Under the pieces are notes generated by a model. It was given only the letters and a program-made list of their open reading frames with translations, searched no databases and was not told the DNA's origin. Below, piece after piece: positions 1 through 64,000 of a DNA stretch of 64,000 bases (positions are counted from its first letter, which is position 1; the number at the start of each line of letters is the position of its first letter). This stretch comes from Shinisaurus crocodilurus. Its lineage: Eukaryota > Chordata > Lepidosauria > Squamata > Shinisauridae. The stretch lies in assembly GCA_021292165.1 (NCBI GenBank), contig CM037877.1:108003858-108067857 (forward strand). The letters are read 5' to 3'. The translations under genes were made by a program, and so were the position numbers.

Positions 1-394
1 GTAACGAAAAAGAACTTAAAGGTGCAATCCTAGCATGTTTAGACAGAAAAAGTCCTACAACTCCGAGCATTTTCTGATGAAACATGCATAGGATTGCTCA
101 CCAAAAAGAACCGGGCCATTTTTTTCAAGCTCTGGACTGCTAGCCTTTTGCCCCTTTCTAATGAAATGATTGATAATTTCTGTGTGCACTTACTGATCAA
201 ATATTGCTCCTTCCACCAGCTTCTGAAAATTCTTCTGATGGCAATTTCCGTATTATTGGTAAAACTTCACGTTTTTAATTTAAAAAAAACAAAATGCCTT
301 TGATGAAAATAATGACAAGATGCTGATCAACATCAATTACAATAGTCTTGATATATTCTCTAATATCCTTCTTCAAAGGGCTACTCCACCATTA
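1..394. other. No gene seen; short repeat motif only
   Basis: AT-rich sequence without a recognisable gene. The only item of note is the 18-base motif AAACATGCATAGGATTGC at 80-97, which recurs at about 21042 and 62053 and looks like the end of a dispersed repeat. Confidence 0.5.
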
Positions 395-595
395 CTACTA
401 GTAAAGACTGTCTTCTCCCATACGAGCCTGCCCGCTTCTTAAGATCTTCTAGAGAGGCCCTTCTTTCAAGACCGCCACCTTCAGAGGGGTGTTTGGTGGC
501 GACCCAAAAGAGGGCTTTTTCGGTGGCTGCTCCTAGGCTGTGGAACTCCCTCCCAAGGGAGGCTGGTTTGCTCTCTCTCTGCTGTCCTTCCATTT

Positions 596-740
596 CATAG
601 ATCATAGAGTTGGGGCCTACAAGGCCATCGAGTCCAACCCCCTGCTCAATGCAGGAAACTAGAGGAGGGGTCTCCCATCCAAGTAACAACCAGGCCTGAC
701 CCTGCTTAGCTTTCCACACTCAGACAAGCTGAGCCAGCAC
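596..740 (-). mobile_element. 5S rRNA-derived SINE, copy 1 (nested in LINE)
   Basis: Read on the minus strand it contains AGCTAAGCAGGGTCAGGCC followed by TGGTTRTTACTTGGATGGGAGACC-type sequence. These are the internal promoter boxes of vertebrate 5S rRNA (box A, intermediate element, box C). The distal half (GGTTGGACTNNATGGCCTTGTAGG, then CCAACTCTATGATCTATG) resembles a CR1 LINE 3' terminus. Other copies lie at 13478 and 42836. Confidence 0.8.
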
Positions 741-925
741 AGGCAAAGACCGCTTTAGTTAAGAAGGTCTTTAGCTTGGGTTTGTTGGGTTGGGTGCTGT
801 TTTTAATAATATTTTGTTCTGTAATTATTATGTTTTTATTGTATTTTAATGTATTGTTTTATTGTTTTAATCAATCTAATTGTTTCGGTAAGCAGCCTTG
901 TGTGCCAGCTTTTGGTATAAAGGGG

Positions 926-951
926 ACACACACACACACACACACACACAA
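926..951. repeat. (AC)n microsatellite
   Basis: A pure AC dinucleotide run of about 26 bases at the 3' tail of the LINE fragment, just before AATAAATA. Confidence 0.95.
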
Positions 952-1299
952 TAAATAAATACTACTAATGATTTCAAAAGGTGCTTTCTTCACTCAGTGT
1001 GAGTACATTAATGGAATCCCTGAGGCCTCGATCCAACTCCTACTGAAATTTAAAAGAACTGCATGAAATGCTAGGAGACATTTGGATACAGCTCAGTCAG
1101 AAAGGTAAATAAAATCAATCCAGGTGAATATGTAGAGTCGAAGGATGGAATGTACACATCCAAACTGCCAGACTTATTTATATTTATTTATATTTATATT
1201 TATTTATCGCCCATATGGCCGGCAACCGGCCACCCTGGGCGATGTACATAGAATAAAAACAATAAAATACATTTAAAACAATACAAAAATGTTAAAATC

Positions 1300-1740
1300 T
1301 TAACCCACCCCATATTCCCGCCTGAATAACCAGGTTTTTAATGAGCGACGGAAGCTCAGCAGAGAGGGGGCATGGCGGAGGTTACTCGGGAGAGAGTTCC
1401 ACAGTACGGGGGCTGCCACAGAAAAGGCCCTCTTCCTCGTCCCCACCAGTCTAGCTGCTCTGGCTGAAGGGACAAGGAGAAGGCCATCCGTGGCAGATCT
1501 TGTTGAGCGGCCCAATTGGTGTTGCTGGAGACGCTCCTTGAGATAGACTGGACCGGAGCCGTATAGGGTTTTAAAGGTCAAAACCAACACCTTGAATTCG
1601 GCTCGGCAAGCAGCTGGTAGCCAGTGCAAATCCTTCAGCACTGGCGTGATGTGATCCCGCCGGCGGCTGCCTTTAACCAGGCGAGCCGCCGCGTTCTGTA
1701 CCAGCTGTAGCTTCCGAACCGACTTCAAGGGTAACCCCAC
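1300..1740 (-). pseudogene. LINE polyprotein C-terminal region (broken)
   Basis: The 146-residue frame begins LPLKSVRKLQLVQNAAARL and continues HITPVLKDLHWLPA, RAEFKVLVLTFKTL and RAFSVAAPVLWNSLPS. This is the conserved C-terminal block of the vertebrate L2/CR1-like polyprotein. The same block recurs at 10832-11090, 31718-32100, 36980-37090 and 53040-53160. Confidence 0.85.
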
Positions 1741-2153
1741 GTACAGTAGTCTAGGCGAGAGGAGACCAAGGCATGAACCACTGATGGGAGCAGGTGATTA
1801 GGAAGGTAGGGGCGCAGCTGCCGTATCAGATGGAGTTGATACAGCGCCGCCCGGCTCACAGCTGCCACCTGAGCCTCCATGGACAGCTGGGAGTCTAGAA
1901 TGACCCCAAAGCTGCGGACCTGGTCCTTCAGGGGGAGATGTACCCCATTCAGCACCAGGTCAACATCCCCTAACCTCCCCTTGTCCCCCACCAGAAGTAC
2001 CTCGGTCTTGTCGGGGTTCAGTTTCAGCATGTTCCTTCCCATCCATCCAGCCACTGCCTCCAGGCACTTGGACAGGGTCTCAACGGCCAACCTCGGTGAG
2101 GACTTGAAACAGAGGTAGAGCTGCGTGTCATCCGCATACTGACGACACCGCAC
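1725..2153 (-). pseudogene. LINE reverse transcriptase, YADD segment (broken)
   Basis: The 142-residue frame starts with CRQYADDTQLYL, reverse-transcriptase motif C with the two catalytic Asp. It runs through LKLNPDKTEVLLVG and the thumb-like region to RLDYC. There a deletion of several bases near 1745-1755 throws the frame, and the downstream part continues in the 1300-1740 frame. The enzyme is inactive because of two frameshifts. Confidence 0.85.
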
Positions 2154-2988
2154 CCCAAAACCTCCTGATGATAGCTCCCAGCGGCTTTAGGTAGATGTTG
2201 AATAACATCGGGGAGAGGATGGAACCCTGCGGCACTCCACAAGTGAGCGGCCGAGGGTCCGAAGCCTCCTCCCCGAGAACTACCCTCTGGTACCTTCCAG
2301 AGAGGAAGGACCGGAACCACTGCAATACAGTGCCTCCCAAGCCCAACCCCTCCAGGCGGTCCAGGAGGATACCGTGGTCAACGGTATCAAAAGCCACCGA
2401 GAGATCGAGGAGGACTAGAAAGGAGCATTCTCCCCTATCCAAAGCCCTCCTCATATCATCCACCAAGGTGACCAAGGCCGTCTCCATCCCATGTCCAGAC
2501 CTGAAGCCCGACTGGCACGGATCTAAATAATCGGCTTCATCCAAGTGGGCCTTCAACTGAGCACCCACCACCTGCTCGATCACCTTGCCCAGAAATGGTA
2601 AATTGGAGACTGGGCGAAAGTTGTTTAAATCCTGGGGATCCAAGGAGGGCTTCTTTAGAAGCGGTCTTATTACTGCCTCCTTGAGGGCTGCTGGCATCAC
2701 TGCCTCCTCGAGGGAGGCATTCACCACCGCCTTGATCCCCTCACCCAGTCTCTCCCTGCAGCTCATTATGAGCCAGGACGGGCAAGGATCAAGCAAGCAG
2801 GTGGTCGGCCTCACAGATGAAAGCACCTTGTCCACTTCATCAGAAGGAAGAAGCCGAAAACTGATCCCACAAAACCGGTCTGCCATTGGCCTCCTCCCGC
2901 TCACTCCCTGTGGGATGCACGATATCCCACTCCTAATCTGATCGATTTTATCTGCGAAGTGCTTCGCTAAAGCCTCACAGGCTTTCAC
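2128..2988 (-). pseudogene. LINE reverse transcriptase, N-terminal and catalytic part (broken)
   Basis: The 286-residue frame carries non-LTR reverse-transcriptase motifs in order: NFRPVSNLPFLGKVIE, then LLDLSVAFDTVDH (motif A, catalytic Asp) and GVPQGSILSPMLFNIYL (motif B). After LKPLGAIIRRF the frame is lost by a shift at about 2150, in a run of A/T around CACCCCAAAA. The YADD motif follows in the next frame. Such proteins nick the target and copy LINE RNA, but this copy cannot encode one. Confidence 0.85.
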
Positions 2989-3039
2989 CTGAGGTGGCCA
3001 AGTGTCCTACTTTGCGGAGGACAGTCCGCCATTTGAATG

Positions 3040-3110
3040 CAGTGTTCTCCAACCTTGGGTCCCCAGATGTTTTTGGCCTACAACTCCCAGCATGCCCCAG
3101 CCAGCTAACA
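3040..3110. mobile_element. Palindromic hAT MITE, left half only
   Basis: It starts CAGTGTTCTCCAACC and continues through the CCCCAGATGTT and CAACTCCCAGCATGCC blocks, matching the left arm of the complete element at 26445-26578. The right arm is missing. Confidence 0.65.
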
Positions 3111-3638
3111 CTGCTTTACTTGAAGGGCTCTCCAGTCCAAGTCCAGTTTAAAGAAAAAGAACCATAAGTAGGGAGAACCTGCAGGACTCCTGAAGTTGCC
3201 CATCCACAGCTAGCACCTGGACAGCAAGCACACAAGTCACCTGGTCCCAGTCTTCCCCACTATGGTGAGATAGATCGCATTTCTTTTTAAATTACAGTAA
3301 GTACGGTATTTCTAAATTTGCATTTATGCATACAAATCAGCATATACAAATATGCACCCTCCTTTCTCCCTATTTTTTTTTTTTTTTGCAACCCTACTTT
3401 CACCACATGGTAAGCCACTATAAAAAAAAAACCCCACTGGTAGCAGTGACAATTCTGCTCTAGGGTGAATGACAGCTACTGGGGGCAGGAAAGGGGCCTT
3501 CAACAGGACTAAGGTACAGGGATAAAGGTTAGCCTCCCTCCCTGAGATCACAGTCCTGATCGGAGCCCCGCACCAACGGTTGTTATTTCGGAAAAAACAC
3601 ATTTAACCTATCTAGGTAGTTTCACCCTCAGAACAAAG
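3111..3638. other. No gene seen
   Basis: No recognisable gene or element. The stretch contains poly-T (about 3372) and poly-A (about 3422) runs. Confidence 0.5.
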
Positions 3639-3773
3639 CAGTCTTCCCCAACCAGCTGCCCTCCAGATGTTTTGGACTTCAACTCCCATCAGCCCCAGCC
3701 AGCTTGGCTAGAGGTCAGGAATGCTAGGAGTCGTAGTCCAAAACATCTGGAGGGCACCTGTTGGGGAAGGCTG
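3639..3773. mobile_element. Palindromic hAT MITE (GATGTTTTGGACT family)
   Basis: The two halves are inverted repeats: it begins CAGTCTTCCCCAACC and ends GTTGGGGAAGGCTG. CTCCAGATGTTTTGGACT is mirrored by AGTCCAAAACATCTGGAG. It is about 135 bp. The flanking 8-mers (GAACAAAG and GACATTAA) do not match, so the target duplication has decayed. Confidence 0.75.
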
Positions 3774-4657
3774 GACATTAACATTTCAGAAGCTGACATT
3801 TCCCTGCACATAGAAATCTAGCACATCAATAAAAAGGCTAGGATAGATCCTCTCCCACCATACTAGCTTTCCATGGGTCAAACATTTGAATATGCAGCCT
3901 GCACACTTTCTTTCTGAAATGTACACCTGTAGGTGTAAATCTGCTTTTATTTTTTCCCAGCATGGTTTCTATTTTGGACAATGACGTAGGGTGGGAATTT
4001 TTCCAGTGCTTTATTTTTCCATGGAAAATTTTGCAGTTCGTAAGTCCATTAACAAAAATGAATGTATGCCAATTGCAACTACAATATCAGGTAAGCTTGG
4101 CAGTTTCAAAGTTGCAATTAATGTTTTTCAGAGGATTATCTTTAGCAAGAATGTGAAAGAATACATATATGCACCAGAAAAAAAGCCCTGCATATATGTC
4201 ATTGAAATACACATGTGTCTCTGTGTGAAATGGAACTAGGAAGTAGTGACAGCGAAACTGCAGGTGCCCCAACAACCTTAGTGGAAGAGAGTTGAATTCT
4301 GTTGAAACAGGTAAGTGGTTGTCAGCATATCATGCATATTTCTTTAGGTTGCTAAAAGCAGTATGTCCACAATTTTCAGTACCTTTGTGTGTGTGTTTTT
4401 AAATGTAAACAATGTAAGGGAAGTACTTGCTATTGTCTCCAATTCCACATGTTACTGTCTCCCATTCCAATAAAATTAATTTTCTACATAATATAAAAAT
4501 TTAAATCACGTTAAGTATGCTTTAATTTCCCCCCTCAAATATTTCTGATACAAACCTTGTCATGTATTGGGGCAAAAAATTAACACGGGGTACTTTTTCC
4601 CCGCTTTGTTTACGAAATACAAGTAAAATCAACATGCTAAATTAGATCTCTCTTGGG
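3774..4657. other. No gene seen; AT-rich unique-looking DNA
   Basis: No gene or clear repeat boundaries. A block at 4010-4040 (TTTTTCCATGGAAAATTTTGC) resembles 5535-5580, suggesting fragments of an AT-rich repeat. Confidence 0.4.
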
Positions 4658-5459
4658 CAGAGGTGGGTAACAGAGAGGTGGCTCTCCAGATGTTTGGTCC
4701 CGTGGCTCTCATCAGCGCTAGCTCGCACAGCCAGTGGTGGCTAGCACTGGTGCAAGCTTTCCCCCGCCATTGCTGCCGCTGCCCCCGTCACCACAGCCCA
4801 TCCCACCCCACCCCACCACACCACACCTCCATTGCCTCCACGATGTGTCACATCACCCACTTCCCACCAACCTGCTCGCCTTGCATGTCCCACCCCTGTT
4901 GCCTCCGCCCCATTGCCTCCACCACCTCCTGCTTCCCTCCCACCCCCGACATGCCTCCCACCCCCACTGCTGCTGCACATCCCACCTACCCCCAATGCCA
5001 CATCTCCCCCCATCACCTCCACTCACCCTGTTGTCATTGTCTGGGCTCTCTGATACCCCCCTCCCACAATGCCTGACTCTGGGGAAGGTCCCCCTCAGAA
5101 CCAGGCATTTGGGCCTGGCCAGCTCTCTGAAGAGCCAGACTGGCAGCTTTCACTAGCCGATGGGGCTCTAGAGAGAGCCCACCTGCCCTCTGTTTCACTC
5201 TGAGAAGGAAGGTAGCTACTACGGAGCTCCCCGCTAGCCGCTCACCTACTGCAGCAAATGCCACAGTGGTAGAGCAGCTATTGGGGCTCTCCGGAGCACC
5301 CCGCTGTGTGGGTCACTCGAGTGTGGGGGAAGAGCACAATTTGTTGCTCCCCCCATGCTGCTGCCCGAGGCGGGAGATTCATCCAACCTCATGAGAGGGC
5401 CTGGGATGCTGGGAGTTTTAGGCCAAAACTTCTGGAGGACCACAAGTTGCCCATCACTG
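4658..5459. mobile_element. Non-autonomous hAT element with C-rich interior
   Basis: The ends are CAGAGGTGGGTAAC and GTTGCCCATCACTG, inverted repeats of the MITE family at 59858. The flanking 8-mers CTCTTGGG (4650-4657) and CTCTAGGG (5460-5467) agree at 7 of 8 positions, as expected for an aged hAT duplication. The interior 4785-5035 is an irregular CCCAC/CCTCC-rich tract that produces long spurious open frames. About 802 bp. Confidence 0.7.
4785..5035. repeat. C/CA-rich low-complexity tract
   Basis: Irregular repetition of CCCACC, CACCTCC and CATTGCC on the + strand. It explains the proline- and histidine-rich chance frames there. Confidence 0.8.
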
Positions 5460-5467
5460 CTCTAGGG

Positions 5468-6366
5468 CATCAGATCATTTCCCGATGCAAACTGAAAATT
5501 TTCCTATGCAAATGACCCTAAGCAAATTAACTCAATTTACATTGGAAAATTTTGCAGAAAATTTTCCAGTTCCGCATTTTCCAGAAAACCTGCATCACTG
5601 ATTGTGGAATATTTATCTGGAATGGAGAAGAGAGGCATGAGTTCCAACTCCCCATGTGCGAACCCACTGATTCGCAAACTATATTCCAGGGAAGCCTGGG
5701 CTTCCTTGGAAGTCTGACAAAGGTTAATCACTGAAGTGTTTCCTGACATTCAGTTTATTTGCCACTCTCCATCTTTCTCTGCTGTGTGCATCCCTGGCGA
5801 TTGTTGGGTGTGTTCTCTAATGTACTTAGTTCTCGTGGAATGATGTTGAGGCTCAATGTTCTGTGTGAACTATGTCCATGTATGGTTTGCAAAGTGCAGG
5901 AGATCCCTGCACCCAGAAAACTAGTGTGTCGGGGAGAAGAGTTCAGCCTAGCATTTTCCTTGACATGCTATTTTAGTATGTGTTGGGAGTGTGTGTGCGT
6001 GTGTGCATGTGGAGAAGAGCAATAAAAAAATATGATTCCCCCCACATCTAGCCTAAAGTTGTATAGTCCAGGAAAATCTTCAGCACATGATTCTACTAAA
6101 TGTACCGTATATAAACCGTGTAACAGGATCGTATAATCAAATGACCTCATGACATCTTTGGCCACCATATTCCTTATTTCTATAATTTGATTACATGCCT
6201 TAAAAATATGCAAAGATTTCCATGTTGCTATGAACACAATGCCAGAATAGACTTCTGCACGGAGATGGATGGAAAGACGCTTATCTTGCCAATTCTAAAA
6301 ATAACCAGCTCCAGTAGATGGGAGTCTAAAATGGTGACGCAGTATTTGACACGGTACTCTTCAGAA
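5468..6366. other. No gene seen
   Basis: No recognisable coding exon. AT-rich fragments (5535-5580) and a short GTGTGTG stretch at about 5990. Confidence 0.4.
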
Positions 6367-6940
6367 CAGGGGTGCACAACCTTTGGGGGCTCAAGGTCCC
6401 ACATACAACTCACACATATACAAACACACATCACACACACACACCTCTCACTCACTCAAATCCAACTCCTGCCCAAGAACATTTCAGAGGCCTGACAGCT
6501 GGTTTTATCAGATAAAACCAACACACTTCCCAGAAACTTCAGTTTTCAAACCACCCAGCCATCCAGGAATCCTGGCTCCTAGTCCTTCTCCCTCCTCTAA
6601 TCCATTCCCTTGCTGAAGGATCCTGACATCCCACACGCTGTTACCTGCATCTTTTCCAGAAAACCCCCCAAGAAAAATGGGGGAACTGTTCTAGTAAATG
6701 CTCTGTGGTTCCTGATATAGCAGTCCCATTCCTAGAGCATTCTAGGAAGCAGGCAGCAACCTTTGAGCACTGCTTGATAGGATGTTCTGGGGATGCTCTA
6801 TGAATGAGGTTTCTTGGACAGGAGCCATAAAGCCTGTTCCTAGAGCTTTTTGTCCCTGTTTTTCCTTCTTCTGGGTGTCTGTGGGAGGCCACCAGACAGG
6901 TCTTGGGGGGCCACCTGCAGGTTCACTTTTTGCATCCCTG
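6367..6940. mobile_element. Non-autonomous hAT element, ~574 bp
   Basis: The left end CAGGGGTGCACAACCTTTGG and the right end ...TTTTTGCATCCCTG are bounded by CTTCAGAA (6359-6366) and CTTTAGAA (6941-6948), a 7/8 match in the 8-bp size typical of hAT insertions. The interior has a CACA-rich segment (6405-6460) and no transposase. Confidence 0.75.
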
Positions 6941-6948
6941 CTTTAGAA

Positions 6949-9002
6949 ATTTTGCCACGTCAAAGATTTATTTATTTATTTGCATTTATGCCCTGCCCCA
7001 TCCGAAAAGTTGCTTGCAATATTTTATATTTTCTCCCATTGGTCCAGTCTTTACAGAGTTTGTTTGAAAATAAGGCGGGGAAACTCCCAAATCCTATCCA
7101 GTGTTTTCCTTCCAATTTCTTTTCCCACTCAAATGAGGAACTGCACATTCACCTATCCATATACAAGCCAAAGAAATTGGTCCAATACTCCCCAAGCCCC
7201 ATCTCCTCCCAGATCATGTTAAATCAAAGTCTGGGTACTCAATGTTGTTCCCTTACCCACCATTTCCAAAGTCTACTCAACCACTGAAATGTGGAGAAAT
7301 GGGGGAACAGGCCATCACTCAAACTGCAAAATGGAAGCATATAAAATAACAGTTCCTTGTGGCAAAATGTGAATGTGGTGGCCAGCATAATGAGGGATGG
7401 GTGCTTTGTTGCATCCACCCCCATTTCTGATGACCTCAGGGCCAAACCAAAACACAACTTTGCCCTGATGTTTTTTTAGCAGATAAGGCAGTGGATAAAT
7501 GTTAATCAGAAAAAAATAAAAATTATAAATACATTTAATGTGCAATCTTTTATAAACGCGAGTAACATCCTTGGGCGGGGGGGGGGCGCAGTGGGAGACA
7601 ACTGATAATTATCGGGATTGCAGCAGGGCCGTTGACTCCAATGGGGGATTTCATCCCAAGTGCAAATAGCAACTTCAGAGGATGGATTTTCCTCAGGACC
7701 GCAGCAGAGGAGGAAAGGGTTAAGCTCCCCCACCCCCACCACACCTGCTGCATCTGAATAATTATCACCCCCCACTTCTCGGAGATGCTCTTTGGATTTT
7801 AAAAACACATGCATGTTAAACGCAGACGTATTTAATGTATATGCCACTTCTGGTTGGGTGTGTCCTCTCCCCATTCCATACAGGTCATATCTCCCTCTGA
7901 TGGCCTCAGCTGCAGTGGTAGCAGTTGCCAGCTGGGTGTGTGTACGGAGGCGGGCAGGGTGTGTGTGTGTGTTCCATCTGAAGAGGAGCCGAGACCTGGA
8001 GGAGTCCACAGACGCAAAGAGAATAAATCTTTGGCTGTGCCTTCTGTCTCATGACAAAACTGCTTCACAACCACTGAAGGCTGCGATCATTTTGTCTCAT
8101 TTAACTTACCTCAGCGGCGTTCTGCTTGTCATCTTCTGTCCCTATTATACTACCACCCCATAATTTAGTATTGACTAGTGTTCCTTTGTGAAGAGTTGGG
8201 TGGTCCTGTCTATGCGCCACTCACTCACATCCCTCCTTTCAAACATATCTTTCTTTTATACTGTACTGCTGAACCTCTGGGGACTCCCACTTGCCGGCTA
8301 ACCCTATGCATTTCACCCTTTGTACATGGATCACTTTTCTTCCCCATTACCCTAAATATTATAACTCACTTGGCGGTTGCATAGGCAAGACACAGTGCAA
8401 CAGACTAGGACTCCCAAGTGGATTAACATGGTTAAAAAAGAAGAAAGACAGACAGACAGACAGAAATAAAAAGAAATGCTTAGGTACTATAGCTCGACTT
8501 GGGGCCTACTAGTGCCTATCTTACAGATATATAGGAGAATTTCAGATCTCACAGGAATGAAACAAATGGAAGGCCAACCCTGCAAACCTCTTCAAAATTG
8601 TGCAAAGGCACAGAGATATGCTTGCATAATTGCTAGTTTTTTCTTCTTCTTGAAAACCCCTCTAGGAGAGGGCAGGGGTGAGGGGGAAGGGGAGCCAGTT
8701 TCTTTACAATCTAGTCTGTGCTGCGTAGACCAGCCGTGGTGGTCTAGGCCAAGGCGGAACGTTTGGAGGTGCACAATAGCACAGCCTGGCCTGACTATTA
8801 TCAGCTGCTGTTTTCTGGTTAGCTTTCCTTTTATTCAAGTGCACAATGAAAGTCTTTATCACCCTTCAGTCATAGTGACTCTTGAGGAATACATCTGGTT
8901 TTCTCTTTCAGCAGCTCTGAAAAGGTCAGTCTGTTCATTTCTTATTCGTAGGACACCACATCTCTCCCTCCCCACTCCTCCTGAACTGGGGGGAGAGGGA
9001 GG

Positions 9003-9037
<35 letters not shown>

Positions 9038-10094
9038 AGGCCTACAGCTTTTCATTCCACCTTGTCTGTAATTAGACATGGTGTCGCTCTAGAAACCTAC
9101 CCATTGAAATTCTCCCACATACCTCTTTTCTGAGGACACAGGAGCAGAAAAGGAATGCAGGAGCATACTTCCCATTGTGCATTTCAAAACCATAACTGTC
9201 ACCAACAAACTCCCACCCACCATCCTCCTCTTTTGCTAATGTTTCCAGAATGAGCTGCCCAGCCGTCACACTGCTCCAGCGATTGTGGCAATATCAGGTT
9301 CTTGCGTCTGTGAGCGTCTGAGAGAGAAAGCTGCCGATTATTTGTGCAAATGCAGTCGTAATTTTTTCTTCTCCACTCCACCGGCGTTAAACATTCTTCA
9401 CACGCGCTGGAACATAATAACAAGTGTGCCCATGAGGAAAGAGCAGCTGGTGACTGACAAATTATCTTCCTCAAGGCAGGCAAACAGTGGCTTGTGCTCC
9501 GGCAGTCAAATGGGCATGATTTTGGTTCCACCTTTTGCGCCGTCTGGGCACAATGGGCCAGGCCCTTGGCTGACGGTAAGTCAGTGGAGCATCGCCAAAA
9601 TATAAGTTCTGGCTCCATTCGCTGGCATTTTCCAGACATTCATCTCTGACTCACAAATATTCACATTGAGGATGCAGTGGTTCAGAAACCATTCCAAGGT
9701 TTCTATGTTACTGAAACTGTATTTGACTCAGCAATCATCCTGCACATGATAGGATTGCCAGATGTCTCCTGTACCTTTAAGAATGGCACAGAGTGCAGAA
9801 CCTCACTAGCTGGGGTTTTCCCCTTCCTCAGAGGTGCCATTTAGGGAGAAAGAGGCATATTAATATAATTAAGATGACTTATATACCGCTTAATATACAA
9901 ACATCTCTAGGTTAACATAAAAATATTAAAAATACATTTAAATACACTATTATAACCATTTCAGTTACAGTTTTGCACCACATGTGATTGTTTCTTCCTC
10001 AAGAGAAACTCTATTTATTGCAGTCATACCCTGTCCTTTGCTGAGGAGGTTAGAACAGGGTACAAAGCACCCCCACCCTTGGCTTTAATTAATT
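6949..10094. other. Long stretch without a supported gene
   Basis: Contains a small LINE tail remnant (6964-7000, TTATTTATTTGCATTTATGCC), a G-run at 7575-7590 and a GA microsatellite. Open frames are short and show no family motif. 9285-9600 is less repeat-like and could be conserved non-coding sequence, which cannot be judged without alignment. Confidence 0.4.
9007..9034. repeat. (GA)n microsatellite
   Basis: A run of GA dinucleotides after a GGGA-rich lead-in. Confidence 0.95.
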
Positions 10095-10386
10095 AATTAA
10101 TTAATTTTGAAAACGTATGTCTCGTCTTTCTATAAAACATGAAAGGCAGCTTACAGTACTCTGATTAAAAAAAAAACAAAATACCAAAACAGAATGATAA
10201 AAAACAAAGAACAAGTTACAATCCTCCAGTAAAACATGGCTAAAACAGCTAAAAAGGGAGCTGGAACATAAAATCAACATGAGCAATAACCTGCAAAAGC
10301 TTGCGGAAATAAAACTGCCTTTCTAAAAGCAGCCACCATGGGGCTAGGTGGACCTACCGAGGGAGCTTATTTCTATTCCAGAGAGA

Positions 10387-10578
10387 TGGAGCGGTATAGT
10401 GGTTAGCATGTTAGATTAGGGCTGGACGGCCCAGGTTCAAATTCACGAAGCTCACCAGTTGACAGTCATTATCGCTCAGCCTAACCTTCCCTCACAGGGT
10501 TGTTGTGAGAATAAAATAGGGAGGGAAAGTTCATATACACGGCCTTGAACTCCCTGGAGGTAAGGTGGGATATAAATG
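10387..10578 (+). mobile_element. Sauria-type tRNA-derived SINE, copy 1
   Basis: The head GGTATAGTGGTTAGCATG fits a tRNA-like box A and CCCAGGTTCAAATTC fits box B. The body carries CTCAGCCTAACCTNCCTCAC and GGTTGTTGTGAGAATAAAAT, shared by all five copies here. The tail is GGTGGGATATAAATG. Sauria SINEs are known in squamates and transcribed by RNA polymerase III. Confidence 0.85.
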
Positions 10579-10580
10579 TA

Positions 10581-10830
10581 CAGTAATACCTTGGATTGCA
10601 AGTAACTTGGTTTGAGAGCGTTTTGCAAGACAAGCAAATTTTTAAATATTTATTTAATTTTTTTTTACTTGATATACAAGCGACGTCTTGCAATACAAGT
10701 ACTGTAGTACGGCTTAAATTAAAAATCTCTGTACAAATTTTTTTGGGGGGATTTCGTTTTGATATAAGATTGTTTTGGATTACAAGCACGTTTCCGGAAC
10801 GAATTATGCTCTCAATCCAAGGCATGACTG
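10581..10830. mobile_element. pogo/Tigger-like (Tc1-mariner) MITE, 250 bp
   Basis: The ends CAGTAATACCTTGGATTG and AATCCAAGGCATGACTG are inverted repeats, flanked on both sides by TA (10579-10580 and 10831-10832), the target site of Tc1/mariner/pogo elements. No transposase inside. It sits at the very end of the SINE tail. Confidence 0.8.
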
Positions 10831-11344
10831 TATCTTTCCAAATCTTGGGTGCACCAGCTGGAAAAACCCTATCATGGAGATTCACCCACCATGCTTCTGA
10901 AGGCGGAAAGAACACCGGAAAAAGGGCTTCAGAAGAGGAACAAAATTTTGGAGCAGGTTTACATGGAGGCCGGAGATTTTTCAGCAGTTCCCATCCCAGA
11001 CTCTTTAGGACTTTAAAGGTCAAAACCAGAACCTGGAAGTAAATTGGCAACCAGTGTGGTTTGGTACAAGACTGATGCAATACAGTCTGACTGACTGACT
11101 CAAGTCAAGATTCTGCCAACTGCCATTTTCTGCTTTAATAACGCTGTGAGGTCTGCTAGGATCAGAAATCCCGACTAGCCTGGTGCCACACAGTGAGTTT
11201 CATTACTGAGTGCAAATCTGAACTCAGATCTTCCCAGTCCTAGCCTGAATTGGGACCAGTACACCATGTTGGACCAGTACACCCAGCTATATCTCTTCTC
11301 TGGTACAAAAAGGAACCAGAACAAATTCTTTTAAAAGATACTTT

Positions 11345-11560
11345 TCCCCTAATTTAATATTAAGCAGAAGGGCTCAGATTTTGCTTGCAAACAGCCCCAG
11401 GTCCAATCCCCAGCATCTCCCGGTATAGATTGGAGTGGGGGGAAACCCTGTCAGGAATGCAGGAGAGCTACTGCCAGTCAGTACAGAAAATACTGAGCTA
11501 GATGGACTAATGATCTGACTTGGTATAAGGTGGCTTTCTAAGTTCCTAAATATATCCAAG
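11345..11560. mobile_element. SINE-like interspersed repeat, unclassified
   Basis: The stretch from CCCCAGGTCCAATCCCCAGC to TGAGCTAGATGGACTAATG and GACTTGGTATAAGGTGGCTT has the look of a common reptilian SINE. CCAGGTCCAATCCCC could be a degenerate box B. No second copy was found in this window, so the family assignment is tentative. Confidence 0.45.
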
Positions 11561-11689
11561 AGCAAGGCCTGGAATCTTACTGTCAATTTTGCCCTCCTCC
11601 TGAAATCTTGACTCCCTGCTGCTGAAGTCTGAAGTGGTGCCCTGCTGTTCACAGTACTACACACCCACTAGTGCTAAAACCTGTTTAGG

Positions 11690-12315
11690 TTTTAAGATCA
11701 TCACCTTAGGCTCTGCTCTCCAGTCTCCTTTTTAAGCGGACCTGTTTGGTGAGTACAGGGCCTCTTGTGTGTTAGCACCAAGACAGTGGAATTCCCTCCT
11801 TGGGGAAATCCATTAAGCTTCCTCACTGTCTGCATTTAAGCATGCTTTGAAGACCCTTTTATTCTGGAAGGCTTGTTATCATTCATGTATGTATATGAGC
11901 CTAACAGCATAAGAAAGCCCATCTAGTTCAGCATTTGGTTCACAAAGTGGCCAATCAGATGCCTGTGGGAAGCCCACAAGCAGACTTAACCCTGATCTTC
12001 CTTGAATTTATCTAATCCCCCTTTAAAGCTGTCTTAATTCAATTCCACATCTTGTGGAATTGAAGTTTAAGTATGCACTGGGTGAAGAAGTGCTTCTTGT
12101 TGTCTCTACTCAATCTCCTACCATTCAGCTTCATTGGCTGACACTGGGTTCCAATGTTATGCTGACTTGCTAGTTCTGTTTTAAACTGTGCTGTTTTTAT
12201 TGGTTTTCCCTACTTTGCTCTTGTTGTTGTAATTATTTTTGTGGAAATTATATGTAAGCTGTTTTATGAGGGAACCCCCCTCCCGAAAATGCATAATTTG
12301 TAAATAAATAAATAT
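11690..12315 (+). mobile_element. L2/CR1-like LINE 3' end, split by a CR1 fragment
   Basis: 11765-11880 encodes a degraded C-terminal block (read as ...PRQWNSLL...FKHALKTLLFWKA). The 3' UTR resumes at about 12160 (TTTTATTGGTTTTCCC) and ends in AAATAAATAAATA at about 12315. The CR1 piece at 11905-12160 separates the two parts. Confidence 0.65.
11905..12160 (-). mobile_element. CR1 LINE 3' fragment (nested)
   Basis: As read on +, it begins CATAAGAAAGCCCATCTAG and continues CAAAGTGGCCAATCAGATGC and GGGAAGCCCACAAGCAG. This is the reversed CR1 3' region, also found at 15990, 30920 and, in the other strand, 53900. Confidence 0.7.
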
Positions 12316-13261
12316 AGTGACTGGAGACGTAGCACCTGATTAAATTTCGCCTTCTATGCTGATATTAAAGGTGTTCTCCCTGGGCATAGACTTTGCAATC
12401 TTTACACATGAAACAGTTTGAATCTAGCTCACTTCCTCTAAGGACAAACCGTCAGTTCGGACTGGCACCTCCCCCCCCTTCCCACACGCACACTGAGCGG
12501 CTCTGTGCCTTTTAACAAACGCGCTGCAAGCAGGAAAAAAAATGCTGCTTTCTATATCACTGCATTGCCATACCTGGGAAGTTATGCCTGTTGAACTTCT
12601 GCCTGTAATGCAGCTGATTAAGCACAGGACCTGACAGGTTATAAAATGATGAGAACCTTACTGCCAATCGTGTTTGAAGGAAACTCAAACTGAATTAAGT
12701 CCGGCAGAACATTAGCTAGTCACATCAAATTAATTTCTTCTATGAGAACAAGCTACGGTAATATTCACCAGGACTCAGTCGGAAGGCACATTTGGTGCAA
12801 AAGCTGCTAGTTTATTAACTTCTGCTGCCAAGAAGTCTAAGATGTCGTGGTCTGATTCTTGAATTCTTGAACCATATCCAGGGTTATGCAGATGTTCTTT
12901 TTTGTTATCTTTCCCAGCTTTCATTGAGCTGCTGAAAAATCTTACGTAGCCTAAGCCTGCTGTTGTTGAGGGTGTGCTCTGGGAAAGTTTCTTTTTGTAG
13001 TATTTTCAGCATTATTTGGACTCGTGTGTTCCCTGTGGGCAAATGGAGGGCTGTGTGTGCATGGATGATGAAGTTACAGTGATGTAAACTAACCCTGATG
13101 GAACCACTAATGGGGGAGATGGGTAAGCAGGTTACTGTATAGCGCAGGAAGCACCGAGGAAGGGGAAGACACTGGTGGAGAAGTTGATGGAAAACAGCAC
13201 GCGGGTGGCATTTCAGGTTTTAGTTAAAGGGGGCAGATTCAAGCCAACATTTAAAAGCTTA
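12316..13261. other. No gene seen
   Basis: Unique-looking sequence without repeat signatures. 12600-12770 lacks interspersed-repeat features and is a possible conserved non-coding segment, judged only by absence of repeat motifs. Confidence 0.35.
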
Positions 13262-13269
13262 CTTTAAGA

Positions 13270-13942
13270 CAGGGGTAGGCAACTGTTTTGCCCCACAGGG
13301 CCAGATGCAGTGGTAGGTAGGGGGCCACATCCTGGTGAGGATGGCCGGAGTCAGCAGTGAGCAGTGGGCCTGGCCAGGGCCCACATTCCACTTGTCCCCC
13401 CCTCTCTCACACCCCCCCCTTCTGCCCATGTACATGCATACTTTCACCTACACGGTTCACCTACTCAGACACAGGCCTGTGGCTCACGCTGGCTCACCTT
13501 GTCTGAGTGTGGAAAGCTAAGCAGGGTCAGGCCTGGTTATTACTTGGATGGGAGACCCCTCCTCTAGTTTCCTGCATTGAGCAGGGGGGTTGGACTCAAT
13601 GGCCTTGTAGGCCCCTTCCAACTCTATGATCTATGAAACATACACACAGCAATTTTTCATTGGGAAGACGCCTCCCTACATGCCATTTCCCCCTAACAAT
13701 TGCACTCCCCCAAGTCTGCTGTTCAGGCGTTTGGAAGGCGGGGGAGTATGGTTTGCGTTTATGTATTTATTATATTTCTAATCCACCCAATAACTAATGT
13801 TCTTCCCTTACATGGGGAGGATGGCACAATGTGTGTGCCTGTGGGATTTGGCAACGGCAGTTTGGGCACCTGGAGGGGGGGCTGCATCTGAAGTCCTCCA
13901 AGGGCCACATGTGGCCCTCAGGCCTTTGGTTGCCCATATGTG
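13270..13942. mobile_element. Non-autonomous hAT element carrying a 5S SINE
   Basis: The left end CAGGGGTAGGCAACTG and the right end GGTTGCCCATATGTG are bounded by a perfect 8-bp duplication CTTTAAGA at 13262-13269 and 13943-13950. The 5S SINE at 13478-13636 inserted later, since it lies inside. No transposase. Confidence 0.85.
13478..13636 (+). mobile_element. 5S rRNA-derived SINE, copy 2 (nested in hAT)
   Basis: Begins GTGGCTCACGCTGGCTCA, then carries AAGCTAAGCAGGGTCAGGCC and TACTTGGATGGGAGACC matching 5S rRNA internal promoter sequence. It ends with a CR1-like terminus, CCAACTCTATGATCTATG. Confidence 0.85.
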
Positions 13943-13950
13943 CTTTAAGA

Positions 13951-14489
13951 TATAGTCAAGATTGCAACCTTCAAAAAAACCCCACACCCTATATTTTAAG
14001 AGCATTGTTGTGGGTAGAGATGCAGGTGAAGTTTGCCTGGCTCAGACCTGGATGTGAACTTCAGGAGCTTGTAATGCTTGCCTGAAAGAAGAGGCATCAG
14101 GGAAGAGTCGCAAATCCCCGAATTCTTCTCTGGCTTGGCTTAACCCACCGTCTGCACCCAAAATGACTGGTATGCATGGCCAGGAGAAACCACATTGAGC
14201 TCTCTCTTGGCTGCACAAAGCTGTCACAGGTGCCCAGCGGTCTGGGACCCACAGTTTTTGCAGGTACATCTGTTAAATCCAGAGTATAAACCTCTCATGA
14301 TCCCTGACTAGATTGGTGAGGGAGGAAAGCCCACCCTCTGTAGAGGGCTTTTTTGCCCCAAGGGTCCTGAGCAGGAATGGCTAGCTACCCCCACACACAC
14401 ACCAGTGTTTCTGCAGGCACAGCTTGTTCATCCTGCTATTCAAGCCCACCCATGCAAAGGACCCTCTTGGTTTCACGGGTACTGCCTTC
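13951..14489. other. No gene seen
   Basis: No recognisable gene or full repeat; short CACACA stretch at about 14393. Confidence 0.4.
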
Positions 14490-14726
14490 ACTGTGGTGTA
14501 GTGGTGAGAGTGTTGGACTGGGACTCGGGAGACCCTGGTTCTAGCCCCCACTTGGCCATGAAACTCACTGGGTGACTTTGGGCTAGTCACTGACTCTCAG
14601 CCTAACCTACCTCACAGGGTTGTTGTGAGGATAACATGGAGAGGAGGAGGAGGATTATGTAAGCCGCCTTGGGTTCCTTGCAGGAAAAAAGGCGGGGTAT
14701 GAATAGAATAAATAAATAAAATAAAT
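14490..14726 (+). mobile_element. Sauria-type SINE, copy 2
   Basis: The head TGTGGTGTAGTGGTGAGAG (box A) and CCCTGGTTCTAGCCCC (box B) are followed by the shared body (ACTCTCAGCCTAACCTACC) and a tail ending GGCGGGGTATGAATAGAATA then AAATAAATAAA. The copy is close to full length. Confidence 0.9.
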
Positions 14727-15049
14727 GTGTGGTGCATTTCTCCCCTCACTACCTGAAGCTGTCATTTTGCAGCCAGGAATCTGGGAGGGTTGCAAGTGAG
14801 CCCTGACTGTCAAATCGAGGATGTGAGGATGGAGTTATAATTGGCTGAGAAAAGAGCTGAGCTGTTACCACAATTTTTGGGGAAATGACTTGGTTTATTT
14901 CCAAACCAAGTCAAAGTCAGCTATGGACAGCTTGCCTACCTCTAGCTGTGGTTAATTTTCTATACCTTGGAATATCCAGATGGAAGTAAGAATAATCATG
15001 TGTTCTCTGAAACAGGGGATGGTGAAGGGAAAGGCGTTGCCCCCGTCTT
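14727..15049. other. No gene seen
   Basis: No gene or repeat boundary identified. Confidence 0.35.
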
Positions 15050-15146
15050 CAGCCTTCCCCAACCTGGTACCCTCCAGATGTGTTGGACTACAACTCCCAG
15101 CATATCCCAGCCAGCCTCTGGAGGACACCAGGTTCGGGAAGGCCAC
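15050..15146. mobile_element. Palindromic hAT MITE, shortened
   Basis: CAGCCTTCCCCAACCTGGT at the start is mirrored by ACCAGGTTCGGGAAGG at the end, with the CTCCAGATGTGTTGGACTAC core. The loop side of the right arm is deleted. No clear target duplication. Confidence 0.65.
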
Positions 15147-15247
15147 CCCAGCTCCTTAGATAATGCCACTGAGTGCTACCAATGAAAGGCAGCTCTGGAA
15201 CTCATGTTCCCTCCCTTCCCAGTCACATTCTCTTTTATCTCATCAGC

Positions 15248-15502
15248 TAAGGCCTGATTCACACATGCATAGCATCTTATTCGATGGCGCCATACTACAT
15301 TACTGTACACTTGATGGATGGCAGCTCGGTGTATGAGCTGAAGCCATTGAAAAGCAGTGCACATGAGGTGATACAAAAACTCCTTCTGTGGAGTTTTTGT
15401 AATGGGCCATAGGTGTAATGGCCCATTCGCTTGAGATCACTTGATGTTGCCGCTCTCAGCTGGTGAGCATGCATGTGTAAAGTAATCCTTTGGCCTTCAG
15501 GT
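15248..15502. repeat. Inverted-repeat element (GCCTGATTCACACATGCAT family)
   Basis: AAGGCCTGATTCACACATGC at the left is mirrored by GCATGCATGTGTAAAGTAAT ... GGCCTT at the right. The interior contains a hairpin around TCCTTCTGTGGAGTTTTTG. A related fragment may lie at 24400-24640 (ATGCATGTGTGAATGAGCC). Probably a MITE, superfamily uncertain. Confidence 0.5.
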
Positions 15503-15989
15503 TTTTGAGGGCCTACCCTTTCACCTATATCCTGTCTTTATAGCCATCTTTCTTTATTGTGGTCATTAAATCATTTGCACAGTGTGTAATATCCTGGAAG
15601 ACAATCTTACTCGGTCACGAGTGATCGCCTGACTGACTGAATATCCAATGGGGCCTCTGAGCGCCCGCTCATTCTGTGGCACCAGCAGGACCCAGCACTA
15701 GTAAAGTGGGGAGTTAATGCTTCGTAAAGGAAGCCCAGAAACAAGTGGAAATGCTCATTTTGGATTGCTTTTAGAACCACTAGCTTCCTGTTGTGCCACC
15801 GCTGTTGCCTGCTGATTGGGATACTGCCCAATGACTCCACCCGAAACAAATGCTGCTTGAGTTCTCCAATATAAAATGTCATAAAATGGCACCTACAAAT
15901 ACTTTTTTGAGTTCAAACTTTAGTACCTACTATAAAACAACTATAAAAAACTGCCAAATATCGGAAACCAAATACTGAACTAAAGTATC

Positions 15990-16142
15990 ATAACATAAGA
16001 AGAGCCATGCTGGATCAGGCCAAGGTCCATCTAGTCCAGCATTCTGTTCACACAGTGGCCAACTAGCTGCCCACGGGAAACCCACAAGCAGGACACAAGT
16101 GCAGCAGCACCCTCCTGCCCATGTTCCCCAGCAAAGCCAACA
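15990..16142 (-). mobile_element. CR1 LINE 3' fragment
   Basis: As read on +, CATAAGAAGAGCCATGCTGG, TCCATCTAGTCCAGCATTC and CACAGTGGCCAACTAGCTGC form the reversed CR1 3' terminal sequence. A family-U1 relative is inserted at its end. Confidence 0.75.
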
Positions 16143-16390
16143 CACAAGGCCAGTGTCAGGGGTCAGTACTGCTGGGTACCTGCTGAGCCCCACAGCCCAG
16201 TAGAGGGCCCACGTCTGACTCCCCTTGCCCCTTTCCCCTCCTCCTTGCTGCTGCTGGTTGTTCCTCAGCCCTTTCCTAGTGTACAAGCAGTGAGGAGAAC
16301 AAGCAGAAGGAGGAGCACCCTCCACTTGCCTTGCCCTCTTCTTCTCGGCAGTGGTGCAGATTATGGGGGAAGGGTTCACTGCTAACACTG
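16143..16390. mobile_element. Non-autonomous hAT-like insertion in CR1 (divergent U1 relative)
   Basis: A perfect 8-bp duplication AGCCAACA flanks it (16135-16142 and 16391-16398). The start CACAAGGCCAGTGTCAGGGG resembles the terminal sequence of the repeat at 47552 (CAGGGCCAGCGTCAAGGG), and the end is CTAACACTG. No coding content. Confidence 0.6.
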
Positions 16391-16404
16391 AGCCAACACT
16401 GAAA

Positions 16405-16500
16405 ATTAGGAACATATGAATTGCCTTATTCATCAGACCAAAGTCCTTCTAGTCCAGCATTCTATTTCCACCAGTAGCCAGAAGCTAGCCTCAAAGCCAT
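16405..16500 (-). mobile_element. CR1 LINE 3' fragment, second piece
   Basis: GGAACATATGAATTGCC, CATCAGACCAAAGTCC and TCTAGTCCAGCATTCT, as read on +, give another reversed CR1 tip directly downstream of the previous one. Confidence 0.6.
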
Positions 16501-16600
16501 GAATATTCTAGGGATATATGAGAATTTCATTGGGGTGTGTGTGAAAATCCAATGGACTTTTCCAGTTCAGCCCCCCAGATTTTGTTCCACCCCCCCCCCC

Positions 16601-16610
16601 CCCGCTAGTA
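16601..16610. repeat. C homopolymer end
   Basis: Within GTTCCACCCC a run of about 16 C residues (about 16590-16605) precedes GCTAGTATAAAC. It explains a frameshifted chance frame. Confidence 0.6.
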
Positions 16611-16667
16611 TAAACTCGATTTGTACTGAGTGGAGCCAGCACATGGATTTCTGGGTTTTTTTTAATG

Positions 16668-17400
16668 GTGGAAATTTGCGCATTTTTAAATTTGGCCTTG
16701 AAATTTGCGCAACTTGTAATAAAATAATGAAAAATTGTTCTTTTGCAAGTGCGCACCTGCGCACTTACGGGGATCCGAAATGAAAAGTCTTGCCTTGTCA
16801 ATGCCCTGGGAAGTCTCTTCTGAAAATGCAGGAGGTGCTGGGGAAAGTGGAAAAGTGCAAGCCACCCTACTTACAGGAGCTGTCAGTATGTATATGCAGA
16901 TGTCCCTGTGAAACCCCCCTGCTTAGCCCTGTCAAACATTTTTTAAAAGGAAGCCTGTGTTTTGACAGCTCCTGTAAATGGGGTGGCTTTCAGTTTTTCC
17001 ACTTTCCTGAGCACCTAGAGGCTCAGGAAAGGGTGGGAAAGGTGCGGGACACTGAGAACTGTCAGGTCCACATATAAAAACTAGAGGATCTTGCTGCAAA
17101 GGTGGCGATCTACTGGCCATGCCCTTTCATGAGCAAAGATCCCTTTGTGGCTTTGCTTTCACTTGACAGCTCGCATTTTGATAGCTGTCAGGGAAAACAA
17201 AGCAACAATGTAACCTATTTGTAGCCTTGTTTTCTCAATGTTCCTGGATGGTGCCTCTTGTAGGAGACACTTCCCTGGACATTGACGAGGCAAGGCTTTT
17301 CATTTTGGACCCCTGTAAGTGCAAAAGACCGAATTTTTGTTTAAAATTTAATTTGCGCAAATTACAATTTCCTCAAATTTTAAGACCAATTTTTTAAAAA
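16668..17400. repeat. Multi-hairpin fold-back element, ~0.7 kb
   Basis: Several nested inverted repeats are visible: 16761-16813 with 17270-17322; 16835-16885 with 16962-17014; and a third hairpin at 17141-17205 (GGCTTTGCTTTCACTTGACA against CTGTCAGGGAAAACAAAGC). AT-rich outer arms with TTTGCGCAA motifs flank these (16668-16740 and 17330-17400). True ends may lie further out, near 16508 (TAGGGATA) and 17532 (CCATACCTA). No coding content; probably a non-autonomous DNA transposon. Confidence 0.65.
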
Positions 17401-17544
17401 TAAATAAATGCATGAATTACTCACAGACTTTGGGGGGGGATTCAGTGGAGTCTGCTGCCTCTTGCTGGATTGGAAATGTGCGGAATTTTGTCAGTCTTAG
17501 ACTAAATGGAATTCCCAGCATTGCCCATACCTATTTGCAACATA

Positions 17545-20030
17545 TCAACATTTGCATAGGAGAATAGTGGTGAGATTCATGTTAGCTTTTCCTCACAAAG
17601 GTGTAGTGGAGATGAATGAACCAAGAACTGTAAAAGTAAGTGGCAAACTCGGCCTGCTGTTCAAATTTCCATTGAAAATAACGTGGTTTGGTTCCATTCC
17701 TTGTAATTGGTTTAGTATTGGTGTTTACAAGAGGCATTGACAAAAATATTTATTATTTATTTCTTATTTCTCCCCATGACCTAGAAATGTACTTTTTTTT
17801 TTTTTTAAAGGAAGGTTGCAGTTCAATACTAACCAAGTCCGTGTCTTTAGGGTGGCAGCCTTAGGGTATATGTTATCCATGCTGCAAAGCAGTATTGATT
17901 TTTATAGCAGGTTAACTGTCATGTAAAGAATGCTGCCAAATTGCAGGTTGGTAAGGGTGTTGAGAATTTTGTGTTGGAAAGCCTGAGCCCCTCTCACAGA
18001 TCTACAATTCACAATGTTTGCGGTGAGGAGGAATTACTAATATGCCTTTTTAAGTCTACAGAGCTGATACATTCTTGGAATGTCAGGAAGATAATAATCT
18101 GTGGGCTGAACAAGACCTCGAGGGCCACATGAGGCCTAATGGACTATGCATGTTGTCAGTCCTCAGTTTAATGAAGGATTGCCTTTCTCAGCACTGCAAT
18201 GAGTAAAGTTAATGGACATACCCAAATACGTTGCAAAAGGCTTTGGTTTTTCAGGCAGACACTGAAAGTATTTCTGCACTGTTTCAGGTAGAATGTCAGG
18301 GTATTCTTCTGCAGGGGCTGTGGTTTTCAAGCTTCCCACCACCTTCAGAGAACCCTTCATGCATGAAAGTATCCGAGGAATGCTTGCTTGTTGTATGTAG
18401 ACAGATTCTGGGGCAGGTTCTAGGGCGTGCTATTGGTTCATGTGTAGGGAGGAAGGGTCACTTAGGCCTGCTAGAGCCTAACCACCACACTGTGTGAACT
18501 GAGATTACACCCAACCAGGGCTGTTGCTTTCTATTTGCCAGGGTCTCGGATTTATTCCCCAGAGCCCTGGGAAATATTGCTGCATGCATGGCTTAATTAC
18601 AATTTTCAAGGGGGATTGCTGCTGGGTGGGGAAGGGTTAATGCTGCTCCCCTTTCCACATGCTGCAACACCGACACACAACCCGCCCCCCTTCCGCTGCA
18701 CAGCAATTAAGCTTAGCAAAAAGCTTTTCCCATTGGTTTAGGATTATCTGGGTCAGGGAGCAAATTAATTGAAGAATTTATTTTATTTGGGATGATGGAT
18801 GAGAAATAAATTGACTGGCTTTGCCTCCCGTGAAATTTAATTTGAGTCATTTCTAAATTTGCATATATAGATATAAATTAGCATGTGCAGATTTTATGCA
18901 GATTTGTGTCCTATGGCTCTGGTCCCCGAATCTTTTAGGTGCCTAGCAACACCCATGCACCCAACTTTCCCCAGCTGCTGCACATTTCAGGGGAAACTTG
19001 GAAATAGTGGACAAGATGCCTATTTGGGATCTGCCCACCATTTTTGTCTTCTCACGGAGGAAGCCCTGCTAGAGAAGACACCAAAAACTATTCATAGTAC
19101 ACAAGTAAGATTGGTGGGGATGGGGGGGGGTATCATTATGCCAGTGGGCAAACCTTTTTGATGGTGGCCAGAAACCATCCTGGTAGAGAAGGCATCAGCC
19201 CTAGGTTTTTAGATATTTATTTGATCCCTTTTTCAAGGGTGCTCCAGTCAGATGAAGGATTTTAAATGTATGCAAGGAGATGCTGCATCCAGCAATCCTG
19301 TTTTGAATACACACACAGGCACCCAAATGCTGATATTATTATTATTTTCCTTGCAGCTTCTTTTGGGTGTCAGTCAGCAGAGAACAAGCAGTACAATCCA
19401 ACCCAGACGCACCTCCTTTTGTAGTTTTATGATAATCTCTTCCAACATTGGTCTGTTTTATATTTAACATATTAAACTCGATGATGATATGGATTTGAGC
19501 AGGGTGGGGGGAATGTAGCAAGGTGCACTTATGCCAACGCATTGTCTCTTCTGACATATTTTTCTCAGCGTGACTGCCGTCCCCCTACCTTGTTGCACTG
19601 ATGAATTACATGAGATGAATATCAGAGATCTGGGTTTGAAATGGTGAGCCAAGACGGCAGTAGCAACAACAGCAGCAGCAGCAAAGCAGAAACATAACGC
19701 GGATGAACCTCTATTGTTTCTATTTCGGGAGCGCATCGAGTGATTAGTTTGGGTAACAGTAACATCACATTACCTTCTACAGGCTGGAAATGTCTTTTAA
19801 AACTGAAGCCATGTGATGCGATGCTGTAGACAGAGCCAAGTGGAATACATCAAAGAGTGCCTTGATGCAGATGTTTCATGCAGAAGAAAATTAGGTCAGA
19901 GACCACTTCAATTTCAGCTTCTGCCAGGCTTGTTTGAGAGCTTCCAGTGAATTCCTAATGAATAGCTTCTAGGGCACTTTTCTCTCATTCAGTCACAAAC
20001 TACCACGGCCAGATGAGCCTCCCTTGTGGA
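17545..20030. other. No gene seen
   Basis: 2.5 kb without a recognisable gene or well-bounded repeat. Features are a T-run at 17791, G-run at 19120 and a short AGC-rich patch at 19665. Open frames are under 100 codons and without family motifs. Confidence 0.4.
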
Positions 20031-20031
20031 A

Positions 20032-20035
20032 TCTC

Positions 20036-20069
<34 letters not shown>
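20032..20069. repeat. (CT)n microsatellite
   Basis: A run of CT dinucleotides with one interruption (CTGTCT). Confidence 0.95.
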
Positions 20070-20109
20070 AATCTCCCTCCCCCCCTCTCTCAGAAAAGAA
20101 AAATCTGTT

Positions 20110-20980
20110 ACTTGGTATTCTGAGTTTCCTGAGCGTTTCTTACACACACCTAAGAGAGACCAAGGTAGCACAATCTATTGACTTTCAGTCTATGAATGCA
20201 GAGCAAATAGGAGTAAAGGAACACTGGCTAAAAACTTGCCTACACTCACTGCCATGGCTGTGCCTTTTAGCCTTTCAACAGCTCATCCTGGAGAAAGGCT
20301 ACCTAGGTTGGAACCGGTGGAGAATTTGTCAATATCGAAGCAACGTCCCCACCCCCAGAATCTCTCTGTTAAAAGACCGGAGGAACCGGGGATGAAGAAG
20401 ACAAGCTCCTCTTGACAAAAAGATAGAAAACTGACACTTTTCTTCCTATGTCTTCCTACATTTCTTATATGCACCACCGACAAATCAGGTGCACCCCCCA
20501 CCCCACTAAACTGTTTCTCAAGAACAACAAAAATACTGTAAGTCAACACCACCACAGCCTCTCTGTCAGAAGACATGGAAGAACCGAGTGCAGCCCCACT
20601 CTCCAATGACATAAGCGTTTCCCCTTTTTTCCTTGCCCTTGTGATAGTCTTTGAGGAGGAAATATTCCCCCTACATCAAATGGGATGAAAAAAATATTCT
20701 GCATCCTGTCATTATCCTTGAGGAGGGAAATGACATATTGTATGATGGGATTAAAAAAAAAGTATTATAGTTTAGGGGGGGAAACTGCAGCATTGTATTC
20801 CTTGAGGGGAAATAGACTTGTATTCAATTGACCCAAAAATATGGTGGATATATGAGTTCTTTCATGCCTCCATTTTCATGCACATGATTTTCTTCCACCC
20901 CATAATCCACAGATGTAGTAGACTGCTTTCATTAAAAGAACTTACAGATGCAGGATGGTTACAACCACCTTTTTAAAAAT
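20110..20980. other. No gene seen
   Basis: No gene found. The segment has repeated GAGGAGG/GGGGAAA motifs around 20650-20810 that look like degenerate internal repetition. Confidence 0.35.
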
Positions 20981-20984
20981 GTCC

Positions 20985-21062
20985 TTTTTTTTTTTTGGCT
21001 GGCTGGGGAATGCTGGGAGTTGTAGGAGTTTTTTCTGTCCAAACATGCATAGGATTGCGCCC
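20985..21062. repeat. MITE fragment plus CATGCATAGGATTGC motif
   Basis: GGCTGGCTGGGGAATGCTGG and GAGTTGTAG match the right arm of the palindromic hAT MITEs. The following AAACATGCATAGGATTGC is the 18-base motif shared with 80-97 and 62053-62070. Confidence 0.5.
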
Positions 21063-21246
21063 TAACGGAGATCCGCAAGCATGAGCTGGCTTCTATGCAC
21101 ACAACTGATGTGGATATCGATCTGCCTCACAATATTCATCAGGCGGCATTAAACTAGTTGGATGCATCTTTTAATACAGATTGCATCCCCATGTGGCAGC
21201 CCTATTTTATGCATCTGGAGTTGAACTGGGACCAGAAATTCTAACA

Positions 21247-21325
21247 GTTCAACCCTATAACCTGTAAGTAAGTCCCATTGAATTCAATGAAGCTTATTCC
21301 CAGGAAAGTGCATATAGGATTTAGG
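21247..21325. repeat. Short dispersed repeat (AAGTCCCATTGAATTCAATG type)
   Basis: Contains TAAGTCCCATTGAATTCAAT, then CTTATTCCCAGGAAAGTGCA and TATAGGATTTA. The same arrangement recurs at 55525-55760 and 60295-60370, bounded by CAATCCTATGCATG-type ends. Confidence 0.55.
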
Positions 21326-21329
21326 TAAG

Positions 21330-22397
21330 GCACCTAAAATGCTCAGAAGAATGCACCTAATTCTGAATCTTGATGACTATTTGTTTATGTTCAACCTGCA
21401 ATGTTGCTCTTTTAGGATGATAAACGTAGAGTAAACCAATTTCCTTATGGTGTGACCCCAAATCCATACCTCTGATGGGATGTAAGGAAGTTGAAATGTG
21501 GTCAGTGAGTGTGCATAAGACTGCAGTTTTAATATCCTGACAATGGTAATCACAAGGCTCATTAGACACTTTTTCCAGGCCTAATGGTTGCCAAGCTGAA
21601 CCAAGTGTGGTTTGTTGATGTACAACCCAATCCTATCCCACACTTTAACAACAGAAGGTTACACTGCAATGTTAATGTGGCATCCTATTACTAGGCAAGC
21701 AGAGCAGAACCACAGAGCTAAGTCTCACTTGCCTTCTCTGCTTGGTAGTTGGCAGTTTCTCAGTGTCTGGGCAATCGTTTCTATCATGCCAGAGTCAGGA
21801 TTCATTTTCCTCTGTGCTGAGCTCAGGAAATCAGAGAGCTGTTTCATTAAAAGATTAAAATGTATGACTTTGCAGAACCAACATTGCTCTTTGAAAGTTC
21901 ACACCATCATTCTGACAGAAGGAAAATCACATTGCTCAGATGGTTTAGGGTGAAGAGCGTCTCCTCTCTAATGGATTATCAGGAATACCCAGCACTTGAG
22001 AGAAAATCTCTAAAAGGCGTATTTATATAAGTGTCCCCCACCCCCACATGAGGTGGTATTTTATAATGCCTTCATGATGGAAACCTACATCGTCCTGGGT
22101 AGAATCCAAAGCCCATTAGAACTGTGAGAAAGTGGAAATGTAACTCTTTGGCTACCCAAGGGCTGGGTTCATAAATCTCATTCTCACTTGCCTGAGCCTC
22201 TACTGAGAGAACCAGTTTTGACTGGGTGACTTGTCACACCACTCACACACCAGGATTGCCATCTTTATTTCAGTATACTGTAGTAAGTAAAAGAGAATAA
22301 CATTAGATGTGTAAAGTACAATTCCATTCCCCCTCCCAGGTGTCCCAGAGTTAGCTATGTTTTTTTTCCACATGTACAGTGAACAAATACAGGTGGT
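21330..22397. other. No gene seen
   Basis: No recognisable gene or bounded repeat. Confidence 0.35.
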
Positions 22398-22405
22398 AAC
22401 TCAGC

Positions 22406-22752
22406 CAGTGCAAGCTCAAGGTTTTTGAGGGTCCTTGGCCAGATACCCTTGATGTCCGCTCCCTCTGTGAGTCTACCTTCTCACCACCATTGCCACCAGC
22501 TGCTGTTGCTCCTCATCCTCTTTTCATCATTGCTGCCACTTGCTTGCTTGACAGGCAGAAAGCCAGTGAGCAAGGAGGCCATGGCATCTACTGTTCCTCC
22601 TTCTTACCACCACCATTGCCTGGGCCAGATCAAGAGGCAAGTAAACAAGCAGGTTGCAATGGTGATGAGGAGGAGCAAGTCCAGGGGGCTCTTGTCACTG
22701 GGCCCTTGTTGGGGTGTGGGCCCAGCCATGCCTATTCTTGATGCCAGCCCTG
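22406..22752. mobile_element. Family U1 copy 1 (non-autonomous hAT-like)
   Basis: Shares an ordered ~350-bp sequence with 58374-58729 (same strand) and 47552-48161 (reverse): GAGTCTACCTTCTCACC, GTTGCTCCTCATCCTCTT, TTGCTTGACAGGCAGAAAGC, CCAGTGAGCAAG and GATGAGGAGGAGCAAG. The ends read CAGTGC and GCCAGCCCTG. Flanking 8-mers AACTCAGC and ATCCCAGC match at 6 of 8. No transposase; the chance frames are not conserved between copies. Confidence 0.65.
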
Positions 22753-22760
22753 ATCCCAGC

Positions 22761-23340
22761 AAGCTAGCTGCTCTTAGCCTCCAAATTGTAGGTCAATCAA
22801 TCTGGAAAATGCTTGCGAGCACAACCTAGGATTACACTCTAGAGTTTTAAAACTGCTTGCTCTTGTGTGGCAAACAGACAGCCCTTCTCAAGTCATTCTA
22901 TCCATAGCTTATTTACCAGGCTTTTGCTGTCAGTTCTTGGGGAAATTATTGTTAACTCACCGAGTCTTCCCTAAAGACTAATTCTTCTAGCATTCATCTA
23001 TGATACCAGTCAGCAAGGGGGGGGGGATGAAGCCCCCAGTCCTTCTAAAGCTTTCAACAAGACTCTCCTTTGCTCATCAGGGTTGGTTTAGTTGTGAGGA
23101 GAGAGTTCAGGTCTTGCTGAGGCTGAGCCCATTCCAAACATCACAGCTTTTGAAAACAAACATTACAACTAACTCTTAAACCGGCAGCTTTCTGGTCCCT
23201 ACCCCAATTCCTATGGCTCTTTTGTTTTCCCTCCCACTATGCAAATGAAGCCCTCTTGAGATTGCCTGCCTTGCATGTATTATAGTGTTATTTCCCCCCT
23301 CCCCCGCACTGAGGGCTGCTACTCAGACTGTTTCTACTAC
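22761..23340. other. No gene seen
   Basis: No gene. G-run at about 23020 and pyrimidine-rich 23290-23310. Confidence 0.35.
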
Positions 23341-23348
23341 CTTCAAAG

Positions 23349-23495
23349 CAGGGATGGGGACTCGGACTCGAGGACTCGACTCGTGAGTCGGACTGAGTCC
23401 CCCCTCTGACTCGACTCGGACTCGAGTCCCAATATTTTTAATGGGACTCGAGACTCGACTCGGGACTCGAGACCAAGGACTTGTCAACATCCCTG
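23349..23495. repeat. Self-contained terminal module of the ACTCG element
   Basis: This 147-bp stretch is itself bounded by CAGGGATG and CATCCCTG. Its right half duplicates the true right terminus of the element. It could be an ancestral short MITE or a duplicated end. Confidence 0.7.
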
Positions 23496-23689
23496 GGCTG
23501 TTGATGAGTCTTCTGGCTGTGCCAGGAGCGCGATCACCGGGGAAGAGTGCATGGAAGCGAGGAGCGCCGCTGCTCGGCCACTATGGACAGCTACCAGGAG
23601 CGCAGCCCCAACGATGTGTTGAGATTTATTTTGATGTGTTGTTGTGGGGGGTTAGGGTTAGGGTCAGACATTTTGGGTTTGGCTGCCTC

Positions 23690-23825
23690 TGCCTGCCTGT
23701 TTGGGGTTCCCTGCCTCCTCTGCCTGCCTGGTCTCTTCTTAACCAGTTCCACAGTTTGAATTGTCCAAGACAAAGGCCCCTGCCTGCCTGCTTTGGGGTT
23801 CCCTGCCTCCTCTGCATGCCTGGTT
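23690..23825. repeat. Internal tandem duplication in the ACTCG element
   Basis: TTTGGGGTTCCCTGCCTCCT followed by CTGC(C/A)TGCCTGG occurs twice about 95 bases apart, with CCTGCCTG preceding each unit. Confidence 0.75.
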
Positions 23826-24127
23826 ATTTTGGGTTTGTCTGCCTAGTCTGTTATTGCCAAAATCAGTTGCAGAGTTTTGAAATAAAAAGGCACACTTGTG
23901 CCTAGAATTTATTTAAGCCACACATCTGAAGTAGTCTTATTTTGTTGGGGGGAAACCCCATTGATTTTAATAGGGACTCGTGGAGTCAGTTTTGGGAGTG
24001 ACTCAGGACTCGGGACTCGGGAGTCACCATTTTGGACCAAGGACTCGGACTCGAGACTCGGGTCCAAAGACTCGTGACTCGACTCGAGACTCGAGACCAA
24101 GGACTCTTCAACATCCCTGCTTCAAAG

Positions 24128-24845
24128 ACTTACATAGCAATCCTGCTCTATAAAGCTTGCCTAACTCATGGTTGCCTGCAGTTCAGTGACTTAGGGCCAC
24201 GTGGCTCTTGACTAGAAGCTGGATGAAAGTTGTGTTACCTCATGGTGGTGGTGGTGATGGTGGGAAGGTAATGTAAATCCAGCCTGAGAGGAAAAGGAGG
24301 TGGCATAAGTTCAAATGCTGGTCTTCCCAAATGAAAGGGAGCAGGGAACTCAGGGACGGAAAGTCCCTCTCTGATGTGACTTCAGGCTGGTTGAGATGTT
24401 CATCACTCAGCACCCAAGCAATGATGCATGTGTGAATGAGCCAGAACTTTCATATCACTCAGTGTCAACTCAGAAGACACAATGCTTTTCAATGGGGACA
24501 GTCCACCCATTCAGCTGTGAGTCATCGTGTTGTTGAATGAATGATCAAGTGATGTGACAAATTTAGACAATCTGCGGAGCCAATTTTAGGCACTTTATTA
24601 ATGACAATAAGGATGATGATATGCATGTGTAAGCCAGCCCTTACAGAGCTAAGGAAAAATACTGCCCCAGTTCTTTTGCTTTGGAATACAGTTTTCATCC
24701 TGCTGGGGAGAAACTGCAGAAGAAAAATCGGCCAAGATCAGGCAGAATTCTCCCTTCTCATTGGCACCAACGACAGTTTGGAATGTAATTTAAGTGCCCG
24801 CTGAGGGAATGAGAAAGGGAGATGGGTTTGCATCCCCACAGTTAC
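24128..24845. other. No gene seen; possible inverted-repeat fragment
   Basis: 24400-24640 contains ATGCATGTGTGAATGAGCC and ATATGCATGTGTAAGCCAGC, resembling the ends of the element at 15248-15502. No gene. Confidence 0.35.
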
Positions 24846-25135
24846 GGGCCAGCCCTACTATTTGGCAGCATGAGGCAGCAGATGCTGGGAGACAAGGAAC
24901 AGCAGCAAGGTGTTGGAGAACAGAGAGAGGTGTGCAGTGCAGCCTGACCTGAGCCCCCTAAGGTAGATTACTGCCCTCAGGTGTGCTGGAGGACACTGTC
25001 CTGTCACCAGCGTTGAAGTAAGATGCCACTGCCAGTCTGGTCAGTTCCTGTACTTGTATTTATGTGTGTGTGCGGGGTGGTGGTGGTGTACTATCTTGTC
25101 TGCCTCAGGCAGCAAAATGTCTTGATCCAGCCCTG
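24846..25135 (+). repeat. Family U3 copy A
   Basis: Begins GGGCCAGCCCTACTATTTGG and ends CAGGCAGCAAAATGTCTTG then ATCCAGCCCTG. The same sequence in reverse follows at 25168-25477, so the two copies form an imperfect ~300-bp inverted repeat with a spacer of about 30 bases. The ...CCAGCCCTG end is hAT-like. Confidence 0.6.
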
Positions 25136-25167
25136 CATGGTTAACTCTGTACACAATTCTCACATGT

Positions 25168-25477
25168 AGGGCTTGTCCAAGGCATTTTGCTGCCTCAGGG
25201 GAAGGGCAAGATGGCGCTCCCTCCCCTTTCTACATATAGAAGCCAGCTGGACTGTCAGTTGAACCTTACTTCAACACTGGCAAAGGGATCGTGTCCCCCA
25301 CCACACCTGAGATAGCAGGCTAGATTAGGGGACCCAGGACAGGTTGTGTGGCATATACAGCTCTGTCCTCAAACAGATGGAAAAAGCCAGGGAGTTCAGA
25401 AGGCTGCCACCGCTGCCCCCCAGCATCTGCCACCTGAGGTGGTTGCCTCACTTTGCCGAATGGTAGGGCCGGCCCTG
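25168..25477 (-). repeat. Family U3 copy B (inverted relative to A)
   Basis: Starts AGGGCTTGTCCAAGGCATTT, then TGCTGCCTCAG, and ends TTTGCCGAATGGTAGGGCC then GGCCCTG. It mirrors copy A. No target duplication was found. Confidence 0.6.
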
Positions 25478-25479
25478 CT

Positions 25480-25966
25480 ACCACAATTGCCTTTTCAGTG
25501 ACAATGTTCCATCTGCACCTAACAGATGGGAGCAGACATCCTTGCAGCAGGGAAATAGCTGTGCTGATAGCTCTTCCCCATCCTTTAAAACAATCTGTTT
25601 AGTTGTGCCCTCCAGCACAAGAGCTGCAATGCACAGCCTCCAAAGAATGATTAAAATCAAAAGCAGTGAAGCTGAACAAAAGGTTTACAAAGTGGCGGGA
25701 CAGAGACTCAGGGACAGAGGAAAGGGAAAGGTTTCCCTGTACTCACCATTTTTACAGAAAAGGTTGCTATAGGAGTGTTCCCATGTTGGAGTACAGTGTG
25801 TGATGAACAGCCTTCAGTGATGCAGCTAGGTAATTTCAGACTTAATGGAGTTACGGGTGCCCTTTAGGCAGCCCTGCATAGTACTTCAGTTGTGAAGCAC
25901 ACAATTATTTCCCCTGCCCCCCCCCCCACACACACATTGCCTACAACTACTTTTACATTCCTGATA
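25480..25966. other. No gene seen
   Basis: No gene; C-run and CACACA at 25912-25935. Confidence 0.35.
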
Positions 25967-25974
25967 TGTTAGAT

Positions 25975-26110
25975 CAGGGCTCTCCAATCTTGGGTCCCCA
26001 GATGTTGCTGAACTACAGCTCCCAGAATCCCTTGCCATTAGCCATGCTGGCTGGGTATGCTAGGAGCTGTAGGCCAGCAACATCTGGGGACCCAAGGTTG
26101 GAGAGCCCTG
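25975..26110. mobile_element. Palindromic hAT MITE (136 bp)
   Basis: CAGGGCTCTCCAATCTTGGG is mirrored by CCCAAGGTTGGAGAGCCCTG. The flanks TGTTAGAT and TGTTAGAG match at 7 of 8. Core CCCCAGATGTTGCTG and CAGCAACATCTGGGG. Confidence 0.85.
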
Positions 26111-26214
26111 TGTTAGAGCAACAAATAAGCAAAAAAAGTTTGCCACTCTGATTTTTTTAAAAAGAAGTACTCTGAGCACGTGCTAAACACATTGACTTGG
26201 GATTAAGCACCATT

Positions 26215-26606
26215 TTTAAGCTCTTCTAGATGAAGCTTTTATTGTGTGCTCACTATTCCTCACTTGTAGTAGTTTACGGGTGCTTTAGATGACTTTGGCA
26301 CCCTCCAGTGTCTCTCCCAGGCTTTCCAACCGCTTTTCCTGTTGATATTTTTTTGAGCCGGGAGAATGTAGTACTTTTTGGAATCATGAACGGGAACTGT
26401 CTGTGTAGTCGCATCATTCTGCTTTGTTTCACTATGCCTTAGTGCAGTGTTCTCCAACCTTGGGTCCCCAGATGTTTTAGGCCTACAACTCCCAGCATGC
26501 CCCAGCCAGCGTTTAGGCTGGGGCATGCTGGGAGTTGTAGGCCAAAAACATCTGGGGACCCAAGGTTGGAGAACACTGCCTTAGTGCTAGCTAGAGAAGC
26601 CTCCAA
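26215..26606. mobile_element. Degenerate copy of the 56539 element, split by a MITE
   Basis: TTTATTGTGTGCTCACTATT, CCTCACTTGTAGTAGTTTAC and GGGTGCTTTA align with 56555-56605. TGCTAGCTAGAGAAGCC at the right matches the right terminus at 56870-56889. The palindromic MITE 26445-26578 sits inside it. Confidence 0.55.
26445..26578. mobile_element. Palindromic hAT MITE (134 bp), near-perfect
   Basis: CAGTGTTCTCCAACCTTGGG at the left is exactly mirrored by CCCAAGGTTGGAGAACACTG at the right. A perfect 8-bp duplication CCTTAGTG lies at 26437-26444 and 26579-26586. Almost the whole element folds on itself. Low arm divergence suggests a young insertion. Confidence 0.92.
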
Positions 26607-26609
26607 GTA

Positions 26610-28970
26610 ATCACGCAGAAAACCAAGAGGCAATGCAATTTGATCTCCATAGGAATAAGCTTGCACCCCCATGTTCCTCCCCCCCCAGGTAAATACAATA
26701 GGTATTATGTGGGGGCATTTAGGTGGCCAGGGCAGGTATTGCTGTATGTGGAAGAACTTTTGTACTGAGGAAGTTTGGGTGGGGAGGAGAATAATGTCGC
26801 TATCCGATGGATCCCATCGGGCTCCACCCACCAATGTAAAGGTTAGGTAGTGGAACGTACTGAAAGACCAGAAAGGAAAAATCAGGTGTGTAGAGATCCA
26901 ACCAACCTTAATTCCACAAAAGAATCCAAAGGCACAAGTAGTGGATTAAAAAGCCTCACCTAGAAAAGCTCATATATATTTAAACTAAAATTTGTAAAAT
27001 GAGTATATGTAATCATGTACATGCCTGACCAGCTACCCCCCAGACCATATTTAAAAAGAAAGAAAGAAAGAAAGAAAGAATGTTCTAGCAACCTGTGTCA
27101 GCCCTGTTGGTTCCTGGCATGCCCATGTCAGTCCAGGTGCTAGCGATGGGCTTGTTTGCCACTGCCCCCGCCATCTGCCACTCTCTGGGAAGTTATTTGG
27201 GTGGGCGGCTGGGCTGTGAGGTCCTGAACTTTGGCCCGAAGGTCCAGTCCTGCACTACTGACAGCCTTCAAAGAATTTAAGAATATAAAATTGGTTAAAA
27301 AATCTTCACAGACTTTCAGGCATGGATAGAGGAGAGTTATGTTGCCTGATGTCATAAAGTAAATACATCTCTACAATAAGGATACCATACTTGGATACTC
27401 TAGCGCAAATTATCAATTATCACTATCTGAGGTACTTTTTCCAAGAACAAAATAGGGCAGTTTGGTAAAACACAATATCCCCACCACAGAAGTGCAACTT
27501 TGAAGAAAGATATACAAGTGTTCTTGTGCATGGATATTTTATTTTTATTTCTTATTTTATGTATGTTGCACACATATTTTTATGCATCTTGTATACAACC
27601 AATAAGAAACAAATGCACCTTATAAAAGTGTATTTGTGTGGGAAGGTTCCACGTGAATTCCCATATGCTTTTTTTTTAAAGATGCTTTGTGGAGTGAAAA
27701 ATGCAAATGAAGAAGGGAAGGGAATCCCAAGGAGAACAAATGTACTACTGGCAGCAGCCACGTGGAGGTGGCCCAGCTATGACGAATTGTCTTAGATCTG
27801 TTGGATTTTGTGCAGGCCAGCCTTTAATATATATTTTTTTAGCCCCCTGATGTGGAACTAAAAGAAGACACCTTTACCCAACAGCTCTGCACTGAACTGG
27901 GGGAGGAGCTCTTTTCTATCACAATTTAAGGGGAATGAAAGGATCTGTTCTTATTCCAGAAACATCACTCCAGGAGGAAGGAATGTTTGGCCTTCTCTTC
28001 CTCTGGCATGGGGCACTTGCTGAGAGAAGCTTCCCGTTGTGCTGTTTTGCACTCGCGGCCTCTGTAAAGCCTCTTTCTATGGAAGGAGCTTTGGCTCAAA
28101 AATGAGCTCTTGGAAATCAGATCCACCTCCCAGGATTCCATCCAAATGTTCCTCTGCGCTAGTGAAACACAGAACAAGAAGTGAAATGAGAGACAAGTTG
28201 CATCACAAGCGGCTGCAGATAACAAGGAAGGCTTTGTTAAGAACTTGCAGTAAATATTTTCTCCTATTAGTGGAGTCATCCTCCCAGTCTGACCCTAGCA
28301 AGACGTCCACCTGGATTATGGATTTGGAATGTTTCGGTAGACCCTAGCATTTGTTTGCCATCTCTCTCAATCTCTAGCTGGATCGACACATGGGGCTGGC
28401 AAATTTGACAGTATCACTTAAACTGCAGGATAACATTTTGAATGCCCCCATCTAACCCACCCACCCCAAATCCTTCACTGCAAGTAGAAAATTGGTAGAG
28501 CAGGAAAAGGGCTTGGCTACAACAAACTCTCTCCATGTTATGCTAGGTGTTTGTTTTCTCCTTCCAGGAAATTTTAATGGGGGATAGCATTAAAGAATGT
28601 TATTCTCCCTGCTGCAGTCTGTAAGTGTGCATTCATTCACCTCTATTGCGTCAGGATTGTAGGCTCCCCCATTGGCAGAAATATAATTGATGAGGCAAAG
28701 TTGTGGTTCCCAATCCTATCTTTGCATTTTAAGAACTAATGCAAAGGCTAGGGGGCTTTTGCAGAGGAAAATTGGCAATGGGAGGGGTACTTAACTTTTC
28801 CTCCACCCGCCACTGTTCATCTGCAACCTCCTCCTTGCTGCCATTTTTTTCATCCTTTCTCCCCCAGCCAAGCTCTGAGACAAATGCCACTAACTGGACA
28901 TGCTTCAGTACTGTCTGAACAGTTCTATTGAAAACTTTCTCAGTTTTAAGAGATCTATGTTTTCACAAAG
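26610..28970. other. 2.3 kb without a supported gene
   Basis: Contains an AAAG microsatellite at 27057 and AT-rich DNA at 27500-27660. The open frames are short and without family motifs. No exon could be supported. Confidence 0.35.
27057..27080. repeat. (AAAG)n microsatellite
   Basis: Five to six units of GAAA. Confidence 0.95.
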
Positions 28971-28978
28971 ATCTACAT

Positions 28979-29345
28979 CAGGGTGGGCAACTTGTGGCCC
29001 TCCAGATGTTTTGGTCTGCAGTGTGGTACAGTGGTTAGAGTGTTGGGCTAGGACTTGGAAGAGCCAGGTTCTACTCCCCATTTGGCCATGTAGCTCACTG
29101 GGTGACTTTGGGCCAATCACTGACTCTCAGCCTAACCTACCTCACAGGGTTGTTGTGAGGATAAAATGGAGAGGAGGAGGACCATGTAAGCCGCTTTGGG
29201 TTCCTTGCAAGAGGAAACAAGGTGTGATATAAATGTAATAATAAATATATAAACAGCCATAATTCCTCATCATTTGCTATGCTGGCTAGGGCTGATGGAA
29301 TTTGTAAGCCAAGACATCTGGAGGGCAACAAGTTGCCCACCCCTG
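28979..29345. mobile_element. hAT MITE split by a Sauria SINE
   Basis: Left part CAGGGTGGGCAACTTGTGG with CCTCCAGATGTTTTGG. Right part AAGACATCTGGAGGGCAAC with AAGTTGCCCACCCCTG. A perfect 8-bp duplication ATCTACAT at 28971-28978 and 29346-29353 shows the whole unit is one insertion, into which the SINE (29019-29251) later jumped. Confidence 0.9.
29019..29251 (+). mobile_element. Sauria-type SINE, copy 3 (nested in hAT MITE)
   Basis: GTGTGGTACAGTGGTTAGAG is box-A-like and AGCCAGGTTCTACTCCCC is box-B-like. Body TGACTCTCAGCCTAACC and GGTTGTTGTGAGGATAAAAT; tail GGTGTGATATAAATGTAATA. Confidence 0.9.
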
Positions 29346-29359
29346 ATCTACATTTTCAT

Positions 29360-29545
29360 TCACAAGAAAGTGGTGTCCTCTGTAGAGATGGTGACATTCT
29401 AAACTCAATAGTCAACTTTTGAATCAATCTAGTGACTGTGAAATTCCTTCTGGTTCTTTGTGTGTGTGTGTAGCAGTAGCTTCTATAGTGAGTAATAACT
29501 TTTCCCAACAAAGCCTTCCAATACCTTCCTCTAATTCCAGCAGAA

Positions 29546-29589
<44 letters not shown>

Positions 29590-30288
29590 CATCCATCCAT
29601 CCATCCATCCATCTCCAGAAGCATATTAAATATTACATACCCTCCAACATTTCACAGATTAAAATAGAGAAATGCATGTGAATTTGTAAGAGGTATGGTT
29701 AAGCAACATGAAGATGTGATCATGAGGGTGTGGCTGGGCAACATGAGGGCGTGACCAAGGGTGTGGCCAGGCAACCAAAGGGCATGTTCAAGTACTAAAG
29801 TTATTAGAGGAAACACACAAAATCTTATATATTATAATTATTACATTATTATATATTATTTTATAATGTTTTATAAGTGGCTTTTGTAATACTGTTTTTA
29901 CCTTACTTAAACCCTTAATTGTTGATATCTGGTGTTTTTCAGGGGGTGGGGGTCAGTGCTTGCAGGGCAGTCTCTTTCTTTTTGTTTTAAAATGGTCAGG
30001 ATTGGCACAAATTCAACAGGTAAAGCTTATCTACCCACCCCATCCCCCCAAACATGGAGCTTCAGAGAGAAGAGGAAGTTTCTTGCATTTCCTTCTGACA
30101 CTGTATCTCACCTGTTAGTTAGAGGCACAGTCAGCTCTGTTAGGAAATAAAATCTTTGGCAATATAAAGATAGGAATCATGTGATAAATTCCCTCATTCA
30201 CCTCTCCATTGGCAGAGCACACACATCCTTGGGTCTGTTCCCTCCCTGCTTACTGTGGGCAGCCGTTCGAGCCTAAGCAGAGCTATTT
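29360..30288. other. No gene seen
   Basis: Holds an ATCT/ATCC microsatellite and two near-duplicate phrases at about 29725-29785 (AACATGAGGGCGTGACCAAG, GGGTGTGGCCAGGCAACC), suggesting a small internal tandem. No gene. Confidence 0.4.
29549..29612. repeat. (ATCT)n(ATCC)n compound microsatellite
   Basis: About ten ATCT units switching to five ATCC units. Confidence 0.95.
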
Positions 30289-30368
30289 TAAAGGGGCCAT
30301 GGGCAAAATTGCAGCAAAGCTAAAAGTTTTAGCTAGCTTAGCTGCAGTTTTGTCCATGGCCCCTTTAA
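30289..30368. repeat. 80-bp imperfect palindrome
   Basis: TTAAAGGGGCCATGGGCAAA is mirrored by GTCCATGGCCCCTTTAA. The inner arms GCAGCAAAGCTAAAA and TTTTAGCTAGCTTAGCTGC also pair. A small fold-back, possibly a MITE. Confidence 0.7.
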
Positions 30369-30919
30369 GAGCCTGCCCTTTAGATGCTGGAGGCAGGGGA
30401 ATTCGGGACTCAGCATAACAAAGTGAGAAGCTGTGATGGCTTAAGGGTTTTCAGGATGGTCCCCGCATTTTCGGGGCAGTTGGAGACTATGAAATTATGC
30501 ATGAAGAGGCCATAGCGAGGGTTGGTCTGACTATGTCCTTGGTAGAAACAGGAGGAATATCTTCTGGTACTGTGCCAAAAAATTAGTTTGGATTAGTAAC
30601 TGTTACTATGTTTGGGAAGCTGCTACATTTTGTAAACAAAGTTTCATTCATATTTCCCATTGATTTAAATGGAAAAATCACAATGTGCCTATAACTTTCA
30701 CCTTTTTTGGACAGACTTGGATGAAATTGGCAGGCAGGGTAGCCCCTTCTGAGGGGAGGAAGCCTGAAAATTCCAGAAAATAGGTCTAGGGTTGTTTCTT
30801 TATGGTAGGCACCTTTAAATTTGGAGCATTTAAAAGGGTTTCTGCTGCCCTGCCACGTGTACATGTGTGTGTGTGTGTGTACTAAGTATTGAAGAAAACT
30901 CACTGGAAATATATGTTCA

Positions 30920-31140
30920 CAGGAACATAAAAACATAAGGAGAGCCATGCTGGATCAGACCAAAGCCCATCTATTCCAGCGCCCTGTTCCCACTGGAACC
31001 GTAGGCCTCTGGTCAAACCAGAGGCCTATGGTTAGCCCACAACAGGACATGAGGTCAATAGCACAATAGCTCATGTTCCCCAGCAACTGGCATTCAGAGG
31101 CATACTGTCTCTGATACTGGAGATACTAGTCATCACAAAT
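30920..31140 (-). mobile_element. CR1 LINE 3' fragment with an extra hairpin
   Basis: GAACATAAAAACATAAGGAG, GCCATGCTGGATCAGACC and CATGTTCCCCAGCAACTGG are reversed CR1 3' sequence. A stem at 30997-31013 and 31017-31033 (AACCGTAGGCCTCTGGT and ACCAGAGGCCTATGGTT) lies inside, one mismatch in 17. Confidence 0.75.
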
Positions 31141-31389
31141 AGCAATGCGTGAACATGCCCCGAGTGAATCCGACCTTTAGTCAGAAAGTAACAAATTTGT
31201 CCAGTGTGAGCTCAGATGAGAGTTCTCTTTAAATACAAACTCTCTTTCTGTGTATAGGAGCTTTTGCATATGCACAATATCATGATGTGTCTTGGGAGTT
31301 GTAGTTTCTCAAATCGCATAGTGCAACATGATGTAATGCATCACCACGTTATGTTAAGGTGACCATTTTTTTCAAATTTAAAACCAGGA

Positions 31390-33240
31390 CATTTATTTAT
31401 TTCATTTCATTTCATTTCTATACCACCCCACAGCCGAAGCTCTCTGGGCGGTTCACAACAGTTTGTACATAAAAACAATAAAAACATACAAAATAGTTAA
31501 AAAGATTAAAAACCAAATTTAAAAGCACAGTTTAAAATACAATCCAAAAGTTAATAAAACTAAGCCTACAGGTGACAATTCCCCCCCCCCCGTGCTATTT
31601 TGAGCTCTTAACTATTGAATGCCTTGGCATAGAGGGAAGTCTTAACCTGGCGCCAAAAAGATAGTAAGGTTGGCACCAGGCGGGTCTCAGTGGGGAGCTT
31701 ATTCCAAAATTGGAGGGCTACCACTGAGAAGGCCCTCCTCCTTGTTGCCACCAACCGAGCTTCTCTTGGAGGTGGCAGTCGGAGGAGGGCCCCAGATGTT
31801 GAGCGTAGTGTCCGAGTAGATTGAAGTTGGGAGAGACAAGACGTTCCGTCAGGTATTGTTGTCCTAAGCCGTGTAGGGCTTTATAGGTTAGAACCAGCAC
31901 CTTGAATTCAGCTCGGAAGCATATTGGCAGCCAGTGCAAACGGGCCAGAACCGGTGTAATGTGCTTAGACCTTCTGGTCCCTGCAATAAGCCTGGCTGCC
32001 GCATTTTGCACAAGCTGCAGCTTCCAAACAGTCTTCAAATGCAGCCCCATGTAGAGTGCATTGCAGTAGTCTAGTTTAGAGATCACCAGAGCGTAGATTA
32101 CTGAGACCAAGCTATCCCTGTCCAGATAGGGGTGTAGCTGGGCCACCAGCTGAATCTGGTAGAAGGCACTCCTTGCCACTGAGGCCACTTGAGCCTCAAG
32201 TGACAAAGATGGCTCCAAGAGCACCCCGAAGCTATGAACCTTCTCCTTCAAGGGGAGTGCAACTCCATCCAGAACAGGTTGAACACCCTCCATCCAGTCA
32301 AAGGAACCGCCCACTAATAGCATCTCAGTCTTGTCTGGATTGAGCCTCAGTTTGTTAGCCCTCACCCAGTCCATTGTTGCAGCCAGGCACTGGTTCAGCA
32401 CATCCACAGCCTCACCTGCTGAAGATGAAAAGGAGAAATAGAGCTGCGTGTCATCAGCGTACTGATGGCAACGCACTCCAAAACTCAGGATGACCCCACT
32501 CAGTGGTTTCATGTAGATATTAAATAGCATGGGGATAAGACCGACCCCTGAGGAACCCCATACTGGAGAGTCCATGGGGCTGAGCAGCATTCCCCAAGCA
32601 CCACCCTCTGGAGCTGGCCATCCAAGTAGGAGCGGAATCCACTGCAATGCAGTGCCCCCCACCCCCAACTCAGACAGCTGCTCCAGAAGGATACCATGGT
32701 CGATGGTATCGAAAGCCGCCGAGAGATCCAGGAGTATCAGCAGGGTCGCACTCCCCCTGTCTCTCTCCCGACATAGGTCATCATACAGGGCGACCAAAGC
32801 TGTTTCTGTGCCAAAGCCAGGCCTGAACCCCGACTGAAATGGATCCATATAATCAGTCTCATCCAAGAGCGCCTGGAGCTGGTTGGCCACCACCCGCTCA
32901 AGGACCTTGCCCAGAAAAGGAACATTCGCCACTGGCCTAAAGTTGTTAAGATCTTCCGGGTCCAGAGAGGGTTTCTTCAGGAGTGGTCTCACCACCGCCT
33001 GTTTCGGGTGGCATGGGACCACTCCCTCTCGCAAGGAGGCATTGATCACCTCTCTGGCCCAGCCGGCCGTTCCCTCCCTGCTAGTTTTTATAAGCCAAGA
33101 GGGGCAAGGATCCAGAACAGACGTGGTTGCACGAACCCGTCCAAGCACCTTGTCAACATCCTCGAGCTGTACCAACTGAAACTCATCCAAAATAACTAGA
33201 CCAGGCTGTGCTCTGGGTACCTCTCCTGATTCTACTGCTA
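31390..33240 (-). mobile_element. L2/CR1-like LINE (type B), 5'-truncated copy
   Basis: The minus-strand 3' tail (TTTATTTATTTCATTTCATT as read on +) is followed by ACCACCCCACAGCCGAAGC and CTCTGGGCGGTTCACAAC. This differs from the type A 3' end at 1162, so it is a different subfamily. Reverse-transcriptase coding sequence fills 31718-33190. The 5' limit near 33240 is approximate. Confidence 0.85.
31718..33190 (-). pseudogene. LINE reverse transcriptase, long open frame with compensating shifts
   Basis: The 490-codon frame holds NFRPVANVPFLGKVLERV, LLDLSAAFDTIDH (motif A), YADDTQLYF (motif C), LRLNPDKTEMLLVGG and LVQNAAARLIAG. From about 32545 to 32640 it reads out of frame. The proper motif (LQYGVPQGSVLSP) and FRSYLDGQLQRVVLGE lie in the 32509-32697 frame, so two opposite indels bracket motif B. 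A further shift at about 31830 scrambles the C terminus. It is not functional. Confidence 0.85.
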
Positions 33241-33847
33241 TAACATTGGAGTCTAAGTCTCTAATTCATTGGCCCATTAAGTGTCTGGGCCATGTTCCCC
33301 TTACCTGGGTAGTCCTCCTCCCAATGCCATATCTTCCTCTACCTGTCACTACACTAATTGGGGGCCCCACAGAACCCCCCACTTGGCCCCATGACTCCCC
33401 TCTAAGGCACATGCTCAGGCCCTATACAGGGAAAAACAATCCCCCCCCACCAAGGGCACCAAATAGCAGTGTTAGGAGGGTGGCCCTTGCCCTTGTGGCA
33501 CCCCCGAAGTGGCTCCCCCCCAAAGGGGCAACCCCCTTTGGTGTCGTCCCCTTCGGGGCCATCACTGCCGGGGCGTCGCTGCCCCACTCCGGGCCGGCAG
33601 ATAAAGGCCTGTGGAGCGTCAAGTAAGCCCAGGTGGCAGGCATCCTAATTAGGCAGGCCTGGGGGAGTCGCCCTCCTCCTGCTGGCAGTGGAGCTTCTCC
33701 CAGGAAAGGGGCCCCAATCCAGCCAGCAGCAGCGTCAGCCAAGGCAGAAGGCTGACGAGGTGGTAAAGCAGCTGGCAGGACGGTAGAAAGGGCTATACTA
33801 ACTAAAGGGCTATACTATACTAAATAGGGCTAACTAACTCCTTACTA
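33241..33847. other. GC-rich, repeat-like sequence without a gene
   Basis: Dense CCCC and GGGG runs with a stem-like region around 33515-33560 (CCCCAAAGGGGCAACC, CCCCTTCGGGG). It may be the interior of the flanking composite element or the 5' UTR of the LINE. No coding family recognised. Confidence 0.4.
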
Positions 33848-33972
33848 CAGCCTTCTCCAACCTAGTGCCCTCCAGATATGTGGGACTACAACTCCCAGCA
33901 TCCCCCAGACAGCTGGCTGGTTTGGGATGCTGGGAGTTGTAGTCTGACGCATCCAGAGGTTGAGAACGGCTG
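33848..33972. mobile_element. Palindromic hAT MITE
   Basis: CAGCCTTCTCCAACC at the left and GGTTGAGAACGGCTG at the right are inverted. CAACTCCCAGCATCCC is mirrored by GGGATGCTGGGAGTTGTAG. The flanks CCTTACTA and CACTAGCA do not clearly match. Confidence 0.75.
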
Positions 33973-34399
33973 CACTAGCAACAAGCGTGTCTTAGCTTTG
34001 CCTGCAGTCCAATGCGCCCTGAGCTCGCCTGCTCGTCTGGCCGCCTGCCACACACTGCACCTCCTCCTTAGTGCAAGCTGCACAGCTTCGCTCTCCCCGT
34101 CCAGTCTTCTTAGCGCTTTAAGGAAAGGCTGATCCTCCTAAGCCCACCCCTAACCTCCATGGCCCGCCTCCTTCAGGTCCCGTCCTAATTGGATGACCAG
34201 GGCATGAATATGTATGCCCTGACCTGTGTGAATGAGCTGCTGTCCCCTCCCTCGCCGCCATGCAGAGAGGCTCAGTGTGCATGTGGGTCTCCTCTCAGCT
34301 GCCTCCGCCGTCGCCACCACCGGCAGAACCCCGTCTCACGTAGAGGTGTACCGTCTCATCTCGCGCAGGCTGAAATTGGCCCCGCTCATGCCCGCGCGA

Positions 34400-34670
34400 G
34401 GCTCGCCTCTCCGCGGCGAGTTGCCCTCGTCGGCCGTGCTGGTCCCGTCACGTCACCTCCGGCAGGCCAGAAGTGACACGATGGGACCTTGCACCAGTGC
34501 GGGGGTCCAGAGCGCTGGTGCAGGGTCCTGTCGCGTCACTTCCAGCCTGCTGGAAGTGACACGACGGGACCAGCGCCGCCGGCAAGGGCTGCTCAAGTGG
34601 CATGGAGAACAGCTCCGCGCCGCTCAGAAGATCAAGGCAGCAGGGGCGCCGCCGTGGAGAGGCGAGGCGG
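34400..34670. repeat. GC-rich palindrome of palindromes
   Basis: 34438-34500 pairs with 34512-34574 as an inverted repeat, and each arm is itself a ~47-bp palindrome (GGTCCCGTCACGTCACC with AAGTGACACGATGGGACC). An outer pair CTCGCCTCTCCGCGGCG and its mirror near 34650-34668 extends the structure. The motif GTCCCGTCGCGTCA recurs at 57730. CpG-rich. Confidence 0.75.
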
Positions 34671-34999
34671 CGGAGAGGTACCCCCACCTACAGGTTCGTG
34701 GACACCACTAGTCTCGCGTCCTGGCATGGTCCTGCCGCAGAGCGTGCAGGGAGTCTGTGTCCCTTCGGTGCCTGCCCGGGTCTTCATGCTCCCACCTGGG
34801 TCAAAATTGACATTTATAGTAAAAAGGGACGGTCAGGAAATATGAAAAAACGGGACTGTCCCTTTTAAAATGGTACGTATGGTCAGCCTAGTCCTGGCAA
34901 AGCAGCAAGGTGCGCCGTGAAAATGGCGGAGCGAAAAGCTCGAGTAACCGAGAGAGCGCGGAGCTCTTAGGGCCAGTGTCACAGTCCGAAGATGCCAGA

Positions 35000-35200
35000 T
35001 CACTGGTGCCTGTCCTGTGCTGCGGGGGCTTTTATAGTCCGAAGCTAACACCGACTTGGTCGATTTTGGTGTGATGACGTCATCATCGAGTTCCCACGGT
35101 TGGGCTGTATGTACTGCGCGGGAGTATTATCGAAGAGTCGCCGCTGCCACAATATAGTGAGTGTGCGTGTGCTGAGATCCAACGATGAGAACCATTGTGT
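35000..35200. promoter_or_regulatory. CpG-rich stretch with a CRE palindrome
   Basis: TGACGTCA at 35075-35082, within the 14-base palindrome TGATGACGTCATCA, is the consensus CREB/ATF site. CTTTTATAGTCCGAAG just upstream includes a TATA-like run, and AGTCCGAAG occurs twice (34983 and 35035). About 330 bp from the right end of the composite element, so it may be a transposon promoter remnant. Function unproven. Confidence 0.35.
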
Positions 35201-35413
35201 AAAATAAAACTAAAACTAGGATAAATTAATAAAATTTATTTAGGCTGGTTTATCAAGGATTGATTTGATGTACTCAATCTTTGGATTAATTAATATTTTT
35301 TTATTTTGTAGTCCTAAACTGTACTGGTTACATCTCACGACTAACCAGGACAATGTCCAAAAAACCAGTACTGTACTGGTAAAACCAGTACGTATGGTCA
35401 CCTTACATTATGT

Positions 35414-36189
35414 GTCCCCTTTCTGATTGTTTTTTTTCCACATGCCCTGCCTATGTGATGATTTCATATAATACTTACTCGCTGTCACCAATCACTGATA
35501 TTAATCTGGACCCCATCAAGTCCTCCTCGTGAAGTTAGAGCTGTGGCAACAATGAGGGAAGCAGCTAAAGAGACTGTTCCAAGCAAGGTTTTTTTTTGGG
35601 GGGGGGGGTCTAGGTGGTAGGACGACTGAAATTGTGGGGAGGGGAGAATTTATGCACTACTTTACTGCTCATGCTCCAAAACTCGCAATCAATTCCGAAC
35701 TTAATAGTGAATTCATAATGCATTGATCCAGGCTTGCTACAAAGGTGAGCATTATGAACGGATGTCTTTCGACCAATGAGCTGACTAATTATGAAATTTG
35801 GACAGCATCACTATTTGATTGTGTATTGTCCTCCATGAATTTGTCTAATTTTAAAACAGTCCAAGTTGCAGCTACTTTGTCTCTGCTTTGTTTCCTTCCT
35901 GATTTATTTCAAAGTGACTTGGAAGCACCCCTGATTAGTTTCGGATCTGAAACAGATCCAAAGTGATTGCACAGCCCTGCTGTTTCTGCCTCTGATTTAT
36001 CCAGAGAAATAATACTTAGATCTAATTAGATCTAATTCAGTACTCCTAAATAGGAACACTAATTGTTAAGGAAGAACAAACTGATTTTTCATATCATATA
36101 ACTTAAGGGGAGGCACAAATCATCAAACCAACAAAGGTTAAGCAGAATTATCTAATTCATCCAGTACCTTATTACAACGGAACATCTGT
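35414..36189. other. No gene seen
   Basis: No gene; T-run and G-run at about 35589-35609. TCGGATCTGAAACAGATCC at 35940-35958 is a small palindrome. Confidence 0.4.
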
Positions 36190-36197
36190 CTTTGAGA

Positions 36198-36969
36198 CAG
36201 GGATGGGGACTCGGACTCGAGGACTCGACTCGTGAGTCGGACTGAGTCCCCCCTCTGACTCGACTCGGACTCGAGTCCCAATATTTTTAATGGGACTCGA
36301 GACTCGACTCGGGACTCGAGACCAAGGACTTGTCAACATCCCTGGGCTGTTGATGAGTCTTCTGGCTGTGCCAGGAGCGCGATCACCGGGGAAGAGTGCA
36401 TGGAAGCGAGGAGCGCCGCTGCTCGGCCACTATGGACAGCTACCAGGAGCGCAGCCCCAACGATGTGTTGAGATTTATTTTGATGTGTTGTTGTGGGGGG
36501 TTAGGGTTAGGGTCAGACATTTTGGGTTTGGCTGCCTCTGCCTGCCTGTTTGGGGTTCCCTGCCTCCTCTGCCTGCCTGGTCTCTTCTTAACCAGTTCCA
36601 CAGTTTGAATTGTCCAAGACAAAGGCCCCTGCCTGCCTGCTTTGGGGTTCCCTGCCTCCTCTGCATGCCTGGTTATTTTGGGTTTGTCTGCCTAGTCTGT
36701 TATTGCCAAAATCAGTTGCAGAGTTTTGAAATAAAAAGGCACACTTGTGCCTAAATTTATTTAAGCCACATCTGAAGTAGTCTTATTTGTTGGGGGAAAC
36801 CCCATTGATTTTAATAGGGACTCGTGGAGTCAGTTTTGGGAGTGACTCAGGACTCGGGACTCGTGAGTCACCATTTTGGACCAAGGACTCGGACTCGGAC
36901 TCGAGACTCGGGTCCAAAGACTCGTGACTCGACTCGAGACTCGAGACCAAGGACTCTTCAACATCCCTG
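36198..36969. mobile_element. ACTCG-array hAT element, copy 2 (772 bp)
   Basis: Same architecture and strand as copy 1. CAGGGATG and CATCCCTG ends carry a different perfect 8-bp duplication CTTTGAGA (36190-36197 and 36970-36977), so it is an independent insertion, not part of a segmental duplication. The first ~550 bp appear identical by eye. Differences are small indels near 36754-36800 and one extra GGACTC unit at about 36893. No transposase. Confidence 0.92.
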
Positions 36970-36977
36970 CTTTGAGA

Positions 36978-37400
36978 TCCTCGGGGGAGGCCCTTATCTC
37001 GGTTCCACCACCATCACAGGCACGCCTGGTGGGAACACGGGAGAGGGCCTTCTCGGTGGCTGCCCCAGCACTCTGAAATTCCCTCCACAGGGAGGCTAGG
37101 TGGCGCCCTCCCTGGTAAGCTTCTGGAGGCAGGCAAAGACCTTCCTGTTCTGGCAAGCATTTGGAACTAGCCTGTGATGCAATGGAATGCTGTATTTTAT
37201 ATTATGTATATTGTATTGTTTTTAATTAATCATATATATATATATATATATATAATATTATTGATAGTTTAATTCTATTTTTAACTTTTTTATTTTTCTA
37301 TCTCTGTTTTAATTGTATGAATTTTAAAGGCTGTGAGCCGCCTTGGATCCCAGTGTTGGGAAAAGGCGGGATACAAATTAATAAATATGATGATGATGAT
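36978..37400 (+). mobile_element. L2/CR1-like LINE 3' end
   Basis: The C-terminal block reads ARLVGTRERAFSVAAPAL and continues to a 3' UTR ending GGCGGGATACAAATTAATAA. Strongly 5'-truncated; the ACTCG element lies at its 5' edge. Confidence 0.75.
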
Positions 37401-37444
37401 GATGATGATGATATGATAATGATAATGATGATGATGCTCACAGC

Positions 37445-37475
<31 letters not shown>
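37229..37475. repeat. AT, GAT and CA microsatellites
   Basis: Runs of AT (37229-37252), GAT (37386-37438, irregular) and CA (37448-37475) in and after the LINE tail. Confidence 0.9.
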
Positions 37476-37955
37476 CAACAACAATAGAACCAAAACAGAA
37501 ATGTAAAAGTGTTCAAAGCAATCTCTGTTAAACTCTCGCACTGAAAATACCCAACAAATAAAAAAAAAAGACACAGCATACAAACACTAAAACAGCAGCA
37601 GCAAAGAACTTTCTATTGTCAAAGGCCAGATAAAACAGATGCCCCTTGCATTGTTTATGAAACAGCTGTGCACTCCTATGCATTGGTGCAACTTGTGCCA
37701 TGTTTCCTCTCTTATGTTTTCCTTCAAATACAGGATGCTAGCCCAAGGACCATAACCTAAGGGTGGAATATATAGAACCCACACATGTGACAAGCCCACT
37801 CTCTCCCACACCCATCTATTTATATCAGGTTAGAGACCCATGGGTGTATTGTGGTTAAAACTGGGCATTGACTTTATTTAGTTGAACAGAAGAAATGGCT
37901 AAGCAAGAATGTGAAAATTATGGAATCCCCTTCATAATGAGATGTGGTAAGCTCA
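37476..37955. other. No gene seen
   Basis: No gene or bounded repeat. Confidence 0.35.
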
Positions 37956-37958
37956 GCT

Positions 37959-38202
37959 ATTTATTTATTTATTTATTTTATTATATTTATACCCCACCTT
38001 TTTTCCTGCAAGAACCCAAGGCAGCTTACATAATCATCATCCTCCCCTCCATTTTATCCTCACAACAACCCTGTGAGGTAGGTTAGGCTGAGAGTCAGTG
38101 ACTGGCCCAAAGTCACCCAGTGAGTTTCATGGCTGAGCGGGGACTAGAACCCGGATCTCCCGAGTCCCAGTCCAACACTCTCACCACTATGCCACACTGG
38201 CT
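37959..38202 (-). mobile_element. Sauria-type SINE, copy 4
   Basis: Reading the minus strand: CCAGTGTGGCATAGTGGTGA (box A), ATCCGGGTTCTAGTCCCC (box B), TGACTCTCAGCCTAACC, then the AATAAATA tail. Essentially full length; GCTAT occurs at both borders as a possible target duplication. Confidence 0.92.
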
Positions 38203-38216
38203 ATGTGCTTGTAGGG

Positions 38217-38559
38217 CAGGGGTGTTGAACCTCTTTCAGCCCAGTGACTGAATTCCACTTTGGAGAGGTTCTCAGGGGCTGCATTCCAGTGGTGGGCGGG
38301 GCCAAAGGCAAATACCTGCATATTTTAGTTCAAAGCTCTTCCTGCCAGTAGCTAAGCCTTGGGAGAGGCATTTCAGCCATTTAGAATGTGTGTGTGTGTG
38401 GGGGGGGGAGGGAACTGCACAAAAGCCAGGAAACCACCAAACAATCAGTGGTCCGGGGAAATGTGGTAGGGCTGTGGCCTTCTGGGAAACCACAGAGGGC
38501 CATATTGGGTCCCCAGACGGGCCAGATTTGGTCCCCAAGCCTGAGGTTTTGCACTCCTG
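38217..38559 (+). mobile_element. Non-autonomous hAT element, 343 bp (family N345)
   Basis: Ends CAGGGGTGTTGAACCTCTTT and GAGGTTTTGCACTCCTG. A perfect 8-bp duplication TTGTAGGG lies at 38209-38216 and 38560-38567. A sister copy in reverse is at 42073-42419 and a decayed one at 43547-43879. Internal GT and G runs at 38388-38408. Confidence 0.9.
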
Positions 38560-38569
38560 TTGTAGGGAG

Positions 38570-39870
38570 ACTGAGGGGAGAAGTCTAGAGTAATGGTTTT
38601 CAAATGTTAGGGTACCCTTTCCACAGTGACCAGAGGAGCCACTGGACATCTGCTATGGAATGCCAGTGCACTGCAAAGGACTATGGGGCATGTTCCAGCT
38701 GCACACTCAATTCATGCAGGGGACTGGCTAGGCCTGCTGGATCTTACTGCTTGCATTCATTTAATTGTGAAGTTGATCTAGAAAATACCCAACACTTTCC
38801 AGTGGTGGCACATTGATGATAGAGGACAAGTTGTCTTTCAGGGAAGCTCCTCTGCCATCATCATCGATCTTCTCCTTAGCCCTTTGCAGATGTTCAGTGT
38901 GTACACTGAATGTATATGGGAGAAGGAGCAGGATCATAGCAGCAGGACCCAACTGTGACCTGACTCTGAGGTACTATGCTCTGTATGTGTGAATGGAAAC
39001 CCTGCAGAAAGTAGGATTCCTGATCAGGTGGAATCAGTTGTTATGCATGTAGGATCTGTTCAAACACTACACTGACATGCATAGGTCAGGGGCAGGGCCT
39101 GCCAACTCCCCCCCACCGCCCCGCCCCCCCAGTGTGTGTTCAGAATTCACGCGTGTTTAATTTCTGAAAAGGGCTGTTGAGGAACCCCCAGTAAGGTTCC
39201 AAGTTTCCCCGGCGTACAATTTGAACAACCTCTGATCAAGACAGTAGAGGAGAGATCCAGAGGCCACTTGTGCTTTTTAAACAGGTACATCTTGTTTGTT
39301 GTGCATCCTGGCAAATCAATAATGTCCCCGTTTGTTATATATGATGAGATATGCACCTGCTGCTTCTTTAAGAGAGATGCTAACAGCCTCCTTTATGTTC
39401 CCACTGAAACACCTCTCTCTCTCTCTCTCTCTCTCTCTCTGCTTTTCTTACCCTGTCAGCTGTGCTTAAATATTCTTACTGCAAACAATAAAATGAGTTT
39501 TTTTGTTATGAATTCTTCTTGTGTGCCACGAGAAAGAGCTTACAAGGAAGCTAGATCATGAATATGGCTGGCCCTTGAATGTACAAGTACGTAAGTGGTT
39601 AAAAAAAAAAATGCTCTGCGTAAAATTGCAGCCTGCCCATGAGAAATGTCATTATTTTCTCTGGTGAACACATTAGATTCATGCAGAATACAGAGAATGT
39701 CTGTGCGGATGGCAAAAAAAAAAGAAGTGTTTTTGTGGCGCACTTAGAAAACACACACCTTCAAAGCACATCTGACCAAATACTATAATAGAATGATGGG
39801 GTGGGGAGAGGAACATGTGGATCCTCTGGCAAAAATACCTGTGGGTCAAACTAGATGTTGTAACTGAAAC
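38570..39870. other. No gene seen
   Basis: Contains a CT microsatellite at 39413-39440 and C-runs at 39110-39130. No gene. Confidence 0.4.
39413..39440. repeat. (CT)n microsatellite
   Basis: A run of about 14 CT units. Confidence 0.95.
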
Positions 39871-39876
39871 ACATGA

Positions 39877-40061
39877 TGAAAGCATTTCCATCTCATTAAA
39901 AAAAAAAATAATTCAAGTAGCAGCTGTCAGGGCCCCAATCTGGATCAAGACCGTGGGGTGGGAGGAGCACGGTTAACCATTCCCATGGCCCTGATCCAGA
40001 TTGGGGCCCTGGTGGCTGCTATTTATTTATTTTTTTTAAGAAAGAAATGGAAATGCTTTCA
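39877..40061. repeat. 185-bp fold-back element
   Basis: TGAAAGCATTTCCATCTC at the left is mirrored by AAATGGAAATGCTTTCA at the right. GGGCCCCAATCTGGATCA is mirrored by TGATCCAGATTGGGGCCC. Arms of about 80 bp flank a short loop. Likely a MITE; no target duplication was identified. Confidence 0.8.
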
Positions 40062-40069
40062 CAGAGTAG

Positions 40070-42064
40070 AAAAGAATAATATAATAACAAACAATGAAAG
40101 TGGTAGGAATGCCTGTGTTTTATTCTTCCCAAAGAATTCATACTCTTGCACCTCAGGGAAGACAACACTTATGGGTCCCTACCTACACTCCTATCATACC
40201 TGCATGCCCTCCACCTCTTATGGGGAGGACTAAGAAACAGCATTGTTTGTGTGGGTGTATGGCAGAGCATCCGTGGAAAAGACGAGCCTCATGGTTCCTC
40301 CTCACCCTCTCGCAGGGCTCTGATGATGATACCAAATGTTTGTGGTATGCACAGAAGAGGAGAGACATGAAGCATTAAAGCACATGGCATGAGTCCATCT
40401 GGCTCGCAGAACCTGCTAGCCATGAAGAATGTGCACCAGGTTGCAGGGCTGTTTATATCAAGGGAAATTTGTGTGTGCGTTTTAGAGCTTAAAAGTCATA
40501 TTTATCTGTGGATTGGAAGACTTACTGCTGGGTCTGTGGTGTTCAGAATGCACATTTTCACAGTTCCTTTAAAAAAAAAAATATGAAGCTCAAACCCCTC
40601 ACCTCCCACTATGCTGGGGGTGGGTGGGAAATCTTCCACATATTTCTCTAAAGCTGTTCGGAAAACAGTAAGAATGACCTTGTGGAGCTAACAGGTGGAA
40701 AAGATCTGGTGAAACTTAGAGAGGGGTAGCAAAGGGCCCTCTCTTTTTTCAGCTGAGTGAGGAGCTGGCAGCAGGGATGCCAACCTGGTTAATGTGAAAG
40801 CATTTTGGCCCTAGCATGTGCTGCTTTGTTAGCACTGGGCCCGTTGCCCTGGAGCTGCTGGAGAAATAAAGGGAATACATTTGTCGCCATGTTTTACAGG
40901 CATGGATATGCCAAAGTCCCCACCTTGCTTATGCTGGTGTCCAGAACACGGTCTCCTGCTCTGCCTGGGCAAAAGAGCAATGCCCTTTCTCCTTCTCTGG
41001 GGGAGGTGGGAACCCCTTCTTGCACCTTAGATGATCTCTCCTCGAAGCGGCACAAGGCTTGCTGAAAAACAGGTGCCCAAACTGTTACCAGGGACTGATA
41101 TTCAGGGACTGAAATTCAGAAAGAGCACACCGTATGACGCCTCATTGGAGCATGGACATTTGGACCCACGTGGCCAATCAGAAGCCTCTGGGAAAGTCAT
41201 GAAGGCACATTTTTCATCGGTGTTTTTTTTAAAAAAATTCATATTTGTCTATTACTAAATTTGCATAAAATTCTGGAAAATAAAAAAGCCGTCGGCAAAT
41301 CTGCGGAATCTGTGCGACTCAGGAAAATCCGGCCTGCTGCGGAATCCATGGATTGGATTAATAGAAATCCGAACTCATTTGAATCCATTGTGGATTTCTC
41401 TGACATCCTTAATTCATATAAACAAACCAGTTCTAGCCATTTTCATCTTCACCAGGAGCAGGTCTTTTTTTAAAAAAGCTAATGGGTCTTAATTGTCCAT
41501 TCCAGCCAACACAAAGTACTTTGCATTACATCAAGGGACAATCTATTGTTTTTGGGAAAATTCATCACCCCCAGCTACTGTGAGGATTGCAGCTAAACAC
41601 AGAGGGAACAGGGTTGCCTGAGCGGGGTGGCTGATGACATCAGCAGCCCTGCTCATTGAAAAGTCCCTCAGCTTCAACCCTGCGAGCCCTGGCTCCACTA
41701 CACCACCACCTGTTTCCTGCTTCTGACATATTTAGAGGCATTTTTATTGTTGCTGTTAGCAATATGCTCCTGAAATACTTTTTCTTGATGTTGTTGGTTG
41801 CCTTATCATCAGATTATCATTTGTTCTGCCCAAGTTTGTGTTCCTCAGTGTTCTTTATTTGGGCAAGACTTCCATTTTCTGAAGGAAGCTCCCTGGACGC
41901 TATTCTTTACCCACTCTGGCATCCTCTTGAACATATTGATACATTTCCTGATCTGTGTTATACATTCTAGCCTGACCACTTTCCTCCTTTAAGAGGCTGC
42001 CTTGTGCATCAGACAACCCACTCTCATCTTTAGTCAAGGACGTTCAAAAATGAAGTCTCTGGCC
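40070..42064. other. 2 kb without a supported gene
   Basis: No gene. 41278-41412 is an AT-rich terminus-like segment with repeated AATCC/GGATT words ending CTGACATCC. Confidence 0.4.
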
Positions 42065-42072
42065 CTTTAAGG

Positions 42073-42419
42073 CAGGGGTGCAGAAACTCAGGCTTGGGGT
42101 CCCAAACTGGCCCTCCAGGCTTTCTCAGAGTTCCATGCCCCGTCCCCTGGCCCCACCCAATTTCCCCCAACCAACGATTGTTTGGTGGTTTCCTGGCTTC
42201 TGTGCCGTTCCCCTCACCACCACCACCCCATTCTAAAAGGTTGAAATGCTTCCCCTAAGCATTAGTTACTGGCAGGAACAGCTTTAAGCTCACACACATT
42301 GGGGTTTCTTGCATTTTGGCCTCTTGGCCTTTGGCCCAGCCCACCACTAGAATATGGCCCCTGAAAGCTTCTCAGATATGGAATTCGGGCCTCAAGCTGA
42401 AAGAGGTTCAACACCCCTG
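42073..42419 (-). mobile_element. Non-autonomous hAT element, 347 bp (family N345)
   Basis: Reverse-oriented sister of 38217-38559: starts CAGGGGTGCAGAAACTCAGG and ends GAAAGAGGTTCAACACCCCTG minus its first base. A perfect 8-bp duplication CTTTAAGG is at 42065-42072 and 42420-42427. Confidence 0.92.
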
Positions 42420-42427
42420 CTTTAAGG

Positions 42428-42835
42428 CCTTTGCTACAGTGTCTTGCTCACCTGCTTAGGCTGCTACCTGCAACACACACCAGGTACGGGTCATGTGAGT
42501 ATCCACAGCAATGACATGGGAAATGCTAGGCTCTGCCTGCCAATCTTCTGACCTCTTGAGGGCTGTGCCATGCGCCATCCTGTCCCTGTCCTTCATGTTG
42601 ATACCTCTGTCTTGTTTCTCATTGGCCCTGTTTTGACTGTTTTGCTTTACTTAGTTCAGCACAGGGCCACCAAATTCATTATTTGAGGCAGTGATTACTA
42701 CAGTCCATGGTCCACTTACTCTGGACCAATCCTCTTAACAGTTAATGGGACTAACTATGCTTGCATGTTGGTTTTCTTTTGCCCCTTATGGTCCCTCATT
42801 GTCCTAATGCTGCTGTTTGCATGTTTCTGGCACAT
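42428..42835. other. No gene seen
   Basis: No gene or bounded repeat. Confidence 0.35.
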
Positions 42836-42992
42836 GTGGCTCACGCTGGCTCAGCTTGTCTGAGCGTGGAAAGCTAAGCAGGGTCAGGCCTGGTTATTAC
42901 TTGGATGGGAGACCCCTCCTCTAGTTTCCTGCATTGAGCAGGGGGTTGGACTTGATGGCCTTGTAGACCCCTTCCAACTCTATGATCTATGA
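42836..42992 (+). mobile_element. 5S rRNA-derived SINE, copy 3
   Basis: The clearest copy: AAGCTAAGCAGGGTCAGGCC at about 42871 and TTACTTGGATGGGAGACC at about 42897 match 5S rRNA internal promoter boxes. The tail GGGGGTTGGACTTGATGGCC then TTCCAACTCTATGATCTATG resembles CR1. Confidence 0.88.
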
Positions 42993-43124
42993 AAATCTAC
43001 GGTATGTATTTTTCTCCTCTTGGAATTAGCTTTTCTTTGGCTTGACTTTTTTTTCTTTTCTTTTTTTTTAAAGAATGCTCAATGTTCACACAGACAGCAG
43101 TGTGCCCTTATGCAAACCACTCCC

Positions 43125-43350
43125 TGTCCCTGGGAATGGCTGCCAGTTGTCACCAGCACATCAAAAGCTGCAGAAAGGTCTAACAAGATCGACAGGGGTA
43201 CCATTTCCCTGCCAGTCTCTTGGCGGAGATCGACAGCCAAACCCATCAGTGCAGTCTCAGTGCCATGTCCAGGGTAAAGAAAATGGGCAATATCCTGATC
43301 CTGATGTCCCGGAAGCTGCTGAGCCATCACTGATTCAAGCACCTTCTGTC
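43125..43350 (-). pseudogene. LINE reverse transcriptase fragment
   Basis: The minus-strand frame has GHGTETALMGLAVDLRQE and LSILLDLSAAFDVLV, matching the region just before and at motif A of the L2/CR1-like polymerase. Both ends are lost and the frame decays. Confidence 0.75.
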
Positions 43351-43546
43351 AAAATGGACAGCTTACGCAGTGCTCAGCTTATGGGGGTAGAGGTAGGGGG
43401 CCTTTGACGCCTTCAGATTTTAACCAAAGCATGGCCCACCATAGCCTTCTGAAAACAGAAGGGGGCCATCACAGAAGATAAAGGGGGCAGGTCCTTCTGA
43501 CCCCTTATAATTTAAACACTGAGTATGGGTAGATCTAGATAGATGG

Positions 43547-43879
43547 CCTGGGTAAATCTGACCCACCTGGAGTCCCAGTCTGTCCCACTGGGACTCCTCA
43601 AATGGCTATGTCCCTTCCCCTGTCCCTACTCCCTTTCTCTCAACCATCAATATTTTGTTAGTTTCCTGGATTTTGCATGGTTTTGTCCCATTCTAAAAGG
43701 CTGCAATGCCTCTCCTAAGGCTTAGTTACTGGCAGGACGAGCTTTATGCTAAAATATGCTGGCATTTTTGGGCCCCGCCCCTTTTGCCTTTGGCCCCACC
43801 TACCACTGGAATACAGCCACCTGAGAACTTATCCAAAATTTAATTCAGACCTTGGGCTGAAAGAGGTTTCTCACCCTTT
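43547..43879 (-). mobile_element. Decayed N345 hAT element
   Basis: Shares TTAGTTTCCTGGATTTTGC, CATTCTAAAAGGCTGCAATG and TTAGTTACTGGCAGGA with 42073-42419 in the same order and strand. Both termini and the target duplication are degraded, so this is an older insertion. Confidence 0.75.
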
Positions 43880-43887
43880 GGTTAAAG

Positions 43888-44430
43888 TGACAGAGTTGGT
43901 TCCTGTAGTGGAAGTTAGACCTTTAGAGAAGGAAATGGCTAGAACAAATGGAATTTATGCAGTCCGTTACTGGTCAACAAAGCTGTTGAAGAGGTGCACA
44001 ATGGGAGATTGCCTAGCTATTTCATTGCATTTTTTAAAAGACAAATTTTCTTGGCATCTCACCCCACATAAATTGAACATTTCTTTGAATCCTACTAATA
44101 AGTGTTGGAGAAGTGATTGGCTTAATGCACATTTTTGGTTATGTCCACACCACATACACAGATTCTGGAAGGAGGTTTTGAAAAAGATCGTGGAAATAAT
44201 GGTATATATTGTTTTCCCTGATCCTAAAAAAGATTTGGTTGGGTTATTCAAAAGAAGACATACAAAGAGTAGATTTTTAGAGCTAATTTTTAGCTCTACA
44301 GCTGCATAAACTTGTATAGCAGTTTATCTGAAGTCTCCACAAATTCCAACTGTTTCAGAGTGGCTTAAAATATGGGATATCACCTTACTAACAAAGTTAA
44401 CTTATTTTTGAAGAACTTACTTTAGAAAGC
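43888..44430 (+). mobile_element. L1 LINE fragment (ORF2 C-terminal region)
   Basis: The + frame reads ...WSTKLLKRCTMGDCLAIS... then WHLTPHKLNISLNPTNKCWR and HRFWKEVLKKI. This resembles the cysteine-containing C-terminal domain of vertebrate L1 ORF2p (CW..., then FW.V). No polyA tail is evident; it runs into family U2 sequence. Confidence 0.7.
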
Positions 44431-44437
44431 AAGGGTT

Positions 44438-44665
44438 TTGGATTCAAATTTAGGCACATGCAACTGGGCAGACAGAAGAGGACTTGTCCAGAACCATCCT
44501 CCCCATGCCAGCCTCCTGAAAATGCTACACAGATCAGTCAGTCAGTGGACCCAGCTGAATGGGGTGAGCTGTGGGACGGAAGGATACCCCAACTCGGCAG
44601 AGACACCTTTTGTGAGTGGAGCCCTTCTGTCCATGGAATGCAGATCCTGGACCCAACCCCAAGTT
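44438..44665 (+). repeat. Family U2 copy 1
   Basis: Matches the reverse complement of 54545-54810 in order: GGCACATGCAACTGGGC, GCCTCCTGAAAATGC, GAATGGGGTGAGCTGTGGG, GAGTGGAGCCCTTCTGTCCA and TGGACCCAACCCC. Unclassified; ends not resolved. No conserved open frame. Confidence 0.65.
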
Positions 44666-44756
44666 GAGCATTTTATTAAGAGATCGTCTTTATTATTGTG
44701 TAGAATAATGATTTTGAAAATAAGGTGTTTCCTTTGCCATCTTACTATGAAGGGCT

Positions 44757-44841
44757 TCTTCTTCTTCTTCTTCTTCTTCTTCTTCTTCTTCTTCTTCTTC
44801 TTCTTCTGCTTCTGCTTCTGCTTCTGCTTCTTCTTCTTCTT
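44757..44841. repeat. (TTC)n with (TTCTGC)n microsatellite
   Basis: A long TTC run containing four TTCTGC units near 44805-44828. It gives a spurious poly-Leu/poly-Phe or poly-Lys frame. Confidence 0.95.
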
Positions 44842-44959
44842 CATTCAGGAATATATTTTGCAATTATCATTATAATAAAAAAGAATTCACTAAAAAATGT
44901 CAGATTTTCTGTGCTGGTGGGGGGAAAGAAGACACAAGGGAGGAGGATGTTTTGCTCAA

Positions 44960-45096
44960 CAGCTTTCTCCAACCTGGTGCCCTCCAGATGGGTTGGACTA
45001 CAACTCCCATCATTCCCAATTAGCAGGACCATGTGGCAAAGGATGATGGTGCTTGTAGTCCAGCCCCTCTGAAGAGCACCAGGGTGGGGAAGGCTG
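44960..45096. mobile_element. Palindromic hAT MITE
   Basis: CAGCTTTCTCCAACCTGGTG at the left and CACCAGGGTGGGGAAGGCTG at the right are inverted. Core CCTCCAGATGGGTTGGACTA. Target duplication not clear (GCTCA near both ends, out of register). Confidence 0.78.
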
Positions 45097-45099
45097 GCT

Positions 45100-46169
45100 C
45101 ATGGCATGCAGAGATGCCCAGTCAAACGTGAGTGAACAAAGCACAGTGATCCCACAATAAATGCCTGCTGTGGAAGTGACCAAGGTCTTTTGTCTATCTA
45201 TAATGTACACCTGCTGAAGGTAATGGGAGTTCTGTACACCATGAGTGACAAGCAGCTTAATCTAATGCTCTCCATCCTATGATTCGGATGATGACCATGC
45301 TGCTGTAATCCTAATCCCACATCAACCTTTTATTACTCGGGTCTTGCTGTCCGTTCAATCACAGAGCTGAAACACTTGCTACCCGCAAAACTACGGTGAG
45401 CCAATGCCTACAGCTGTTTTAATAAACAAAACTCTGCTACAGCTGAAATGACTTTCTAGAATTTTTCTGTAGCAAATTAAACTCCCGTAGGACAGTGTCA
45501 GAAGAGTTAATTTCAGCATTTACTAGATAGCAGCAGGACAGTTGATCCTGTATGCTAGTCACTTCAGCCAAAAAGAAGGATAGTTTGCCAGCCAGCCCAC
45601 AGAGCAAAAAATTCATCCAACTGGAGCCAGGATGGGTTGATTATCATTATCCACACAGCTCGTTGGGCCAAATCCATCCCCAGCGTAATTCCATTAAATT
45701 GTATAAAATCCTCCTTTTAAACATCCCTTCAGAATGAACAGCACTGAGGAGGCTTAGGAGGGATATGAATTGTCCAGTCATAATTCCAAGTGATGTTCAT
45801 GGACTATCATGCGGGTCCTCAGTATAAACATCATTTTGATGTTCACATTGATTATACCCATGGATTATCCTGTCCCTTCTCACCCATTTGAAATGCAGGA
45901 TTACAAAGACCACAGCTAAGCACGGAGGGAACGGCAAAACATGCCTCGTTTTGGGGACCATCTTAAAAGTAGCCCATACTTGGGCCACTATAGAGAAATA
46001 ATAAGACTTTATACAGTTATATAGTGCTATTCCCCAAGTGTCCTTCAGATGTATTCAACTGCTCTGCGAGGTAAGCCAGGACTGTTTGTTCCCATGTTAT
46101 TGATGGTCCACTAGGCTGGGGGGCAGACAATAATTCTTGGAGGGAGCGATATGATGGCCCCTAGACATT
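45100..46169. other. No gene seen
   Basis: No gene. 45290-45560 is free of repeat signatures and may be conserved non-coding DNA, untested. Confidence 0.35.
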
Positions 46170-46577
46170 GGGCTTGTTCGCATGACACGGGAACCGCGGG
46201 GGAGCAGAAGTGCCCCCGTGGGAGGCGTGCGTGTGGGACGCAGGAAAAGTGACCATGGGCGGTAGAGGGGTAAGCCCCTACTGTGCGTGGCCACCGTGCC
46301 GTGTGAACAGCGGGCGGCCGTCCCGCGGGGTCCGCACAGAGGCGGCTGCCCAGAGTGGCCGGAGCGTCCGCCGCTCCAGCCTGTAGGGGCAAACGCTCCA
46401 GCCTCTGGGCATCCTGGGGCCCCGCCCCCTAGCGCTGGGAGGCCCGCACTGCGGTACGGGGACTGCGGGGTCCGCCCATGTGCGCGGGGCGCAGGTCATC
46501 TGCGGTGCCCCAACGGACCCCGCGGATCGCCCCGTGGTGCCTCCCCCGCCCTCAGCTTGGGTCGCGCGAACCGGCCC
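46170..46577. mobile_element. GC-rich inverted-repeat element, 408 bp
   Basis: GGGCTTGTTCGCATGAC at the left and GTCGCGCGAACCGGCCC at the right pair at 13 of 17 positions. The interior is CpG-dense with several GGGGTCCGC/CGGACCCCGC words. Flanks ATT and ATA could be a decayed 3-bp target (Harbinger-like), but this is uncertain. No transposase. Confidence 0.55.
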
Positions 46578-46616
46578 ATAGTCTGAGGGGCCACAGGATA
46601 CTGGGGATTCCCCCCT

Positions 46617-46741
46617 CTGAGGTCGGAGAGTGTTCCGACCTCAGAAAGGGGAGTCAGAGATCAGAGCCCCCCGCCCTTTCACAGCTGATGTGGAAAGAAC
46701 TGTGCTGGCTGCCCTCCGAGGTTGGAAAAGCAACCTCGGAG
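46617..46741. repeat. Twin perfect 11-bp hairpins
   Basis: CTGAGGTCGGA pairs with TCCGACCTCAG (46617-46644). CTCCGAGGTTG pairs with CAACCTCGGAG (46714-46741). Both are perfect stems with similar sequence and 6-base loops, 69 bases apart. Confidence 0.8.
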
Positions 46742-46869
46742 AAGGGAAGAGGAGGTGTTTCAGTGGGCAGGGGGAGGAGTCCAGAGAGGCCAGGATACAA
46801 GCTATCCTGAGGATTCTCCAGCTTCCTTTCCTCCCCCTTTGAAGCGCCATCTCTAGATGGGCAAGAAAG

Positions 46870-47070
46870 CCTGCCTAGCAAAAAAGACAGGGCGGGATGA
46901 TGGGAAGGTGAAGATTGCCTCTGCTGCTCCTCCAGCCCTACATTGGATGATCAGAAGCACAATCGATAGGGATTGCACCCCAACTGACCAATCCTATGCA
47001 TGCACTGGATTGCAGCCTAAGTGTCAAAGGTGATGTAGCAGAAACATATCTTATGCTAGTGTACACACTC

Positions 47071-47111
<41 letters not shown>

Positions 47112-47543
47112 GGCCCCACCCAGTCCTCTTGTCATCTCTGGTGAAGCCATTGCATTACACCAATTTGTTCTCCTACACCAGCAAAGCTAAATATGGTTAG
47201 GATGATCAGAATGCAATTTGATCTACTCTTGTGCTTGACATGGTTTCAATGGTAGGATTGAGACCCAGTATGGAAGAAACTGGATAGTCATGCCATAGGT
47301 TTGTTTTGATAAAGAAAACTGTTCTCCCAGCTTGTGCTGGCATCTTTGACAGGCACTACTATTCCAGTCTTACATGGACATAGAGTAAGTTGCCCCATCC
47401 CAAGGATGTAAGCCTCCCTTCTTGCTATGTTTATGTGGCCAGTTACTCTCACAGATAGAGGGATAGACGATCCAGCCACCAGGCTTCATTTGTCTCAGAG
47501 TTCACACCCATGTTGGACCTGGAATCTGTTTCATAAGCTGGTG
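46870..47543. other. No gene seen
   Basis: Holds a CA microsatellite (47073-47109). CCAATCCTATGCATGC at 46989 is the reverse of the CATGCATAGGATTG motif. Confidence 0.4.
47073..47109. repeat. (CA)n microsatellite
   Basis: About 18 CA units. Confidence 0.95.
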
Positions 47544-47551
47544 ATATATCT

Positions 47552-48161
47552 CAGGGCCAGCGTCAAGGGTAGGCATGGTCGGGCACCTGCAGAGAGCCCA
47601 CACCCCAGCAGGACCCCCCCCCCCGGAATTTCTTCTCCTATTCACCATTGCAACTTGTTTGTTCTCCTTCCTCTCACTGTTGCCCGGACAACAATGGTGG
47701 TGCGGAGGAGGAGGAGCAGTAGATCACTGCCTACTTGCTCACTGGCTCTCTGTCTGTCAAGCATGCAAGTGGTAACAATGATGAGAAAGAGGATGAGGAG
47801 CAACAGAAGCTGGTGGCAACGGTGGTGAGAAGGTAGAACCATTGAAGGGGCCCATTCAAGAGAGCCAGTGTGGCATAGTGGTTCGAGTGTTGGACTTGGG
47901 AGGTCCGGGTTATAGTCCCGACTTGGCCAGGAAGCTATAGTCCCACATGGCCACTTGGCCATGAAGTGGCTCCGGGCCAGTCACTGACTCTCAGCCTAAC
48001 CTGCCTCACAGGGTTCTTGTGAGGATAAAATGGAGAGGAGGAGGATTATTATGTAAACCGCCTTGGGTTCCTTGAGGAACAAAGGTGTGATATAAATATA
48101 ATAAATAAATAAATTGAGGATGTCCTGCTCAAGGGCCTTCAAAAAACTGGAATCAGTACTG
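47552..48161 (-). mobile_element. Family U1 copy 2, split by a Sauria SINE
   Basis: Reverse relative to 22406 and 58374. It starts CAGGGCCAGCGTCAAGGG. After the SINE (47860-48114) it resumes GTCCTGCTCAAGGGCC, then TTCAAAAAACTGG, ending CAGTACTG. GATGAGGAGCAACAGAAGC and GAGAAGGTAGAACC mirror the other copies. No matching target duplication. Confidence 0.65.
47860..48114 (+). mobile_element. Sauria-type SINE, copy 5, with internal duplication
   Basis: AGAGCCAGTGTGGCATAGTG, box B GGTCCGGGTTATAGTCCC and the full body and tail (TATAAATATAATAAATAAA). The segment ACTTGGCCAGGAAGCTATAG ... CACTTGGCCATGAAG shows a ~40-bp internal duplication not present in the other copies. Confidence 0.92.
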
Positions 48162-48235
48162 CGTGCGCTCTCTCTTTCTCTCTGCCTGTTAATTTTACTG
48201 TATTTGTTTTCTCTGTAAATTTAGCTTGGCTGAAG

Positions 48236-48333
48236 GGGACTTCCCACAGGCAGTTAGTTGGCCATTGTGTGAACAGAATGCCAGACTAGACAGGCCTATG
48301 GTCTGATTCAGCATGGCTCTTCTTATGAGAAGG
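48236..48333 (+). mobile_element. CR1 LINE 3' tip
   Basis: CAGTTAGTTGGCCATTGTGT, GAACAGAATGCCAGACTAG and GGTCTGATTCAGCATGGCTC then TTCTTATGA. This is the forward CR1 terminus. Confidence 0.8.
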
Positions 48334-48877
48334 TTTCTGAGTGACTTCACAGTTAGTGTTATTCATTAATGAGTCGCTGTGGTCCCCTTCATGTGCTACC
48401 CACACGAAGTGCGATCACACAATGACAAGGGGCTTCTCAACCTGCCCCTGCCCCATGGAGGTCCACAGTGCAAATGTCTGCAGGGAGGGAGCTTATGCGT
48501 GAGCACCTGCTGGTGCATAGGCTTCAACATGATCAGGACTTCAGATCGTGCAAGGATCCCAGTTGTGTAGCAGTCTACATGCAAGCAGCTGTTTTCATGT
48601 AGACCACTTTCCTGCAGAGATCCACAGCACACCAACATGTGGATGTCCAGGGGGCTGGATCAGTGGCATGCCTATGCTCAGGGCAGGGCCAGCATGGATC
48701 CCTATAATGCATGAACAGGACTCCTCATGCTTCTAGCATGAGGGAACATAACTTGTGCATGAAGGTCCTGAATTAATCTTCAGGGACACATGAAAATGCA
48801 GCAAACTGCTCAAACAGAATATGGTTTTACAAGTGAGAACTGCCTGCAGCATAATGTTCAGGGTGGAGTGTTACAGC
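48334..48877. other. No gene seen
   Basis: No gene. CAGTCTACATGCAAGCAGCT and TTTTCATGTAGACCAC near 48570-48607 form a small stem. Confidence 0.35.
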
Positions 48878-49275
48878 TAGGGATGGGAGAGGAATTTGTT
48901 TTAATGTGATCTTACCTAATTTTGCACTTTTGAACCACTACACAAATCGAAATGCAGCTATTCTGGGAAATTCACGCATCTCCAGATTTTGCCATGGAGT
49001 TCTCCAATCACAAAATGCATACAAAAATGCATGTATTCGGGGAAAATAACAATATTTTTAAAAATCCATTCTATTAGGAAAATTGCTTGCAAAAATGTGT
49101 ACATTAGTCAAAAAGGCACACAAAAATGCAAGTATTAGGAGGAACGTGCACAATAATGCTTATGAATTTTCATGAAAACATTTTCTTTAATCGTAAAGTT
49201 TGAGATGAATCGAACGGAAGATGGGGGAAATGAAAAACGGACAGAAACCAAAATGGATAGATTTAGCCATCCCTA
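48878..49275. mobile_element. AT-rich element with TAGGGATGG ends
   Basis: TAGGGATGGGAGAGG at the left and TAGCCATCCCTA at the right are inverted. The interior has repeated ACAAAAATGCA and TGCAAAAATG words. hAT-like TAGGGATG ends, but the flanking 8-mers (GTTACAGC and GAACTTTC) do not match. Confidence 0.55.
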
Positions 49276-49279
49276 GAAC

Positions 49280-50452
49280 TTTCCATCAGTCACGCTCCTG
49301 TTATATGATACAGTTACTTCCACCCTTCTCTCCCCCCACCCCCAACAGGGAAACAGTGCTATAGCCACTGAGTATTCTAAGTCCTCATTGGGCTGTTCTT
49401 GGGTCCCCCCACCTTTGGTATTTCCCCCTTAAAGGTGTGTGTGTGTGTGTGTGTGTGTGCTTCTGCAAACCTTGGAATTTCTCCAAGCCTATTTCTTCCA
49501 CTTGTGCATGGCTGGTGCTGTGATTGACTACATAAGAATCAGATCATAACATGAAGAATATCTAGGATCCACAACATTAGTATCACATATTTAGAGAGAG
49601 AGGTCTACCAGAATCTTTCATTGCCACCTGACCAGGAGCTTTTCTATAAGAAGCTGTTAATCGCTGTATCTACTTTCAGTTTTGTCACAGAATTGAGCTC
49701 TGCGCTCTGCACAAAAAGCTTTTCCTTTCCTGCTTTTCCACCACATAACCTCTAGGTGGAGCTGTGCTATAGTGGAATAGCTCAAATATGCAAGGAGAAA
49801 CAGCGCCATTTCCCCCATTCTAAAATAATACCCCATTTCCCCCATTCTAAAATAAGCTGGGAAAGTGCTCTGAAAAAACAAAAGCGAAACTGGAGGATCA
49901 CAATGTCATTTAAAGAGCCCATAAGCAACTGTATGAGTAAGGAATCACGAATGCGCAGTTAATGCCTTCTGTAGAAAAGGTCCAGGTCTAGCTTGTGGAG
50001 AAAGAGAAAAAGATCATAGTTCTCAGGCTGTCTCTCTGTATGTTGGAAATAATTTCATTTTACAGAACTTCTCCAACTACTGCACAAATAAGAGAAATGA
50101 TGCAGCTCTTAGGAGAAACCTGGGCAACATCTGATCCATCAAGCTGAAGGGCAGCTATTGACTATGTTTGACAGCCCAGGATGGTTGGATTGGATGAACC
50201 TCCTCATTTTTCTGCCAGTCTAGGACAGAAAAAATGAGAGGGGCTAGTGAAGTGTTTGGCAGGGGAGAATACATGGCTGCTGGTGGGTTAGAAGTCCGGC
50301 TGTCTTTATTAGGAGCAGCAAGCAAGTTCACCATAAAAGAAGAAAAAGAGGGGGAGGGAATTAGTAGAAGATAAGGAGGGAAGGGTAGGAAAAAAGGGAC
50401 ACGTGTATCTAAACCATCAATGAACACATTATTGGAAACCCTGAAATCCTAC
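49280..50452. other. No gene seen
   Basis: Holds a GT microsatellite (49434-49459) and a small tandem at 49810-49855 (CCATTTCCCCCATTCTAAAA twice). No gene. Confidence 0.4.
49434..49459. repeat. (GT)n microsatellite
   Basis: About 13 GT units. Confidence 0.95.
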
Positions 50453-50460
50453 ATATAGTG

Positions 50461-50981
50461 CAGGGGAGGGGAACAGAGATGGGGTGGGGGATGGATATGC
50501 CCCTCATTCAACCCTCTGTGGGCCAGATGACACCAGGGTGTGTGTGGCCACACCCCTGATGTCTTTGTTTCTCGACACAAAGCACCAGCTGGATGAAGGA
50601 AGGCACGGCATGGGTGAAGCAGCCCAAACACAAGGGCCGTCTGGAGCTCCAGCTGGTGCTGCTTGCCCCCTGCCACATTCTCCCCGATGTGGGAAGCTGT
50701 AGAGCATGTGGAACATTGGTGCACCACTCACCCTCCCCACTGGGATTCCTCTCCTTCCAGGGGGCTTGTGCAGGGCACAAGGAGGGGGAGGGGAATCTTC
50801 CTGTTACCTCCAACCATGGATCAGAGATAACAAGGGGATCCCCACCCCCTTCCCAAGCCCCCAGTAGACTCCTGGGAGTGGGGCATGGGCAGGGGGCATG
50901 GCCCATGGAGGGAACCACAGCTGGGATGGGGAACTTCCACAGGCCTGGTTAGGTCCATAGGCTAGAGTTTCCCCTCCACTG
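50461..50981. mobile_element. Non-autonomous hAT element, 521 bp
   Basis: CAGGGGAGGGGAAC at the left and GTTTCCCCTCCACTG at the right are inverted. Flanking ATATAGTG (50453-50460) and ATATAATG (50982-50989) match at 7 of 8. The interior gives several chance frames but no transposase. Confidence 0.82.
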
Positions 50982-50989
50982 ATATAATG

Positions 50990-51744
50990 TCTCAGTGTGT
51001 AAGATCCACAATGGGAGCAGGAGAGATCTGGATGCTATGATAATAGATCCACGGAGGTATAGGGAAATCTTCTGTAGGACATGGGGCGGGGGGTGGTTCA
51101 TTGAGAATGAGTCCTCATCCCCACAATTGTGCTATTGCTGGCTGGTCTCAGCAGTGTTGGAACCACAGATGTAGCAAAATAACATTTGCGCCCATATGAT
51201 GATGACAATTTTATTTTTTTGCAGCCAAATGGAAAGGAAAAATAAGCTTGCACATATCCCGGAGATCAATTTAAATCCAGAGAGATAAACAAATGAGCTG
51301 TACCAAAAGTAGCGAGTGTGCAATCTAAGGTAGCTGGAAATAAAACTGTTTCTTCTGTGAGGTGACAGAGATAGATATTGGCCAATAAGATGAGACAATG
51401 GATCATCAGCCTTGTGCTGCTTTAACACACTCTAAAGGAGATTAAAATGCCAGCACCTAACTTTTTGGAATCAAATCAAGTAGTGAAGTGTTTTGACATT
51501 AAAAAAAAACCTGCAGAAACTTTCTGAAACATAGCAGGTGTCCCCATTATTACAAATGACATGATAATAGCAGCATCCACCTAGCAGGGACATGATCAAA
51601 TCCCTCAAAAGGTCACAGAAAGAGCAACAGTAGAATACCTCATTTAAAAAATAGAGAGAAAGGAAGAACCCAATTCATAGCACACACAAAAATTGTAGCA
51701 AAGTAGTAGCAGCAGTAGTTAAATCACTGAGTTCTTAAAGAACT
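50990..51744. other. No gene seen
   Basis: No gene or bounded repeat. Confidence 0.35.
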
Positions 51745-52245
51745 TAAAGTTCTTGAAGTTTGCAGATGACACTAAAAAAATGGATTGCAAGGGCAACAAA
51801 ATGGCAAATGCAGTTCAATGTAAGTAAATGTAAAGTTATGCACATGGAGGAGGTAATCCTAACTTTACAAATACACTGATGGGGTTTGAGCTGGAGATGA
51901 CTGAACAAGGAAGGAATCTTGGGGGTTGTGGTAGATAGCTCAAGGAAAGCATTGACTCAGTGTGCAGCAGCTACGGAAAAGGCAAATTCCATGTTGGGGA
52001 TCATAAGGAAAGGAGTCAAAAATAAAACTGGCAATATCATAGTGCCCTTATACAAACCTATGGTGCAACCACACTTGGAATACTGTGGTTCTGGTCACCA
52101 CATCTCAAATCGGATATTGTAGAGCTAGAAAGGGTGCAGAAAAAACCCAACCCCAATGGTCAAGAGACTGGAGCAGCTTCCTTACAAGCAAAGGATATAA
52201 TTTTTTGAGATTTTTAGTTTAGAAAAAAGGTGAGTAAGAGAGGGG
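51745..52245 (+). pseudogene. CR1 reverse transcriptase, C-terminal part
   Basis: An FADDT catalytic pair is followed by WQMQFNVSKCKVMHM, then a stop. The 51919-52122 frame carries GVVVDSSRKALTQCAAATEK, ANSMLGIIRKGVKNKTGN and PHLEYCGSG, the conserved CR1 polymerase tail. In-frame stops and shifts show it is inactive. Confidence 0.82.
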
Positions 52246-53246
52246 GGCATGGAAATGGTATTTAACGCCGGTACGACTAAATAGAATAGACAATAAGTAC
52301 TCCGTGTTGTGCTGGAGAGGTTGTCAAGATTTGGGTACTTATTTGCATATGTGGTGGAGTTGCAAAAATGTATTAGAATTCTGGCAAAAGGTTTTTAGGG
52401 AAATATCAGAAATTGTTGGAATAAATGTAGAGGCATGTTCCAAAATAGCATTGTTGTCAATAATGGATAAAGTGTCTTGTTCTATAAATATTAAGGAATT
52501 AATCTCAAAATTGATAATAGCAGCAAGTTTATTGATAGCGAGGAAATGGAAAATTCAATATGATTTCCCAATGACTGAATGGTATAAGGAGGTCTGGGAT
52601 ATAGCAATAAATGATAAATTAACTTGTAGTATCTAATTTAATAAAGGATTGATAAAACAAAATGATTTTAAGGATATATGGGGTCTATTTTTAGAATTTG
52701 TGTTAACAAAGGGGAAAGGGAGCATGCCTTCTCAAGATTTGTTAAATTTTTGGAATATGGATTAAGTAAGGGGGTAATGTTAATGATGTAGATCGTGGTT
52801 CCTTAGGAGGGTGGTGGGGTGCACACATTTTAGATTAATGTTTGTATTTCCTTTATTTGTATTTATTTATTTATTTGTTACATTTATGGATCGCCCATCT
52901 GGCCGGCAAACCGGCCACTCTGGGCAATGTGCAACATGACAAAATACAAAATAAAATACATTTAAAACAGTATAAAATTTTAAAATCTTAGCCCACCCCA
53001 TATTCCCGCCTGAACAGCCATGTTTTTAGTGAGCGGCGGAAGCTCAGAGAGGGGGCACGGCAGAGGTCACTAGGAAGAGAGTTCCACAGTATGGGGGCCA
53101 CCATAGAAAAGGCCCTCTTCCTAGTCCCCACCAGTATAGCTGCTCTGGCTGAAGGGACAAGGCCGTCTGTGGCAGATCTTGTTGTACAAACATTACATTA
53201 TTTGTAATGTGATGTATGCAGTTAATCAATTTAAATAAAAATTTAA
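52246..53246 (+). mobile_element. L1 LINE 3' fragment inserted in CR1
   Basis: The 52304-52636 frame reads CWRGCQDLGTYLHMWWSC, the Cys/His motif of L1 ORF2p C terminus, then VLEFWQKVFREI. The tail AATAAAAATTTAAGAAAAAG ends at about 53246. AGAGAGGGGG occurs at both borders (about 52235 and 53250) as a probable target duplication. It is interrupted by a LINE at 52850-53183. Confidence 0.78.
52850..53183 (-). mobile_element. L2/CR1-like LINE (type A) 3' end inserted in L1
   Basis: TTATTTATTTATTTGTTACA, then GATCGCCCATCTGGCCGGC, GCCCACCCCATATTCCCGCC and GAGAGTTCCACAGTATGGGG, as read on +, align closely with 1200-1480. Only the last ~330 bp are present. Confidence 0.85.
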
Positions 53247-53304
53247 GAAAAAGAGAGAGGGGGAAAGGATAGAGGTGTGTAAAAGTATTCATCATGGTAT
53301 AGAA

Positions 53305-53573
53305 CAGGGATGGGCAATGCCTGACACTCAGGCTGCATGTGGCCCCTGCTGGCCCCCATTGTGGCCCCCACCACCCCAGTGTCTCCCATTCCCCCCAATT
53401 TTATTTTATTTTATTTTTTAAAAATGCATCTCTAGCAGCTATGGAGCACCCAAAGAGCCAAATGTAGCTAGTTTGCAAGCTAACAACGGTGTGCTGTAGC
53501 TGCTATGGAGCATCAAAAAGGTTAAATTTAGCTTGCAAGCAACATCCAGACTTCTGGGCATTGCCCACCCCTG
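53305..53573. mobile_element. Non-autonomous hAT element inserted in CR1
   Basis: CAGGGATGGGCAATGCC at the left is mirrored by GGGCATTGCCCACCCCTG at the right. Flanks GTATAGAA and GTGCAGAG match at only 5 of 8. It splits the CR1 between GGTATAGAA and GAGAAAGTGGAGAG. The interior has a duplicated GCAGCTATGGAGCA phrase. Confidence 0.78.
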
Positions 53574-53990
53574 GTGCAGAGAAAGTGGAGAGTTTTCCTC
53601 CATCTCTCCTAATACTAGAACCTAGGGTCATCCAATGAAGTGGAATGATGGGAGATTCAGGACAGAGCACATAGTTGAACTATGGAATTCACTATCACAA
53701 GATGTGGTGGTGATCACCAGCTTGGATGGCATCAAAAGGGGATTAGACAAATTAATGGAGGATAAGGCTATCAATGGCTACTAGTCATAGTGGGTATATA
53801 TAACCTCCAGAATCAAAGAGAGTATGCCTCGAAATACCAGTTGCTGGGGAACAACAGCAGGAGGGGGCTATTACCCTCATCTTCTGCTTGTGGGCTTTTC
53901 ATGGGCACCTGGTGGTTAGCCACTGTGGGAAACAGGATGCTGGACTAGATAGGCCTTTGGTCTGATCCAGCAGGGCTCTAAATAGTTGGG

Positions 53991-54544
53991 AAGTATCCTG
54001 AAGAAACCAATACATGGTACAACAACAGGGTAGCCTCACTGTAAAGCAAAACGCTGAATCTTGTTTTGAAAGATGCAGCACCACACATGGCTGCATAGGC
54101 AGGAAGCCCATGGCATCAGAGCACTGGACCTTTTGCTCAGGTGGCAACTCCCTTTGCTGATGTCCACAGAGCAGCTCACTCTAAGCTAGGTTCCTCCTTG
54201 CTCAAGCCCATCTTGGCTCTTCACATCAATCTTTCTAGCAAGACCTCCTTGAGTAATATCCATGCCAGTTGCTTCTCAAGCTTATAGACTTTAATTCCTC
54301 ATACTTACTCTTGATTGTATTGAACCTGTTGTTGTTGTTGTTGTTGTTGTTGTGTTGTATTATGACCTCTTGCCATAATTATGGTTTCCTCTGTTTGTTT
54401 GTTTTTAAAAGCCTGTCTTGGTTCCTCCTCTTTATATCTCAGAGCCAAGGATTCTGAGGGGAAAGACAAGCCTAGTAGCAACCAAGCTCGCTGCCCACCC
54501 CACAACTTTGAAGTGATTGAACAACCACAGTGGAGTCAGGGTGG
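53991..54544. other. No gene seen
   Basis: Holds a GTT microsatellite (54327-54353). No gene. Confidence 0.4.
54327..54353. repeat. (GTT)n microsatellite
   Basis: About eight GTT units, then TGTGTTGT. Confidence 0.95.
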
Positions 54545-54810
54545 GGTGACTGGCACTGAAAATGGGCACGGCCCTTGGATCCCAGACCTGCCTTCTATGG
54601 ACAGAAGGGCTCCACTCATGGAAGGTGCTTCTTCCTGATTTTCAGGGATCCCCCTCCCACTCAATCCATAGCTCACCCCATTCCGCAGTGTCTCCCGACT
54701 CTCTGTGAAGCAATTTTCAGGGGGCTGGAGGCGGGGCTGCCATGGGGAGGAGGAGTTGCCATGGGAAGGTTGCCACCAGCCCAGTTGCACATGCCTATAT
54801 CTGGATCCAA
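54545..54810 (-). repeat. Family U2 copy 2
   Basis: The reverse complement matches 44438-44665 in order and spacing, with the left part (GGGGTGACTGGCACTGAAAA) extending beyond it. Contains GGACAGAAGGGCTCCACTC and CCCAGTTGCACATGCC. Unclassified. Confidence 0.65.
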
Positions 54811-54819
54811 GCCACCATC

Positions 54820-55524
54820 CACATGTTAAGCAGCTGCAACAGCAAGGCAGAACTCCTTGCTCTGGAGTTTTCTACAGAAGAGGGACCACCTCAGGAGGTG
54901 GAGCAGGTTCTGTGATAAGTTGATACAGAGTCTGTCTATAGATTGATTTAAGTTTGGCTAGCCTTCACTCAAGCAGGGCCTACTTTTGCAAACTAAGTGT
55001 GTCCCTTCTAGCCAAGCACTGTAGCTACAATAAGGTGAATAGGTTGCTTATTATTCATTTGTGCAGTAAGATTTCTTCTTATTTTAGAACACTTCTGTTT
55101 CCTATGGCCATGGATAACTGCAAGGCTCTGTGAGGCTCCAATACACATATGGCCTCCGCTCCCAAAGGGACTCACTGCATGTTCTTCTGTGCTTCGGTTT
55201 TCAATATATTTCAATGCATCATTGACAACTACCATATGGATCTGATGGTATGGAGAACTTATGCCACAATAAATGTGTTAGTGTATTCTAATATTTGCAT
55301 TATTTTAGCCATGTAAGGATAAAAATATAGGGCATGATCCAGCCAACACAATGCATCTTTAATTCCCACTGGAGTTAACACATGCTTAGCTAAAATAACA
55401 GATTAAAATAAATGGGGCTCTCAAGTATTGAACTTTGGCTAGATCATATCCTCAATCTTGATTAAATCCCCCATTGTGATCTTCTTCCTGTACTGGAAAA
55501 TGAATGAAAACCTATGCAACTTCC
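54820..55524. other. No gene seen
   Basis: No gene or bounded repeat. Confidence 0.35.
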
Positions 55525-55760
55525 TAGAAATAAGTCCCATTGAACTCAATGGGGCTTACATCTGAGTAGACATACATAGGATTGAGCTGTGAAGCTGAAA
55601 TCATAAATGTACCTATTAGGGAGTAAGTTCTCTTGGACACTGTGAGACTTACTTATGAGTAAACATACTCTGCCAGACTGGAATCCTAAACAGACTCAAA
55701 ACTAAATCCCACTGGAATAATGGGAATTACTTTTGAGTAAACATGGTTAGGGTTTGGCTG
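55525..55760. repeat. Tandem cluster of three AAGTCCCATTG-type repeats
   Basis: Three successive degenerate units: AAGTCCCATTGAACTCAATG at 55532, AGTAAGTTCTCTTGGACACT at about 55622, and AAATCCCACTGGAATAATGG at about 55705. Each is followed by TGAGTARACATRC. Related to 21247 and 60295. Confidence 0.6.
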
Positions 55761-56535
55761 AAAGTTGCCTTTCCATCTGTTCGCTTTGCATTACTGCAAC
55801 TCTTCTGTAATTGATGGAACTCCAGCAGCTAGAAAGGCAAAGTTTGAAAAATAGTCACTAGCAATCAGCAAATGCAAAGGAGTAGATTTGTTATGTGATA
55901 TTTCTGGTTTCAGTAGAAGCATGTGTGGAGATAGTGAAATGAGCCATACCAATGCAGAAGCTATAACAGGCATCTATTTAATTATGCCTTATGTTCAAAC
56001 CATTCCATTTTTAATTAAAATCACTGAATTGACTAATAGAAGAACGACCATGGAAGAGTCATGTTTTGAAGACCAAGAAATAATAATTTATCATTTCCCC
56101 CCCTCAAAGAGTAGCACTGTCATCTTTAATTTTAATCAAGATTAGAAGAGAAGAAATACTAAACACAAAGATCCATCCAACCCGCTACTGTATAGTACAT
56201 CCTTTTTTCTGATTAGACAAAGGAACAGGTGCATTAAGCATCCTTTATAAAGTTGACAGTACATCTGTGCCCTTTGTTTGGGGATCTAAAATCTAGAAAG
56301 TTTGGAGGTCTAGAAAGTCAGCACTACCATACAAGATCTATTAGCGTATTCAGGCATGAGGACTAGCCTGCCTTTTATGTCTATTCTCTCTCAGAATAAT
56401 ACATAAGCCTCTCTTCCTCTTTTCCTGGGTACTGTGTGAAAGAAAGCTCCATCCAAAGTTGCAGTCCTACAAAAATTGCTCAAAAATCAATGGGAAAAAT
56501 CCAAGAAAATCAATGGAAATGTATACATGTAAAAC
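55761..56535. other. No gene seen
   Basis: No gene or bounded repeat. Confidence 0.35.
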
Positions 56536-56538
56536 TAA

Positions 56539-56889
56539 GGGCATCTCTACAAGAGGCATTTATTGTGCACTTGATTCCTCACTCACAGTAGTTTGTGGGT
56601 GCTTTACCTGATGCTTTCCAAGCATTTCCATGGCTTTTTCTTTTAGAGCAAGGAAAGTGTAGTATTATCTAAAAAGGCAGAGTGAACCGGAATGAGAAAC
56701 TCCTGTGTTTTTGCAATTCCACTATACTGCGGCACTACAGTGTGCTTGTGTAATAGAACGTATAGAAAGGCAGAGAAAGAAAACTTTGGGGCGGTGGGAC
56801 ATGTGTAAAGGAGCTGATCTGAATCCTGCAAATAATCTGGAAGCAAAAGCCTTGGTAAAGTGAGTTAAAAGCCTCATGTAGAGAAGCCC
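56539..56889. mobile_element. Inverted-repeat element, 351 bp (Harbinger-like?)
   Basis: GGGCATCTCTACAAGAGGCA at the left and TGCCTC-like TAAAAGCCTCATGTAGAGAA then GCCC at the right are ~24-bp inverted repeats. Flanking TAA and TAG would fit a decayed 3-bp target. A degenerate second copy lies at 26215-26606. No transposase. Confidence 0.65.
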
Positions 56890-56892
56890 TAG

Positions 56893-57479
56893 GTGCAAAG
56901 TGGCAATCAGTCTTCTAACTCTTGGTTGCAAAATTCTCCTTGGACTACCAAGGTGGCTGTGGGTTCAGTGATTCACAGATCCAGCTCATCTCAGCATGTC
57001 TATGCTGCAAACAGAAACTAGTTTGAAACTGAAACTCTCATGGAGAAAAAAAATATGATGATGTTGATCAAAGGAGCCATCAACATGTATATTTGGAACA
57101 AGAGGCAGTCGCGATATGAAATCAGTGGCATAGTGGAGCCAGGGCTTGCTGGGATGCAGCACCAGCATTTTTTTTTAATCAATGGGACCACTGATGTCAT
57201 CTGCCATGCCCCGACCCCCAGAATTCCCTGTTCCTCTGAGCTTCACTGCAATCCTCACAGTAACAGAAGGGAAATTAATTTCCACAGTAACGATATATTG
57301 TTCCCTGTTATAATGCAAAGTATTTTGGGTGGCTTGCTCTTGAATGAGCAATTAAGCTTTATAAAAGACCTGCTCTGGATGGAGATGAAAACTGCTAGAA
57401 CTGGTTTGTTGATATGGATCAACACAGCTGCCTGCATACTTGGCCTCTCCTTGGGGGCGTGGCTATGGGGACGGTCATG
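56893..57479. other. No gene seen
   Basis: No gene or bounded repeat. Confidence 0.35.
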
Positions 57480-57940
57480 ATGAGCGCCCGCACTCCCGAA
57501 CTGACTACTGCACCACTGTATAAAATGGCAGCCAATGGGGAGGGGAGGCTAGCGGTGGAAATAAGGCTGGGCGCGCCGCCCGAGCCTTATTTCACCCCCG
57601 CCCCGCCCCCGCCTTGTTTTTTCGAGCGCCGCACAGCGCCGCTCAAACGAGCCACTTACCTCGTTCACTGCATTCTACCCTTCTGGGTAGAAGCAGGACC
57701 CGGAAATGGGTCCTGCGCAGGCGCAGATCGGTCCCGTCGCGTCATTTCCAGTCCCGCAGGTGACACGATGGGACCGATCGAGGAGAGCGGGCGGTTCTCC
57801 GCCGGAACGAGCGGCGGGGGCGGCTCTCTGCGGAGTGCGCGAGCCGCCCCGAAGACAAGGTAAGGCCTCGCCGGGCGTGAGCAGGACCATGTTCGGCCTC
57901 GTTCTGCCCCAGCGAGGCTCGTTCGTACAACCCTAGGAGG
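57480..57940. promoter_or_regulatory. CpG-rich, promoter-like stretch with palindromes
   Basis: TATAAAATGG at about 57519, CCAATGGGG at about 57532 and tandem GC boxes (CCCCGCCCCGCCCCCGCC) at about 57595-57615 look promoter-like. Inverted repeats occur at 57558-57593 and 57725-57780 (GATCGGTCCCGTCGCGTCA with TGACACGATGGGACCGATC). The latter matches the palindrome at 34400-34670, so this may be a GC-rich transposable element instead. Confidence 0.4.
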
Positions 57941-58330
57941 GACAAAGCATGTACAAGGTCCCAAAACATCACTGGCATTTGGAAGCTCTGTCCAGAGTCC
58001 ACTTTGATTTTGAGATTTTTGGGGACACTGCAAGATCGTTTAAATGACATTTTGTTGCCACAGTTCAGCTGAGTGTCTCTGTCTCCACTCCAGGGCCTTT
58101 CATGGAAAGCTAAGAACAGATTGATGACACTTACTGCTTATGCTATATGTGCGAGTTGTTTCCATTAATCTATATTGTAAAGGTATTTTACAATCAAGGT
58201 GAAACCTTGGGCTTTGATTGGTAGGGATGCCATGATGTCACTGAGAGGCAAGGTAGGCATAAGTGTGTCTGGCTGCCATTGGTTGGCACAGCTGTTCAGA
58301 TCCTGGAGAGAGGCAGTGTGGGTAGAAGGG
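57941..58330. other. No gene seen
   Basis: No gene or bounded repeat. Confidence 0.35.
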
Positions 58331-58373
58331 ACTGGATCCAGAAGGGTAGAAGCAGGATCCAGAAGGGTAGAAG
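58331..58373. repeat. 21-bp tandem repeat, two units
   Basis: GGATCCAGAAGGGTAGAAGC occurs twice in tandem just before the U1 copy. Confidence 0.9.
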
Positions 58374-58729
58374 CAGTGCCTCTAAGATGGCCCTTGGGCA
58401 AGAGATCCTCAGTGGGTCCCCTCCCTCAGCAAGTCTACCTTCTCACTGCCATTGTCACCTGTTGCTCTTGCTCCTCATCCTCTTCTTCATCATTGCTACT
58501 GCTTACTTGCTTGACAGGCAAAGAGCCAGTGAGCAAGAAGGTTGTGGCATCTGCCGCTGCTGCTTCTCCTCCTCACCACCTCCGTTGTTTGGACCAGAGC
58601 AAGAGGCAGGTGAACAAGCAGACTTCAGTGATGAAGAGGAGGAGCAACTCCAGGGGGCTCTCATCAGTGGGCCCCTGCTGGGGTCCCTTGGCAGGTACCC
58701 AACGATGCCTACCTTTAATGCCAGCCCTG
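58374..58729 (+). mobile_element. Family U1 copy 3
   Basis: CAGTGCCTCTAAGATGGCCC at the left and TTTAATGCCAGCCCTG at the right. The interior matches 22406-22752 in order. Flanks GGTAGAAG and GGCTTGGA do not match. No transposase. Confidence 0.65.
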
Positions 58730-58946
58730 GGCTTGGAAAATAAGGAGTTAGGAGCCTAAAAATGGGGTGGGCTAAGGGAAGTACTGTAGAAATAAGGGCT
58801 GGAAATGGAGAGAAGGATTGAGGGGAAGAGAAGAATACCATGGGGAGAAGACTGAAAGAAGGAAAATGCGACAGAAAATGGGTCGAGGGGAGAGAGAAAC
58901 ATGAAAACAGAACAAGAGGGGAAGGTACTGATGTATAAAAAAAATG

Positions 58947-59111
58947 GAAGAGAAAAAAATCTCAGGTGCCAACTGAAATATTTTATTGCCCAACGTGTTT
59001 TGGCATGTACCTTCATCAGGGGCCAAAAGTTTTTCCAAGTGCTGCAAGAAACAAATTTCTTCAGCTATCTCATGAGTAAATCAGTTGGCACCTGAGATTT
59101 TTTTTCTCTTT
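58947..59111. repeat. Element with ~29-bp inverted ends and a CAACGTGTTTTGG core
   Basis: AAAAAATCTCAGGTGCCAAC then TGA at the left is mirrored by TCAGTTGGCACCTGAGATT then T-run at the right. The core has CCCAACGTGTTTTGGCATG and CTTCATCAGGGGCC, a phrase type also seen in Penelope-like and other fish or reptile repeats. Superfamily uncertain. Confidence 0.6.
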
Positions 59112-59119
59112 CTTTCTTT

Positions 59120-59849
59120 CTTTTTTTTTGAGAGATGAACATGGCCAGGAAGTGCAAAGGGTGACAAAACACATATTACTAGCCAAATCTTTGGATGCCC
59201 ATCTCTATCTTTAATGAAACATGCTTCGAAATAAATGTACTCAGGATTGTAGCCTAAGGGCCTGATGATTAAAACCAGTTTAAGTCTGTAGTGTTGCTAT
59301 GCCCTAAGAAAAGCAATGCTATGCATGAAGAAGGGTCAAGGAAATAAGAAGTGTGTGTGTGGGGGGGAATGCAGTACAAAAATAGAGAAATGTAAATATA
59401 TTCCTGCACAGGCAGAATATTTACGTATATATATATTGGTTCACAAACACAATCACCAAGTACAAATACACATCAAAAATATTATATTCAGAAAATAATA
59501 AAAATACAATGCATCGTAGCTGGATCAAGTCTTTATGATATATTAGTACAATTCACACGATGTGTATGATCATAATATTGTGAACTCAGTGGGAAGATGG
59601 TCAGTTTGCCCATTTCTTGTATAAACTTGCTCATGAGGGTACGATCTCACACAACATATACCGGATGTGAGGATAGCTTAGAAATATTTTAAATAAATAC
59701 AAAAGATTCATGAATAAAATTACAACATAGCATGCACATTAATTATTAGTTTTAATGATTAATACATACAGCTTATTTCCTGGTAAGCCGTTAATACATA
59801 TGGCACAGTTCTTCAATCTGGATACAAACTTCCAACATCCTACTCAAGT
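59120..59849. other. No gene seen; AT-rich
   Basis: No gene; TA-rich 59425-59440. Confidence 0.35.
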
Positions 59850-59857
59850 CCTTAGAA

Positions 59858-59997
59858 CAGCGGTGAGCAATGTGTGGCTCTCCAGACAGATGTTTCGGCC
59901 AGCAACTCCCATCAGCCCTAGCCAGCATTGCCAATGGTAAGGGATGATGGGAGTTGCAGGCCAAAACATCTGGAGGGCCACAAGTTGCCCACCCCTG
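59858..59997. mobile_element. Palindromic hAT MITE (140 bp)
   Basis: CAGCGGTGAGCAATGTGTGG at the left is mirrored by CCACAAGTTGCCCACCCCTG at the right. Flanks CCTTAGAA (59850-59857) and CTTTAGAA (59998-60005) match at 7 of 8. Confidence 0.88.
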
Positions 59998-60005
59998 CTT
60001 TAGAA

Positions 60006-60290
60006 TCATATCTGAGTTCTATTCCGATGACTTACTGCTTGTGAAACTGGGTGGTGGCGGCAAAGGGGGTGGTTGACTATTCCCTAATTGGACTCAGAAA
60101 TCTATCATAAGAAAAATATATAGATCCACTGCACACCCTTTCTTTGGTTTCATTCATGGAGCAAAAAAAAACCTAGCCCTGGACTGGCTGACTGGTTGTC
60201 TTTTAAAAGAGCCCTGTAATTTGGGGTTTCCCCACAAGATAATCAGCATTTACACATGGGAGAACACATTATCAGAACATTAATGTACTT
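60006..60290. other. No gene seen
   Basis: No gene or bounded repeat. Confidence 0.35.
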
Positions 60291-60292
60291 AC

Positions 60293-60370
60293 TGCGCAAT
60301 CCTATGCATGTCTATTCAGATGTATTCCCCATTGAGTTCAATGAGGCTTACTCCCAGGCATGTGTGTATA
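60293..60370. repeat. Short dispersed repeat (CAATCCTATGCATG end)
   Basis: GCGCAATCCTATGCATGTCT, CCCATTGAGTTCAATGAGGC and TTACTCCCAGGCATGTGTGT then ATAGG. The outer words CCTATGCATG and CATGTGTGTATAGG form imperfect inverted ends. Confidence 0.6.
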
Positions 60371-61315
60371 GGTTCAAATTAATTTAATTAATTTACCTTA
60401 ATTTACTCCTTAATTTACTTCTTTTATAATGGACCAGTGACTTCCCCAAGAAAAGCACATTGCGCCAGTCCCCTCTCCCCCTCAACTTTTGCAAAGTCAG
60501 AAGGTCTTAAAGCAACACATGCTCTCTCTCCCCCTCTCACACACTCCCGCCCCAGGGCAGTAATTATAAGGAATTTCTGTCTATCCTGGAAATGAGTTTC
60601 AGATGGCAGAGATAAAACTGGCAAGATGCTAAAATGCAGACCCCCTCTGAGGCTCAAGGAGATGAACCAGCTCTGGTGCATATCACATAGCACTGCAGTA
60701 AATTGTGAGTTAATGGACATGGGGACTTGGTTACTTCAGGGGGCCTCAGAGGAAGATCAAATGCAGGGTAGCGAGACCACACTTTTAGGAAGACGTGAAT
60801 AGTACGCTACTTCTTCGTTGAGAAAAAAACTGTAAGCGGATGTGAAAGGATTTAACAGAAGGTGTGTCCACATAGAAGTTTTTATGGGGAAGGGGTCAAA
60901 TGGACATCCAATGCACATCCAACCCTCGCAATTCACAGTCTGGGACTTTAACATACATTGGGGTCAGGCCCATTTGCATATTGAAGGGGTTTTGTTAGGA
61001 ATCCAATTGCAGAAAGAGTATGAGCTGCATATTCTCCATACTCTGGCGCACAATGTCAGGATGGGATTATCCCGTAACATATCATGTTCATTTCTTTTAA
61101 AGAATGACTGCTTCTTAGCCTCTCATGGGCTGTTATGAATGGGAAATCTGCATTGACAGTAGTGTGGAACTGAATCAGCAACAGGCTCGTTTTTCATACA
61201 GAGTTGTGCAGGAGGGTGGTCTTCCATTTGCATTTTATCATCATGCTTTTCACATCACCTGTGAACAGGTGTGCTCTACCTGAAGTGTTCCTCCATCTAA
61301 ATTATTACCGTAGAT
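60371..61315. other. No gene seen
   Basis: No gene. 60890-61140 shows no repeat signatures; possible conserved non-coding DNA, untested. Confidence 0.35.
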
Positions 61316-61638
61316 CAGGGGTAGGCAACGTGGCACCCTCGGACACCTTTCTTGTGCCCAATGAGGTACCCTACCCCTCCCACTTTTTATTTTCTAAATA
61401 ACAACTTTTCTTACTGGCAGCTAGGATTGCATCAAAAAGCCAAGTGAGGGCCTGCAGCTGCTCCCCTCTGCTTTCTCCATGAATGCCTCCATGCAGGGCT
61501 CAGATACTTCTTAGGAAATGAAAATGGTGGATGGCTGCAGGCCGATTCTTTCATCTGCACCACATCCATTTTGTGGTGGTGTCCAGGACAGTTTCTCCAA
61601 TTGCCAAATGTGCCCCCAAAGGTTGCCCACCACCCCTG
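61316..61638. mobile_element. Non-autonomous hAT element, 323 bp
   Basis: CAGGGGTAGGCAACGTGGC at the left and GGTTGCCCACCACCCCTG at the right are inverted. Flanks CCGTAGAT and CCATAGAC match at 6 of 8. The left end resembles 13270-13942. Confidence 0.78.
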
Positions 61639-61699
61639 CCATAGACCAAATAGTTGGTAGCTGGACTAAATAGCTGGTAGAGAGCATTCCTGTCCATTG

Positions 61700-61768
61700 G
61701 CTATTCTGGCAGGGACTTCTGGGAGTTGAAGTCAAAAACATCTGGAGCAATACCTTCTGCCCACCCCT
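61700..61768. mobile_element. Palindromic hAT MITE, right half only
   Basis: GACTTCTGGGAGTTGAAGTC, AAAAACATCTGGAG and CTTCTGCCCACCCCTG match the right arm of the GATGTTTTGGACT family. Confidence 0.6.
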
Positions 61769-61769
61769 G

Positions 61770-63039
61770 ATCTAAAACACTAGCAATGCCATCAAGTTTA
61801 AACCAGTTTTGCATGAGCTTAGCTATTATGGCTATATATCTGAGAGGAGGGCGGCGGCAGGGGGGGGATGTAGTGAAAATATGATTCCAAGGGTACTTTG
61901 GGGCAAGGAATGACACCTAAAATACGTTGAAGCCAGTTTAAGAGCTATTTATATTTTAAGTGTAGATGTGCACAATGATTAATGGGTAATACAGCGATTT
62001 TTCAAGTAAATACGCTCTTTAGAACATAAAAAGAGCCCTGCTGGATCAGACCAAACATGCATAGGATTGCAGCCTAAGTCCCATTTCAAAGGGACGTAAT
62101 TTGGGACTAGTTTACATGGCTCCCGTGCCCCTGGAGTTCTGCTCTGCAACATCCTCCCAAGAGGCACATCCACTTTCTGCTCACACCCAATGTTTGGAAA
62201 AGCCTCTCACTGCCACCTTCCCTTAACAAGATGCCCCTGTCCTTTGTGAACCTTCTAAACAGGGACTTTCGAGCTGCAGCAGCACTGAGCTCCCTGCCAG
62301 TTTCACAAAGAGAATCGCTTGATGAAATAGGAAGGGCATTTCCAGTTCCAGCAGGTAGGTTTTTCCACACGGCAGCAGGAGATGCTGCCGCTGTCGAGTT
62401 CTTATTTGCAGAATTTAGTAGCTTCCGCATGAGAGTACTACTGCGAGACCACTTGCTGTTTGATGGGGGTGCCCCTGAAGTTTAAAAGCTGCTTCCAGAG
62501 TTTTGTTGAAACAGACAAGATTCTGTCGACAGTGAACCAGCCGGAGAATCATTAATACCAACACAATTCAGGATGTTGCTGTGTGCTTGCTCCCTTCCTG
62601 GCAGTTGGAGTTTCAAACTAATTAATTCCTGTGATCTGAGCCATTCCCTTTTATTAATAGTATCAGCATGTGTGATGCCTGCACTGTTGCAGATGATGCG
62701 CCCTCTCCAGGGATCCTATCAGCATGCCGTTGTAGGTTTTCAAAAGTTTTCCTTGGTAGTGTTCATTTTATTCTCATTCTCTCCAGGTTTTCAGCAGGCT
62801 TGCAAGCAACGTATTGGCTCTACCAGGACGCTTTCAGAGATATACATTCGAGGACATTTGCCTGTGTCTTAAAATTGCTCCTGAATTGGCTCAACACAGC
62901 AGGATCATCTGTCCAGTATTGTCAAGTGAAAAGGCGTAAGCAGAGGTCAGGACTTACAAAGCCCTTAAGAACCTGTTCCCTGCATCTCGCAAACTTAAGG
63001 CTGAAATGTTGCTCTCTCCCCTGCATCTCACCATAGTGT
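61770..63039. other. No supported gene
   Basis: A CR1 3' tip (GAACATAAAAAGAGCCCTGC, 62022-62052) is followed by the AAACATGCATAGGATTGC motif (62053-62070). The rest shows no recognisable gene. Confidence 0.4.
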
Positions 63040-63600
63040 CGACAGTTGGCTTCAGGACGGTCTCCTCCATGATGCCGTGCCCCCTCTGAAGGAATCCTCT
63101 TCAGAGGATGATCTAGAACTCTCTGAGCTGAACATCTCAGCAGAGCAGCCTCCTTCAGCGATCCTGGGCCCTCAGGAGAGACAGCATCTGAATGTAGAGA
63201 GCCCCGCTTCTGACTCAGACGTGGACTGCCGCCTAGTCAGAGGGCGCATAGGTGCCTAAGGGTGCAGGGTTGGCCAACCACCAGGCAAAGAAGTGCCTGC
63301 CTAAGTAACAAGACTCCTTGTGAGTAAAGGGTTACTCATGAGTAAGACCTCTCCTCAAGTGGCCCTGATGACCTGCAGTTGTGCCCTAGTTGGGGTTTGG
63401 GCTCTAAAGCCTCCAGTTCCACACAGAGAGCTGAGCTGCTGGAGGAACGTCTGCTTCTCCAGCTCCCATACTCACATTCCCTGACTACCTTGCTCTCGGA
63501 AGAAACCGGTGTGTCTTTGGACTTTGCTTTCAGTACTGACCCTTGCTGGTTTCTAGCTCCCCTGCCTTGGCAGTCACTGCCTGTAGCAGGACACAGGTGA
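63040..63600 (+). mobile_element. Possible LTR-retrotransposon remnant
   Basis: The + strand encodes an acidic Ser/Glu/Asp-rich stretch (ESSSEDDLELSELNISAE, then PASDSDVDCRL) followed by Cys/Thr/Leu-rich sequence with TTGGACTTTGCTTTC, in the style of LTR or leader sequences of some reptile Gypsy elements. No LTR boundaries, primer-binding site or polyprotein were found, so this is tentative. Confidence 0.3.
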
Positions 63601-64000
63601 CAACAAACACGGGGAGTGCATGCCTGTGCACAGAGTGATCTTGGTGGCTGTTCCTGGTGCCCTTCCCAAGAGGTCTGCCAAAGAATCCTTCAGAAATCAT
63701 TAAAAACATTTTTGTACAGCAGACCTTTAACAGCCCGAGGCACACACTCATGTTTTTATAAACAGATAGCTGAAAATGTGACCAACGGGCTTTCCAAATA
63801 AGCAAGCAAACATTCTGGTTGATAACAATAGTAACATTAGAAATAGCCTCATGATTTGTGCTTTAAAATCCCTTGGCCAGAGAAATTCAGTTGCACTTAA
63901 GCTCCCACGGAACTCGAAGGGGCATTTGGATTTACATTAGGTACAACCAACTTGTGCTTTTTATTTCAACGGGAAGTACCGGTAAGTGTGACTAACTTTC
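63601..64000. other. No gene seen
   Basis: No gene or bounded repeat to the window edge. Confidence 0.35.

Follow-up and report, generated by a model that had tools for sequence, protein, structure and literature searches.

The two repeat copies found in the window (the whole 64,000-nucleotide stretch of DNA analysed) are very likely members of a 777-bp non-autonomous hAT subfamily mobilized in trans by a hAT transposase whose gene is rare and lies in this genome as well. All of the features described here lie within known hAT biology; what is unusual is the disproportion between 30,307 right tips and five matches to the 5' coding region of the transposase in a genome search, the presence in both ends of CpG-rich arrays that keep to one strand, and a subfamily with a foreign segment that has reached about 3,400 copies. 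The family was not found described in the literature searched, and it may carry a name in Repbase or Dfam.

An earlier note on this DNA had reported copies at 23349-24119 (copy A) and 36198-36969 (copy B), each with CAGGGATG/CATCCCTG ends and its own perfect 8-bp duplication, and this description proved exact throughout: copy A is bracketed on each side by CTTCAAAG and copy B by CTTTGAGA, both perfect target-site duplications (Table 1). The terminal inverted repeats are the 8-bp CAGGGATG/CATCCCTG, which start with CAG, and past these 8 bp the resemblance between the ends is weak. The first ~550 bp had been judged identical, as indeed are the first 556 aligned positions; overall identity is 98.5%, the differences being one substitution and small indels. 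ACTCG, said to occur 11 times in the left 147 bp and 10 times in the right ~150 bp, was found on the plus strand 11 times in the left 147 bp and 10 times in the right end of copy A, and 11 times in each end of copy B. These counts are far above expectation, since in dinucleotide-shuffled ends (2000 shuffles per end) the mean was 0.6-0.9 and the maximum 4-5, and the observed 10-11 were reached in 0/2000 shuffles of any end. The further claim that all of these words share one orientation is nearly correct, but one CGAGT is present per copy, as the other half of the palindrome GGACTCGAGTCC; the CTCGAG palindromes that had been mentioned number 7 in each copy. Elsewhere in the window (both copies excluded) there are 14 ACTCG and 17 CGAGT, and CpG is retained in the ends, with an observed/expected ratio of 0.8-1.0, but depleted in the middle of the copies (0.30-0.31) and in the window (0.29).

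Two features of the window copies go beyond the earlier note, namely an internal 11-bp copy of the right tip and a 49-bp internal duplication. Because the former lies at element 137-147, the left 147 bp of each copy is itself delimited by CAGGGATG and CATCCCTG. The terminal portion of the right end also recurs in the left end as a direct repeat (51 bp, 92%). The foreign segment terminates in a telomere-like TTAGGGTTAGGG (23652-23663 and 36501-36512), at its border with the element interior. An Rfam search of the window returned no match, and two minus-strand regions (31718-33265 and 2128-3006) contain frames with the reverse-transcriptase domain PF00078, probably non-LTR retrotransposons.

Table 1. 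Features of the two element copies and their target-site duplications (TSDs) in the window.
Feature	Position	Strand	Remark
TSD CTTCAAAG, left of copy A	23341..23348	.	8 bp
Copy A left end, element 1-135: CAGGGATG tip and 11 ACTCG	23349..23483	+	Common to older 679-bp subfamily (consensus vs consensus 97.8% over 1-136)
Copy A internal right-tip copy CAACATCCCTG, element 137-147	23485..23495	+	
Copy A foreign CpG-bearing segment, ~168 bp, element 148-315	23496..23663	+	Absent from 679-bp subfamily consensus
Copy A interior common to 679-bp subfamily, with 49-bp internal duplication	23664..23948	+	In 679-bp subfamily matches 3' UTR of transposase-bearing element
Copy A right end: 10 ACTCG and CATCCCTG tip	23949..24119	+	
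TSD CTTCAAAG, right of copy A	24120..24127	.	8 bp
TSD CTTTGAGA, left of copy B	36190..36197	.	8 bp
Copy B left end, 11 ACTCG	36198..36332	+	
Copy B internal right-tip copy	36334..36344	+	
Copy B foreign segment	36345..36512	+	
Copy B interior common to 679-bp subfamily	36513..36797	+	
Copy B right end: 11 ACTCG and CATCCCTG tip	36798..36969	+	Array 6 bp longer than in copy A
TSD CTTTGAGA, right of copy B	36970..36977	.	8 bp

In the 2.19-Gb assembly that contains the window, a search with the 771-bp copy gave 3,722 first-look candidates, the best 40 of which were scored, and all 40 were full length and were read. The proposal of a recently mobile, non-autonomous hAT element with further genomic copies bearing 8-bp duplications is well supported, as 38 of these best 40 have perfect duplications, one (L030) has a single mismatch and one (L014) has none; their left-flank octamers are 40 distinct words. 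The consensus of the same 40 is 777 bp long with a mean divergence of 0.74% (0.39-1.30%), a figure that is biased low by the selection of those copies most similar to copy A. In exact form, the right tip GACTCTTCAACATCCCTG is present 15,111 + 15,196 = 30,307 times in the genome (reversed control, 0), which is a count of tips rather than of elements, because some elements carry two, and the family is therefore large. The 777-type junction is present in 1,721 + 1,700 = 3,421 exact matches (control, 0). The window copies belong to a younger derived subfamily marked by the internal right tip and ~168 bp of foreign DNA; both this and the size of the family as a whole had been understated in the earlier note.

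A search pattern for an internal tip not followed by 777 sequence yielded three loci (L041, L042 and L043), and one of these, L043, a 590-bp element without a clean duplication, opened a second subfamily. Its interior, used as a query, gave 344 first-look candidates, of which 40 were scored and 30 loci were read (one of them, L044, being the same place as L043). The resulting 679-bp consensus was built from 28 copies, leaving out L069, which did not resolve, and L073, which has a perfect duplication but at 1,142 bp exceeds 800 bp; mean divergence is 2.4% (0.9-5.2%). Target-site duplications are perfect in 21/29 and have at most one mismatch in 24/29 (29 resolved from 30 loci), counts that are biased upwards since the ends were picked among tip-like words as the pair with the best duplication. 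Compared with this consensus, the 777-bp form is 97.8% alike over the left end (1-136) and 94.8% alike from its position 316 onwards; between these common parts the 11-bp right-tip copy and a foreign sequence of ~168 bp replace ~95 bp.

The longer relative with a hAT transposase that the earlier note anticipated was found, linked to the family by its coding end, 3' UTR and right end, but a common left end was not seen. A genome search with the PF05699 profile gave 7,321 candidates, 150 of which were scored and 30 loci returned, and among these 30 the family was matched by L103 only. This match introduces a 4,719-bp DUF4371-type hAT (tips CAGGGCCGGYGC) that lies inside a 679-type copy at L108. 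As it separates the left end of a family copy from that copy's interior and encodes both PF05699 and DUF4371, one could envision it as the mobilizer; however, it has tips of a different sequence and a separate 8-bp duplication, CGTGTTCC on both sides, the outer copy is flanked by GCACTACC on both sides, and the family interior lies outside it and matches the coding end of a different locus (L114, below) instead. Because the inner and outer duplications are separate, it is a nested insertion, and as mobilizer of the family it is hardly credible. The two separate duplications likewise rule it out as a parent of the family (L103/L108). The nested element (G000:C5:65818900-65824400) has frames of 516 and 432 aa, one of which contains both DUF4371 and PF05699.

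At four more PF05699 matches (L109, L111, L112 and L113) the downstream 1.3-1.5 kb was sampled, and L111 and L113 enter the 679-type interior. L114, a close relative of L111, has an intact-looking 792-aa open frame (720 aa from ATG). From position 142 on, the 679-bp consensus matches L114 at 94% as far as position 492, and L113 at 97% up to and including the right tip. In L114 the match begins in the last codons of the 792-aa frame (KIVFLKCNMDKF and stop) and continues in the 3' UTR; in L113 the PF05699 match overlaps the start of the common stretch, which is followed by the 3' UTR and a right end with 7 ACTCG and CATCCCTG. In L111 and L114 the match to the consensus ends at 492, with no right end in the next 0.9 and 0.3 kb, respectively; no left end was present in the sequence read at L114, L115 and L116, and no copy with an intact transposase and both ends was seen among the coding loci read. 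L115 and L116 have more than 1 kb upstream of the coding region in common (86%), so the element extends further 5'. Coding copies are located at C5:79325937 and C7:12909998. Because the final codons and 3' UTR of L114 match the start of the 679-type interior, the 679-bp form looks like an internal deletion of the coding element in which the left end was joined to the coding end, and the L114 frame is, from this sequence relationship, the probable mobilizer of the family. Elsewhere among the PF05699 matches, those covering profile positions 9-83 form a group with many open frames of 838-856 aa, suggestive of another young hAT; at L109, sampled from this group, the downstream 1.5 kb has no match to the family with ACTCG ends.

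The L114 frame contains the hAT dimerisation domain PF05699 (1.6e-11), and against solved structures at E<=0.001 it matched only Hermes-type transposase chains (4 sequences), with its D/D/E residues aligned to Hermes D180, D248 and E572. A C-x2-C...H-x4-H motif, read by eye, aligns near the Hermes finger; a Pfam scan of the frame gave no BED match at E<=0.001. A protein search, in which scoring was confined to the 7,990 candidates with the most words in common, gave 280 proteins at E<=1e-20. Among the 120 of these that were listed, agamid lizards have the nearest relatives (66% in Pogona vitticeps; in Phrynocephalus 58%, and another at 72% that covers 54% of the query), followed by Hydra (40%) and fish (33-42%), which is suggestive, though no proof, of a squamate host.

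In hAT transposition, the subterminal repeats are where BED domains collect, and the core cuts at the tips. By analogy, ACTCG is the obvious candidate word for BED binding: the arrays would play the part of subterminal repeats and be bound by the putative BED-like zinc finger of the transposase, whose core would act on the CAGGG tips. Hermes (PMC10368747) and this family share 8-bp target sites, short tips, a D/D/E triad and a hAT core, as well as many short subterminal repeats that, in any one end, tend to point the same way; Hermes also has a BED domain, to which the motif read by eye may correspond. Other hATs too can have all words of an end on one strand, because Hermes STR2-7 at the left end and STR1-5 at the right end are each uniformly oriented; in the Hermes complexes of the same account, BED domains bind three left-end repeats and the right-end repeats are unbound (PMC10368747). 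Unlike the Hermes words AAGT/AAGC, which have no CpG, the word here is ACTCG and lies on the same strand at both ends, and the L114 protein is only 29% identical to Hermes over 123 aa. The tips of Tol2 differ from CAGGGATG/CATCCCTG. Its palindrome AAGTACTT has no CpG, unlike ACTCG, and mutation of its subterminal repeats lowers excision (PMC10368747); the two ends of Tgf2 contain 17 and 18 repeats, and a 50-bp probe from the left end is bound by Tgf2 transposase with an intact zinc finger (PMC4890040).

Alternatively, the arrays could serve regulation of the host or the element rather than transposase binding, for example through AP-1-like TGACTCA words. Each right end contains one TGACTCA, and copy B also has a single TGAGTCA. 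However, the word multiplied at both ends is ACTCG, not TGACTCA, and binding of subterminal repeats by BED domains is established for Hermes (PMC10368747); a regulatory role is very improbable.

The earlier note had proposed that the arrays bind the transposase and could be methylation-sensitive. In the 679-bp subfamily, 94/1,089 array CpG cells are off consensus, as compared to 180/7,140 other cells of the ends and 148/9,559 non-CpG cells of the middle, and the array CpG changes include 41 to TG and 42 to CA. Methylated CpG would be expected to decay in this way, and the pattern suggests germ-line methylation of the array CpGs, which is compatible with methylation-sensitive binding. In the 777 type (copies ranked by similarity to copy A), the arrays and the foreign segment may differ in methylation, as CpG changes number 34/1,827 in the ends and 51/800 in the middle (Fisher p 1e-8), but singletons are equal, at 21/1,827 and 8/800 (p 0.84), and the shared middle changes show no linkage to the 6-bp indel. 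CpG-containing motifs are known for hAT-derived proteins, most CGGBP motifs containing CGG; for four hAT proteins the motif corresponds to subterminal sequence of the protein's own element, although hATs of two insects have AT-rich motifs (PMC8097297).

The origin of the 777-bp form can be approached through the variant loci. L041 and L042 are variant elements, both with perfect target-site duplications, and in these two as in the 777 form the left end leads into the right tip CAACATCCCTG, behind which each of the three has a filler of its own. The filler of L041 has a 98-bp match and a second, 60-bp match to host DNA ~1.5 kb upstream. It was found at the L041 locus only, and a longer ancestor with this filler is rejected. 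Recurrent junctions of tip and filler suggest template switching during gap repair. Gap repair on the 679-bp form, itself probably produced from the coding element through internal deletion, would copy the left end first, switch into a right end at the direct repeat GACTCGAGACCAAGGACT common to both ends, run past its tip into flanking DNA and then rejoin the element, and the 777-bp product would have multiplied to about 3,400 copies. In a strict genome pattern, which would pass ~1/4 of possible sources, the 168-bp segment without the tip gave 0 matches. A search for a known protein-coding exon in the segment compared two short translated frames with solved structures, giving six designed barrels (over a 12-residue stretch) and one weak match (E 0.38), or nothing.

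A different origin for the 777-bp form would be a composite, or macrotransposon, in which a complete 147-bp mini-element and a left-truncated element were moved together by the outer ends. The bounding of the left 147 bp by CAGGGATG and CATCCCTG agrees with this, as does the observation that, among the first 100 right tips listed, 21/99 neighbour pairs are less than 1.5 kb apart, all on the same strand and 0 opposite. However, these pairs all lie in a single region of one chromosome and could stem from duplication there, a solo 147-bp element was found in 0/3 non-777 junctions (with a pattern that would pass only ~18% of sites), and the filler of L041 resembles that left by template switching. 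A composite is thus unlikely, if still a serious possibility. Template switching is also one half of a more far-reaching reading, in which ACTCG would be a methylation-sensitive switch, the zinc finger needing unmethylated CpG, host methylation silencing copies in cis and deamination disarming them, while the direct repeat in both ends would send gap repair past right tips into host DNA repeatedly, so that the family gains flanking DNA and one product rises to thousands. Taken as a whole, that reading is decidedly doubtful.

In Ac/Ds, too, there are derivatives with internal deletions and filler DNA, explained as products of abortive gap repair. Unlike in Ac/Ds, the same junction of left end and right tip recurs here, and one product has reached ~3,400 copies. 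Multicopy capture of non-element DNA is seen in hAT-N8_XT, a Pack-TIR with a piece of the CAPSL 5' UTR that multiplied with new duplications, and four multicopy cases (1.4%) are reported for animals (PMC8277862). In contrast to that example, which had spread to three chromosomes, the 777 form has ~3,400 copies, and for its segment, foreign by absence from the 679-bp consensus, capture of host gene DNA is no more than a possibility. The subfamily is of value as an abundant natural record of a hAT acquiring foreign DNA and subsequently spreading it; multicopy captured DNA in animal elements is reported as few (PMC8277862). An intact-looking vertebrate hAT transposase gene together with thousands of closely similar substrates in one genome also offers a direct test bed for the recognition of subterminal repeats, and the same pair suits the question of whether recognition depends on CpG methylation.

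In G000:C1:585407-3570619 there are 33.5 right tips per Mb (first 100 listed) as compared to a genome mean of 13.8, and 777-type junctions are likewise dense among the matches listed; a local segmental duplication is possible. A spacing of 401 bp between right tips was seen four times among the 21 pairs less than 1.5 kb apart (first 100 listed). In the G000:C1 listings, two main values, ~539 and ~630 bp, stand out by eye for the distance between a 777-type junction and the right tip that follows it, which suggests a second length variant of the young subfamily.
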